From a virus, in IMG/VR virus record IMGVR_UViG_3300043570_000958, positions 1-41,593 of that record: DNA of 41,593 nt; one strand, 5' to 3'. Under the pieces are notes generated by a model. That model worked only from the letters and a program-made list of their open reading frames with translations, was not told the DNA's origin and made no database searches. Positions 1-41,593 of this stretch are shown here, one piece after another. How positions within the stretch are numbered: position 1 is the stretch's first letter; every line of letters begins with the position of its first letter. The translations under genes and the position numbers were made by a program.

Positions 1-208
1 TGCTACTTGCTTGACTAAAGTTATCAATCCAGATGAGTTCATCATCAATTTCAATTATTCCTTTGGCTAAGTTAGAACTTGATCCAATAGGAACAGCAGT
101 AGCAGTAGATGTAATAGCACTATTGAGATAGGTTATTCTATCTTGGCGCAGGGTGTAGCCTGCTAGAGACGAGCGAACCTCATCTATCATATCGCTAAGT
201 GTTGGCAT
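1..208 (-). CDS. virion structural protein, N-terminal part (runs off left edge)
   Basis: A start codon at 208 opens a 69-codon frame that stays open to the window edge. The peptide begins MPTLSDMIDEV and has the pattern ELIWIDNF near the edge. It overlaps the stop codon of the glycosyltransferase gene by one base (TAATG), so it belongs to the same operon. I do not recognise a named domain. Its N-terminal style and its place after the head genes suggest a head-tail connector-like or other structural protein. The gene entering at the right edge (to 41593) looks like the rest of it; the two do not join in frame without about two bases modulo three of missing sequence. Confidence 0.6.
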   Translation of the reverse strand, partial: MPTLSDMIDEVRSSLAGYTLRQDRITYLNSAITSTATAVPIGSSSNLAKGIIEIDDELIWIDNFSQASS

Positions 209-1269
209 TATTTCCTCTCATACCAGCCATCTCCCCATAGAGTTAGCAGTCGTGCAAAGTATTGCTCGTATTGTGGTGCAATAGCTTCTAGTGAATACAA
301 CGCTACTGCTCTCTTATGTATTGCTACTGGGTCTAAGTCTTTTACCCACTCTGTTGCACCAGCAAATTCCATTGCATTTCTGCAACGATATCCGGTAACT
401 CCTTGTGGGTTAGTCTCAGTAAAGGCTCCCCAGTCTGTAGTAATCGTTGGAGTACCACAGGCTTGTGCTTCGATAACTACGTTACCAAAAGGTTCTATGT
501 AAAGCGTTGGGGCAAAGAGTGCAATAGCACCGCCCATTAGTTTTGCTCGCTGCTCTGGCCCGACTGGTCCTACCCACTCACCATATTCAATCTTGGGATT
601 TGTTCCAGGACCTGCCATTATAAGTTTTAGCCCAAGTTCTTTACAAACGTGTTGAGCAACTATGATGCCTTTGCGATCTACCATACGACCTACGTATAGG
701 TAATAATCTTCTTTCTTTTCTTGCAGTGGAAACATCTCTGGTTCTAAGTAACCAGGTATTACCGCATCGTAGAAGTTGCCATCTACTGCTGTAGGGTCTT
801 TATACATTGCATAGATACTGTGCATCCAAGCATAGGATTCAAAGACTCTATACTTGCTAAAGACTCCACCGTAGCCAACACCGAACTCAACTGTCATATA
901 ATCGGGGTAAGCATCTGCTATCGGTTTATGTGATGCACCACCGATAACACATATAAAATCTTTTTGTACTAAGCGCTTGCCTAGTTCCTCAATTGCTTTA
1001 GCATTGAATATTTGCCAATGCGGTAATTGGTTATCAAAGGCAGCTTCGGTATAATGCTTACCTTCTAGTGCATCTGCTTGTTCTTGCTTAGTGATACAAG
1101 TAACAAGTTCATCACAAGGTGCTTCATTATCTTCACTAGCGTAGAGGTAGACCGTATGACCTAGACTCTTCATCATTATGCAAAAGCGTCTTACCTTTTC
1201 AGTATAGGCGCAGTTGACATAATCTTTAGTTGTTTGGGTATGTGGCAGGCTGATAACGTGGAATCTCAT
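208..1269 (-). CDS. GT4-type glycosyltransferase
   Basis: 353 residues from the ATG at 1269. An in-frame TTG at 1299 would overlap the upstream gene further and is less likely; the ATG has an AGGAT-type ribosome site. The C-terminal half shows the GT-B retaining glycosyltransferase signature: VGRMVDRKG at 193-201 with the usual Arg and Lys, a loop rich in Gly and Pro, and the E-x7-E motif EPFGNVVIE at 259-267 followed by AQACGTP. Such enzymes transfer a sugar from a nucleotide-sugar donor. The acceptor cannot be read from sequence. The gene lies directly downstream of the collagen-like protein, which is very rich in Thr, so virion glycosylation is a reasonable inference; DNA or host-surface modification is the alternative. 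Confidence 0.85.
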   Translation of the reverse strand: MRFHVISLPHTQTTKDYVNCAYTEKVRRFCIMMKSLGHTVYLYASEDNEAPCDELVTCITKQEQADALEGKHYTEAAFDNQLPHWQIFNAKAIEELGKRLVQKDFICVIGGASHKPIADAYPDYMTVEFGVGYGGVFSKYRVFESYAWMHSIYAMYKDPTAVDGNFYDAVIPGYLEPEMFPLQEKKEDYYLYVGRMVDRKGIIVAQHVCKELGLKLIMAGPGTNPKIEYGEWVGPVGPEQRAKLMGGAIALFAPTLYIEPFGNVVIEAQACGTPTITTDWGAFTETNPQGVTGYRCRNAMEFAGATEWVKDLDPVAIHKRAVALYSLEAIAPQYEQYFARLLTLWGDGWYERK

Positions 1270-1279
1270 AGGGCTTATC

Positions 1280-2200
1280 CTACGATATGTCGCCCACAAT
1301 CAAGAACGTATTGCTCGCCGTACAGATTACTGTGGCGGCTGACTTATTAGTTCTCAACTTGGGAGCAGTCGTTGTTGCACCAGTTGAAAGAATAGTTACT
1401 CCAGCGCCTTGAGCAAAGGTTACTTGACCTGCTCCATATTGGACTACGTGTATCTGGTCATTGGCACTAAAGACTGATGGAGGCACTGTAAGTGTAATAG
1501 CAGCAGCGTTATTGAGAGTAACGATATCGCTGAGATCGCCAATGACAAGTGTGTAGCTAGTACCAGTTTGAGTGTTGAATCCTGCAATGTTGCCAACGCC
1601 AGTAGCACCTGTTGGACCAGTGGGTCCAGTCAAACCTGTGGGTCCTGTAGGTCCAGTAGCACCAGCAGGTCCGGTAGCGCCTGTTGGTCCAGTTGGTCCA
1701 GTATCACCAGTAGCACCGATTGGGCCAGAGGCTCCAATAACACCAGTAGGTCCGACATCTCCTGTAACGCCTTGCGGCCCAGTTGCTCCTGTAGGACCTG
1801 TAGCACCTGCTGGTCCTGTGGCTCCTGTAGGACCTGGAACAACGCTGTCAGCACCTGTAGGACCTGTAGGTCCTGTGGCCCCTGCAGGGCCTGTAGGACC
1901 CGTAGGACCGGCAACTGTGCTATCAGCACCAGTTGGTCCTGTAGCGCCTGTAACTCCTGTAGGACCTGTTGCACCAGTAGCACCTACGCCTGTAGGTCCA
2001 GTGGCTCCAGTGGCTCCATCAGGACCTGTGGCTCCAGTTACACCAGTAGCACCAGATGCACCTGTTGAACCAGTAGCACCGACAGGTCCTTGTGGACCAG
2101 TAGGACCTGTGGCACCACCGATGCCTTGAGGACCTTGCTGTGCTGAAAATACCAATGATTGGTTGGGAGTAATGGATTCAATAACTACATAGGTTGTCAT
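1280..2200 (-). CDS. collagen-like virion fibre protein
   Basis: 306 residues in three parts. Residues 1-22 are a short non-repetitive head. About residues 23-204 are nearly uninterrupted Gly-X-Y triplets, mostly GPT, GAT and GPA types with Thr often in Y. About residues 205-306 form a beta-rich C-terminal domain without the repeat. Such phage proteins form trimeric collagen-like stalks on tail fibres or capsids. The ATG overlaps the stop of the preceding gene (2197) by four bases. The repeats are encoded by many near-identical 9-18 base units, so length variation between related phages is expected. The opposite strand shows long open frames over the repeat, which are artefacts of composition. 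Confidence 0.9.
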
Positions 2201-2538
2201 AGCGTTACAGCCCCCGTTACAATAAATAGACCTTCAAGATATCTAGTAATAGTAGATCCACTATTTAGAATCAAATCATAAGAATAGCGACCAGGAACGA
2301 TTGGCTCTGTAAGTGCAGAAGAAAGAGTTACAGTAACGGTTCCTGTTGCACCAGTTAGTACCATACGACCATTTTCAGTAGTAGCCACAACAGTTGTTGT
2401 GGTAGAACCAACGAATGGGCGAACTGTCATAGTTCCTGTATAGCCAGTGATGTTGATTGGAACAGCATCGTTATTGATTGAAAACTGAAAATTGAACGTT
2501 GTTGCTTGCTCGCAGATTAGATTGAATTTAGCACTCAT
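2197..2538 (-). CDS. small beta-rich virion protein (baseplate/tail-associated type)
   Basis: 113 residues, Thr/Val-rich with alternating beta strands and no signal peptide. The opening pattern ([14 protein letters not shown], then a short polar loop and [10 protein letters not shown]) and the closing strand (YSYDLILN...[11 protein letters not shown]) match the general look of small Ig-like phage proteins that dock fibres to a baseplate. It overlaps its neighbours by four bases on each side and sits immediately before the collagen-like fibre gene. I infer a structural role as fibre base or adaptor; no catalytic motif is visible. Confidence 0.55.
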
Positions 2539-3254
2539 TGTGAGACACCTCTGAGAGCCTGCGCTGCAGGTAGGCCAGTAGTCCTAGCGATAAAGTTACA
2601 TACACCGCTAAAATCAAGCCAGTCACCTTTAGGATATTCAACTTCTGTTGTGAGCGCAAAAGTAATGTCTTCCGTTCCTATAATAATAGATCCGTTAGGA
2701 CCTGTTCCTTCAGATACCAGTTTGAAAGTTTTGTTAGCATATGTTGTACCAGTTTGAACAAAGGCATACTTACCATAAGCAACTTGTCCTGCAATAGAGT
2801 TATTGCAAGTATTGCAACGAGTCAATACCCACTTGGTAGATGCAGAACCTTGGTCTGTTACATAGTAAACGCCGTTAGTTGTTGCGTCAGTATTCTGCCA
2901 GTACAAGACTCGTTCACCTGTTGAGATAGTGTGACCATCTACAACAAGACGGGCATTAGAAGGTGCCGTAAGTGTTGCACCAATCCCATAACCGCCGTCT
3001 GCTCCTAACGTTCCCGGTGCATAAACACCAGAAGTAGGCGCAGTTGTTGCTGCGTGTACAAATGGGAAGTTACTCATAATCTCATTGAGAACTCCAACTG
3101 TGTCATCAACAGTAAGTTGGACATCTCTTGCCGCTGCCCATTGACGAGCAGCCAGCGCCATATCTACCATTTCGGCAGATGTTCGATAGGTGCCACCATT
3201 AGCAAGTCTGTTCATCTCTGCTAGTAAAGTTGTACCGTAAACTCCTAGTGCCAC
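2535..3254 (-). CDS. virion structural protein with fibre-type beta repeat
   Basis: 239 residues from a GTG start preceded by AAGGAGATATAG, a strong ribosome site. The N-terminal 70 residues are helical. Residues about 100-185 carry the pattern seen in many phage fibre and spike proteins: a LVVDGHTISTGERVLYWQN type strand-turn followed by NGVYYVTDQG. The stop overlaps the start of the next gene (2538). Structural, probably tail- or fibre-associated; the exact role is not determinable. Confidence 0.5.
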   Translation of the reverse strand: MALGVYGTTLLAEMNRLANGGTYRTSAEMVDMALAARQWAAARDVQLTVDDTVGVLNEIMSNFPFVHAATTAPTSGVYAPGTLGADGGYGIGATLTAPSNARLVVDGHTISTGERVLYWQNTDATTNGVYYVTDQGSASTKWVLTRCNTCNNSIAGQVAYGKYAFVQTGTTYANKTFKLVSEGTGPNGSIIIGTEDITFALTTEVEYPKGDWLDFSGVCNFIARTTGLPAAQALRGVSQ

Positions 3255-3273
3255 CTATATCTCCTTTACTTCT

Positions 3274-3552
3274 TTATTTACAATTGCAATCCCAAGCACG
3301 AAGTGACTTGTTTATTCTAGAGTTTGGATCTTTGGCAGTTTTAGCGGAAGTCAACTTGGACTTCATACCGCACATACGACCGCAGAAAGACTTGCGCCGT
3401 CCTGCAGACTTAGGTGATTTAGCAGCCTCAGCCTTTTTGACTGGAGGCTTGAGGTTCATCCCCTGCGCTTTAGCAGAGGCACGACCTTTGGCGTTGAGGC
3501 CACCCTTAGGGTTCTTACCTTCTGCTCTCTGCCACGCTGGAGACTTTGCCAT
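3274..3552 (-). CDS. small basic phage protein (SPAWxRxEGKNPxGGLNAKGRAS family)
   Basis: 92 residues, Lys/Arg-rich. It opens with the recognisable block SPAWQRAEGKNPKGGLNAKGR, shared by many phage and marine viral proteins of unknown function (I believe DUF6321, from memory). The second half has GRRKSFCGRMCGMKSKLTS and ends in Cys-Asn-Cys-Lys. The start overlaps the stop of the 41-residue gene upstream (3553). High charge suggests DNA binding or packaging with the head, but this is inference. Confidence 0.7.
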   Translation of the reverse strand: MAKSPAWQRAEGKNPKGGLNAKGRASAKAQGMNLKPPVKKAEAAKSPKSAGRRKSFCGRMCGMKSKLTSAKTAKDPNSRINKSLRAWDCNCK

Positions 3553-3678
3553 TTACTTAGCAGACTTTCCCATTGCACCAGTCTGTAGTGATTCATAAGT
3601 CTCGTACTTCATTGCACCTTCGTATTGCTTATCAGGTGTTGGGTACTTTGCAATCTCTTCTTCTTTGTAGTTTTCCAT
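3553..3678 (-). CDS. 41-residue hypothetical protein
   Basis: ATG at 3678 to TAA at 3555-3553, encoding a peptide that begins MENYKEEEIAKYP and ends GAMGKSAK. It fits exactly between the basic 43-residue gene and the 92-residue gene, overlapping the first by one base (TAATG) and abutting the second, so it fills the operon gap. No domain recognised. Confidence 0.55.
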   Translation of the reverse strand: MENYKEEEIAKYPTPDKQYEGAMKYETYESLQTGAMGKSAK

Positions 3679-3806
3679 TACTTCTTCTTACCCATCTTCT
3701 TAGTCTGCTTCTTGATCATCTTTTTGCCAGTCTTCTTGGCTTCCTTCTTAGCTGCTGCCATACCTTTTGGACCGTATGCAAATTCTTTCATTCCTACTTT
3801 TGGCAT
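3678..3806 (-). CDS. 43-residue lysine-rich miniprotein
   Basis: ATG at 3806 with GGAG upstream (AAGGAGAAAAA), stop at 3680-3678. The peptide begins MPKVGMKEFAYGPKG and continues as a run of Lys, Ala and Met (about 18 Lys of 43). Tiny peptides with this MPxVGxKEFxYxxxG opening recur beside capsid genes in uncultured phages. Probably nucleic-acid binding or head-associated; inference only. Confidence 0.6.
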   Translation of the reverse strand: MPKVGMKEFAYGPKGMAAAKKEAKKTGKKMIKKQTKKMGKKK

Positions 3807-3815
3807 TTTTTCTCC

Positions 3816-4097
3816 TTAGTTTTTATAGGTCATTGAGATTCCATCGAAGGCTTTTCCACCTTCATTGGAAAGTTGAACTGCTGCATCTATGTCAGCTTTC
3901 TTAGTAGAGCGTGGCTCTATACCTTGCCTTGTTGCATCCCAGTAGGACTGAATCTCTTTCTCATCTGCACGAACTTTAGTCTGGTCATATCCAGATTTAG
4001 TTGGAGTAACACCAACGAACATTGGAGTATTAGACCTAAGGCACTCTCCGTAGGATTCGTGGTCTTGCGTCTTACAAGAACTTGTGCAATTACTCAT
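3816..4097 (-). CDS. 93-residue hypothetical protein with N-terminal Cys cluster
   Basis: Begins MSNCTSSCKTQDHESYGECLRS, giving Cys at 4, 8 and 19, followed by GYDQTKVRADEKEIQSYWDATRQGIEP. The YGECLR segment recurs in small genes downstream of phage capsid genes. Its start overlaps the stop of the 106-residue gene upstream by four bases (ATGA). No function known to me; a metal site is possible but incomplete. Confidence 0.6.
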   Translation of the reverse strand: MSNCTSSCKTQDHESYGECLRSNTPMFVGVTPTKSGYDQTKVRADEKEIQSYWDATRQGIEPRSTKKADIDAAVQLSNEGGKAFDGISMTYKN

Positions 4098-4414
4098 ACT
4101 ATTGGAGTCACATAACTTCCATAGCCAGCAGCAGTTAGAACTGCTGCTTGCTCATCACTAATTACATATTCGTGACCACCAAGGAAATAGTAACTAGCTG
4201 CCGCTAAATCATCTTGGCTTGGTGTCTGTGTCATTACAACAGTAGTACCAGTAACTAATAACGATTGGCCTCGTGGAACATCTGTCATACTAGGTGCGAT
4301 AGGGCCATCAATGGTTCCACCAGTAAGGCGACGACCTGCAAGACGGGCATACTTAGAGTATGGATCATCAACGTATGTCTCCCACCGGTACGGTGTTACT
4401 AATGTATATGCCAT
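4094..4414 (-). CDS. head/tail structural protein downstream of capsid
   Basis: 106 residues from the ATG at 4414, preceded by AAAGG at good distance; the TTG two codons upstream is less likely. Mixed alpha/beta, with VPRGQSLLVTGTTVVMTQTPSQDDLAAASYYFLGGHEYVISDEQAAVL in the second half, no membrane segment and no motif. It is the first gene after the major capsid gene, separated by a hairpin pair. Possible head decoration or completion protein; unproven. Confidence 0.5.
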   Translation of the reverse strand: MAYTLVTPYRWETYVDDPYSKYARLAGRRLTGGTIDGPIAPSMTDVPRGQSLLVTGTTVVMTQTPSQDDLAAASYYFLGGHEYVISDEQAAVLTAAGYGSYVTPIV

Positions 4415-4433
4415 ATCCAACCTTTCATAAGTA

Positions 4434-4461
4434 GCAGAGGCGGGTTTGACCCCGCCCCTGC
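4434..4461 (-). terminator. hairpin after the major capsid gene
   Basis: Arms 4434-4444 and 4451-4461 pair over 10 of 11 positions around a 6-base loop; the core is GGCGGG/CCCGCC. No U-tract follows on the minus strand, so it is more likely a partial terminator or an RNA-stabilising 3' hairpin than a full stop. Confidence 0.5.
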
Positions 4462-4463
4462 CG

Positions 4464-4479
4464 AACGGAATTATCCGTT
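4464..4479 (-). promoter_or_regulatory. hairpin enclosing the capsid stop codon
   Basis: Perfect 6-bp inverted repeat AACGGA / TCCGTT with the 4-base loop ATTA. The TAA stop of the capsid gene (4473-4471) lies in the loop. Together with the GC-rich hairpin 5 bases further on it makes a two-stem 3' end on the capsid mRNA. Confidence 0.45.
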
Positions 4480-5652
4480 AGTTGCTGCAGACTCAATGCG
4501 ATAGAGTGCAGACTCACGAAGGCGGTTGAAGCCTCCGAAGTAGTACCAACCGATTGTGCGGAAACGACGAAGTGCATCAATCTCTGGACCGATAACGGTT
4601 GAGATATCTGCAGCTTGTGCTTCAGCCAATGCTTCACGACCGGCAACAATTGCGCGGTAGTTGTTGGTAAATGTAACAGTACCTGTATCTGCTGCTGAAG
4701 TAACGTTAGTTGCTGTCAGAGCATAGGTAAATGTTGTTGTTGATGGTACAGATGCGATTGTAAATGTACCGTTGAGTGTTGTTGCAGTTACGCAAGCAAC
4801 TGTTACGACCTGACCTACGCCAAGACCGTGAGCAACTGCTGTTGTAATTGTTGCAACGTTTGAAGTCAACGCGCTGTTGGTGATAGTAGTGCTTGTAGTA
4901 ATACCAGCAGCCAACTTTAGACCATTGAGAACACGTGGTGTCTCAACGATGAAAGCACCTTCAATTACGCCAACTGCACCAGCCACGAATGGTGTGCGGT
5001 CAACATACTTTGAAAGTTCTTGGAATCCACCAGTACCAGTTTCAGCACGAAGATCGGCTGACTGACGTGGGTGGAGGTATGCAGCATAGAGTTCACCCAT
5101 ACGAGGCAATGCCTTGTTTGTACGTAGTGAAACAACAGCGTTGCGGATATCCGCTACTGTCATTGTGTCTACTGGTAGAACTGTTGCTGATGAAGTTGGA
5201 GCAGTACCTGATGGACCGTTTGAGTAGATAGCGTTAGTTCCTGCTGAGAGGACCTGACCAACTACGTTGTCAATTGAGTCTGCTGCGTTGTAAGCGATGA
5301 TGTCAGCAAGTGCTGAATCAACATCGTTGAATGAAGTTAGGTTCAACTTCTTTGTTGTTGTTACTGCTGAACCGTATTCGTTCAGAGTTACTGTAACCTG
5401 TGAAGGGTTACCGAGAGCAATGGAAGATACATCAGATGTTTCTGTCAATGTTGAAGTGGCTTGTGCCAAATCTGAATAGATAGAGAACACAACTGACGAA
5501 CCTGGCATTGCCTGTTGCACTGGCTTGACGTCAGCAAGGTTACGCATAACTGGAATGGAACGAAGTGCCATTCTTACATACTGGTCGTATGCTGCAGTTA
5601 CAAGTGCGCTGATCGTCGAGCTAGAGGTAGGGGTACCTGTTGGGATAGCCAT
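4471..5652 (-). CDS. major capsid protein
   Basis: 393 residues, no signal peptide, directly downstream of an acidic scaffold-like gene and followed by hairpins, the usual position for the coat protein. The start MAIPTGTPTSSSTISALVT leads into a helical arm and a region (about 85-125) of the type GNPSQVTVTLNEYGSAVTTT followed by a long helix, as in HK97-fold coat proteins. Residues about 255-330 are unlike the rest: Thr/Val-rich, with TSNVATITTAVAHGLGVGQ and TLNGTFTIASVPSTTTF, an all-beta module found as an insert in other phage structural proteins. The C-terminal part (ADISTVIGPEIDALRRFRTIGWYYFGGF) returns to the coat fold. Its Leu codons are mostly CTT/TTG, unlike the plus-strand cluster. 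Confidence 0.85.
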   Translation of the reverse strand: MAIPTGTPTSSSTISALVTAAYDQYVRMALRSIPVMRNLADVKPVQQAMPGSSVVFSIYSDLAQATSTLTETSDVSSIALGNPSQVTVTLNEYGSAVTTTKKLNLTSFNDVDSALADIIAYNAADSIDNVVGQVLSAGTNAIYSNGPSGTAPTSSATVLPVDTMTVADIRNAVVSLRTNKALPRMGELYAAYLHPRQSADLRAETGTGGFQELSKYVDRTPFVAGAVGVIEGAFIVETPRVLNGLKLAAGITTSTTITNSALTSNVATITTAVAHGLGVGQVVTVACVTATTLNGTFTIASVPSTTTFTYALTATNVTSAADTGTVTFTNNYRAIVAGREALAEAQAADISTVIGPEIDALRRFRTIGWYYFGGFNRLRESALYRIESAATNG

Positions 5653-5683
5653 TTAGGTCTAGCCTTTCGTTAGTAGGAGGGGG

Positions 5684-6157
5684 TTATAAACCAGACTGCC
5701 TAATTAGTTCATCCAGTTCTTCTTTGCTATTTGTATTGAGTAGACGTTGCATAATGTCTGCGTTATGTTCTGGTGAAGCACCAGAATCTGCAGTATTTGT
5801 CATTCTCTTATACGCAGCAGCGTCGGCTGGATTTACATTAGGTGTTGCCTGGCTTTGCCCGAGGTCAATTCCAAATACATCGGAATATTCTTCGAGCCAT
5901 TTAGACACCGACTCTTCAGTTGGGTCAATGTCCGATGGAATAAAAGAAGCGATCTTCTGATTTACTCCGCGACTTGCGAGAGCATCCTTGATTGTTCTTT
6001 CGCGTTGCCCTTTGCTAAGGCTGTCAAACTGGCTTTTGAGATCTGCCAGTTCTTTTTCCTTTTGCTTATTGGCTTTACGTAATTGCTTTACAAGGTCATT
6101 GCTAGACGAATCTTCTGTTGTGAAGTCGTCGTCATCCTCGTAGTCATAATTGGACAT
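5684..6157 (-). CDS. capsid scaffold protein
   Basis: 157 residues from the ATG at 6157, which has GGGAGAAGAAAC just upstream; an open frame extends to 6250 without a ribosome site. The N-terminus is extremely acidic (MSNYDYEDDDDFTTED). A Lys/Glu-rich coiled coil follows (about 22-60, LVKQLRKANKQKEKELADLKSQF), then a helical C-terminus. Acidic, coiled-coil, no enzymatic motif and immediately upstream of the major capsid gene: the classic scaffold profile. No protease domain is fused or adjacent. Confidence 0.8.
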   Translation of the reverse strand: MSNYDYEDDDDFTTEDSSSNDLVKQLRKANKQKEKELADLKSQFDSLSKGQRERTIKDALASRGVNQKIASFIPSDIDPTEESVSKWLEEYSDVFGIDLGQSQATPNVNPADAAAYKRMTNTADSGASPEHNADIMQRLLNTNSKEELDELIRQSGL

Positions 6158-6194
6158 AGTGTTTCTTCTCCCTATCAGTTGGTTTGATTTCGCC

Positions 6195-6227
6195 AGCCTC
6201 ATATTCCAATGGGGATTGGATATGGCT
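6195..6227 (-). promoter_or_regulatory. leader hairpin ahead of scaffold-capsid genes
   Basis: Nested inverted repeat: AGCC/GGCT outside, ATA/TAT, then TCCAAT/ATTGGA around a 4-base loop, with small bulges, about 13 bp in all. It lies in the 130-base gap upstream of the scaffold gene, the longest gap in the minus-strand head operon, about 40 bases before the start codon. Confidence 0.45.
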
Positions 6228-6251
6228 CTGACTCCTGGACTTGTTATCACT

Positions 6252-6275
6252 CCACTAGGCCAGTTGTTCTAGTGG
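6252..6275. terminator. hairpin between virion-protein gene and scaffold gene
   Basis: Perfect 7-bp repeat CCACTAG / CTAGTGG with a 10-base loop, just beyond the stop of the 392-residue virion gene. The T-rich tail (GCTTTTTATTT) lies on the plus-strand side, so as a terminator it would act on plus-strand transcripts. On the minus strand it may be a processing or stability element. Confidence 0.4.
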
Positions 6276-6287
6276 CAGGCTTTTTAT

Positions 6288-7466
6288 TTAGTAACCGCCT
6301 GCGCGATCTCGCGCTAAGGCTGTGCCGGTAAGTCCGGTTCTAGCATTGAAAGAGGCTTTCTCAAGTCCCGTAATCTTTTGGGTTTGTTTTATTGCTTCTG
6401 CAGAACCAGGTATATTCAATGCCACTTGCTCTGCTGTCTGTTGTGTGTATGGATCTTGACCATAAATAGATGCAAGTTGTCCACCACGAAGTGAGCCTCC
6501 AGCAATATTAGATGCTTGGGCTTGATATTGTGCGCCTGTAACATTATTAGCAGCAAGTGCTTCGGCACCAGCTACTGTTGCTTGTAGACCAGCACCTAAC
6601 TGTGCTCCACCAATTTCAGCAGCAGTTACCTTACGCTTGATAAGATCCATTCCCTTAGTAGGGTCTAATACAAATCCAAGGATATCTCCATCATTTATAT
6701 CAGGATAGAACTGTTGTAAGGCTTGCTTTACTCTTGGATTTGCATTGAGTACTCTACTTTTGCCAAGTATAATTCTATTTTCTAATTCAGTTGCATCTAC
6801 ACCACCGGCAATGAGTTGAGTAAAACCTTCTTGTGTTCCCATTGAATCTTTGGCCCAGTAGGATTCTGGTAATCCATAGTTACGCATAACATTTTGGTAT
6901 TGGTCTTCAAGAGCAATGTATTCTGCTTCACTAATTGCCGCTAAACCTTTAGCAATACGTTGTTTATTAGCACCAAAACGCTTTTGGTAGGCTTCAGTTT
7001 CACGAAGTTTTATAGTAAATTCTGCAGGGGAGGCACCCGTAACAATAAGATTTTTTAGTGGTTCCAATAACGAGCCAAGCCCATATTTATTGAACTCGGC
7101 AGTAACTAAATCATAAGCAGATTGGCCTTGACGTCTCTTTGCCTCTGCATCTAAATTTGCTGCAGTTGTCTTATCCTGCTGTATGGTTCCTTTGCGGATA
7201 ACTTCTTCAGTGCCATTATCATAGCGTTCGATAACATCACCAGTTGTTGAATCCGTATAAGTACCAATTGCTTTTCTATTGACAGTCATTGCTGTCGCTT
7301 GTTGTCCAAGAGATGCAGCTTCTTTAGCCGCTAAAGCAGTATCTGCAACTTGTGCTGCAACTTCACCTGATATACCAGAACTTTCCTCAGCGAGAGCACC
7401 AAGGTATGACTGTTCAGGAGTTCTCTTTGTTTGTGCTGCTTTCAAATCATCTGCTATAGCCATCAT
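6288..7466 (-). CDS. internal virion / ejection-type protein, 392 aa
   Basis: Ala/Gln-rich helical protein with no Cys-rich or enzymatic motif. The last 100 residues are low-complexity, with GGAQLGAGLQATVAGAEALAANNVTGAQYQAQASNI-type repeats (shortened here) and a final GLTGTALARDRAGGY. The start overlaps the stop of the 584-residue gene (TAATG at 7466). It belongs to a four-gene block (to 14521) between portal-side genes and scaffold; in podovirus-like phages such helical Ala-rich proteins are stored in the capsid and ejected with the DNA. That role is inferred from position and composition. Confidence 0.5.
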   Translation of the reverse strand: MMAIADDLKAAQTKRTPEQSYLGALAEESSGISGEVAAQVADTALAAKEAASLGQQATAMTVNRKAIGTYTDSTTGDVIERYDNGTEEVIRKGTIQQDKTTAANLDAEAKRRQGQSAYDLVTAEFNKYGLGSLLEPLKNLIVTGASPAEFTIKLRETEAYQKRFGANKQRIAKGLAAISEAEYIALEDQYQNVMRNYGLPESYWAKDSMGTQEGFTQLIAGGVDATELENRIILGKSRVLNANPRVKQALQQFYPDINDGDILGFVLDPTKGMDLIKRKVTAAEIGGAQLGAGLQATVAGAEALAANNVTGAQYQAQASNIAGGSLRGGQLASIYGQDPYTQQTAEQVALNIPGSAEAIKQTQKITGLEKASFNARTGLTGTALARDRAGGY

Positions 7467-9220
7467 TACCCCTGAAATCCAAAGTCACGTAGTACACTAA
7501 AAGCAGCACTTGATACTTCTTGTCTTGCATTTTCTGTATACTGCCAACGATTATCTTTCTTGAGCGCCTTTTTGAAATCGTATAGGTTCATATCACCTTT
7601 ATCAGTAATTGCCATACGAAGAGTTGGGTCATTGAGGTCAATTTGATTAGGGTCTTGTACTTCAAGAATACTAGCCATTGTCTGACGATATGGTGCATAT
7701 ACCTGATCTAAATTATAACCTTGACCTAATAAATCACGGACATATTGTGGTTGTCCTTGTGCTGCTAGTTTGCGAGCATCTTGTGCTACACGGTTGATAT
7801 CAATAGCACCAGTTGCAATTCCAGCAAGAACTTGCTGTTCATTAGATCCACCAGGAATAATATCTGCTATAGAAAAGCCATTAGCCTTAGCAGCAGATTG
7901 TAATGTCTGGTAATTTTGAAGTGCTTGACCGCTATAACCAGATGTTGCTTGACCAGCAATAGTAGAACCAATAGGTCTAATAGCTGCTGCAATGAGGTCT
8001 GTTGCCATTGCATCATCAATACCTACATTTGTAATATAAAAGTTTTCAGCCGCTTTACGCAAGGCATCTGGATCTGATGCAATACCAGAACCTATAAGAC
8101 GAGCCTTATCAGCAATCTTACGCTCAAGTGTAGAGATTTGCTTTGCATAATCAGTGTTACTTACATCCTGACCAGCCTTTTTTTGATCGTTGTAATTGTA
8201 AAGTTGTATGTAACGGTTTTTGATTTCTTCAGAATTATTTTTATACCAAACATCATCGCGCAGTTCTTTGAGGAACTGCTTTTGTGTCATACCTAACTTT
8301 GGGTCAGAGTATTTCTGAAGCAATCTTTGAAGGCTAGGAACGTTCTTGAATATAGTCTGTGGAATAGAAAAATCTAAATCTGCTGCTGCACCAAGAGCTT
8401 CAGCTTCTTTTTCTGCTGCAGTTGGCAGGGGAGTCTTTGGTGTTTTTGGAGCATTAGGAACTTTTGATTTTCCTGGAGTTGCTGGAATATCTCCAGTTTT
8501 AGCAACTGCTTCTGTTCCACGCTTGGTAGCATCGGCGGGACCTGCAGGTGGAGTAGTAACACCGCTAGCTGGTGGTTCAAAGGTAGCTGCTTTATTTTCA
8601 GCAAGACGAGAAAATGCTAGAGCCTTTGATATTACTGGAGTTCCAGTAGCCTTTGGATATAACTGTGAATACTCTTGGGCTAAAGTATCTAATTTAGATT
8701 TGATTGATGGACCTCTGCCATCATTATCAAGTGGATCTAATAAAACATCATATTGTTTTTTTAGTTTAGCAAACTCAGATTGAATCTTTGGTAAACGATC
8801 TTTAGCAGAAGTTGCGTCTTTCTTACCTTGTTCTTCAGTTACGGTTTCTTCTGCTACACCTGCTTCTTGACGCTTTGTTTCAACTTGAAAATTGAGTGCG
8901 TCGTATTGACCTTTAGCAGTAGCACGTTCTTCTGGAGTTATATTTGGATTTTCTGCTTGATCTTTATAATAAGCAGCATCTTGTTCTAATTGTGGGATAG
9001 AGTTGAGTGCTGAAATCTTTGCAATATTTGCAGCAAATTGTTTATCTTGAACTGGCTTTTTCTTTGGGTCTAACTTTGGAAGTTGATTTACAGTTTGGAT
9101 GAATTTTCCATCCTTCATATAACCAACAAGAGAACCATCAATCTTTGAATATACGTTATCGCGTTTGCCTTTGAGCGTAATTACTTGGCTAACCCAAGTA
9201 TCAGGAGGTTTCTGTGCCAT
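7466..9220 (-). CDS. internal virion / ejection-type protein, 584 aa
   Basis: 584 residues. The N-terminal 55 residues are beta-like (VSQVITLKGKRDNVYSKIDGSLVGYMKDG). A Lys/Glu coiled-coil stretch (about 60-190) and a Pro/Thr/Ala linker (about 215-275) precede a mostly helical C-terminal 300 residues with NFYITNVGIDDAMATDLIAAAI and a Tyr-rich region. No catalytic signature. It overlaps both neighbours by one base and is co-transcribed with them. The linker between two globular regions suggests an extended protein that could span portal and tail; inference. Confidence 0.5.
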   Translation of the reverse strand: MAQKPPDTWVSQVITLKGKRDNVYSKIDGSLVGYMKDGKFIQTVNQLPKLDPKKKPVQDKQFAANIAKISALNSIPQLEQDAAYYKDQAENPNITPEERATAKGQYDALNFQVETKRQEAGVAEETVTEEQGKKDATSAKDRLPKIQSEFAKLKKQYDVLLDPLDNDGRGPSIKSKLDTLAQEYSQLYPKATGTPVISKALAFSRLAENKAATFEPPASGVTTPPAGPADATKRGTEAVAKTGDIPATPGKSKVPNAPKTPKTPLPTAAEKEAEALGAAADLDFSIPQTIFKNVPSLQRLLQKYSDPKLGMTQKQFLKELRDDVWYKNNSEEIKNRYIQLYNYNDQKKAGQDVSNTDYAKQISTLERKIADKARLIGSGIASDPDALRKAAENFYITNVGIDDAMATDLIAAAIRPIGSTIAGQATSGYSGQALQNYQTLQSAAKANGFSIADIIPGGSNEQQVLAGIATGAIDINRVAQDARKLAAQGQPQYVRDLLGQGYNLDQVYAPYRQTMASILEVQDPNQIDLNDPTLRMAITDKGDMNLYDFKKALKKDNRWQYTENARQEVSSAAFSVLRDFGFQG

Positions 9221-9849
9221 TAGCGGAGTCCTCCTAGTTCTTGCATCATCAATGCGTAAGCATCAGTTGCCTTGCTAGTTTGAGCTGCGCCTGTGCGTTC
9301 AATCTTTTCTGTCAAATATTGTTCATTATCCATACCACCTGATTGTAAAAGATTTCCGGCAGAATCGTATGTTTGACGTGTAGGATTCGCTTTTTGTGCA
9401 GCACGCAAATCTTTTTTATATTTTTCAATATCTTTAGGGCTAGCAGAATATCCAGTTAGGTCTTGAAATAATTTATTGATAAGAGCATTTGCTGATGTAT
9501 CATTGATTTGATACGTTTGAATATTTGACTGTGCTCCACCGCCACCACCGATAGAGATTGTTTCCTTTAGAAAGTCATCTCTTCCAATAGGTCGAATTGT
9601 GCTAATTGACATTCGTTCTTGTTCTGCCTTATCAAATGCTTTTTGTAAGGCAGGTGTGTAGACCTCTGTTATTTTGCCTTTGTAAAATCCAGCAGATTTG
9701 AGTAACTTGGAATAACCTACTATGAGTGCAGGATTTTTTGCAACTGAAGTAAGAAAAGTAGTATATTCAGAAACAGCAGAAGGTGTGACTGCTGGAGTTG
9801 CTTGAGGTTGTGCAACCTTTGATCCTGTTACAGGTAAGTTACGACCCAT
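9220..9849 (-). CDS. virion protein with possible peptidoglycan-binding segment
   Basis: 209 residues. Residues about 37-75 read NPALIVGYSKLLKSAGFYKGKITEVYTPALQKAFDKA in short form, resembling the Leu-Gly-Phe-x-Gly-Lys-Ile/Thr-Ala-Phe spacing of peptidoglycan-binding type 1 domains, where a helix pair recognises cell wall. The rest is polar and helical with a Gly5 run at about 98. The similarity is by eye and weak. Located beside the giant virion protein, so a wall-contacting part of the ejection apparatus is plausible. Confidence 0.45.
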   Translation of the reverse strand: MGRNLPVTGSKVAQPQATPAVTPSAVSEYTTFLTSVAKNPALIVGYSKLLKSAGFYKGKITEVYTPALQKAFDKAEQERMSISTIRPIGRDDFLKETISIGGGGGAQSNIQTYQINDTSANALINKLFQDLTGYSASPKDIEKYKKDLRAAQKANPTRQTYDSAGNLLQSGGMDNEQYLTEKIERTGAAQTSKATDAYALMMQELGGLR

Positions 9850-9850
9850 T

Positions 9851-12800
9851 TTATTCTCCTAACAATCTTCCAAAGAGTACATTGTATGCACTAATTGTGT
9901 TCTCATTGTATTGTGAAAGTTCACGCATTTTGATAATAGTTTCATCTTTATTCATCTGAGATAAAAATTGACTACGACCAAATTGGTCTAATTCTGCTTT
10001 AGATGATTTATATGTTTCATACAAATCTGTCATTTTACGAAGTGCTTGTGCTGTTCCTCTATCTGCCTTATCAGCTTGCTTTGAATCAAGCATTGCCTTG
10101 AGGTCGTTATAAGCATTGATACGATCAATTGCCTTCTTGCCACCTTGCGCTAGTTCTTCTTGAACTAATGGTCGGCCTGCTTTGAAGATTGTTGCCCAAG
10201 AAGTAAATTCTTGACGCAATTGTGTACGTTCAAAATCTGTTCCTGCAGTTTCAAGGCCAACTTCATATTGAGTCTTCTTGTCATAGTAACTTTGCATATC
10301 TGCAGCAGTTTGTACCTCACGAAGGAAGTCAGTTACTGTTTTGTTGCTACGAAGACCCATATCGGTCATAGTCTTATAGGCATCCCAAGAGTATCCAGCC
10401 TTGTGAGGTATCAAGAAGGTTGCACCTTGTTTGAAATCTTTGAACAGTTGTTGATTCTGCTCTACAAAATCACCAGATTCTTTGGCATATCTAAAATATG
10501 AAACAGTTGTACGATCTGATTCTGAAATTGTAAATGGAATCTGGTCTGGATAACGCTTTACCCATTCTTTCATAGCGCTATCGTAATCACCAGTTTTATC
10601 TAAGATTCCATACCATACCTGTTTGAAGGATGCTTCTCCATTACCACGTACCCAATCAGCCATCTCAGACTTTAGTTGTACTTGTGGTGAGGCTGGAGCA
10701 GTAAAACCATAGAAAACACGAAGACCAAGAATAGAAAGTGTAGTGTTCTTCAACTTTATACGATAGTCTTCAAGTTCTTTAGAAGTAAATGGGATTGGAG
10801 TTCCATCTTGTGCAAACTTTTGTTCAAGTCCGTGTCCATTTGCTTCAAGATATGTCATAGATTTACGCATAGCTGATGCGTATTGTCCATCACGTTCATC
10901 TTTATTCATTGCTGAATAAATTCTATTGATATGTGCTGGCAAAAATGCTGAAACCATTGGTTGGTCTTCTGCATACTTACCTAAAAATGTAGTTGTAATC
11001 CGATCTGCTAGACCTGGATTGAATATATCTACTAAGTTTGATGCAACTTTTATAGAAAAGCCAGATAAAGGACCAGCAAGTGTTGGAACTGCTGAATCTG
11101 GGTTCAGTGAAGGTGTCAACATCTTTAGTTTTGCACCAAATTGCACCGGAAAGGGAACCTTGAACTCTGCTGGTACGCCAAATGCTTGCATTGTGGCTTG
11201 AACTGCTCGGTAAACATATTGTGTTCCAGGATAGATGAAGTATGGTTCACCTTGATCGTCATACTGAACCCAACCTGAGTGCGTAATTCCTTCATAAGTA
11301 AGAGAAGCACGTGCTATGGACTCTGGGTTGTATCTAATACCACGATACATACGACGATAGAAATCTTCAGTGGCACGATAGAAACGAGCAAAGTTGCGAC
11401 CAGTAAATGCAAGTTGACTTTGAACTAAAGGATTATCAACATAGGCAAGTGTTTGAGCAGCAGCACGTTCTTCAACAATTTCTGCTAACTTGTATCTTGC
11501 GTTGAGTGTTGCTCGCTCAATTGCCTTAGGAGCAGTAACGCCCTTCAAGTAAGAAGCAATAAAGGCTTCTTCAAATCCAGTGCTCTTGAACTCTTTGCGA
11601 ATCTTTATCATCTCTTGCAAGACCATAGGCTCGCGTGAGAAACGCGCATTGGCATTTCCTAGCCAATCCCATCCCCATTCCATAATGGATGTGGTGTAGT
11701 TTCCGGTATCGGATATAGCTACCAGTTGTGGGCCAAGAATATATTGCGGTGCATCTGCTGCATTAGCTGGCAAGTCATCTAGTGAAATTTTACCAGTGAT
11801 TTTATATTGCCCAGTTGTTGGATCTAGTTCACGAACTTTACTAAGCAAATCTAAATTGATGGTCTTTCCATCTTGCTTTACAAAAAGTTGCTTTGCAGCA
11901 GCAACAATATTTTCAGCGTGTTTATCTCTAGTAATTCCATTTTCTTCTAAACGAAATGATTTGACAAGTTTTTCATTCTTTGAGTCATTGAGCCAATCAA
12001 GAACTTTAGAAATTGCAACTTTTTCATTATCAAGATTAGCAACTGCAATACCACCCAATTTATCATTTGAGTAATATCCAATACGCATAGCCCAAGCAAT
12101 TGAAGACGCAGTATCTGCAAGTGGTGCTTGTTGCTTTAGACCTTTAGCGCCTTTAGCACGACCAAATGCTTTTGGTAAATCATAACCAAGAGCTGCTGTT
12201 CTAACATTATACTTGCGAGTAAAATTGAGTGTACGTGTATAAGCATCAATACCAGTAAAGGAGTTTTTTCCACCTTCAACAATATCCATTAGTGCATTAT
12301 CTAAATCACCAAACCTGATTTGTTCTGCAAGTGCTTCACGATCCGCTTTAGTAAATTTACCAAGACCAACTTTTTCATAAAAGCGAGCCATCTTGCCTTC
12401 ATTGAGAGCACGTGCTGTAATTTCACGAATTGCTTTCAAATCACCATCTGCAGCTTTGACTTCTGCTCCATAGGCTTTAGCTTCTTTTTTATTGATAAAG
12501 CGTAAAACTCCACCTAGTGGATCTTGTGCTATCTTTTCAGCTTTGGTTAGACCTTCTTCAAGTCCTTTAGCAGTACGAAAACGTGTTGAAAGGCCACGAG
12601 CCTTGACAAGGCCCCAAGGAGATTCACCAATTGCAAGGTGAACCATCAAATCTTCTGCTGCATTACGAATAGCATACCTAGGACCAGCAAGAGTTGCAAA
12701 TGACCAAGCACTAGTCATTTTATCTACCCAACCAGAGTGGGCAATACCTAAGACACTTCCAATAATACCGCTACGAGCTGATAAACGGTCAATATCTTTG

Positions 12801-14521
12801 ATGCTTAGCGTAGTAACAAAGTCTGACAAATCAGAAAGAATAAGAGCAACAGATTCACCATTAGGTAGTCTGGAAGGATTATATCCATCAACATCTAATG
12901 CAAATAGTGCTTCATTTTTGCCTGCTAAAGCACGACCAATAGGTTGTCCTTCTTTGGTAACATTGATACCGCGAATATCTGCAATACTGGATTGAAGACC
13001 ATAAAAGATTTCTTTCTTTAGGCCAACCTCAGCATCGTCAAATGTTTGTGCTAACAACTTAGCATCGTTGCGAGGTAATATCATACGAGCATATAGATAA
13101 ACTTTTTGAGCAGAATCTTTAGCCGTAACTTCTAATGACTCGTTATCAAAGATAGGCACACGTTCAAACTTGGCTTTCATACGATCAATACGATATTGAA
13201 TCTGAGCCATAGAAAAACGAGCCATACCTTTAGTGTCATACTTTGGCTTGATAGCGCTAACTATTGCAGCGCGGTTATTGATTATGGTATCTGCAATTCC
13301 ATCATCAGTTGCTGCTCCACCAAAGAACTTATCGTCTACAAACTTAGAACCCATATAATCTATATTGAAAACTTTATTAGCAGTCGTTGCTGTTTTGATA
13401 CGCAATTGACGAGCAGCGTCAAGGCGTGGAACCATAACACGCTTGCGACCAATCTGGCCTTTCATCATTTCTTCTACTTGCTTTGCATTGAGAAAGAAAG
13501 CCTTAGCAGTACTAGCATCTTTGATAGGAGCATCAATATTGATAAAAGATTTTATAACTGCGTCACCAAATTCAGGTGCTGTAATTGCTAGTTGCTTCTT
13601 TGCTGCAACTGCTGCAATTTTGTCACCAGATGCAACAGCTTCACGATACTTAGTGAGTTGTTGTCCATAGGTATTCCAGAAGTTTGCTACTTGTGGACGA
13701 GCAAATACTTCTTCTACTTTACCGCCACCAACTACTACATCTAATGAATAGCGTGCAATGTCAAGAGCTTTCTTTATTTTGCCTACAAAAAGTAATGGGT
13801 CTGCATAAACACGATAGGCCGCATCTACTGCACCTGATAGTGTCTTGTACATAAAACCATTTTTGACAAGATCACCTGGAGTGATAGCGTCAATAACATT
13901 TGCAAATTGGCGACCAGGGGAATACTTTGCAGCGTTTACTTCATCTAAAGCGTCATTGAATAATGGGTCATTCTTTTGAGCCGCTAATGCAGCAATTGCT
14001 TTTTCGTCTTCGCTACCAGTGGCTGCTATTTGACTTAGTTTTTCACCTGCTGCAACACGTAGTGCAACATCAATGCGTACACTGCCATAGCGTTTCTTGG
14101 CAGTTTCAATACGATTCTGATTGAATACTTTATCGCCTTTATCGTTTGCAATATCCCAAGCGTTACCAGCACCAAATGGTGACTTACCTTCAGTTACTGC
14201 AATAGCGCCAGTACGATAGAGACGTGTTGCTAAATCTGATCCTTCTATAGCAAGACCAAACAAACCACCAATACTATAATGCCAAGCAGTACCTAGCCAA
14301 CCACGAGCAGGTTTGGTTGCAGGATCTTCTTGACCGGCAACTCTTACTAGAGCTGCCTGTTGTTCAGGAGTTTTTGAAGCATAAGCCTGTTGTGCTACAT
14401 TTTGTGGCAAGTTTGAAAGTTCACGATGGACTGATAATGTTTTGCTAAGTGCATCCATTTGTTTTAGTTCTTCAGGAGATACTCCTGCGGCAAGGGCTGC
14501 AGCTTTTAGTCTATCTGCCAT
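9851..14521 (-). CDS. giant virion protein, 1556 aa (probable ejection protein)
   Basis: The longest gene here, from the ATG at 14521 overlapping the upstream stop (TGATG). No signal peptide; soluble, Lys/Ala-rich and helical. I find no transglycosylase, polymerase or ADP-ribosyltransferase motif by eye. Recognisable stretches are WSFATLAGPRYAIRNAAEDL (about 605-625), and near 1050-1130 an aromatic Arg-rich region (NFARFYRATEDFYRRMYRG, then GWVQYDDQGEPYFIYPG) of the type seen in large polyvalent phage proteins. The size, the place between portal and scaffold, and the absence of a tape measure suggest a capsid-internal protein that enters the host with the DNA, as gp16-like proteins do in T7-like phages. 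Function unproven. Confidence 0.6.
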   Translation of the reverse strand: MADRLKAAALAAGVSPEELKQMDALSKTLSVHRELSNLPQNVAQQAYASKTPEQQAALVRVAGQEDPATKPARGWLGTAWHYSIGGLFGLAIEGSDLATRLYRTGAIAVTEGKSPFGAGNAWDIANDKGDKVFNQNRIETAKKRYGSVRIDVALRVAAGEKLSQIAATGSEDEKAIAALAAQKNDPLFNDALDEVNAAKYSPGRQFANVIDAITPGDLVKNGFMYKTLSGAVDAAYRVYADPLLFVGKIKKALDIARYSLDVVVGGGKVEEVFARPQVANFWNTYGQQLTKYREAVASGDKIAAVAAKKQLAITAPEFGDAVIKSFINIDAPIKDASTAKAFFLNAKQVEEMMKGQIGRKRVMVPRLDAARQLRIKTATTANKVFNIDYMGSKFVDDKFFGGAATDDGIADTIINNRAAIVSAIKPKYDTKGMARFSMAQIQYRIDRMKAKFERVPIFDNESLEVTAKDSAQKVYLYARMILPRNDAKLLAQTFDDAEVGLKKEIFYGLQSSIADIRGINVTKEGQPIGRALAGKNEALFALDVDGYNPSRLPNGESVALILSDLSDFVTTLSIKDIDRLSARSGIIGSVLGIAHSGWVDKMTSAWSFATLAGPRYAIRNAAEDLMVHLAIGESPWGLVKARGLSTRFRTAKGLEEGLTKAEKIAQDPLGGVLRFINKKEAKAYGAEVKAADGDLKAIREITARALNEGKMARFYEKVGLGKFTKADREALAEQIRFGDLDNALMDIVEGGKNSFTGIDAYTRTLNFTRKYNVRTAALGYDLPKAFGRAKGAKGLKQQAPLADTASSIAWAMRIGYYSNDKLGGIAVANLDNEKVAISKVLDWLNDSKNEKLVKSFRLEENGITRDKHAENIVAAAKQLFVKQDGKTINLDLLSKVRELDPTTGQYKITGKISLDDLPANAADAPQYILGPQLVAISDTGNYTTSIMEWGWDWLGNANARFSREPMVLQEMIKIRKEFKSTGFEEAFIASYLKGVTAPKAIERATLNARYKLAEIVEERAAAQTLAYVDNPLVQSQLAFTGRNFARFYRATEDFYRRMYRGIRYNPESIARASLTYEGITHSGWVQYDDQGEPYFIYPGTQYVYRAVQATMQAFGVPAEFKVPFPVQFGAKLKMLTPSLNPDSAVPTLAGPLSGFSIKVASNLVDIFNPGLADRITTTFLGKYAEDQPMVSAFLPAHINRIYSAMNKDERDGQYASAMRKSMTYLEANGHGLEQKFAQDGTPIPFTSKELEDYRIKLKNTTLSILGLRVFYGFTAPASPQVQLKSEMADWVRGNGEASFKQVWYGILDKTGDYDSAMKEWVKRYPDQIPFTISESDRTTVSYFRYAKESGDFVEQNQQLFKDFKQGATFLIPHKAGYSWDAYKTMTDMGLRSNKTVTDFLREVQTAADMQSYYDKKTQYEVGLETAGTDFERTQLRQEFTSWATIFKAGRPLVQEELAQGGKKAIDRINAYNDLKAMLDSKQADKADRGTAQALRKMTDLYETYKSSKAELDQFGRSQFLSQMNKDETIIKMRELSQYNENTISAYNVLFGRLLGE

Positions 14522-14895
14522 CAATCACCATTAGCTAATGCTTGTTGGTACAGGATTGCTATAGATCCATCAGTATCAAATGGAAGCAGTTTTGCTAAAG
14601 TATCCGAAGTCTTTACTACCGTTTTATTCATCATTAGTGCGGATGAACCAGCACCAGGACCAATATCAATTCCTTGAGTAATTGGAGTATTTGGTTGTTG
14701 CGTTTCTGCGTATAAACCAACTAATGGTTCTACTTTTACATCTGGTGTCTTAGCAAGATTTGCGCCAGATAAAATTTCTGCTGTTTCCTTGCCTTCGCCA
14801 TAGGCGATAGAACCCATTTGTAGGTTATCAGTGCGTGTGGAATATTTTCCTGGACCTGGTGGACCGGCAAGTGGATTCATTGGTGCAGTCGTCAC
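14521..14895 (-). CDS. 124-residue hypothetical protein, GTG start
   Basis: The GTG at 14895 overlaps the preceding stop (GTGA) and is preceded by GAGGAGGACAA, a strong ribosome site; the longer frame to 14940 has none. The N-terminus is Pro/Gly-rich (TTAPMNPLAGPPGPGKYSTRTDN), the remainder polar with a short helix at the end. Co-transcribed with the giant virion protein. Could be a small structural or assembly factor; unknown. Confidence 0.6.
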   Translation of the reverse strand: MTTAPMNPLAGPPGPGKYSTRTDNLQMGSIAYGEGKETAEILSGANLAKTPDVKVEPLVGLYAETQQPNTPITQGIDIGPGAGSSALMMNKTVVKTSDTLAKLLPFDTDGSIAILYQQALANGD

Positions 14896-15104
14896 TTGTC
14901 CTCCTCTAATGTTTCTAAATCTGTGACCATATCTTCCCACGCTTTATTAGTCTTAGACTTGTGGTTGGAATGGTAAATGGAAAGTTCTAGTAGTTCACCT
15001 GTCAAGGTTTCAAAAACTCTAGCAATATTATTTATAAATCCTACAAATATAACAACGAAATCTAAAAGACGTACTGGACGAGACATATAACCATCATCTT
15101 CCAT
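14892..15104 (-). CDS. 70-residue protein with one hydrophobic segment
   Basis: Two possible starts, 15104 or 15086 (MSRPVRLLDF); the second has GGAAGA at good spacing. Residues about 12-30 are hydrophobic (RLLDFVVIFVGFINNIARVF), amphipathic rather than a clear membrane span. The C-terminus is charged (LETLEEDK). Unknown function in the head operon. Confidence 0.6.
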   Translation of the reverse strand: MEDDGYMSRPVRLLDFVVIFVGFINNIARVFETLTGELLELSIYHSNHKSKTNKAWEDMVTDLETLEEDK

Positions 15105-15133
15105 AGTCCAGTACGCCTTTCAAATAAAAACAT

Positions 15134-15277
15134 TTATCCCTTTTTTACTGCTGTACCTTTACGACCTGCTGGCATCATTGATGGTACAACCTTGCCTGGA
15201 CCTGCTGGCTTGGAGGTATCCTTCTTGCCTTCAACTGGCATTGACATTGGTGCTGCTGCACGTGATCCTTTATTCAT
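15134..15277 (-). CDS. 47-residue Pro/Lys-rich miniprotein
   Basis: ATG at 15277 with an ideal AAAGGAGGTG ribosome site, stop TAA at 15136-15134. The sequence is basic and Met/Pro/Ala-rich (MNKGSRAAAPMSMPVEGKKD, then two PAGxxK-like turns), probably disordered. It lies between portal and the next structural gene. Function unknown, but the strong ribosome site makes it a confident gene. Confidence 0.65.
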   Translation of the reverse strand: MNKGSRAAAPMSMPVEGKKDTSKPAGPGKVVPSMMPAGRKGTAVKKG

Positions 15278-15294
15278 ATTTACACCTCCTTTAT

Positions 15295-17046
15295 TTATGC
15301 TGCGCCGGATATACCAGCTAGTAGTTGGGCTATATCGGGTTTTTGACCAGCAGCAGGGGCCTGACCAGCTTGTTCTTGTGGAGGTTGCTGCGAGGCAGGA
15401 GCGGGGGCCACACCTGCTGCTGGAAGTTGTTGTTCCATTCCAGGTGCCATAGGTGGCGCGGCTGGTGGAGCTGGAGGCATAAATGCCTTTTCAATAATGT
15501 TTTCTAACGCTTGTCCTTTTTGGCGCCCTTGGATAACAGTTGCGATGCGACTGATAATTTCTGAAGGGTCTTGACCTTGCGCCGCGAGAGCCGGTATCGC
15601 CTGTGCATACTGTGCAACAGCAACACGCAAAGAATCGCGCATCTCTTCAATATCAACACGTTGTTCCTCCTGAGTTACATTGAGGTCCATTGGAATCTCA
15701 CGACGTACATAGTCGCGGGAAACAAGTTTGTCTGAACGCATTTGTAGTAATGCAATGATGGCGCGGTTAGGGTCCATACCAGACATAATTCCGTAGCGAA
15801 CATCTACTCCATACTCGCCCTTGATATCACGAGATGGGGTGTACTTGAGTACATAAGGTGTACCGTCATCGGTTCCCTTGATAGTCTTTGGAATACCACC
15901 AAATACTTTTTCATCTGCTTCAAAGCAAAGGGATGTAAGTTCAGTAAAGAGTCTAGCAAACTGTGCCTGTGCTGCCTTGATCTGTGTGTCAAAGCCTGCT
16001 TGTAGGGCTTGTACGCCACGACCTGTGACAACGGATGCGTCAATGTTGCCTGAACGAGATTCAGGATAGCGAGCACCCATACGAAGTTCACGCTCTAGTA
16101 CACCGGACTCAGTAAAGACTCCAGGTGGTAGTTCTAGTGGAACTCTGCGGATACCTTGTGGGTTAGCAGAGCGCATAATGGCATCTGGCCCAAGGGCTAA
16201 CTCTTGCACATCTTGTGGGATAGCAATAGGTGCTTGAATAGATTTTTCTGCTGCTTGAATCTGCAAGATAGCAAAGCGAGCACGAGCGAGTTGTACTGAG
16301 AGTACATCATCGAACTGACCACGAGCTTCACCGTCTAGGGATGAACGCATAACAGTACGGGCCATACACTTGCCAAGAACGTTTGGAGTATTAGATAGAA
16401 CTAGATTCTTACGCTCTGGTAAGTAGAGCAAGTCTTGATCCTTGTCGTGGTACTTGACCATTGAGACATAAGGTGAGCCTAATAAGTAGTTATTTCTACC
16501 AAGGATTTGCTCGTAGAACTCTGGGTATTGCGCTGCTAGAGTCTCAGTATCGCTAATGATTACCTGTGTAACAGATAAGGTGCGACCATAGCGGTCTAGT
16601 TCTGGATAAATACCAAATGGGTTGAGCATACGGATACGTGGGTTGTTATCATCGTAGTCCATCTCGACCATACCAACACACATACCATAGGTGTTATACC
16701 AGTCAGCGCCGGTATACATCTGCAATTGTAGGTCAGAGTTTGAGATATAAAAATTGGCAATACGAGTTCTAGTATCTGCTGCCTTGCGTGCAGTATCGGA
16801 AACCATATTAGTTGCTGAACAGTTGAAGGATGGCAGTGGTGCCATCGCTTCTGCTAGGTCGCGTGCTGCTACGTCAATGAAGTTTGCAACGAGAGGCTTA
16901 GGATAGTCCTCGGAGAACATAGAAGGAAATACCTTTGAGATATCTCCTTGACGTACCGAAAGCACGTCGCGCATACGCTGGTCACGCGCTGCTGACCGTG
17001 TGCGTAACCGCGATAGTTTCGCGTCAACTTCTTTGACTGATAACAA
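15295..17046 (-). CDS. portal protein
   Basis: 583 residues starting at TTG 17046, preceded by AGGAAACCAA. Second gene block after terminase, as expected. The N-terminal 60 residues are helical and Arg-rich. The middle has WYNTYGMCVGMVEMDYDDNNPRIRMLNPFGIYP in segments, typical of the portal wing, where capsid-vertex subunits carry beta strands. Then follow a long central helix and clip/stem region (about 265-400) and a Pro/Ala/Gln-rich disordered tail (about 505-570). Portals form the dodecameric ring through which DNA is pumped by terminase and to which the tail attaches. Length is within the usual 450-700 range. Confidence 0.85.
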   Translation of the reverse strand: MLSVKEVDAKLSRLRTRSAARDQRMRDVLSVRQGDISKVFPSMFSEDYPKPLVANFIDVAARDLAEAMAPLPSFNCSATNMVSDTARKAADTRTRIANFYISNSDLQLQMYTGADWYNTYGMCVGMVEMDYDDNNPRIRMLNPFGIYPELDRYGRTLSVTQVIISDTETLAAQYPEFYEQILGRNNYLLGSPYVSMVKYHDKDQDLLYLPERKNLVLSNTPNVLGKCMARTVMRSSLDGEARGQFDDVLSVQLARARFAILQIQAAEKSIQAPIAIPQDVQELALGPDAIMRSANPQGIRRVPLELPPGVFTESGVLERELRMGARYPESRSGNIDASVVTGRGVQALQAGFDTQIKAAQAQFARLFTELTSLCFEADEKVFGGIPKTIKGTDDGTPYVLKYTPSRDIKGEYGVDVRYGIMSGMDPNRAIIALLQMRSDKLVSRDYVRREIPMDLNVTQEEQRVDIEEMRDSLRVAVAQYAQAIPALAAQGQDPSEIISRIATVIQGRQKGQALENIIEKAFMPPAPPAAPPMAPGMEQQLPAAGVAPAPASQQPPQEQAGQAPAAGQKPDIAQLLAGISGAA

Positions 17047-17072
17047 TTGGTTTCCTATCGGTTATTATAAAA

Positions 17073-17348
17073 TTATCTATTTTGGTTATTGAACAAACCG
17101 CCACCAGAGCCGCGCCCACCAAGACTACCGCCACGCGATATTGAACGTGTACCAGTTGCACGTGATGTGGCACGTGATACTTTAGGTGTGCTACGTTTTT
17201 TTAGAGTTTCTTTTATTGCTGCATTTAGTTTTTGTTTTTCTGCAATCTTCATTGCTTCGGCTTGGATAGCCTTATTTTTGGCGCGAGATTCAGCAATAAG
17301 TTTTTTTTGATTTGCTGCTGATTCTGGAGTTAGTTTTCCTCGGCCCAT
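17073..17348 (-). CDS. 91-residue basic, Gly/Ser-tailed protein
   Basis: N-terminal two-thirds helical and Lys-rich (NQKKLIAESRAKNKAIQAEAMKIAEKQ); C-terminal third disordered with Ser/Arg/Gly repeats (SRATSRATGTRSISRGGSLGG). Overlaps the next upstream gene by one base. Located between terminase and portal, which suggests a packaging-related nucleic-acid binder; no family recognised. Confidence 0.6.
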   Translation of the reverse strand: MGRGKLTPESAANQKKLIAESRAKNKAIQAEAMKIAEKQKLNAAIKETLKKRSTPKVSRATSRATGTRSISRGGSLGGRGSGGGLFNNQNR

Positions 17349-17683
17349 TATTTATTTCCTGTTTTCTTGACAGTTGTTTTTACCTTAGGAGTTTGCTTCT
17401 TTGCTACTCCACCGCTTACTGCACCAGCCATACGCTTAGCTGATGATTCTTTTGCAGTACGTTTTTCAATAGCAGTAGCGCGAGCAACAGTACGACCAGT
17501 ATCAATTTTTCGACGATTAGCAATAATTTTTCCGGCTCTTGTTCCTTCTGCATCTGTCAAATTTTTTCCAGTTGCTGTTTTAGCAATTTTCTTTGCTAAA
17601 TTTATGTTATCCATATACATATATTTAGCATCGTATGCTTTTCCACGAGCCTTACGTGCTTTGTCTGCTGTTGAATCTGCCAT
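17348..17683 (-). CDS. 111-residue highly basic protein
   Basis: Very Lys/Arg/Ala-rich, opening MADSTADKARKARGKAYD, with a helix at about 25-45 and a C-terminal tail KKQTPKVKTTVKKTGNK that resembles histone H1-like tails. AGGAGATAACT precedes the ATG. Directly follows the large terminase gene. Probably binds DNA; whether it assists packaging or compacts DNA is open. Confidence 0.6.
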   Translation of the reverse strand: MADSTADKARKARGKAYDAKYMYMDNINLAKKIAKTATGKNLTDAEGTRAGKIIANRRKIDTGRTVARATAIEKRTAKESSAKRMAGAVSGGVAKKQTPKVKTTVKKTGNK

Positions 17684-17692
17684 AGTTATCTC

Positions 17693-19558
17693 CTAAATTA
17701 CTCTCATTTGATTTTGTTCTGCGAAGGCTTCATCTAAATTGATGACTGTTCGCTTGCCTATCTCTTGGCGAGATAAGAAAGGGTTTTTCATATGGTGGGT
17801 TGCATACTTACCATAGTTGAGCATCTCTCTTGCTCTAATCTCACAAAACCATAGAGCCATTACTAAGTCAGTCTTACCTTTGGTGGTAGGCGACCACGTA
17901 ACTAGCTGCTCAATCAAAGACTTTATATTCTCTGTCTGATCTGATGGCAGGTGTATCAAGTTATCTCTGTGGTGCTTACCGTCGTGTTGCTTGGTACCAA
18001 AGAGGGTAGACATAGAGGCAACACCAAAGCCGGCATCCCACTTATTAGAACCAGTATGGTGTTCCTTGAACTGCACACCGCGGGAAGCTAAGTGCATACG
18101 AATACCTTCGTCTTGTGTCAAGAAGGATTGAAAGGCGTTCTTTTCGACAACCCACTCGGAAGGGGAGTAGAGGGATGTCCAATCAAATATAAGATTACGG
18201 ATAGCGGCTGGAGACGGTCTGCTAATCTTGATAGCATCTACGATATACCTTTTGCTAGTAGCGCGGTCAATGGCGTAGCATATGGCTGCTGTATCGCCAA
18301 TCATTGCAGGGTCTAGTCCACAAATATAAGTAAAGCCATTGAGATCGCGTGGATGTCCTGGGTGTCCAGCGGTGAGGTGTCCAGACTTTCGCATACCATC
18401 AATAGAGCCACGAACACATACTGGGTCAAAGGCTGCATCATCAGATATATCTTGCTGTTGATAAATCAGCGCCCAGGTACTTGCATCCATAGACTGGCGT
18501 TCGTTGTAGAGATTGCGCCCGTTCCAGCGTGGATATAATCCAGTAGTGGGGTGCTTCTCTGCTTCCATCTGACCGTCAAAGGGTTGGTCGGAATAGGGCC
18601 AAAGAGTTTCCCATTTGTCAGGGTCATCATCTACAGTCAATAGGGCTGGCATTGCAAGATAGGACCAAGGTACTAAACCGCCTGGGTATCTATCTTCGTT
18701 GCGTAATTCCTTGTATAGGTCCACGGATGCTACACGCGTTCCAATAATAATAAGTTTGCCCGTAGGGTTCAAACGAGAACGCACATCTTGTGTTAGCCAC
18801 TTGATCTGTCGTTCAAAGTCATTAGCGTTGCTCAGTGTTACAGCATCGTCTACAATAATCATATCGGCACGCTTGCCGTAAATCTGACCGCCGATACCGA
18901 CAGCCTCAATGTTTGGGTCTTTCTCACCAGTCTCACGTAGCTCATCACCAAAGGTAATACGGGTGGCTTGCCACGATGCCGACTTAGAGTTGAAGCCAAC
19001 ACCGGCTGCGTAGGCCTGCTGGAGTTCTTCATACATCGGGTGAGTCAGTCTTTGCTTGATAGCGTAGAGGAAGTCTGCTGCCAAGCGTTGTGTCTGGGAT
19101 ACAATCAAGACTCTAAAGTTGGGGTTCTGGCATACCTGCCAGGTTACATAGTCAACCGTGATGGTCATAGACTTGGCGTGGTTTGGCGGGATGTTGAGAA
19201 GGATACGGTTATTAGCCAGACCCTCTTCATACTTCATCGCCGGATGAAGCCACGAAGGTTTACCAGTTTCAATCATATCCACCAGATTTTGCTGGTGTGG
19301 GAATGTGTTGCTGTGAAGGAAGCGTTTTCTAAATTCTGCGAATGTGATGTCGTGGACGTCGCCGGATTGGAATTGCTTATCCTTTAGTCCAAGGCGTGTT
19401 CGATCTACCTTGTCTGTAAATACCTTATCGGTGCGGCGGTAATACTCATAAGTCTTCATAGACTTACCAGCGGAAGCGCAGGCTTGCTCTATGGTCATAC
19501 CTTCTGAGACGCAGCCAAGAATAATTCTCTTGGCTATGTCGGCGGAATTTTCTGCCAC
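17693..19558 (-). CDS. terL: terminase large subunit (packaging ATPase/nuclease)
   Basis: 621 residues from a GTG at 19558 with GGGAG upstream. The N-terminal 55 residues hold a helix-turn-helix-like segment (MTIEQACASAGKSMKTYEYY at 21-40), which is unusual for TerL and more like a small terminase. ATPase domain: Walker A NIPPNHAKS at 122-130, Walker B MIIVDDA at 233-239, and a GTR coupling motif at 273-275. RNase H-type nuclease domain: Asp416 in GLDPA, Glu472 in VVEKN and Asp565 before LVMALWF fit the catalytic triad. It cuts concatemers and pumps DNA through the portal encoded downstream. First gene of the minus-strand late operon; no separate small subunit gene is seen. Confidence 0.93.
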   Translation of the reverse strand: MAENSADIAKRIILGCVSEGMTIEQACASAGKSMKTYEYYRRTDKVFTDKVDRTRLGLKDKQFQSGDVHDITFAEFRKRFLHSNTFPHQQNLVDMIETGKPSWLHPAMKYEEGLANNRILLNIPPNHAKSMTITVDYVTWQVCQNPNFRVLIVSQTQRLAADFLYAIKQRLTHPMYEELQQAYAAGVGFNSKSASWQATRITFGDELRETGEKDPNIEAVGIGGQIYGKRADMIIVDDAVTLSNANDFERQIKWLTQDVRSRLNPTGKLIIIGTRVASVDLYKELRNEDRYPGGLVPWSYLAMPALLTVDDDPDKWETLWPYSDQPFDGQMEAEKHPTTGLYPRWNGRNLYNERQSMDASTWALIYQQQDISDDAAFDPVCVRGSIDGMRKSGHLTAGHPGHPRDLNGFTYICGLDPAMIGDTAAICYAIDRATSKRYIVDAIKISRPSPAAIRNLIFDWTSLYSPSEWVVEKNAFQSFLTQDEGIRMHLASRGVQFKEHHTGSNKWDAGFGVASMSTLFGTKQHDGKHHRDNLIHLPSDQTENIKSLIEQLVTWSPTTKGKTDLVMALWFCEIRAREMLNYGKYATHHMKNPFLSRQEIGKRTVINLDEAFAEQNQMRVI

Positions 19559-20176
19559 GTATTACTCCCTACTAGAGCGCCGCGATTGGCGCGAAATGCT
19601 ATTTCATTTTACTAGGCTAGGGAATGAAAGAATACTAGGCGTTTGGGTTTGATCTAAAAATAGATAGAACTATCCCCACTAAAAGCATACTGGGCGGTTA
19701 GTACAGCGCGCCCTTTAGGGCGCAGTTCTAGGGGTAGTTGCTGGCTCGCCCTTAGGGGGCTCGCGTAGTGTAAACGTAGCGACAGTTACGGTCGCAAAGC
19801 TTCACTTCCCCGCTTTGCTCCCTACTAGTACTAAGGCAGGAAATTTAGAGCATTTCCCGCTTTTACTACTGTGTTCTTGGTCACACTTGTATAACCGCAG
19901 GTCAGAGGTGGGATCACTTTGACTTTAGGAAAAATATTTATGTGGGGAGTATAGGACCCGCCCGCCTGAAATTCAACAACGGGGGGTGTCGTTCCCGCGC
20001 TGTGCTGTGCTGTGTAGGTGCAGACTTAGACAGATTGGGGGCGATTGTCTGGGATGTTGCTATAAAGAATCAAGGGGCTTGCTACCGTCCCGGCTACCCC
20101 TAACACTTTCGATGTAACACAATAAACGGCAAGCCGGAGTAATTAGGTACATCCACTAATGAAGGAGATTGACCTA
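19559..20176. promoter_or_regulatory. main divergent intergenic control region
   Basis: About 600 bases without a convincing gene, between divergently transcribed terL and the plus-strand cluster. It holds a perfect GCGCCC-TTTA-GGGCGC hairpin (19708-19723), a GGAAAT/ATTTCC stem (19839-19857), TACTAGGC at 19610 and 19633, CGTAGCGACA at 19775-19784, an 11-base direct repeat CTCCCTACTAG (19565-19575 and 19818-19828), and a TGTGC repeat near 20000. TATAAAGAAT at about 20061 is a possible plus-strand -10, and TAGTAT near 19634 (minus strand) a weak -10 for terL. Likely contains promoters; an origin or packaging site is possible. Confidence 0.6.
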
Positions 20177-20374
20177 ATGCAGACAGATACTCACCCGCTC
20201 GCCTCTCGCCTCTCTTCAAGCTCTACCAATGCACTCATTCAATGGTGTCTCATCTACGCCATCACTCACCCCGGCACCGTGACCCCCGCAAGTATTGCCC
20301 GGGGCTTCAAAGGTGACCGGCACTCCCGGCAAGCTAGTGCCCTCCTCCTTGCCTACGGTGTCGGGTGGAGATAA
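20177..20374 (+). CDS. 65-residue hypothetical protein, first gene of plus cluster
   Basis: The ATG at 20177 is preceded by AAGGAG at 8 bases; an in-frame ATG at 20159 lies within that ribosome site and is unlikely. The peptide (MQTDTHPLASRLSSSSTNAL...) has a helix-turn-helix look in its second half: TPASIARGFKGDRHSRQASALLLAYGVGW. It could be a small DNA-binding protein, but the similarity is weak. Confidence 0.55.
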   Translation: MQTDTHPLASRLSSSSTNALIQWCLIYAITHPGTVTPASIARGFKGDRHSRQASALLLAYGVGWR

Positions 20375-20413
20375 TCACCGGCGACACAATAAAAAAATAA
20401 TTAGGCAATGGTG

Positions 20414-20443
20414 TTGACTTTCCACTATCCCCCATAGTACGCT
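20414..20443 (+). promoter_or_regulatory. candidate sigma-70-type promoter
   Basis: TTGACT at 20414-20419, an 18-base spacer, then TACGCT at 20438-20443, which fits the actinobacterial TAnnnT -10. Transcription would begin at about 20450, at the foot of the hairpin 20451-20470. Confidence 0.45.
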
Positions 20444-20450
20444 CGAGCTA

Positions 20451-20470
20451 CTAGCTCAATCGTGAGCTAG
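20451..20470 (+). promoter_or_regulatory. perfect 8-bp hairpin in 5' leader
   Basis: CTAGCTCA / TGAGCTAG with loop ATCG, ending 22 bases before the start codon at 20493 and just upstream of its AAGAGGAG ribosome site. It could be an operator (perfect dyad) or a 5' stem protecting the transcript. Confidence 0.55.
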
Positions 20471-20492
20471 ATGAGCCTAAGAGGAGTAAATA

Positions 20493-20780
20493 ATGACACG
20501 CAAAGATTACGAACTAATCGCCGGAGTATTGAAGAACTTCACCACGAACGAACCTTGCGACACAATCGATAGAGACGCTATCGCGTACGACCTAGCTGAC
20601 GCACTCGCACTTGATAACCCCCGCTTTCAACACGATGCCTTCCTAATCGCCGCCGGTGTCTATGCAAAGTGTGACTATTGCTCAAAGAGAGCTACGACCT
20701 TCTCTCTAGCAATGTCGTGGTGTAATCTTCACAAGGGCAAGGGGCTAATCAAGGAGTGGGGCAAGTATATCGAGGCATAA
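20493..20780 (+). CDS. actinophage small protein with Cys/His cluster
   Basis: 95 residues with AGAGGAG before the ATG. The opening MTRKDYELIAGVLKNF and the central DLADALALDNPRFQHDAFLIAAGV belong to a very common small actinophage family of unknown function. A C-terminal extension adds CDYCSKRATTFSLAMSWCNLHKG, a CxxC...CxxH candidate zinc site. The family context is recognised by eye. It leads the tiny-gene cluster and probably acts early in takeover; that role is inference. Confidence 0.7.
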   Translation: MTRKDYELIAGVLKNFTTNEPCDTIDRDAIAYDLADALALDNPRFQHDAFLIAAGVYAKCDYCSKRATTFSLAMSWCNLHKGKGLIKEWGKYIEA

Positions 20781-20786
20781 GCACTA

Positions 20787-20832
20787 GCCCCCGCACCGGT
20801 TAGCCGGCGCAGATTCAAGCCCTAGCGGGGGC
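20787..20832 (+). promoter_or_regulatory. GC-rich stem-loop between genes
   Basis: GCCCCCGC (20787-20794) pairs perfectly with GCGGGGGC (20825-20832). The 30-base loop contains a smaller CCGG-TTAG-CCGG stem. No U-tract follows, so a structured leader or processing site for the next gene (20879) fits better than a terminator. Confidence 0.5.
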
Positions 20833-20878
20833 ACGACTCGAAGGCACTAAGCTGACGGGCAAAGAGAAGGAGTAAGCA

Positions 20879-21253
20879 ATGGCAAGTAAAGCAACTCGCA
20901 AGGCAATGCTAGAGCACCAGAATCAGCAAGTGGCAAAGAATCAGCTATTAGATATTCTCGCCGGAGATGAGTCTCCTAAGGTCTACACACTAGGGCGTCA
21001 CGTATCCACTAGCGGGATGAGTAGAGATATCTCTCTCTACATAGTAAAGAATAATCGCCTTATGAATATTACTTACTACGCCTCACAAGCTCTAGGGTGG
21101 AAGCTAGTAGAGCGCAACGGGTCAAGAGCTATCCGCGTCGGTGGCGCCGGTATGGATATGGGCTTTCACACCGTGTACACGCTCTCTAGCGTGCTATATC
21201 GGGGCACCGTCGAAGGAGACGCCGGATACAAGCTCTCACAGGAATGGATGTGA
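20879..21253 (+). CDS. conserved actinophage protein (RHVSxSGMSRDISxY family)
   Basis: 124 residues, GAAGGAG upstream. The core YTLGRHVSTSGMSRDISLYI, a helical ITYYASQALGWKL segment and GGAGMDMGFHTVYTLSSVLY match a widespread family of small phage proteins without known function; the GxGMDMGFH motif is its hallmark. No membrane segment. Transcribed with the plus cluster. Confidence 0.75.
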   Translation: MASKATRKAMLEHQNQQVAKNQLLDILAGDESPKVYTLGRHVSTSGMSRDISLYIVKNNRLMNITYYASQALGWKLVERNGSRAIRVGGAGMDMGFHTVYTLSSVLYRGTVEGDAGYKLSQEWM

Positions 21254-21279
21254 TTATGATTACAAGGAGAGGCAAGCTA

Positions 21280-21393
21280 GTGCGAGCTCTTGCAATTCTT
21301 GCGGGAGTTGCTCTCATCGTATGGATGAGCGGGCACGTATGGATAAACGGGACGGGCATATGTATCGGCACTCTTGCAAAGTGCGGGCTATAG
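21280..21393 (+). CDS. small membrane protein
   Basis: 37 residues from the GTG at 21280, which has AAGGAGAGG seven bases upstream, the same block used across the cluster; an ATG at 21256 in the same frame would give 45 residues but has no clear ribosome site. One membrane span (RALAILAGVALIVWMSG), then a short polar tail with two Cys. Could modify the host membrane or act in lysis; unknown. Confidence 0.6.
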   Translation: MRALAILAGVALIVWMSGHVWINGTGICIGTLAKCGL

Positions 21394-21405
21394 ATTAGAC
21401 GCGTA

Positions 21406-21439
21406 CCCTCCTCCACCGGTGTGAGTCGGTGGAGGGGAG
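21406..21439 (+). promoter_or_regulatory. strong stem-loop between genes
   Basis: Arms 21406-21417 and 21428-21439 pair at 11 of 12 positions (one G-U) around a 10-base loop; the core is TCCACC/GGTGGA. It separates the membrane-protein gene from the next coupled block. No U-tract. Confidence 0.5.
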
Positions 21440-21496
21440 TCTGCACCTAATAGCTAGGGCAGAATTTCGATCTGAGAGAGAGAGAGAGGGCAAGTA

Positions 21497-21892
21497 ATGG
21501 CAATTATGTGTGAAGAGTGCAAGTGTGATATCGAGAAGAATGAAGCCGGAGAGTATGGAGGGTGCGAGAGCGGGTGCCTATGTTGCAATGAGAATATCGA
21601 AGAGCTAGCGCAAGAGCGTGCAACGCAGATTCTAGCTCTCACCGATGATAAGAGGGCAGAATTAGAAGAGGAGGAGGATATGGGCGATAGTAACCCGATT
21701 ATTCACGCTGAACAAGGACCTAACCGATTCTCTTTGATGTCTCTATTCTTTACCGATAGTGACGGCGTGCAGATACAAGAGGACACCGATACCGGCGAAA
21801 TTACTATCAAGTATTTCACCGATAGCAATGAGATAGAGCTAGACACCGGCGCACTCTACGAGTGGGCTCTCGATTATTACAAGACTAACTAA
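21497..21892 (+). CDS. acidic protein with N-terminal Cys cluster
   Basis: 131 residues. The N-terminus MAIMCEECKCDIEKN, then GGCESGCLCC, has eight Cys in about 35 residues, a likely two-zinc or metal-binding module. The middle is strongly acidic (ELEEEEDMGDSN). The C-terminus is beta-rich (GEITIKYFTDSNEIELDTGALYEWALDYY). Preceded by a (GA)n tract and GAGGGCAAGTA. Strong acidity is common among phage inhibitors that mimic DNA or bind host enzymes, but no target can be named. Confidence 0.65.
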   Translation: MAIMCEECKCDIEKNEAGEYGGCESGCLCCNENIEELAQERATQILALTDDKRAELEEEEDMGDSNPIIHAEQGPNRFSLMSLFFTDSDGVQIQEDTDTGEITIKYFTDSNEIELDTGALYEWALDYYKTN

Positions 21893-21909
21893 GGGAAAGA
21901 GGGCAAGAG

Positions 21910-22008
21910 ATGAGCATATGCGATTATTGGGGGCATTGGATGAATGAAGGTAAGTGTAGGAATTGCATTTACCAGACACAAGAGAGAGAGAGGGCAAGCA
22001 ATGACTAG
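21910..22008 (+). CDS. 32-residue Cys-containing miniprotein
   Basis: ATG at 21910 after GAGGGCAAGAG. MSICDYWGHWMNEGKCRNCIY gives C4, C16 and C19 with a His at 9, a minimal treble-clef or zinc-ribbon knuckle. Its last codons overlap the start of the next gene by eight bases and encode the shared ribosome site, so its C-terminus is partly set by that site. Confidence 0.5.
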   Translation: MSICDYWGHWMNEGKCRNCIYQTQERERASND

Positions 22009-22156
22009 AGAATATCGCTTAGTGATTGAAAGACACTATGTCGTATGGGCAAGAGATTATGATGAAGCATTGAGACTAATAAATAGTGAGAAGGAATATG
22101 ATTATGTCGTGAATGAAATTCTCACTCTTCTAAGTGAGAAGGAGGAGGCAAAGTAA
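22001..22156 (+). CDS. 51-residue hypothetical protein
   Basis: The ATG at 22001 with GAGAGGGCAAGCA upstream is preferred over 21944. MTREYRLVIERHYVVWARDYDEALRLI looks like a beta hairpin plus helix, as in small DUF-type phage proteins, and the tail is acidic and ends EKEEAK. Stop and next start overlap (TAATG). Confidence 0.6.
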   Translation: MTREYRLVIERHYVVWARDYDEALRLINSEKEYDYVVNEILTLLSEKEEAK

Positions 22157-22302
22157 TGAAGGCAGATAGAGTGAAGAGAGAGATAACCTTGCAAGATAGT
22201 GCTACCGGTGAGCTATTAGCCCGGGCAGAATTGACTAATGCGAGGGTGAGAGCACTTATCAAGGCGTATCAATTAGCCGGGATCGAAGCGGTGGCACGAT
22301 GA
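22156..22302 (+). CDS. 48-residue hypothetical protein
   Basis: ATG at 22156 overlapping the preceding stop, GGAGGAGGCAAAG upstream. MKADRVKREITLQDSATGEL then a single helix rich in Ala/Arg (RAELTNARVRALIKAYQLAG). Stop overlaps the next ATG by four bases. No family recognised. Confidence 0.55.
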   Translation: MKADRVKREITLQDSATGELLARAELTNARVRALIKAYQLAGIEAVAR

Positions 22303-22493
22303 ATAATGGTGTAAAGAATCTGCAAGTGATGAGAGGGATAGACGGGGCTCGATTACTAGACGATAACGAGCGATTCTACCGGCTAGGAGAGGCGGGAGAG
22401 CGTGTCTATGGATATCACACACAATTAGGCGGGCTATATGTTTGCTACACGTGCGGGCACCTATGCGAGTGCGGGGAGGAGGGTGAGCAATGA
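22299..22493 (+). CDS. 64-residue protein ending in a zinc knuckle
   Basis: Two-part protein: a polar N-terminal half with GARLLDDNERFYRLGEAGERVYGY, then GGLYVCYTCGHLCECGEEGEQ, where CxxC-x3-CxC suggests a small zinc or metal site. ATGA overlap with the gene before and after. Function unknown. Confidence 0.6.
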   Translation: MNNGVKNLQVMRGIDGARLLDDNERFYRLGEAGERVYGYHTQLGGLYVCYTCGHLCECGEEGEQ

Positions 22494-22618
22494 TAGGAGA
22501 TACCAAAGAGGAAATAGTAAGTCAGCTCAATGAGCTAATCTATGAAGGCGACGGGAATTTTACGTTATCGGATATCGAGGATATTATCGGTGACGGTGAC
22601 CTATTCGAGTATATCTAA
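22490..22618 (+). CDS. 42-residue acidic miniprotein
   Basis: ATG at 22490 overlaps the previous stop (ATGA), GGAGGGTGAGCA upstream. MIGDTKEEIVSQLNELIYEG then a second acidic part (DIEDIIGDGDLFEYI), with very few basic residues. Probably a short helical peptide; no homologue recognised. Last gene before a structured gap. Confidence 0.55.
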   Translation: MIGDTKEEIVSQLNELIYEGDGNFTLSDIEDIIGDGDLFEYI

Positions 22619-22620
22619 TC

Positions 22621-22685
22621 ACTAGGCTATCTCTCGCTCTCTCTCCGGTAAGGGGAGAGAGCGGGGGAGGGCAAAGTGCCCTAGT
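22621..22685 (+). promoter_or_regulatory. two-stem structured intergenic element
   Basis: Inner perfect 9-bp stem CGCTCTCTC (22635-22643) / GAGAGAGCG (22655-22663); outer stem ACTAGG (22621-22626) / CCTAGT (22680-22685). The ACTAGGCT at its 5' end also occurs in both control regions (19611 and 32318). It precedes the gene at 22709. Confidence 0.5.
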
Positions 22686-22708
22686 AATAAACGTATGGAG
22701 GCAAGAAT

Positions 22709-23278
22709 ATGAAAGATTACACAGTACGACGCTACTCATTCAACGAGCTAGGAGAAGAGGCGAAGGAGAGGGCGATTACTCGTATGCAGAATCGGCTACA
22801 CGAGTGGATAGATGAGCGCGAGATTACCGATTACCTTACCGGCAAGCTAGAAGAGGCAATAGGCGGGGAGAGTGAGCTAGAGATTATGTACTCACTAAGC
22901 TACTCACAAGGAGACGGCGTAGCACTATATGGCAGACTCTATGCTAGTCAATGCCCTAATCTCACCTTACCGGAGGGCGCTCACCATATTGAGCTAATAA
23001 AAAATAGTTGGGGTATTCATTACTCGCACTATAATACTTTCAACGTGGAAGCGAGTGACGTTGATTATGAACCTATTGACCTAACCGGTAGCGTGATCGA
23101 AACACAATTGCGTGACCTATGCAAAGAGCTAGAGAGAGCCGGCTATAAGTATATCGAGCTTGCTACTAATAGGGAGTCTGCTATCTCCTACCTAGAAGAG
23201 AATTACGGGGATGAGTTCGCTCTCGACGGCTATTACGATATGCCTAAGGGAATTGTAAACGAGGAGGCGTTAGTATGA
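22709..23278 (+). CDS. conserved phage protein (SYSQGDGVALYG family)
   Basis: 189 residues with GGAGGCAAG upstream. The opening YSFNELGEEAKERAITRM and MYSLSYSQGDGVALYGRL belong to a family of phage and plasmid proteins with conserved S-x-C/S-QGDG-V motifs; function unknown to me. C-terminal half acidic and helical with YIELATNRESAISYLEENYGDEF. 11 of its 19 Leu codons are CTA, a usage very unlike the capsid gene. Stop overlaps the next ATG. Confidence 0.7.
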   Translation: MKDYTVRRYSFNELGEEAKERAITRMQNRLHEWIDEREITDYLTGKLEEAIGGESELEIMYSLSYSQGDGVALYGRLYASQCPNLTLPEGAHHIELIKNSWGIHYSHYNTFNVEASDVDYEPIDLTGSVIETQLRDLCKELERAGYKYIELATNRESAISYLEENYGDEFALDGYYDMPKGIVNEEALV

Positions 23279-23493
23279 AATTCCTAATTCAATTCAAAGA
23301 TAATCAAGAAGAGGCAGTACATAGGTTTGGTGTATTACCGGCAGGAGAAGAGGGCGAAGATCAACCTAATGATGATGAGATATTTTTTTGGTTGACACCG
23401 GAGGAAGCTCTAGCAATAGGCAAAGATTATGACGGTGGCGACTGGATAGTACTTAGATGCGCTTGTGATGAGTGCGAAGAGGAGGGCGAGTAA
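23275..23493 (+). CDS. 72-residue acidic protein with CxCxxC tail
   Basis: ATG at 23275 overlaps the stop before it. Beta-rich N-terminus (MKFLIQFKDNQEEAVHRFGVLP), a very acidic loop, then GGDWIVLRCACDECEEEGE with three Cys in six residues. Ends in the EEGE tail created by the downstream ribosome site. Unknown function. Confidence 0.6.
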   Translation: MKFLIQFKDNQEEAVHRFGVLPAGEEGEDQPNDDEIFFWLTPEEALAIGKDYDGGDWIVLRCACDECEEEGE

Positions 23494-23612
23494 TGAGCTA
23501 CGGCAAGTGTTGGGTATGCGGGTGCTCTATGTCCGGCGATAGTCAAACTATAGAAGGCAAGGTCACGTGTGACCGGTGCGGGTGGATATCTATGAAGAAT
23601 GGAGAATACTAA
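23493..23612 (+). CDS. 39-residue zinc-ribbon miniprotein
   Basis: ATG at 23493 within TAATG; GGAGGGCGAG upstream. C6, C9 and C11, then C26 and C29: CWVCGC...CDRCGW, a minimal zinc ribbon with two knuckles joined by a 14-residue beta loop. Typical of DNA- or protein-binding mini-ribbons; partner unknown. Confidence 0.6.
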   Translation: MSYGKCWVCGCSMSGDSQTIEGKVTCDRCGWISMKNGEY

Positions 23613-23761
23613 TGAGTGAACCTACGCTAGAAGATAACTATGCAAGAGGGCTAGAAGATAGCGATCCGGTATATGCAGAATGTCGCGGATGCGACGCAGA
23701 ATATGAAGTCAATGGCAGACACGATTACTATTGCGCTAAATGCGTAGAGGAGGGCAAGTAA
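23612..23761 (+). CDS. 49-residue zinc-ribbon miniprotein
   Basis: The ATG at 23612 overlaps the previous stop by one base and is preferred over 23576; ribosome site GGAG. MSEPTLEDNYARGLEDSDPV precedes AECRGCDAEYEV and YYCAKCVEEGK, giving two CxxC knuckles about 18 residues apart: a zinc ribbon. Ends in EEGK. Confidence 0.65.
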   Translation: MSEPTLEDNYARGLEDSDPVYAECRGCDAEYEVNGRHDYYCAKCVEEGK

Positions 23762-23946
23762 TGAATAAAACAATAGATTTATTAGAGCAAGAGCGCAAAG
23801 AAGCTGAAAATAGATTTTATGAATATTCCAAGAGAGTAAGAGAGGGCGAAAGTAAGATGAAAGAGCATAGAGATTTTTACCGTAACGCTGAAACAGTAAT
23901 AAGCAGACTGATTGAATTAGTAAAGAAAGAAGGAGAGGGCAAGTAA
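23761..23946 (+). CDS. 61-residue coiled-coil protein
   Basis: The ATG at 23761 (TAATG) is preferred over 23740; GGAGGGCAAG upstream. Almost all helix with Lys/Glu heptads (LLEQERKEAENRFYEYSKRV, ISRLIELVKKEGEGK). Probably an oligomerising coiled coil; function unknown. Confidence 0.6.
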   Translation: MNKTIDLLEQERKEAENRFYEYSKRVREGESKMKEHRDFYRNAETVISRLIELVKKEGEGK

Positions 23947-24065
23947 TGAAAAACTATAAATGCACCGACTGTAAAAAATATTTCAACATAAATAAAGGCA
24001 CCTACGACAGTGAGTGGGGATTTCACTGTATTTATTGCGGAGGAATAGAGAAGGAGGGCAAGTAA
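23946..24065 (+). CDS. 39-residue zinc-ribbon miniprotein
   Basis: ATG at 23946 within TAATG, GGAGAGGGCAAG upstream. MKNYKCTDCKKYF then GFHCIYCGGIEKEGK: two CxxC knuckles, a classical zinc ribbon. Third of three ribbons within 450 bases. Confidence 0.65.
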   Translation: MKNYKCTDCKKYFNINKGTYDSEWGFHCIYCGGIEKEGK

Positions 24066-24217
24066 TGACTAAAGGATTTACTATCATAAATAAAGTAACA
24101 GGAAATAAATTGGCGACACTTCCCCTTACTATACCTATCGGGGCAACAGTAGAAGGATTCCAACGAGCAGGATATGAAGTTAGTTGGACTTGGGCAAAGG
24201 AGGGCGATAATGAGTGA
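24065..24217 (+). CDS. 50-residue hypothetical protein
   Basis: The ATG at 24065 (TAATG, GGAGGGCAAG) is preferred over 24014. MTKGFTIINKVTGNKLATLP then IGATVEGFQRAGYEVSWTWA: a small beta-alpha peptide without Cys. No family recognised. Confidence 0.6.
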   Translation: MTKGFTIINKVTGNKLATLPLTIPIGATVEGFQRAGYEVSWTWAKEGDNE

Positions 24218-24392
24218 TCCAACGGTAGAGTACTGGCAAGCTAAGGCAGACCTATGCAGGGAGCAGGCTATTCAGGAGATGGTAGAGGGAGAGAGCGCGT
24301 TAGCAGCTAAGAATCTGCTAAGAATGGTGAACGCTCTAAGTATGGTAGGTATAATCAACGACAATAAGAGAAAGGCGGAAGATAGTGAGTGA
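24210..24392 (+). CDS. 60-residue helical protein
   Basis: The ATG at 24210, with GGAGGGCGATA, is preferred over 24174; it overlaps the previous gene by eight bases. Helical throughout (DPTVEYWQAKADLCREQAIQ, then LAAKNLLRMVNALSMVGI). No recognised family. Confidence 0.55.
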   Translation: MSDPTVEYWQAKADLCREQAIQEMVEGESALAAKNLLRMVNALSMVGIINDNKRKAEDSE

Positions 24393-24636
24393 AGTAATTG
24401 CATTTCATCCAAAGAAGTCGAAGCTCGATTTACTCTATGAAGTCGTAGAGGGAGAGGGCGAGAGCCGGTGGGGAGGGGCAAGTGCCTATGAAGCTATACG
24501 CTGGCTACGCCTAGCACCGGTAGGCTCACGCCTGTTGGTATCAGGGTGGGAGGGCGACGATGTAGACGCTCAGCCTGTAGGACAACCCTTAGATGTTACA
24601 CAATTAGTAACCGCAGCTATAGCGAGTACGCTATGA
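24385..24636 (+). CDS. 83-residue hypothetical protein, GTG start
   Basis: GTG at 24385 overlapping the previous stop by eight bases, GGCGGAAGATA upstream. MSEVIAFHPKKSKLDLLYEV, an acidic loop, then a segment rich in Arg/Leu (AYEAIRWLRLAPVGSRLLVSGW). Unknown. Stop overlaps the next ATG. Confidence 0.55.
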   Translation: MSEVIAFHPKKSKLDLLYEVVEGEGESRWGGASAYEAIRWLRLAPVGSRLLVSGWEGDDVDAQPVGQPLDVTQLVTAAIASTL

Positions 24637-24713
24637 CCTATATTCTTGGACTTATAGTAGTACTATTGTTAGCCTATGGACTCATAGTGCTGGAGGAGAA
24701 ACTCAATGACTAA
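24633..24713 (+). CDS. 26-residue membrane peptide
   Basis: ATG at 24633 inside ATGA, TAA at 24711-24713. Nearly the whole peptide is one hydrophobic helix (MTYILGLIVVLLLAYGLIVL, then EEKLND). The bases for its last residues form the GGAGGAG ribosome site of the next gene. It could be a small membrane effector or chiefly a coupling leader. Confidence 0.5.
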   Translation: MTYILGLIVVLLLAYGLIVLEEKLND

Positions 24714-24978
24714 ACTGGCAAGTAGCAGACAAGCGCTACACCACCGTAATTACAGACGAGCGAGAGATCGCGCACTTGTGCGCCTTGCTCATTTATATCC
24801 CGATACGTACAAGCAATTGCTTGAGATTGAGAAGGCGTTCGATGAGCAACAAGGTAAAAGGTGGATTAGTATTGACGGTGTTGCTAACCTTATCGTTGGC
24901 ACTCATACCAGAGCGAACGGGGCACATACCTATGCCACACAAGGTGGCAACGAAGGCAACAATGGAGGAGAAGCGTGA
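24706..24978 (+). CDS. conserved actinophage small basic protein
   Basis: 90 residues. Residues 14-55 (NYRRARDRALVRLAHLYPDTYKQLL...EKAFDEQQGKRW) match a very common actinophage family of unknown function that normally ends soon after this. The last 30 residues (SIDGVANLIVGTHTRANGAH...) are atypical and lie where the transglycosylase gene begins in another frame, so this tail may exist because of the nested gene. Confidence 0.7.
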   Translation: MTKLASSRQALHHRNYRRARDRALVRLAHLYPDTYKQLLEIEKAFDEQQGKRWISIDGVANLIVGTHTRANGAHTYATQGGNEGNNGGEA

Positions 24979-25252
24979 AAACATACGTATATCGAAGCGT
25001 TACGCTTACCTCATACACAACTGGAGAGGGAGAGAGTCAGTCTGCCTCGTCACCTTATGGACCGGTGAGAGCAGGTTTGATCACCTCGCAAAGAACAGAC
25101 AAGGAAGCTCAGCTTTTGGAATCGCTCAACTCCTTGGAGAAAAGAGTAGAGATCCTGGTGAGCAAATCATCAAAGGTCTTAGATATATCGCTAGCCGGCA
25201 CGACACACCTTGTGGAGCCTTGCGCTTCCACAACCGACACAACTTCTACTAA
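24842..25252 (+). CDS. exported lytic transglycosylase / lysozyme-like
   Basis: 136 residues. Residues 1-30 are an N-terminal signal or anchor (MSNKVKGGLVLTVLLTLSLA, LIPER). Catalytic domain from about 66: CLVTLWTGESRFDHLAKN with the catalytic Glu76, then SSAFGIAQLL at 89-98 and KGLRYIASRHDTPCGALRFH near the end, the SLT/goose-lysozyme pattern. C68 and C124 are placed to form a disulfide. It cleaves peptidoglycan glycan strands outside the membrane. The start lies 137 bases inside the preceding gene in another frame. A later start at 24962 would lose the signal. Confidence 0.75.
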   Translation: MSNKVKGGLVLTVLLTLSLALIPERTGHIPMPHKVATKATMEEKRENIRISKRYAYLIHNWRGRESVCLVTLWTGESRFDHLAKNRQGSSAFGIAQLLGEKSRDPGEQIIKGLRYIASRHDTPCGALRFHNRHNFY

Positions 25253-25426
25253 ATGAAATCGCGTTTATTTTATTGGTGGCTCTCTTACGGTATGAAGAGA
25301 GGCTGGATAAGCAAGCCTTACTGTGCAACTCACGAAGGTAACTATGAGTATATGACTGAGGAGGAGAGAGCTGAGTGGGATGAGGGCAACGACCCTTGCC
25401 ACACTACTATCTCTGTGTTAGAATAA
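25253..25426 (+). CDS. 57-residue conserved actinophage protein
   Basis: ATG immediately follows the transglycosylase stop. Aromatic N-terminus (SRLFYWWLSYGMKRGW), then KPYCATHEGNYEYMTEEERAEWDEGNDPCHTTISVLE in two parts; the C-T-H-x-G ... M/L-T-x-E-E ... DPC-x pattern is common in small actinophage proteins of unknown function. Two Cys and two His could bind metal. Last gene of the plus cluster. Confidence 0.65.
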   Translation: MKSRLFYWWLSYGMKRGWISKPYCATHEGNYEYMTEEERAEWDEGNDPCHTTISVLE

Positions 25427-25470
25427 ATCTTGCGAGCTGATGTTCACTCTTTCCGTCGCTCGCACTAAGT

Positions 25471-25506
25471 AAGGCCCCACTGTAACTTGCCTTCCGGTGG
25501 GGCTTT
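25471..25506. terminator. convergent-transcript terminator
   Basis: AAGGCCCCAC (25471-25480) pairs with GTGGGGCTTT (25497-25506), a 10-bp stem with one G-U and a 16-base loop, followed on the plus strand by ACTATTTAT. It lies between the plus cluster and the convergent minus-strand early genes and may stop both. Confidence 0.65.
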
Positions 25507-25507
25507 A

Positions 25508-25678
25508 CTATTTATCCGTTGTATAAAAGCCTTTACCTGTGAAGGTGATAGCGGGAGAGGACCACACCCTGCCCATAGTTTTCTTGCAATCATAACAAGT
25601 AGGAGATACAGACTCTTCGTGGATAGAGCGTTCAATATCTAGCGTGCTGCCACACTCACAACTATAAGAATAGATCAT
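25508..25678 (-). CDS. FmdB-type zinc-ribbon protein
   Basis: 56 residues. MIYSYSCECG (C7, C9), PTCYDC (C28, C31), then VWSSPAITFTGKGFYTTD, the FmdB-family ribbon with its typical phage ending. Usual members have CxxC in the first knuckle; here it is CxC, as in many phage versions. Start overlaps the stop of the upstream nuclease (ATGA). Family members are thought to be regulators; role unproven. Last gene of the minus-strand early operon. Confidence 0.75.
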   Translation of the reverse strand: MIYSYSCECGSTLDIERSIHEESVSPTCYDCKKTMGRVWSSPAITFTGKGFYTTDK

Positions 25679-26058
25679 AACTTCTCAGCCTCTTCTATGT
25701 CGAGATAACCTACTAACTTATCTACCTTACCGTTTCTACCAAATTCAGTAGAGGCTGGTAAGTAATGCACCTTCCATATAGGTTCAGGTATATCCATTAG
25801 GTCAAAAGAAAAGATACCTTCTGGTGTCGAGTTGATGTAGAAGGGAATCATATCTCGCTCTGCTGATTGAGTAATCAGCTTTCGATACTTCATCTCTTCG
25901 ATAATAAGAGTGGGATAGTGAGTATGTCTGCACTTGAGTTCTATGTAGTGACCGGCAGCAGCAGAGGTACAGTCAAAGGCATCGTAAATACCTGGACTCT
26001 TTACTAAGTCAGGGTAGAGGCTTTGCCTCAGATAATCAAAAAGTTCTATCTCTTTCAT
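25675..26058 (-). CDS. PD-(D/E)XK nuclease-like protein
   Basis: 127 residues. YDAFDC (Asp29) and HYIELKCR (Glu40, Lys42) form a D...E-x-K active-site pattern on adjacent strands, as in phage restriction-type and resolvase nucleases; a helix with SAERDMIPFYINS follows. Starts in the stop codon of the sigma-like gene (ATGA). Likely cuts DNA during replication or recombination; target unknown. Confidence 0.6.
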   Translation of the reverse strand: MKEIELFDYLRQSLYPDLVKSPGIYDAFDCTSAAAGHYIELKCRHTHYPTLIIEEMKYRKLITQSAERDMIPFYINSTPEGIFSFDLMDIPEPIWKVHYLPASTEFGRNGKVDKLVGYLDIEEAEKL

Positions 26059-26687
26059 CTGAAAGGATTCTCCCCACCTAGTATCTCTTGGAGTTTGCGT
26101 AATGAATTACTGCATCTACGATCAGCAGTGGATACTGCACACTCCAAGATATCTGCTATCTGTTGAAGGGTAAGGCTTTCGTGGTGGCGATACATTAGTA
26201 TCGTTCTATCTTCCTGCTCTAGTAAAAGATATGCACGCTTGATATCAATGAGCATTGACAAGAGATTGCCACCTTCTGCAGGGCTAGAAGAACCCTTAGG
26301 CTGACCATCTCTAATCATTTCTTGTGCTTGCTCTAGCACTGTTCCATCTAGTACAGATGCAATAATGAAGGGCAAGAGCTGACCTAATGTAGCCTTCTCA
26401 TAGTAAGACTCATCACCAGTTTGATATCCAGACTTGATTGCCTTCTGCTTACGTGAGTAACGCTCACCAACGCGTAACATTTGCCAAGCGATAAGGCGTT
26501 CGTTATGTCTGCGCTGGTCTAAGTCTGGCTCTGATAGTTGTTCAGCGTGTGTTGCGGCACGAGTCAGCGCCCACATCAACATCTCTTGTTTGATATCAGA
26601 GTATTCTGCAAACTTTCTATAGCGCCGGTAGACAGTACTAGCAACGCTAGGTGCTATGTCATAGATGGATGGGTGCAGTTCAGTCAC
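26055..26687 (-). CDS. sigma-70-like transcription factor
   Basis: 210 residues from a GTG with AAGGGCC upstream. N-terminal part with YRKFAEYSDIKQEMLMWAL resembles sigma region 2. The C-terminus has a region-4 helix-turn-helix: LLLEQEDRTILMYRHHESLTLQQIADIL with the second helix SVSTADRR (written here as VSTADRR). A helical insert of about 80 residues lies between. Would redirect host RNA polymerase to phage promoters, with WhiB as a possible partner since WhiB proteins bind sigma region 4. Sigma-like rather than a full sigma factor. Confidence 0.65.
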   Translation of the reverse strand: MTELHPSIYDIAPSVASTVYRRYRKFAEYSDIKQEMLMWALTRAATHAEQLSEPDLDQRRHNERLIAWQMLRVGERYSRKQKAIKSGYQTGDESYYEKATLGQLLPFIIASVLDGTVLEQAQEMIRDGQPKGSSSPAEGGNLLSMLIDIKRAYLLLEQEDRTILMYRHHESLTLQQIADILECAVSTADRRCSNSLRKLQEILGGENPFR

Positions 26688-27069
26688 AGTCTGGCCCTTT
26701 ATCCTGCACTCCAGAGGCTAGGTTGAGTAGCTTGATAGCAAGAAAATCTATGTAGTTACTGGCATCTGCTAACTCTTCAATGAGTTCACGTATGGTGTCA
26801 TTGAAAGTAAACTGCTCAAACTTCTGACCCTTATCTAATGAGTACTGCTGGTGTCCTATCTTCTTGACACGACTACCACGAAGGGAGGCAAAGGATTCAA
26901 TAAAGGATACTAAGTCAGCAGTTGATACGCCTTCGGCCCTATAAGATAGAACTGCTGGATGGTCTACTAACGGGTTGGTTTTGGGCGTATTACTATCTGC
27001 TCGGTCTTCTCGTCGCAACTTAGGATCTGAAAGCCCATATGCTGAATAGTTAGTAGCATCTGTATCCAT
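26680..27069 (-). CDS. MazG-like / phage nucleotide-metabolism protein
   Basis: 129 residues. The C-terminal helix pair FTFNDTIRELIEELADASNYIDFLAIKLL carries the EExxDxxxY/D spacing of all-alpha NTP pyrophosphatases (MazG/dUTPase type) seen in short phage proteins. N-terminus polar and disordered. The family hydrolyses nucleoside triphosphates; the short length leaves catalysis uncertain. Its stop overlaps the start of the sigma-like gene by eight bases. Confidence 0.6.
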   Translation of the reverse strand: MDTDATNYSAYGLSDPKLRREDRADSNTPKTNPLVDHPAVLSYRAEGVSTADLVSFIESFASLRGSRVKKIGHQQYSLDKGQKFEQFTFNDTIRELIEELADASNYIDFLAIKLLNLASGVQDKGPDCD

Positions 27070-27075
27070 TCGTCT

Positions 27076-27726
27076 CTACTCATTCCCTTCACCGACTAGC
27101 AAAGCTCTGGTGGCGTCTGCACCGTGTGCTAAGTAGTAGTCATTGATATCCATACCTGGAGGTAGTGTAACAATAGTTGAGTTCATTACCTCATTAGCCA
27201 CACGCTTACTAAACTCAGCGCCAGGATTAGACCCATCTTCTTTTATATCGTTATCACCTACTACAAATACAGTTTCATAACCACCAAATAACTTAGGGAA
27301 GTGTGGCTTCCAAGCCTGCACTCCTGGTACTCCCACTGCTGGTATACCTAATACACCGCTAGTAATAATTGCATCTAGTTCACCTTCACATACAACAATA
27401 TATGGTGACATATGTGTTATATCACATACGTTATAGAGATGAGCCTTCTGTCCTGTAGGACTGCCATACTTAGGTTTGCCTTCATCTGTTCTGCGAAACT
27501 TGAAACCTACACACATACCGGTAGCAGTAATGTATGGAATAGATATCCAACCTTCATACATCTCGTGACCATTGGCAGGATCAGTGACTGTACCTAGCTG
27601 GTACTGCGCTGCTACCGTCTCAGATATCCCACGTTCGTCTAGCACGAGTAGAGTTTCCGGACTTACCTCTTGGGCGTATCTCTGCGCCGCTTCCAGTTGC
27701 AATTTCAACTGCACGTTTGAGGCCAT
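27076..27726 (-). CDS. primase TOPRIM-domain protein
   Basis: 216 residues. VVCEGELDA at 111-119 (catalytic Glu114) and VFVVGDNDI at 153-161 (Asp158, Asp160) are the two TOPRIM metal-binding motifs of DnaG/gp4-type primases. An N-terminal region with ERGISETVAAQYQLG and GWISIPYITATGMCVGFKFRR precedes them, as in such enzymes. No helicase domain is fused. Start (GGAG seven bases upstream) lies 107 bases inside the zinc-finger primase gene in another frame. The pair should make RNA primers with the DnaB-like ATPase upstream. Confidence 0.85.
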   Translation of the reverse strand: MASNVQLKLQLEAAQRYAQEVSPETLLVLDERGISETVAAQYQLGTVTDPANGHEMYEGWISIPYITATGMCVGFKFRRTDEGKPKYGSPTGQKAHLYNVCDITHMSPYIVVCEGELDAIITSGVLGIPAVGVPGVQAWKPHFPKLFGGYETVFVVGDNDIKEDGSNPGAEFSKRVANEVMNSTIVTLPPGMDINDYYLAHGADATRALLVGEGNE

Positions 27727-27997
27727 CGTTGAACTCCATATTCTCTAGGATGCACACTAGGTTTGCAGCGTTACCGCCCTTACCACAGGTGTGACAGAAA
27801 TATAAATTATCTATTGTGTTGATTACTGCAGACCTGCGTGAGTCAGTGTGCAAGCAACACCGCACTGATACTGCCTTGCCTTCTCTTACTTCTCCACCGT
27901 AGTGCGAAACTATTGCCCCTATGGGGATTGAATTTGCATCAACGGAACCTTTGAATCGTCGCCCTTTACCCAACCTAGACCAGTCTTGTGTTGACAT
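27620..27997 (-). CDS. primase zinc-binding domain protein
   Basis: 125 residues from the ATG at 27997 (AAGGGG upstream); a GTG at 28003 is possible. CCLH at 47-50 and FCHTC at 67-71 give the CHC2-type zinc finger; GKGGNAANLVCILENMEFNDGLKRA follows as in DnaG-type primases. It lacks the catalytic domain, which is the next gene in a different frame. The zinc finger recognises the template start site. Its 5' end also overlaps a small Cys/His gene. Confidence 0.85.
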   Translation of the reverse strand: MSTQDWSRLGKGRRFKGSVDANSIPIGAIVSHYGGEVREGKAVSVRCCLHTDSRRSAVINTIDNLYFCHTCGKGGNAANLVCILENMEFNDGLKRAVEIATGSGAEIRPRGKSGNSTRARRTWDI

Positions 27998-28098
27998 ACG
28001 CACCCCTTACCTTCACACTTCTCGTGCCAATGGGCTGAACGCTTTAGGTGTTTAGATTTATTTTCTTCGCCACCTTTGAGGCAAGATATACATATCAC
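27919..28098 (-). CDS. small Cys/His-rich protein
   Basis: 59 residues from a GTG at 28098 inside GTGA. CISCLKGGEENKSKHLKRSAHWHEKCEGKGCVCQHKTG in two parts: C3, C6, His residues, then CEGKGCVCQH, a likely zinc-binding mini-domain of a type common in actinophages. The tail overlaps the primase zinc-finger gene by about 80 bases. Function unknown. Confidence 0.55.
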   Translation of the reverse strand: MICISCLKGGEENKSKHLKRSAHWHEKCEGKGCVCQHKTGLGWVKGDDSKVPLMQIQSP

Positions 28099-28280
28099 GC
28101 TTGAGTCTCATCCTCTTCAACTACTTCTACTTCTGTTTCTAATATCTCTGATGTTGTAATTTCACCTTGTGGTACTGGCATTGTTACTACTACCTTTCCC
28201 CATCTCTGGGATTGACTCATAGACTTACCGCGTTGTGCAGTACGCCGTCTCTGACGAAGTGGTCTAATGGTTATTGCCAT
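28095..28280 (-). CDS. 61-residue hypothetical protein
   Basis: Basic N-terminus (MAITIRPLRQRRRTAQRGKS), acidic C-terminus (ILETEVEVVEEDETQA), probably disordered. One-base and four-base overlaps with its neighbours support translation. No family recognised. Confidence 0.5.
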   Translation of the reverse strand: MAITIRPLRQRRRTAQRGKSMSQSQRWGKVVVTMPVPQGEITTSEILETEVEVVEEDETQA

Positions 28281-28489
28281 TATTTCTTTACTCTTGCTTC
28301 TATTGAATTATCTATAACAATTTCCTGTTCAGATTTTTCTAATGAATTTTGTATTGCTTCATAAGCAACGTGATAATCACCTGATTCATAATGCTTTTTG
28401 AATAAACTAACAAGACCTTTCTCATTAGTTCCAGTAATCCTCACACCGCAATGACAAGTCATTCCATATTCAGGTGGTCTGTCAATCAT
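28280..28489 (-). CDS. 69-residue hypothetical protein
   Basis: The ATG at 28489 has GGAGAAACA upstream and overlaps the nuclease stop; the longer frame to 28531 is unlikely. MIDRPPEYGMTCHCGVRITG then a helical LVSLFKKHYESGDYHVAYEAI. C12 and C14 with a His between suggest a partial metal site. Unknown. Confidence 0.55.
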   Translation of the reverse strand: MIDRPPEYGMTCHCGVRITGTNEKGLVSLFKKHYESGDYHVAYEAIQNSLEKSEQEIVIDNSIEARVKK

Positions 28490-28836
28490 TGTTTCTCCTT
28501 TAGCCATTGTGTTAGGTCTTGTATTACCCACGCTTGATCTATAGAAGCGTTGCGACGCTTCACTATGACATAATGCAGAGGAACTTCCCCGATTCCCCTA
28601 GCCTTAGCATAATGAAGCGCCTCAACTTGTGCTTCTCTCCAGAACTGTGGCAACGAAAGTGTTGCCCTGTTCTTGAGTTCAAGGATATAGGTTTCCCCTG
28701 CGATAACAGTTACGATGTCGCCTTCATCCTTTGCCCCTGCTTTCGTCAGACGCTCTGCCATAGCTCCCATTTTGCGAAGCCATTTCATTACATCTGTCTC
28801 AAACTGGGAACCCTTAGTCTTGTTGTATTGACTCAT
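28486..28836 (-). CDS. Holliday-junction-resolvase-like nuclease
   Basis: 116 residues. KGSQFETDVMKWLRKMGA at 8-25, DEGDI with Asp40, ILELKNR with Glu53 and Lys55, then LPQFWREAQVEA: the PD-(D/E)XK pattern of archaeal/phage Holliday-junction resolvases and VRR-NUC relatives. Probably resolves branched replication or packaging intermediates. Among replication genes, just downstream of the ATPase. Confidence 0.75.
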   Translation of the reverse strand: MSQYNKTKGSQFETDVMKWLRKMGAMAERLTKAGAKDEGDIVTVIAGETYILELKNRATLSLPQFWREAQVEALHYAKARGIGEVPLHYVIVKRRNASIDQAWVIQDLTQWLKEKQ

Positions 28837-29047
28837 CTACCAGTACAACCTTGTTGATTTTATAAACAAGATCGCCTTGTTCATCTTTGACTAACTCGAC
28901 AATACCTGATTGAAGCAGAGCACCGACAAAGTTGGTCAGATCTACCTTGATTACATCAAGGTCTTTACGTTGTATATTTATATCTTCACGTAACGCATCA
29001 ATCCTAAGATTTTCTCGATACTTATTTGACAACTGTTCTTCAGCCAT
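28814..29047 (-). CDS. 77-residue hypothetical protein
   Basis: The ATG at 29047 (AGGGAG; TAATG overlap) is preferred over 29071. Helical N-terminal half (NLRIDALREDINIQRKDLDV), then a beta pair ending YKINKVVLVDESIQQD. Could be a helicase partner by position only. Confidence 0.5.
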   Translation of the reverse strand: MAEEQLSNKYRENLRIDALREDINIQRKDLDVIKVDLTNFVGALLQSGIVELVKDEQGDLVYKINKVVLVDESIQQD

Positions 29048-29889
29048 TATGCTCCCTGTCTTGCTATCCATATTGCATCTCGTTGATACATTCTACCAAG
29101 TTCATCGTCATCACCTATCTGACAAGCAGCATAGTTGACAAAGAGTGTTGCATACCGTGAAGCATCCGCTGTGTGTGGCCCAAAGCGATTCTTCACGGCT
29201 GCAACACTAAGCATTGCATTGGCTGGATCATAGCCTAGAGTAAGTATCAGCGCTGGTAACTGACTGACCTTACCGTGTATAGCACGTCGTGCTGGTGGTT
29301 TAGATGGTGAACCGTACTCAGTTTGCTCAGAGACGTGGTGCAGTACCAGTACGCAAGCCTCGGTCTTGCGTGCCATATCGTGCAACTCCATCATAATAGC
29401 TCGCAGACCTGCCCATTCGTTATCAGTCTCTGCTGCTACGTTCATTAGGTTATCTATAATAATTAGTTCAGGAGCAATTCCATATAACTCTACATATGCT
29501 TTTATCTCTAACTCAATATCATCGAGTGATGGTGAAGAGTCAAAGACCCACTTGATATGTGCAAGTTTATCGAACTGCTTATCGTAGTAGTGCTTATCGT
29601 GAGACAAGTTCATCTCAACGTTTACTTGTGAATGACCAGAGGCTTGTGCTGCTGCCCTCATCATTACTGTAGTTGTATCTGTGTCTGCACTAAAAAACAA
29701 GGTTGGAACCTTAGCCTTCATTGCATATATCAAAGCGAACATAGACTTACCAGCATTAGGAGCTGCAGCAACCATACATACTTGGCCTCTGCGGAACTTG
29801 ATCTGTTCCTTTGCAAGTCCTACCCAGACATCCGGAAGTGGTGTTGCTTTGGTAAGCACTCCACTCCAGGCTCTGGATAAGTCAAGCAA
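29047..29889 (-). CDS. DnaB-like replicative helicase ATPase
   Basis: 280 residues from a TTG at 29889, which has GAGGAGGAAG at good spacing and overlaps the WhiB stop; an ATG at 29943 would overlap WhiB by 62 bases and has no ribosome site. RecA fold: Walker A AAPNAGKS at 42-49, Walker B PELIIIDNL at 140-148, then VLVLHHVSE at 180-188 and a KNRFGP arginine-finger-like motif near the end. It lacks the N-terminal domain of full DnaB, as many phage helicases do. Likely unwinds DNA with the split primase. Confidence 0.8.
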   Translation of the reverse strand: MLDLSRAWSGVLTKATPLPDVWVGLAKEQIKFRRGQVCMVAAAPNAGKSMFALIYAMKAKVPTLFFSADTDTTTVMMRAAAQASGHSQVNVEMNLSHDKHYYDKQFDKLAHIKWVFDSSPSLDDIELEIKAYVELYGIAPELIIIDNLMNVAAETDNEWAGLRAIMMELHDMARKTEACVLVLHHVSEQTEYGSPSKPPARRAIHGKVSQLPALILTLGYDPANAMLSVAAVKNRFGPHTADASRYATLFVNYAACQIGDDDELGRMYQRDAIWIARQGA

Positions 29890-30148
29890 CGTCTTCCTCC
29901 TCGATACTAATGCGCTTTTGTCTTCTAATATATTTGCGATCATCGGCAGTTAGACCGCCCCAGATACCATATGTTTCTTTTGCTATGCCCCATTCGGCGC
30001 ACTCACTTTTATGTATACAAGAACCACAAATAGACTTTGCAGTTCTTATGTCAGTATTACTAAGGCCTCCCTTTTCTTTTTCAGGAAACCAGAAGTCACC
30101 GCCGACTGTGGCACAACTAGGAGTCTCATAAAAACGAGGCTCCCGCAT
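29882..30148 (-). CDS. whiB: WhiB-family iron-sulfur transcription regulator
   Basis: 88 residues. C12, C41, C44 and C50 (SCATVG, then CGSCIHKSEC) bind the 4Fe-4S cluster; GIWGG at 61-65 is the family turn; the tail RKYIRRQKR is the basic DNA-binding end. WhiB proteins occur in Actinobacteria and their phages, where phage WhiB can act as a dominant-negative of host WhiB2 (known from TM4). They bind sigma region 4, so partnership with the phage sigma-like factor or host sigma is possible. Strong host marker. Confidence 0.92.
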   Translation of the reverse strand: MREPRFYETPSCATVGGDFWFPEKEKGGLSNTDIRTAKSICGSCIHKSECAEWGIAKETYGIWGGLTADDRKYIRRQKRISIEEEDVA

Positions 30149-30151
30149 TTA

Positions 30152-30541
30152 TTATCGGACCCAGATAGTGTCGCACTTATCCATCGCACCCTTAGGTGCA
30201 GCGCACATCCAACCCTTCCAAGGACCACGAGCAGAAGTACCGGTACGTAGAGTCATTGCTCCGTGACGACAAACAGGATCAGTTCCTGTTACTGCTGCAA
30301 CAACTGGTGTTGCGTTGAACTGTTGCGCGATAGTTGCAACTGTTGGTGCTACAACTGGTGCAGCAGGTGCTACAGAACCACCGCTTAGTTCAGCTCCAGT
30401 GAGTCGGATGTTAGAAGCGTTCATTGACAAGTCAGCAAGACCTGTCTCTAGTTCTGCAATTGTACTTGCATAAAGATTGATAAGAGTTCCATCGTGTAAC
30501 TTGTAATTGATTTGAAACTTTGTTGATTCTGGTGCAGCCAT
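30152..30541 (-). CDS. protein with C-terminal zinc-ribbon-like motif
   Basis: 129 residues: a beta-rich N-terminal domain (KFQINYKLHDGTLINLYA), an Ala/Pro/Val linker (about 55-85) and a C-terminal PVCRHGAMTLRTGTSARGPWKGWMCAAPKG-type motif followed by DKCDTIW, written here in parts; C-H...C...C could hold zinc. Such proteins recur beside the Cas4-like nuclease in actinophages. ssDNA binding is possible; unproven. Confidence 0.6.
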   Translation of the reverse strand: MAAPESTKFQINYKLHDGTLINLYASTIAELETGLADLSMNASNIRLTGAELSGGSVAPAAPVVAPTVATIAQQFNATPVVAAVTGTDPVCRHGAMTLRTGTSARGPWKGWMCAAPKGAMDKCDTIWVR

Positions 30542-31498
30542 TTACTTTCCTCCACTTGGTTTGATGTTTAGTCTAATAGATTCTTTACCAACAACCTTTG
30601 GTATAAAACCTAATAGTTTTTCTACTTGTTCAGAGTCAACTGTCTCACGACCCTTTACTGTTGTCCAACTGATTTGGATACCACTTGCAGTAGTACCCGT
30701 TGTTCCCTCGAAGCTAGTCTTCAAGGATTCTTTTTCTTTCTCAAGTTCTTTTATCTTGTTATCTAACTGTAAATACTTCAATGCGTGTGTGTCAACTTGT
30801 GCGTCCTCAATCACGACTTCACTAAGGACGATACGTTCTTTTATCAAACCAACACAACCCATCTGACCCGATGCGTCGTAGTATTGACAGTAACTTCTAC
30901 AGAAGGATTCATCCTTCTCAGGTGCTGGTGCTTCGGTCATTGCTTTGACATTGGCAAGCCACTGCAAGGCTTCTAAGGCACTTGCTTCATCGTATGGTTC
31001 TGTATGTACCTTGATATCTTTTTCATCACCGTCGCGTGCAATTGCCACAAGGTTGACAGTCTTTACTTCATAACCATTCTTAGACAAGAGATAGCCATAG
31101 ACTTGTACTTGCCACCTCTGCTGGTTACTTGGAAAGTAACTTAGGTTCTTTACTTTAGAAGTCTTCCAGTCAATGACTGCGCCAATACCTGGAACGAATA
31201 AGTCAACGTGTGCTTTCATATCACCGTAAGCAACTTCAGTTTCCACTAGGTAATCTTTACCTTCAGGATCTAAATGAGTAATAGCTTCTTCAATTGCTGC
31301 GTGGATAGCAGTACCCATAATCGCTGCAAGTTTAGATTGATTATCATTAGTCTCAGGCTGTGCGTTGAGTCGGTACCAAACCTTACGACGGCAACCACCT
31401 ATCTCTGATGGCCCAACCTGTGTCTGTTTACTACGGTCACGAGTTGCATCCTTAGCGTGCAGTACGTGGAGTAGTAACTCCTTCGGGTCTTCAATCAA
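30542..31498 (-). CDS. Cas4/RecB-family nuclease with Fe-S cysteines
   Basis: 318 residues from a TTG at 31498 (GGCAGGAG upstream). PD-(D/E)XK motifs: GTAIHAAIEEA (His66), AHVDLF (Asp99), VIDWKTSK (Asp110, Lys112), QVQVYGYLL. C36 with C200, C204 and C215 form the set of four cysteines that hold a 4Fe-4S cluster in Cas4/AddB-like nucleases. A Lys/Glu coiled coil (about 238-265) follows. Probably degrades or resects DNA ends in recombination-linked replication. No cas1, cas2 or repeat array is nearby. Confidence 0.85.
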   Translation of the reverse strand: MIEDPKELLLHVLHAKDATRDRSKQTQVGPSEIGGCRRKVWYRLNAQPETNDNQSKLAAIMGTAIHAAIEEAITHLDPEGKDYLVETEVAYGDMKAHVDLFVPGIGAVIDWKTSKVKNLSYFPSNQQRWQVQVYGYLLSKNGYEVKTVNLVAIARDGDEKDIKVHTEPYDEASALEALQWLANVKAMTEAPAPEKDESFCRSYCQYYDASGQMGCVGLIKERIVLSEVVIEDAQVDTHALKYLQLDNKIKELEKEKESLKTSFEGTTGTTASGIQISWTTVKGRETVDSEQVEKLLGFIPKVVGKESIRLNIKPSGGK

Positions 31499-31626
31499 TT
31501 GAACTCCTGCCCTATGTACCAGAACCCAAGGTCAATAGTCCAAGAGTATTTAGATATTTCAAATCCAATACCAAAGCCACACTTGCGACCCCAATAAAAC
31601 CAATACTTTCCTATTCTCTTTTCCAT
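31495..31626 (-). CDS. 43-residue aromatic-rich miniprotein
   Basis: ATG at 31626 inside TAATG, stop TGA at 31497-31495 overlapping the nuclease start. MEKRIGKYWFYWGRKCGFGI then FEISKYSWTIDLGFWYIGQ: many Trp, Tyr, Phe and Gly, a type of small phage protein seen beside replication genes. Unknown function. Confidence 0.6.
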   Translation of the reverse strand: MEKRIGKYWFYWGRKCGFGIGFEISKYSWTIDLGFWYIGQEFN

Positions 31627-31712
31627 TACTTGTTATCCCACCGTTGCAACAAGTAATCAAATGTATAAGCTAGAACAATTCCTAATAATAAACCACATAA
31701 AAACTTCAACAT
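31626..31712 (-). CDS. 28-residue membrane peptide
   Basis: ATG at 31712 after GGGGATAGAA, TAA at 31628-31626 overlapping the next ATG. MLKFLCGLLLGIVLAYTFDY is one membrane span with a short polar tail. Function unknown. Confidence 0.5.
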   Translation of the reverse strand: MLKFLCGLLLGIVLAYTFDYLLQRWDNK

Positions 31713-31714
31713 TT

Positions 31715-32272
31715 CTATCCCCTTTCTTGGACTACCAACTGTAAGGGCTTGCCTGTATTAGCGTCAAGTACCGACGCAATCTCAACTGCTTTCCGGGCGT
31801 GTTTACTTGCGTAAACTAATTCCATATCGGGCTTACAAATGGAGTAAAGATAACCAAGTGCGAACTGACTACCAGAACCTATGGCGTAGACGTCACGATT
31901 ACTAGCGAAGAAAGATAGATCGCAGGCAATGCGAAAGAGATTGCCATTGAAAGCAACAAGGTAGTCAAAACCGCCCTCTTTGTCTACCTTGTTGTACTCG
32001 TAACTATTGTCATTGAAAGCGTTGATGATACTGGGAATGACTTTCTTTCCCATAAATTGCACTGGGTCCTCACCTTTATAAATCGGCGGCTTCCAGTTAT
32101 AGGAGAGTATATCTCCTGGGCGAGTATCACCAGAGATGCCTATGAGAAACTTACCAGCCTCGACTATCTTAGGTGTAGAGGTCGCAAGAGTTACTAGGTT
32201 ATCTTCTGTGATCTGTGAGTCAGCTACTAGTACAGCAAAGTCAATACCCTGTATCCCTGCGATTGTTGTCAT
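31715..32272 (-). CDS. proteasome beta-subunit-like Ntn hydrolase
   Basis: 185 residues. MTTIAG: after Met removal Thr is first, as in proteasome beta subunits. Asp18 in LVADSQ and Lys35 in TPKIVE sit at the expected Asp17 and Lys33 places (Lys one residue further). IGISGD, and AIGSGSQFALGYLYS with the conserved Gly-Ser-Gly, follow as in the family. Close to normal bacterial beta/HslV length. It should form an N-terminal-nucleophile peptidase or assemble with host proteasome subunits; no ATPase partner is encoded. It heads the minus-strand early operon. Confidence 0.8.
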   Translation of the reverse strand: MTTIAGIQGIDFAVLVADSQITEDNLVTLATSTPKIVEAGKFLIGISGDTRPGDILSYNWKPPIYKGEDPVQFMGKKVIPSIINAFNDNSYEYNKVDKEGGFDYLVAFNGNLFRIACDLSFFASNRDVYAIGSGSQFALGYLYSICKPDMELVYASKHARKAVEIASVLDANTGKPLQLVVQERG

Positions 32273-32341
32273 TTTTTCATCTTACCAGTCATCGGTGTGT
32301 CGTCGCGTAGCGACACTACTAGGCTGACTACAATATGAGCC
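32273..32341. promoter_or_regulatory. short divergent control region
   Basis: Between the proteasome-like gene (minus) and the lone plus-strand gene. Holds CGTAGCGACA (32306-32315), TACTAGGCT (32317-32325), both also present in the main control region, a GTCGC/GCGAC dyad near 32303-32313, and TACAAT at about 32329, a plausible plus-strand -10. Confidence 0.5.
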
Positions 32342-32638
32342 GTGAGGCGAATAAAACGGGTGGGCGCCCTTCAAGGGCGCACAGATGGTAACCGTACAGT
32401 AACCCTGCGGTTCCGTCTACCAACCCTGCGCCTATTCAGGCGCACAGAACGCCTCCCACAAGCCTTTGGAAGCGATCTGAGAGCCTTTGGACCCCTTCAC
32501 GTATGTCCTTGTGGGTCACAAGTATTCAACGTTATGGCGAGCTTTGAGGACTTTGAACTAGTCTGGTACTTCTTAGATGCAACTTGTGTCAACTGCGGGA
32601 ATCTAGTAACAATCCCTTGCCCAATAGATAAAGAATAG
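32342..32638 (+). CDS. lone plus-strand zinc-ribbon protein
   Basis: The C-terminal 47 residues are a convincing protein: HVCPCGSQVFNVMASFEDFEL, then ATCVNCGNLVTIPCPIDKE, with CxC and CxxC knuckles, matching a common small phage zinc ribbon. The frame opens at a GTG at 32342 but the first 45 residues are Arg-rich and unlike the family, and the DNA there holds hairpins, so the true start is probably later (a CTG near 32476 has GGAAG upstream). No ATG is in frame before the ribbon. Flanked by minus-strand genes on both sides. Confidence 0.6.
   Translation: MRRIKRVGALQGRTDGNRTVTLRFRLPTLRLFRRTERLPQAFGSDLRAFGPLHVCPCGSQVFNVMASFEDFELVWYFLDATCVNCGNLVTIPCPIDKE
32364..32380 (+). promoter_or_regulatory. 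GCGCCC hairpin upstream of zinc-ribbon gene
   Basis: GCGCCCT / AGGGCGC, 7 bp around a 3-base loop. The same GCGCCC/GGGCGC stem occurs at 19708-19723 in the main control region. Confidence 0.5.
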
Positions 32639-32649
32639 TTTTATGGCAC

Positions 32650-32683
32650 AAAAAAAGCGGCCCCCGAAGGAGCCACTCTTTTT
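32650..32683 (-). terminator. rho-independent terminator after lysis genes
   Basis: On the minus strand an 8-bp stem (32676-32669 with 32664-32657, two G-U pairs) closes on a UUCG tetraloop and runs into seven U. A-rich and T-rich flanks allow it to act on the plus strand too. It closes the late operon after the holin-like gene and separates it from the convergent zinc-ribbon gene. Confidence 0.85.
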
Positions 32684-32706
32684 GTTGCCTCGCGCTGATG
32701 GGCTAA

Positions 32707-32898
32707 TTACTTAGCACCACGACCAAACTCTTTTGCCTTCGGGTCTAGTGACTTCCAGATTGGGGCAATAAAAGCTGTGATAAAAGCGTAGGCTAATGTC
32801 TTTGGATCGTGTACACCTGCTGCGTACAGAGCCACTACTGCTGGTACTGCTGCACGAGCATAGGTTGTTGCGATAGCAACTAACTTATCTGTATTCAT
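32707..32898 (-). CDS. holin-like small membrane protein
   Basis: 63 residues with AAGGAGAACA upstream. Two moderately hydrophobic stretches, YARAAVPAVVALYAAGV and LAYAFITAFIAPIWKSL, then a basic tail. Follows the endolysin gene directly and precedes the terminator. Such proteins in actinophages are annotated as holins or superinfection-type membrane proteins; pore function is inferred. Confidence 0.55.
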   Translation of the reverse strand: MNTDKLVAIATTYARAAVPAVVALYAAGVHDPKTLAYAFITAFIAPIWKSLDPKAKEFGRGAK

Positions 32899-32906
32899 TG
32901 TTCTCC

Positions 32907-33416
32907 TTATGACTTGAAGACTGGCTTACCAAAACCAACGATGTACACCGGTAGTGACTTCTTGATTTTAGAACCATTCTTTGCTGTATACGCACGACGT
33001 TTGAGGCATACCTCACCACCGTTGCGCTGGTCGCCCGTCTTATCTGGGCTAGTGTTACCTTCGATAACGTTGATGGTTCCATCTCCGTTGTTCTTAGTAA
33101 CAATTCCTACGTGGCTGATGCGATTGAGAGCATCTCCTGGGAAATCAAAGAAGACGATATAACCTGGCAGTGGTTCTGCATCAGCTACATCTTCCCATTG
33201 GTTGTTCTTCATAAATGCTTTAGCACCTACAACTGTTGATACGCAGTTAGGGATCTTTAGATTTACTGCGTTGGCACACCAGTTGACAAAACTGCCACAC
33301 CAAGGCAAGAAGTTAGACTTTGTAAAGGCTCCGTACTTTGTTTCGTTTTCTTTAGGTCCTTCAATTGTTCCGACCTCTGCCTTAGCAGTTTCAATAAATT
33401 CTTTACGCTGTCCCAT
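32907..33416 (-). CDS. CHAP-domain endolysin
   Basis: 169 residues from the ATG at 33416 (AAGGACGACA), overlapping the previous gene by 14 bases. CHAP amidase/peptidase: Cys40 in PWCGSFVNWC, His102 in ISHVGIV and a polar residue in VIEGN (Glu119, Asn121) form the papain-like triad. It lacks a separate wall-binding domain. It cuts peptidoglycan peptide bonds after the holin opens the membrane. Confidence 0.88.
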   Translation of the reverse strand: MGQRKEFIETAKAEVGTIEGPKENETKYGAFTKSNFLPWCGSFVNWCANAVNLKIPNCVSTVVGAKAFMKNNQWEDVADAEPLPGYIVFFDFPGDALNRISHVGIVTKNNGDGTINVIEGNTSPDKTGDQRNGGEVCLKRRAYTAKNGSKIKKSLPVYIVGFGKPVFKS

Positions 33417-33675
33417 TGTCGTCCTTACTCTTATCCTTGAGTCCATTACTTGCCAGTACTGCTCCTAGACTTCCTGTGAGGAAGACTGTCAGAGTAGTAA
33501 GCAATTCAATAAAAGCCCTGTCATTGGGAGCTTGTTCACCTAGTGGTTGAGTTACAAATATCAAAGCCCAAAGTATTCCAAAGACTGAGCCTAGAAATAC
33601 TAAGGCTAGGATTACTCCTATAAATACGATCAGTCGAGCCTTTAGTTGCTCATTGGAAAATCTTTGTCTAGCCAT
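33403..33675 (-). CDS. two-span membrane protein, holin candidate
   Basis: 90 residues from the ATG at 33675 (GGAAGG upstream). Two clear membrane helices: LIVFIGVILALVFLGSVFGI with the following LWALIFV, and LLTTLTVFLTGSLGAVLAS; charged tail KDKSKDDNGTA. Immediately upstream of the endolysin, the usual holin position and topology. Confidence 0.65.
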   Translation of the reverse strand: MARQRFSNEQLKARLIVFIGVILALVFLGSVFGILWALIFVTQPLGEQAPNDRAFIELLTTLTVFLTGSLGAVLASNGLKDKSKDDNGTA

Positions 33676-33856
33676 TGGGATTGCCTTCCGGAAGAATATC
33701 TTTTGTACAAGTGCCTGTTGCAATACATTGAGGTGGGTTACATTCTGGGTTATCCCAGTTCTGATATTCCTGACACGGATATCTGACCCATCCTTGATAC
33801 TGAGCGCATCCGCTAAGACTTATTGTTAGTAAGAAGAATACGATAAATTTCTTCAA
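33668..33856 (-). CDS. small lipoprotein (possible Rz1/spanin-like)
   Basis: 62 residues from a TTG at 33856 (GGAAAG upstream), giving the signal LKKFIVFFLLTISLSGC with a lipobox LSGC; the longer frame to 33919 would bury the signal. The mature part is Cys/Pro-rich: RYPCQEYQNWDNPECNPPQC, then ATGTCTKD. Similar small Cys-rich lipoproteins with NPPxC and TGTC are common in cyanophage lysis regions. Its meaning in a monoderm host is open. Confidence 0.65.
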   Translation of the reverse strand: MKKFIVFFLLTISLSGCAQYQGWVRYPCQEYQNWDNPECNPPQCIATGTCTKDILPEGNPNG

Positions 33857-34016
33857 CTTGTCTTTCCAATCTTGAGACGGAATCTTTGAGACTGCTACCA
33901 CCATTGGGCCGAAGTTCATTGAGGTAGTGCTTGACTAGCCAACGGACTGCTGTAATAAAGCCACCAAGTATTGTCATTACTGCAACTGTGAGAGTTGCGT
34001 AGTCTGAGGCTTGCAT
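33813..34016 (-). CDS. small membrane/coiled-coil protein
   Basis: 67 residues; one membrane helix (ATLTVAVMTILGGFITAVRW) followed by an amphipathic coil (SSLKDSVSRLERQVEEIYRI). Start overlaps the tail gene stop (TAATG). A holin-family-like layout common in phage lysis regions; a second holin or antiholin is possible. Confidence 0.55.
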   Translation of the reverse strand: MQASDYATLTVAVMTILGGFITAVRWLVKHYLNELRPNGGSSLKDSVSRLERQVEEIYRILLTNNKS

Positions 34017-35926
34017 TAGACCGTCCTAATCGTGACCATAAGTGTGCCGCCAAATCCTGAGAACCTTTTATCTTCTGGTGTCTTGTTGATAAAATCCATC
34101 TCTTCGATAAGACCGATATAAGACTCACCGGTTCTAAAGTCTTGAACACGAACGGTATCTCCGGCATTTTCAATTGCCTCAAGTTGTGACATACGTTCAT
34201 AGGCAGATCCTTCATAACCTACTTCGTTGCTGAACTTATCGCTCTCGTGGTCATAACAAAATAACGGGTATTGAATTAGGCGCTGACGTGGAACTGCAGG
34301 TAGTGACTTCAACTGGTATCCAGTAAAGAGTGGACCCTTAGTTGCATCACTTGTTGACCTAGAAAATGTAAACTTGAACCCTAGATACTCTTGTGAAGTA
34401 GCTGGATAACTTACGGTTACTTCGGGAACAGGTGTTCCTTGTGAAAATGTACCGATATTGTATGCAGTATCTACTGAATCAATAGATTCCATACTAATAC
34501 CACCATTAGTGGTATTGATACGAGCCTGTAGTAATTTATAAATTTTAGTCTCTAGTGTGTTGTAGCGGATATAACCGGTACGGATATAACCAGTTGCTAC
34601 TAGGTCGGTTGTAGATTCAGCCCAGATATTATTACCAGTACTAAATGCTAACCGGTCTGAGTTGCCAAAGAAGGCAACCGCAGATGCAGTTGTGCTAGTT
34701 GCAGCAGCAACAATATCCCAAGCCCAAGGGAAATATAGTGAATTTGCTATAGCTGTTGTAGATAGGTCAACGCGTACTAGCCCTGCTTCTCCATCTACAA
34801 GTGTGGAAAGGTAGGCATAACTATCCTTGAAAGCAATAGCATTACAAGGAGCATCTTTGAATAGCAATGGTCCATACTGGATATCTCCAGTTGCGTCAGA
34901 TACGCCTACTCTAAATCCTGCACTGGTAGCAAGGACTGCGTAGGTACCAAGGTATACATCAAAGTCATTGATGCGTTCACCAGATGGCATATCAATGACA
35001 ACAGTGGGTGTCTCTAGTGTTGGAAATCCTAAAGAGTTTGCAGTTGCTGTATTGAGACTAATTTTGAATACAGAAGATGAAGTTCCATTTGGATCATAGC
35101 CAGATATGTAAATAGCCTGTGGTCCCTCAGCAATGCTTGACCATACCCAGTTAGCGTTAGGATGGGTGTATAGAGCAGTAGGTAATCCCGTAGAAGAAGT
35201 TCTTGTAGCATCTAATTCATAGATAACGTTGCCAATAGCAGCAATAAGACGCTGCTTTACATAGCGGATAGTGGCACGAGTAGTACTAGATGCGTTGTAG
35301 ATTTCAGCATCGGCAGGTGTAGCGCCGACTGAACCTTTGTGAACGTGGGTACCGTTGATAAAGTAATAACTGGTACCGTTAGTAGTAAGGCTATAGATAG
35401 TAGAGGCTGTGCCAGCTTGAGCAATAGTTGTAGCGCTGCCAGCGCTAGTAATCTTCTTTAGCAATGAGCCATCTGTTACAAAAATACAATCGTTGGTGCC
35501 ATCATTGACGCCAATCATTTGTGCAGGGGCAGCGCCTGAATAGAAACTGGCTGTGGTATTGAGCAGGGTTGCTTGTCCTCTAGTCCAGACATCCATACCT
35601 TTAGATTCTGTATACTGGAAACGTAGTGATTCTTCTTGGATAGGCTCAAAGAACTTGATGCCTGCTCCTAAGTGGAAAGAAGACTGCGACCTTACCCACC
35701 AGCCGGTAAGGGTTTGCTCACCGGGTTCACGTGATTGGTCAATTTGTTGCTTGCGATACTGAGCAGTTACTCGACGATAAGGTTGCTCATCGGATGCTGC
35801 AAGAAAGAATGGCAGTGTTGCAATAGCTACATCGTATGCTGGCCCAGTTGGAATATAGTTTGTAGATCCTGCAGGGTTGGAGAGTGTATAGGGGATTCCC
35901 TCAGTTATGTCATCGCCATATGGCAT
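34016..35926 (-). CDS. large beta-rich tail protein
   Basis: 636 residues, AGGAGTAAGTA upstream. Long series of strands with repeated Gly/Thr/Ser turns (for example NDGTNDCIFVTDGSLLKKI, GTSYYFINGTHVHKGSV, LPTALYTHPNANWVW), suggesting a beta-propeller or stacked-strand fold. The C-terminal 150 residues (GISMESIDSVDTAYNIG, RLIQYPLFCYDHESDKF) form a separate domain. Between fibres and lysis genes; probably a tail-tube/hub or receptor-contact protein. Confidence 0.6.
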   Translation of the reverse strand: MPYGDDITEGIPYTLSNPAGSTNYIPTGPAYDVAIATLPFFLAASDEQPYRRVTAQYRKQQIDQSREPGEQTLTGWWVRSQSSFHLGAGIKFFEPIQEESLRFQYTESKGMDVWTRGQATLLNTTASFYSGAAPAQMIGVNDGTNDCIFVTDGSLLKKITSAGSATTIAQAGTASTIYSLTTNGTSYYFINGTHVHKGSVGATPADAEIYNASSTTRATIRYVKQRLIAAIGNVIYELDATRTSSTGLPTALYTHPNANWVWSSIAEGPQAIYISGYDPNGTSSSVFKISLNTATANSLGFPTLETPTVVIDMPSGERINDFDVYLGTYAVLATSAGFRVGVSDATGDIQYGPLLFKDAPCNAIAFKDSYAYLSTLVDGEAGLVRVDLSTTAIANSLYFPWAWDIVAAATSTTASAVAFFGNSDRLAFSTGNNIWAESTTDLVATGYIRTGYIRYNTLETKIYKLLQARINTTNGGISMESIDSVDTAYNIGTFSQGTPVPEVTVSYPATSQEYLGFKFTFSRSTSDATKGPLFTGYQLKSLPAVPRQRLIQYPLFCYDHESDKFSNEVGYEGSAYERMSQLEAIENAGDTVRVQDFRTGESYIGLIEEMDFINKTPEDKRFSGFGGTLMVTIRTV

Positions 35927-35951
35927 TTACTTACTCCTTAGATTGAAAATA

Positions 35952-36182
35952 TTATTTAGTAAGTGCAGCGATTTCATCGCCAGTCAAACCAAGTGCAGCC
36001 AACTTAGCCTGAGCAGATAATTTTGCATCTGCCTGCGCTTGTGCTGCAGACTCGCGCTCTGCGCGTTCCATTTCTGCAATCACAGCATCTTGCTCACGTT
36101 GCGTAATCTCTTCATCGGTGAGTTCAATCTCTGATACAACACCAGTAGTGCAGTTGACTTCAATACGCTTTGGCTTATCCAT
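35952..36182 (-). CDS. fibre-associated small protein with GLxxxEIAAL tail
   Basis: 76 residues. Acidic N-terminal part (EIELTDEEITQREQDAVIAE), helical middle, and the C-terminus AKLAALGLTGDEIAALTK, shared with the protein at 39834-40091. Similar tails end many phage fibre-assembly-like proteins. Chaperone role for fibres is inference. Confidence 0.55.
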   Translation of the reverse strand: MDKPKRIEVNCTTGVVSEIELTDEEITQREQDAVIAEMERAERESAAQAQADAKLSAQAKLAALGLTGDEIAALTK

Positions 36183-36522
36183 TTGCTATCTCCCAATCTA
36201 GGTTTGTTTCATTCCATAACCACATCTCGCCATCAATTGAATCAGGGCGAGGCTTTGGTGCATCCCATTGACAAGTCTCTTCGTTGAGTACCCAAGACTC
36301 AAATGGCTTAGGTGGGATAAAAGCATTTCTACCTGTATCGTATGAATAGCCAATACCTGCATAGTTCTTGCGGAAACCATTAGTTGCTGCGTTATAACTT
36401 GTCTTGACCCAAGTACCGCCAAGGCTATTCATAAAGGCTTCGCCTTCATCTGCCTCGTTGTTATCGCCTACGAGTACTCGTGTGACGATGTTGTTTGAAT
36501 CTATCTCTGCCCAATGTGACAT
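36175..36522 (-). CDS. conserved phage protein (SHWAEIDxNNxVxxV family)
   Basis: 115 residues. MSHWAEIDSNNIVTRVLVGDN, WVKTSYN, GFRKNYAGIGYSYDTGRNAF, PFESWVLNEETCQWDAPKPRP: a well-known tail-region protein of cyanophages and marine phages, function unknown, often beside fibre genes. Overlaps the next gene by eight bases. Confidence 0.75.
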   Translation of the reverse strand: MSHWAEIDSNNIVTRVLVGDNNEADEGEAFMNSLGGTWVKTSYNAATNGFRKNYAGIGYSYDTGRNAFIPPKPFESWVLNEETCQWDAPKPRPDSIDGEMWLWNETNLDWEIANG

Positions 36523-36537
36523 ATCTTTTCCTTTTCC

Positions 36538-37890
36538 TTAGACCGCATACCTAATAACAATTATTCCTGAACTTCCATTACCGCCCAAGTAGAAGCCTGC
36601 TGTATCACCAGCACCGCCACCACCAGCACCAGTATTTGCTACACCGTTACCAGCAGACTTGCTTGCGGCTCCACCAATACCACCACCACCAATACCACCT
36701 GCTGCTTGTGTTGCACTGCCACCAATACCACCTGCGCCACCACCAGCAAAGTAATAATTGCCACCAGATAGAACTCCAACGGCTGTTGTAGCACCACCAG
36801 AGATTGCTGTAAATGAACCAATACCACCTGCGCCAGCAGGTCCTGTACTGACTATTCCATTTCCACCTACAGCACCAGCGCCACCACCACCAGCGCCTGG
36901 GTCAACAGCACCGCCTGCGGGACCAGTTCCACCTGCAAAACCTTGTGAAGGAGATGTGCTTGGTGTGTTACCTGCTGCGCCTGTTTGTGTTAGCGCACCA
37001 CCACCACCAGAACCACCTGTTGCTGGAAGATTACTAGTGTTGTAATTTCCACCTCGACCACCACCAGTTGATGTGATTGTTGAAAGTATTGAATCAATGC
37101 CACTTACTGCTGCACCCGATACTGTACCGCCTGCACCACCTGCGCCTACAGTTACGGTTGTTGCAGTAGAAAGTGATAAACCTGTTGATGTTCTATAACC
37201 ACCTGCTCCACCACCGCCTGCGCGGTATCCACCACCACCACCACCACCTGCTACTACCAACACATCACAACTCAACCCTACGGCTGGTGTAAATGTGCCA
37301 GAGGCAAGGAAGGCGTGGTACCAATAAGTACCGTCGGTTTGGATGATTGATCCGCCAGAAGCCTTTGGTGCTTTAGTTGGTGTAGTGCCTACGGCTGCAA
37401 GACCGTATAGGGAGAAGGTTGAGTACTGAGCAATATTTCCACTTGAAGGATAAAAACTAAGTGAAGTGATTGCAGCAGTACTAGACCAAAGACCAGCACT
37501 CAAACGCATATAAGCAGCAGTAGCATTGTTTTCACTTGCTGAATCTATTGAGTATGATTTGTAATTTGCTGATGTGTAATTAGGAATATAAACTTCTGCA
37601 TTACCAAAAGTAGATGCAGTTGTTCCTGAACCATTTTGGTCAATGGTAGCAATTGTATTTGTTCCACTTGTTGCAGTAGAACCGCTACCGCGTAGTTCAA
37701 GTGTTGATTGGTTAGTTGTCAATCCATTGATACGCATTGTAAAAAGCAATGATGTGCCAGTTACTTCACGACCAGATACAACAATCTTCAAATCGGTATA
37801 GCCAGTCTGAGGGATTGAGTTGAAGGTAATGCTGGATACAGCAGTCTCGCCTACTGTGACGCGTTCTAGGAGTACATAATTAGCTGGCAT
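36538..37890 (-). CDS. glycine-rich tail fibre protein, copy 1
   Basis: 450 residues in three parts: an N-terminal beta domain (about 1-165) ending YSTFSLYGL, shared with the two genes upstream; a linker YWYHAFLASGTFTP; and about 240 residues of Gly-rich sequence (GGGGGGG, GAGGAGG-type runs) ending SSGIIVIRYAV. Such Gly-rich domains form polyglycine-II bundles at the tips of T-even-type fibres. Probably host receptor binding. Confidence 0.75.
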   Translation of the reverse strand: MPANYVLLERVTVGETAVSSITFNSIPQTGYTDLKIVVSGREVTGTSLLFTMRINGLTTNQSTLELRGSGSTATSGTNTIATIDQNGSGTTASTFGNAEVYIPNYTSANYKSYSIDSASENNATAAYMRLSAGLWSSTAAITSLSFYPSSGNIAQYSTFSLYGLAAVGTTPTKAPKASGGSIIQTDGTYWYHAFLASGTFTPAVGLSCDVLVVAGGGGGGGYRAGGGGAGGYRTSTGLSLSTATTVTVGAGGAGGTVSGAAVSGIDSILSTITSTGGGRGGNYNTSNLPATGGSGGGGALTQTGAAGNTPSTSPSQGFAGGTGPAGGAVDPGAGGGGAGAVGGNGIVSTGPAGAGGIGSFTAISGGATTAVGVLSGGNYYFAGGGAGGIGGSATQAAGGIGGGGIGGAASKSAGNGVANTGAGGGGAGDTAGFYLGGNGSSGIIVIRYAV

Positions 37891-37899
37891 TAGTTTCCC

Positions 37900-39240
37900 T
37901 TACTTTACATATCTAAGAATGACAACGCCTGAACCACCAGCAGCGCCAAGAGAAGTTGAAGCAGCAGAACCACCGCCACCACCGCCTCCTGTATTTGCAG
38001 TACCTGCAACAGCATTAGCACCTGATACATATGATCCAGCACCACCACCGCCTGCACCACCAACAGTTGTACCTGACCATCCCATACCACCACCGCCACC
38101 AGCGTATGTAACAGAAGTACCATTTATTGAAGATGCTGTACCAGCACCACCGTTTCCTTTATTATCAGCAATCTGACCAGTTCCAGGACTTGTTGTGTAG
38201 TTAGCGCCAACTGCACTTGCACCGCCGCCACCACCGCCACCTAAGCGACCACCAATACCACCATTATTGCCTTGGCCTGCTGTTCCGCTTCCACCTGATG
38301 ATGTAATAAAACCGCCACCATAGTTTAGAACACCGCCACCGCCACCAGATCCACCAGCAACACCGTTAGGTGGAGCTGTTGTACTCGAGTTAGCACCACC
38401 ACCGCCACCACCTGTTGAGGTAATAGTTGAAAATATACTGTTACCGCCATTGCTGCCATTTGTTCCTGCAGTTGGACCACCTGGACCGCCAGCGCCAATT
38501 AGTACTGCATAATTTTGTGCAGTAAGTGATAAGGCAGAACCACCAATGCTAGTTCTAAATCCACCGGCACCACCACCACCACCATATTCAGTACCACCAC
38601 CACCACCACCAGCAACTACAAGGTAGTCACAAGTAATAGATTGGTTAGGTGTAAAGTTTCCAGAATCATTGAATGTGTGATACCAATATGTTGCATCGGA
38701 AGTAACAACTCCACCAGTTGCTTTAGGTGTTGAACCACCTACTTCTGCGAGGATCCCGTAGAGTGAGAAGGTTGAGCCGACGTTGAAATTACCACCTTGT
38801 GTGTAAAATTGAATTGAACTAATTGCATTTGTGCTTCTATACAAACCAACATCGGCAACTAAAAGTCTATCAGATGTATTTAGCCTACCTAATATTGTTT
38901 TATTAGTAGTTGTATTAGCGTAATTCATAATTTGTATAATAGAATTAGCGTTGATTGTAGTAGTTGGCCCTATAAAACCAACTGGGATTCTATTATCATT
39001 AGACCCTCTTGTGCTAGTAGTAACACTACCATTACCGCTTATCCAAGTCCAAGAATAATTTGTACTACCAGATGTGTCTCCATTGACTCGCATTTCAATT
39101 GTTTGCGTAGTCACCGATGTACCAAAATTTGATACTAAAACCAAATCAGTATAAGTTTGTGGAATAGAAGTAAAACTAATTGATGAAGCGGCAACAGCAA
39201 TTGTTTTGGTATCAATTACAGTATATGTATTAGTTGCCAT
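37900..39240 (-). CDS. glycine-rich tail fibre protein, copy 2
   Basis: 446 residues with the same three parts as its neighbour: N-terminal beta domain (SSISFTSIPQTYTDLVLVSN ... GSTFSLYGI), linker YWYHTFNDSGNFTP, Gly-rich region and end GSGVVILRYVK. The Gly-rich part differs in loop sequence, so the copies may recognise different receptors or have diverged by recombination. Confidence 0.75.
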   Translation of the reverse strand: MATNTYTVIDTKTIAVAASSISFTSIPQTYTDLVLVSNFGTSVTTQTIEMRVNGDTSGSTNYSWTWISGNGSVTTSTRGSNDNRIPVGFIGPTTTINANSIIQIMNYANTTTNKTILGRLNTSDRLLVADVGLYRSTNAISSIQFYTQGGNFNVGSTFSLYGILAEVGGSTPKATGGVVTSDATYWYHTFNDSGNFTPNQSITCDYLVVAGGGGGGTEYGGGGGAGGFRTSIGGSALSLTAQNYAVLIGAGGPGGPTAGTNGSNGGNSIFSTITSTGGGGGGANSSTTAPPNGVAGGSGGGGGVLNYGGGFITSSGGSGTAGQGNNGGIGGRLGGGGGGGASAVGANYTTSPGTGQIADNKGNGGAGTASSINGTSVTYAGGGGGMGWSGTTVGGAGGGGAGSYVSGANAVAGTANTGGGGGGGSAASTSLGAAGGSGVVILRYVK

Positions 39241-39241
39241 A

Positions 39242-39796
39242 TTATTTTACTCCGTATAGGGCGAAGGATGAGTTGGTGTTGAAAGAATAACCACTAGGAG
39301 TTAGCACAATTGAACTTACGGCTGCAGTGTTGCGCCAAGCCATAGAAGCTAAACCAATTTGTCCTGCTCCGTTTTGGTCATATCCTGTTAGATTTCGTAT
39401 TGTTTTATATTTATTTGTATTTGCATAATCTAAAACATCTACAATGCCAGCAACAAAAGTAGTTGTATCGCCGTAATACCAAATGCTGTAATTATTATTT
39501 GCATATCCTGCGGAAGCAGCCGTTCCTGAACCGCTTCCATAAAGTGCGTGTGTTGAATAATTGGCTGCAGTTGTGTCACCATTGAACTCAATTACGCCTG
39601 ATCCACTAGCGCCACCAACGCGAGTTGTATTACATAAATATCTAATTTGTAAATGCGTATAAGTACTAGGGATACCACTAAAAGTAATGCTAGATGCAGA
39701 TGCAGATAGAGTTACGCTGGAGATGGAATCATAGGCACCAGCAGGAGCCCACAGATTGCCAGACATTGCTGAAGCCATAATTCCTAGAATCGGCAT
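39242..39796 (-). CDS. tail fibre N-terminal domain protein (paralogue, no Gly-rich part)
   Basis: 184 residues. SASSITFSGIPSTYTHLQIRY, then a central GVIEFNGDTT strand, and a final NTNSSFALYGVK, equivalent to the first 165 residues of both Gly-rich fibres but stopping where their linkers begin. GGAATAAACA precedes the ATG. Could be a stand-alone fibre base or a fibre that lost its tip. Confidence 0.65.
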   Translation of the reverse strand: MPILGIMASAMSGNLWAPAGAYDSISSVTLSASASSITFSGIPSTYTHLQIRYLCNTTRVGGASGSGVIEFNGDTTAANYSTHALYGSGSGTAASAGYANNNYSIWYYGDTTTFVAGIVDVLDYANTNKYKTIRNLTGYDQNGAGQIGLASMAWRNTAAVSSIVLTPSGYSFNTNSSFALYGVK

Positions 39797-39833
39797 TGTT
39801 TATTCCTTTGCTGGCAGAAGAGATACGTCTAGT

Positions 39834-40091
39834 TTAGTTTTGTAGTGCTGCAATTTCTTCTGCTGATAATCCAATAGCGGTTAGTTTTGCCAATGCTGAT
39901 TGGCGAGCAGATTCTTTGGCTTGAACAGCATCAATATCAGCAGCTTCTAGGCGTGCGATTTCTGCTGTGATTTCTTCTGCAGTTGGAGTAGTAACTCCTT
40001 GTGTATGCCAGATGATTGTATTTAGATCATCGTCGTTCATAGTAAATTCTGCGTTTGGACGAAGTGATTGGATTGCTTTGAAATTTATCAT
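39834..40091 (-). CDS. fibre-associated small protein with GLxxEEIAAL tail
   Basis: 85 residues. MINFKAIQSLRPNAEFTMND, an Ala/Glu helix, and the C-terminus AKLTAIGLSAEEIAALQN, matching the 35952-36182 protein. It overlaps the upstream gene by four bases. Probable fibre-assembly helper; inference. Confidence 0.55.
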   Translation of the reverse strand: MINFKAIQSLRPNAEFTMNDDDLNTIIWHTQGVTTPTAEEITAEIARLEAADIDAVQAKESARQSALAKLTAIGLSAEEIAALQN

Positions 40092-41002
40092 ACAAGAACC
40101 TCTCTTAGAATAACAGTTGCTGTTCCAGCATTGTTGACAGTTGCATCAGTTCCATTGCCTCTTTTGAGTTGCAATTTATAAGTTGTTGCAGATGTTGTTG
40201 CTGGAGAATCAAGATATTCAACTGTAATTTTTTGATTGAAAGCACCAAGTGCTCCTGAAGTTAGATATATGTATACCGCACCTATGTCATAAATTGCAGT
40301 AGAGCCTCGAACAATTTGAGTATCAATATAAGGAACAACGCTGAAATTTCCACTGGCTGAAGCCATAAAGCTCATACTTACTAAAACTTTACTTGTATTC
40401 AAAGTTGGAGTAATTGTTGCAGTTACATTTGTAGCATCCACAAAACTTGTAGAAGCTGTAGCAGTTGTTGTCGCTGTCGTAGCCTGAACCACTTGACCAA
40501 TTCTAGGAGTTGTAGCAACTGTGGACCAAGTGAGTCCTCTAGTCTGTGTGCTATCTGCGGTCAGTACCGTACCGTTGGCTCCAACTGCTACTCGACCTAC
40601 TGTAGCCGATGCTGAGGCTGCATAGATATCGCCTTTAGCGGTGAGCGTATCTGGCTGGACTGCAGTATTGAAATAGATAAGATCATCGCTAGTAAGTACG
40701 TGCTTGACTGAGGCACCTGCGTTGTGAGCAATACCAGATACTCCGGCAGTTCCAGTTCCTGCTTGGCCTCTGCTAATAGTTAGAGTGTCACCAGATACTG
40801 CTGTTACATAAACAATTTCCTCGTTGATAGTATCTACATCTATTGCAACAGTAAAGATATCTACGTTGCCAGGAGCTAGTGATACACCGCCTAGTAAGGC
40901 TGTAGCAGCAGCGATTGATGGAAGAACCATAGTAGTTGCAGTAGTATTGATACCACTGTTGAGCGTTGTCTCAACGCTAATACTTGAATATTCTCTAGTC
41001 AC
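40088..41002 (-). CDS. tail fibre/attachment protein
   Basis: 304 residues from a GTG (AAGGCAGACC upstream). The N-terminal 115 residues (SVETTLNSGINTTATTMVLPS, ITYVTAVSGDTLTISRG type) resemble the attachment domain of many fibres, where the pattern TISRGQAGT precedes the link HNAGASVKH. A short DTLTAKGDIYAASASATVGR segment follows, a common fibre junction, then a beta C-terminal domain. Structural. Confidence 0.7.
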   Translation of the reverse strand: MTREYSSISVETTLNSGINTTATTMVLPSIAAATALLGGVSLAPGNVDIFTVAIDVDTINEEIVYVTAVSGDTLTISRGQAGTGTAGVSGIAHNAGASVKHVLTSDDLIYFNTAVQPDTLTAKGDIYAASASATVGRVAVGANGTVLTADSTQTRGLTWSTVATTPRIGQVVQATTATTTATASTSFVDATNVTATITPTLNTSKVLVSMSFMASASGNFSVVPYIDTQIVRGSTAIYDIGAVYIYLTSGALGAFNQKITVEYLDSPATTSATTYKLQLKRGNGTDATVNNAGTATVILREVLV

Positions 41003-41011
41003 GGGTCTGCC

Positions 41012-41593
41012 TTACTTTGTATAGTGGATTCGGATTGGATATTTGTCTTGCAACTTCAATGCTTCTTCATTGAGTCTTTGTTGATACAGAGCAAAGATAT
41101 AACGAGATGATGAAACACCTGCAGTACTTGGTATCTTTGTATCATTGAGGTCAGCTTCTGCTGAACTAAGATTGATTCGTCCAGAGTCAATATAAGATAG
41201 CAACTTATAAGAAGCACCAAGGATTACTACTTCTGCAGATGAGGCTGGCAGTCCTGTTACATCTGCATAATCATCTGTTGGATTATCTAATGTGTTAGGT
41301 GTAGTTGCATACCAGACCTGTACTGTTCTACCAGGTTGGATATTTTCATAAATGTTTACTGTGTTTTGAGTATTGAAGGCAGCGACGTTTGCCATTGGAT
41401 CTGCACGCCAACGGTTGATTGGTAACCACTCAAGGCTAGAACCTGTAGTCTGCCAAGACATATAAAGGATAGATTCTAAATCATCTGGTAATGGATAGGT
41501 TGTCTGGCTTGCATTGAAGGTAAATGTTGTAGAAGCAACTGCCCATAGTTTAGGATAGAAACTATTGATTGTGTCGTTGATAGCCTTCTTGAT
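41012..41593 (-). CDS. virion structural protein, C-terminal part (enters at right edge)
   Basis: The frame is open to the edge: 44 codons lie beyond the internal ATG at 41461 (IKKAINDTINSFYPKLWAVA, then TTYPLPDDLESILYMSW), so that ATG is not the start. Helical end with LYQQRLNEEALKLQDKYPI. Probably the C-terminal part of the protein whose N-terminus leaves at position 1. Head-tail connector-like by position; not certain. Confidence 0.65.
   Translation of the reverse strand: MKKAINDTINSFYPKLWAVASTTFTFNASQTTYPLPDDLESILYMSWQTTGSSLEWLPINRWRADPMANVAAFNTQNTVNIYENIQPGRTVQVWYATTPNTLDNPTDDYADVTGLPASSAEVVILGASYKLLSYIDSGRINLSSAEADLNDTKIPSTAGVSSSRYIFALYQQRLNEEALKLQDKYPIRIHYTK

Follow-up and report, generated by a model that had tools for sequence, protein, structure and literature searches.

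A predicted proteasome-like hydrolase of the HslV/BPH type is an accessory gene with two genome positions in a clade of actinophages

Phage-associated relatives of the proteasome have been described before. Thus, a 2021 survey introduced the names PPH and AAH for group I proteasome homologues that occur in phages, PPH being about 140 residues long and without helix H2; no Actinobacteria-specific phage with AAH was found in that survey (PMC8665760), a gap in AAH-type homologues on which the present case bears. A Salmonella jumbo phage has two HslV-like genes and no HslU (PMC7823757), an Alteromonas phage has been annotated with a proteasome-like gene (PMC7289586), and other phage homologues are annotated as protease, proteasome subunit or HslV. 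Although such proteins are widespread, we found in the literature no tested function for any phage proteasome-like protein. The gene reported here is of this already known kind, to which PHROG 1040 and numerous annotated genes of other phages belong. What is new is the actinophage clade, the changed genome position and a complete relative that lacks the gene, which together argue against both testable mechanisms of the initial annotation, namely, that the protein substitutes for the host proteasome, blocks it or redirects it, or that it processes virion proteins.

The window, i.e., the whole stretch of DNA that was analysed, is one IMG/VR record of 41,593 bp with a GC content of 44.0%. Its minus strand (the initial annotation had given no strand) holds a 185-residue ORF at exactly 31715–32272, across which the plus strand is closed by stop codons; the translation is marked by the segments MTTIAGIQ, ADSQ, PKIV, GISGD, AIGSGSQFALG and LDANTG.

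31715–32272, minus strand: predicted HslV/BPH-type (proteasome-like) Ntn hydrolase gene, 185 residues, without propeptide (profiles, AlphaFold2, Foldseek)

That this gene encodes a proteasome-fold Ntn hydrolase, as had been read from the letters in the initial annotation, is predicted concordantly by Pfam, PHROG, AlphaFold2 and Foldseek. The protein matches PF00227 (Proteasome) with 48 bits against a curated cut-off of 22.4 (E 1.5e-12), and PHROG 1040, 'peptidase HslV family', over its full length (5.4e-28). It scores far under the cut-offs of the NCBIfam HslV equivalog models (22–24 bits versus 137 and 158) and under those of the archaeal/bacterial 20S beta models (34.9 versus 224 and 12.1 versus 191.9 bits). 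The PDB search was marginal with the single sequence; with a profile of 45 relatives, it returned BPH, the beta-proteobacterial proteasome homologue, at 9.6e-10 over the full length, and then HslV at 1e-8. The AlphaFold2 model (pLDDT 91.3, pTM 0.86) has both helix pairs, H1/H2 and H3/H4, with helices at residues 50–59 and 70–88. Comparison of this model with 20S beta and HslV, which the initial annotation had suggested, confirmed the Ntn fold: the top Foldseek match was BPH (E 1.4e-11, TM 0.76), followed by yeast 20S beta2 and HslV, with a probability of 1.00 for BPH, 20S and HslV. A relative from the Planktophila-phage group described below was modelled with a pLDDT of 92.3 and shows the same elements in the same order and the same fold.

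The initial annotation had also picked out an N-terminal MTT, Asp18, Lys35 and a GSGS segment, and this reading is correct, with an M-T-T-I start, D18, K35 and G132-S-G-S135. The Thr/Ser1-Asp17-Lys33 triad and the oxyanion glycine of PF00227 proteins are present, as listed here with their conservation among 180 homologues, 42 of which are less than 90% identical to each other.

32267–32269, minus strand: Thr2 codon, presumed N-terminal nucleophile after Met1 removal (Thr in 179/180, Ser in 1/180)
32219–32221, minus strand: Asp18 codon, Asp17 in HslV/20S numbering (invariant, 180/180; aligns with E. coli HslV)
32168–32170, minus strand: Lys35 codon, Lys33 in HslV/20S numbering (invariant, 180/180)
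32138–32140, minus strand: Gly45 codon, probable oxyanion-hole glycine, putatively equivalent through its G-x-x-G motif to Gly47 of 20S beta (Gly in 172/180, Ala in 7)
31868–31879, minus strand: G132-S-G-S135 active-site loop (G132 and G134 invariant, 180/180; S, T or C at 133)
31754–31765, minus strand: D170-A-N-T173, which by alignment probably corresponds to the D-x-x-S pair close to the proteasome active site (D/N at 170 in 172/180, Thr at 173 in 171/180)

Relatives were gathered with single-protein queries, and the metagenomic ones were fetched with short peptide patterns, some of which overlap the catalytic motifs. A set free of this bias consists of 17 sequences, i.e., the window protein and the INPHARED phage records found by tblastn. 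All 17 keep the catalytic layout, and phages of Vibrio, Pantoea, Geobacillus, Moorella, Tenacibaculum, Psychrobacter, Arthrobacter and Microbacterium are among them. In the 163 metagenomic relatives, the start codon is without exception followed by T-T-I (M/V/L-T-T-I), and most have few in-frame codons ahead of it, so that a propeptide is lacking. Median dN/dS is 0.065 for the window gene versus its group (with synonymous sites near saturation), 0.077 within the window-like group and 0.153 in the Planktophila-phage group. Between window-like genomes the protease is 84–86% identical and ranks among the better conserved non-structural genes. The sequence comparisons thus point to a gene under strong purifying selection that is maintained as a functional enzyme.

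In a maximum-likelihood tree, the proteins of the window, the Planktophila phages, the DSL-LC01-like phages and phages of Arthrobacter and Microbacterium form one clade (97/93), with E. coli HslV and actinobacterial 20S beta both apart from it; a separate clade holds phage and plasmid proteins that come for the most part from Proteobacteria and Firmicutes and usually start with M-T-C-I. By sequence and modelled fold, we place the protein with HslV/BPH-type proteins and not with 20S beta subunits. The window protein and the Planktophila-phage group share 31% identity, and because branches are long and their order inside the actinophage clade is unsettled, one relocation looks the same as two acquisitions. 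Members of the family are also found in phages that infect Vibrio, Aeromonas, Geobacillus and other bacteria, and a library of predicted viral structures contains dozens of similar folds, Gordonia phages included. The phage profile finds a match in just 2 of 296 sampled actinobacterial genomes. The gene has therefore not been copied recently from a common host gene, and capture of a host 20S beta gene is ruled out by tree and profiles. Two further observations concern the wider family. Aeromonas phage 2L372X has two tandem HslV-family genes (1899–2860 of locus L096), both matched by the phage profile, and a two-subunit arrangement is conceivable there. In locus L411, a divergent 182-residue actinobacterial ORF (MTTVLVMRAEGLILADSQ...) resembles an uncharacterised cellular Ntn hydrolase.

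The initial annotation had treated the DNA as that of an actinobacterial phage, which stands on two grounds. First, the window carries a WhiB gene (29882–30148), indicating that the host is an actinobacterium. Second, it is syntenic gene by gene, across the whole genome, with OX376640 and OX376641 (phages LanE43-AprE7/F5), which we equate by name and description with the cultured phages LanE43AprE7/F5 isolated on 'Ca. Planktophila' strain LanE-43 (PMC10202952). This synteny makes Nanopelagicales (acI) the likely host order. Streptomyces Beephvirinae phages are more distant relatives that have head and replication genes in common with the window. The features that matter for the argument are the following.

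4471–5652, minus strand: major capsid protein, with no protease adjoining (domain scan)
5684–6250: scaffold-like gene, separate, beside the capsid gene
15295–17046, minus strand: portal gene; in Planktophila phages its homologue is followed directly by the protease gene (44–45% to annotated Streptomyces phage portals; synteny)
29047–29943, minus strand: DnaB-like helicase of the replication module (domain scan)
29882–30148, minus strand: WhiB-like regulator, a marker of an actinobacterial host (PF02467, 5.3e-13)
30542–31498, minus strand: Cas4/RecB-type PD-(D/E)XK exonuclease, the conserved downstream neighbour in window-like phages (in 80/80 group A loci)
32649–32684, minus strand: intrinsic terminator with a 16-bp stem, UUCG loop and T run (RNA fold −24.1 kcal/mol, z −5.75)
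32907–33446, minus strand: CHAP endolysin, with which the late module ends ahead of the terminator (domain scan)

In the window-like phages (group A), the gene order is lysis genes, protease, Cas4-like exonuclease, the 30152 gene, WhiB, DnaB and primase, and the protease is present in all 45 DnaB-anchored window-like loci. The terminator ends the late/lysis transcript shortly before the protease gene; given its strength and its place between the lysis genes and the protease, the protease gene probably begins the replication-side transcript in the window. It was found by folding, having been missed by the companion terminator scan. The promoter scan of the window did no better than shuffles and gave no convincing promoter, and neither the Rfam nor the tRNA scan of the window yielded a hit.

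Several other elements of the map are worth recording. The 434-bp gap before the protease contains several G+C-rich hairpins at 32354–32490 (e.g., 32354–32386, −13.7 kcal/mol, z −3.3) with no Rfam match. Between the exonuclease and WhiB genes lies a conserved protein of 129 residues (30152–30541). Its C-terminal portion hits PHROG 364 (ribonucleoside reductase class II), a similarity that may go no further than a zinc-binding tail. The primase apparently occupies two overlapping frames, a zinc-finger part at 27620–28003 and a Toprim part at 27076–27726, and is split in Streptomyces phage Treat too. A 1557-residue gene without Pfam or PHROG match (9851–14524) fills a slot between the portal and scaffold genes that is conserved in relatives, and Streptomyces phages have a similarly large gene in it. 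At 1280–2200, a collagen-like protein of glycine-rich triplet repeats adjoins a glycosyltransferase (208–1299); the pair is possibly a virion surface or receptor-binding module.

The Planktophila-type phages (group B) have the rest of this map unchanged and the protease gene immediately after the portal gene, a position found in 80 of 80 Planktophila-type loci, all chosen by having the protease gene. Among 64 portal-anchored loci, nine have no protease gene there, nor is there a copy elsewhere in those records. One such relative, G319, is complete, with 39,932 bp, an exact 127-bp end repeat and a portal about 85% identical to that of the Planktophila phages; it has homologues of TerL, portal, the 1557-residue type, scaffold and capsid, and no Ntn gene. 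Streptomyces phage Treat has homologous TerL, portal and capsid and again no Ntn gene. The protease gene is therefore accessory, i.e., optional, in these relatives. Its neighbours in unrelated phages are ThyX/MazG, DHFR/ThyA/RNase H, PhoH, WhiB or HNH genes and not head genes.

We propose, with about an even chance of being right, that the protein is an accessory, HslV/BPH-type threonine peptidase, free-standing, catalytically competent, ATP-independent and self-compartmentalising, which is made during infection and is neither a virion part nor a host 20S subunit. What is observed are the sequence, the modelled fold, the conservation of catalytic residues, purifying selection, the genome position and dispensability in relatives. 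Methionine aminopeptidase cleaves before Thr; removal of Met1 by the host enzyme would expose Thr2, which Lys35 and Asp18 would activate as in HslV. The most likely assembly is a homo-oligomeric double ring of stacked subunits resembling those of BPH and HslV, and this ring would cut unfolded proteins or peptides without an ATPase of its own. Expressed from the replication-side transcript during infection, the protease may act as an accessory enzyme of host takeover or protein turnover.

Besides fold, conservation and selection, the proposal draws on the placement of the gene after a strong terminator and upstream of the exonuclease, WhiB, DnaB and primase genes. It also agrees with the remark in the initial annotation that no phage ATPase partner is present, which holds for the scanned genes: among the scanned window proteins, which take in only part of the small ORFs, there is no AAA+ unfoldase family, and the DnaB-like helicase and the terminase are the sole ATPases. 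The post-portal position in the head module of Planktophila phages sits oddly with a purely early gene. The family is divergent, with 31% identity from one phage group to the other, and its members may have different substrates and oligomeric states; since monomeric non-protease relatives such as connectase exist, fold and triad are no proof of proteolysis.

The strongest rival, possible and clearly less probable, holds that the protease serves specifically in anti-defence or host takeover and cleaves a single host protein or a small set of them, e.g., defence proteins or sigma/transcription factors, instead of working as a general turnover enzyme. Absence from some close relatives and location at two genome sites mark the gene as accessory and mobile, which is what arms-race selection would be expected to produce, and its neighbours in the window, WhiB included, are of an early type. 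However, the very low dN/dS and the high conservation across window-like phages speak against a rapid arms race, and the model has no specificity insertion such as that of connectase.

It is unlikely that the protein is no stand-alone protease, be it an Ntn amidase, a connectase-like peptide ligase or a peptidase powered by an unfoldase of the host. The proteasome-like family does include a ligase, homology within it implies neither proteolysis nor self-assembly (PMC8665760), and the DSL-LC01 relative carries an extra basic C-terminal tail. Connectase, however, has no H1/H2 and bears a two-helix insertion between S3 and S4, whereas the models here have H1/H2 and no S3/S4 insertion; no unfoldase was found among the scanned phage proteins. 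We would give similarly little credence to a bolder scenario, in which freshwater actinophages carry an autonomous, early proteasome-like barrel that removes specific host proteins and supplies streamlined, 20S-less hosts with a compartment protease, the move between replication module and portal slot reflecting recurrent recruitment, alternately as a takeover and as a virion-assembly enzyme.

A head-maturation (prohead) protease of the lineage, i.e., a proteasome-fold counterpart to the ClpP-fold prohead proteases, is very unlikely. It was attractive because in 80/80 protease-anchored Planktophila-type loci the gene occupies the classical slot next after the portal gene, a position in keeping with the initial suggestion that the protein processes virion proteins; and, as also stated there, no other maturation protease is visible beside the capsid genes, no other protease family occurring among the scanned window proteins, which take in only part of the small ORFs. 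This reading loses ground on the portal-anchored loci: the nine of 64 without the gene, which have no second copy, comprise the complete G319, with its TerL, portal, scaffold and capsid homologues, and eight other contigs. Treat has the same head module and no such gene, and in the window the gene is far from the head genes. Since G319 and Treat have the same head genes without the protease, capsid assembly does not require it, unless the gene-minus phages use an unrecognised substitute.

Least probable of all is that the protein co-assembles with, replaces or poisons an actinobacterial host 20S proteasome, as the initial annotation had envisaged for a 20S beta-like subunit: the superfamily is the same and PF00227 genes occur in 131 of 296 sampled Actinomycetota species, mostly two per genome, but the protein is closer to BPH and HslV than to 20S beta and apart from the latter in the tree, phages with related genes infect Vibrio, Aeromonas, Geobacillus and other bacteria from which a 20S proteasome is not known, and no PF00227 match was found in sampled actinobacterial genomes below 1.6 Mb, the likely acI hosts having genomes of 1.35–1.55 Mb (PMC5301498).

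The actinophage clade is abundant in lakes, and its intact catalytic residues, natural gene-minus relatives and two genome positions offer a handle on function, which cultured host/phage pairs (Planktophila LanE-43 with E7/F5) allow to be tested.

Compared with 20S beta subunits, the window protein lacks both the propeptide and the partner alpha, its Thr following directly after the start codon; related phage records have one PF00227 locus each, and no alpha gene was seen in the window. HslV (ClpQ) aligns with it at the T-T-I start, Asp17 and the GSGG motif and is likewise a compact subunit without C-terminal extension, but no HslU was found, the equivalog scores are far too low and the two are separate in the tree. 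PPH is excluded by the length of 185 residues and the presence of helix H2. The protein is possibly an AAH, a group I type that, like PPH, is found in many phages. Plasmid-borne relatives from Rhizobium, Paraburkholderia and Streptomyces are similar to the range described for AAH, and these sit in a neighbouring clade, outside the actinophage clade. BPH (PDB 5ovs, 5ovt and 5ovu) is the best structural and profile match, and both proteins have no propeptide, possess H1–H4 and have no known unfoldase (PMC8665760); identity is about 21%. BPH forms a heptameric double ring; the window protein was modelled as a single chain. The annotated genes of PHROG 1040, as in Actinomycetia phage DSL-LC01, Microbacterium phage Pumpernickel and Arthrobacter phage Hum25, have the same N-terminus and catalytic residues, but only 24–34% identity to the window protein and other gene neighbourhoods. 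Finally, the Planktophila phages LanE43AprE7/F5 (OX376640, OX376641) share the genome architecture, with one unannotated copy of the gene and the same predicted fold in a close relative, and differ from the window in that their gene stands directly after the portal gene and its product is 31% identical.
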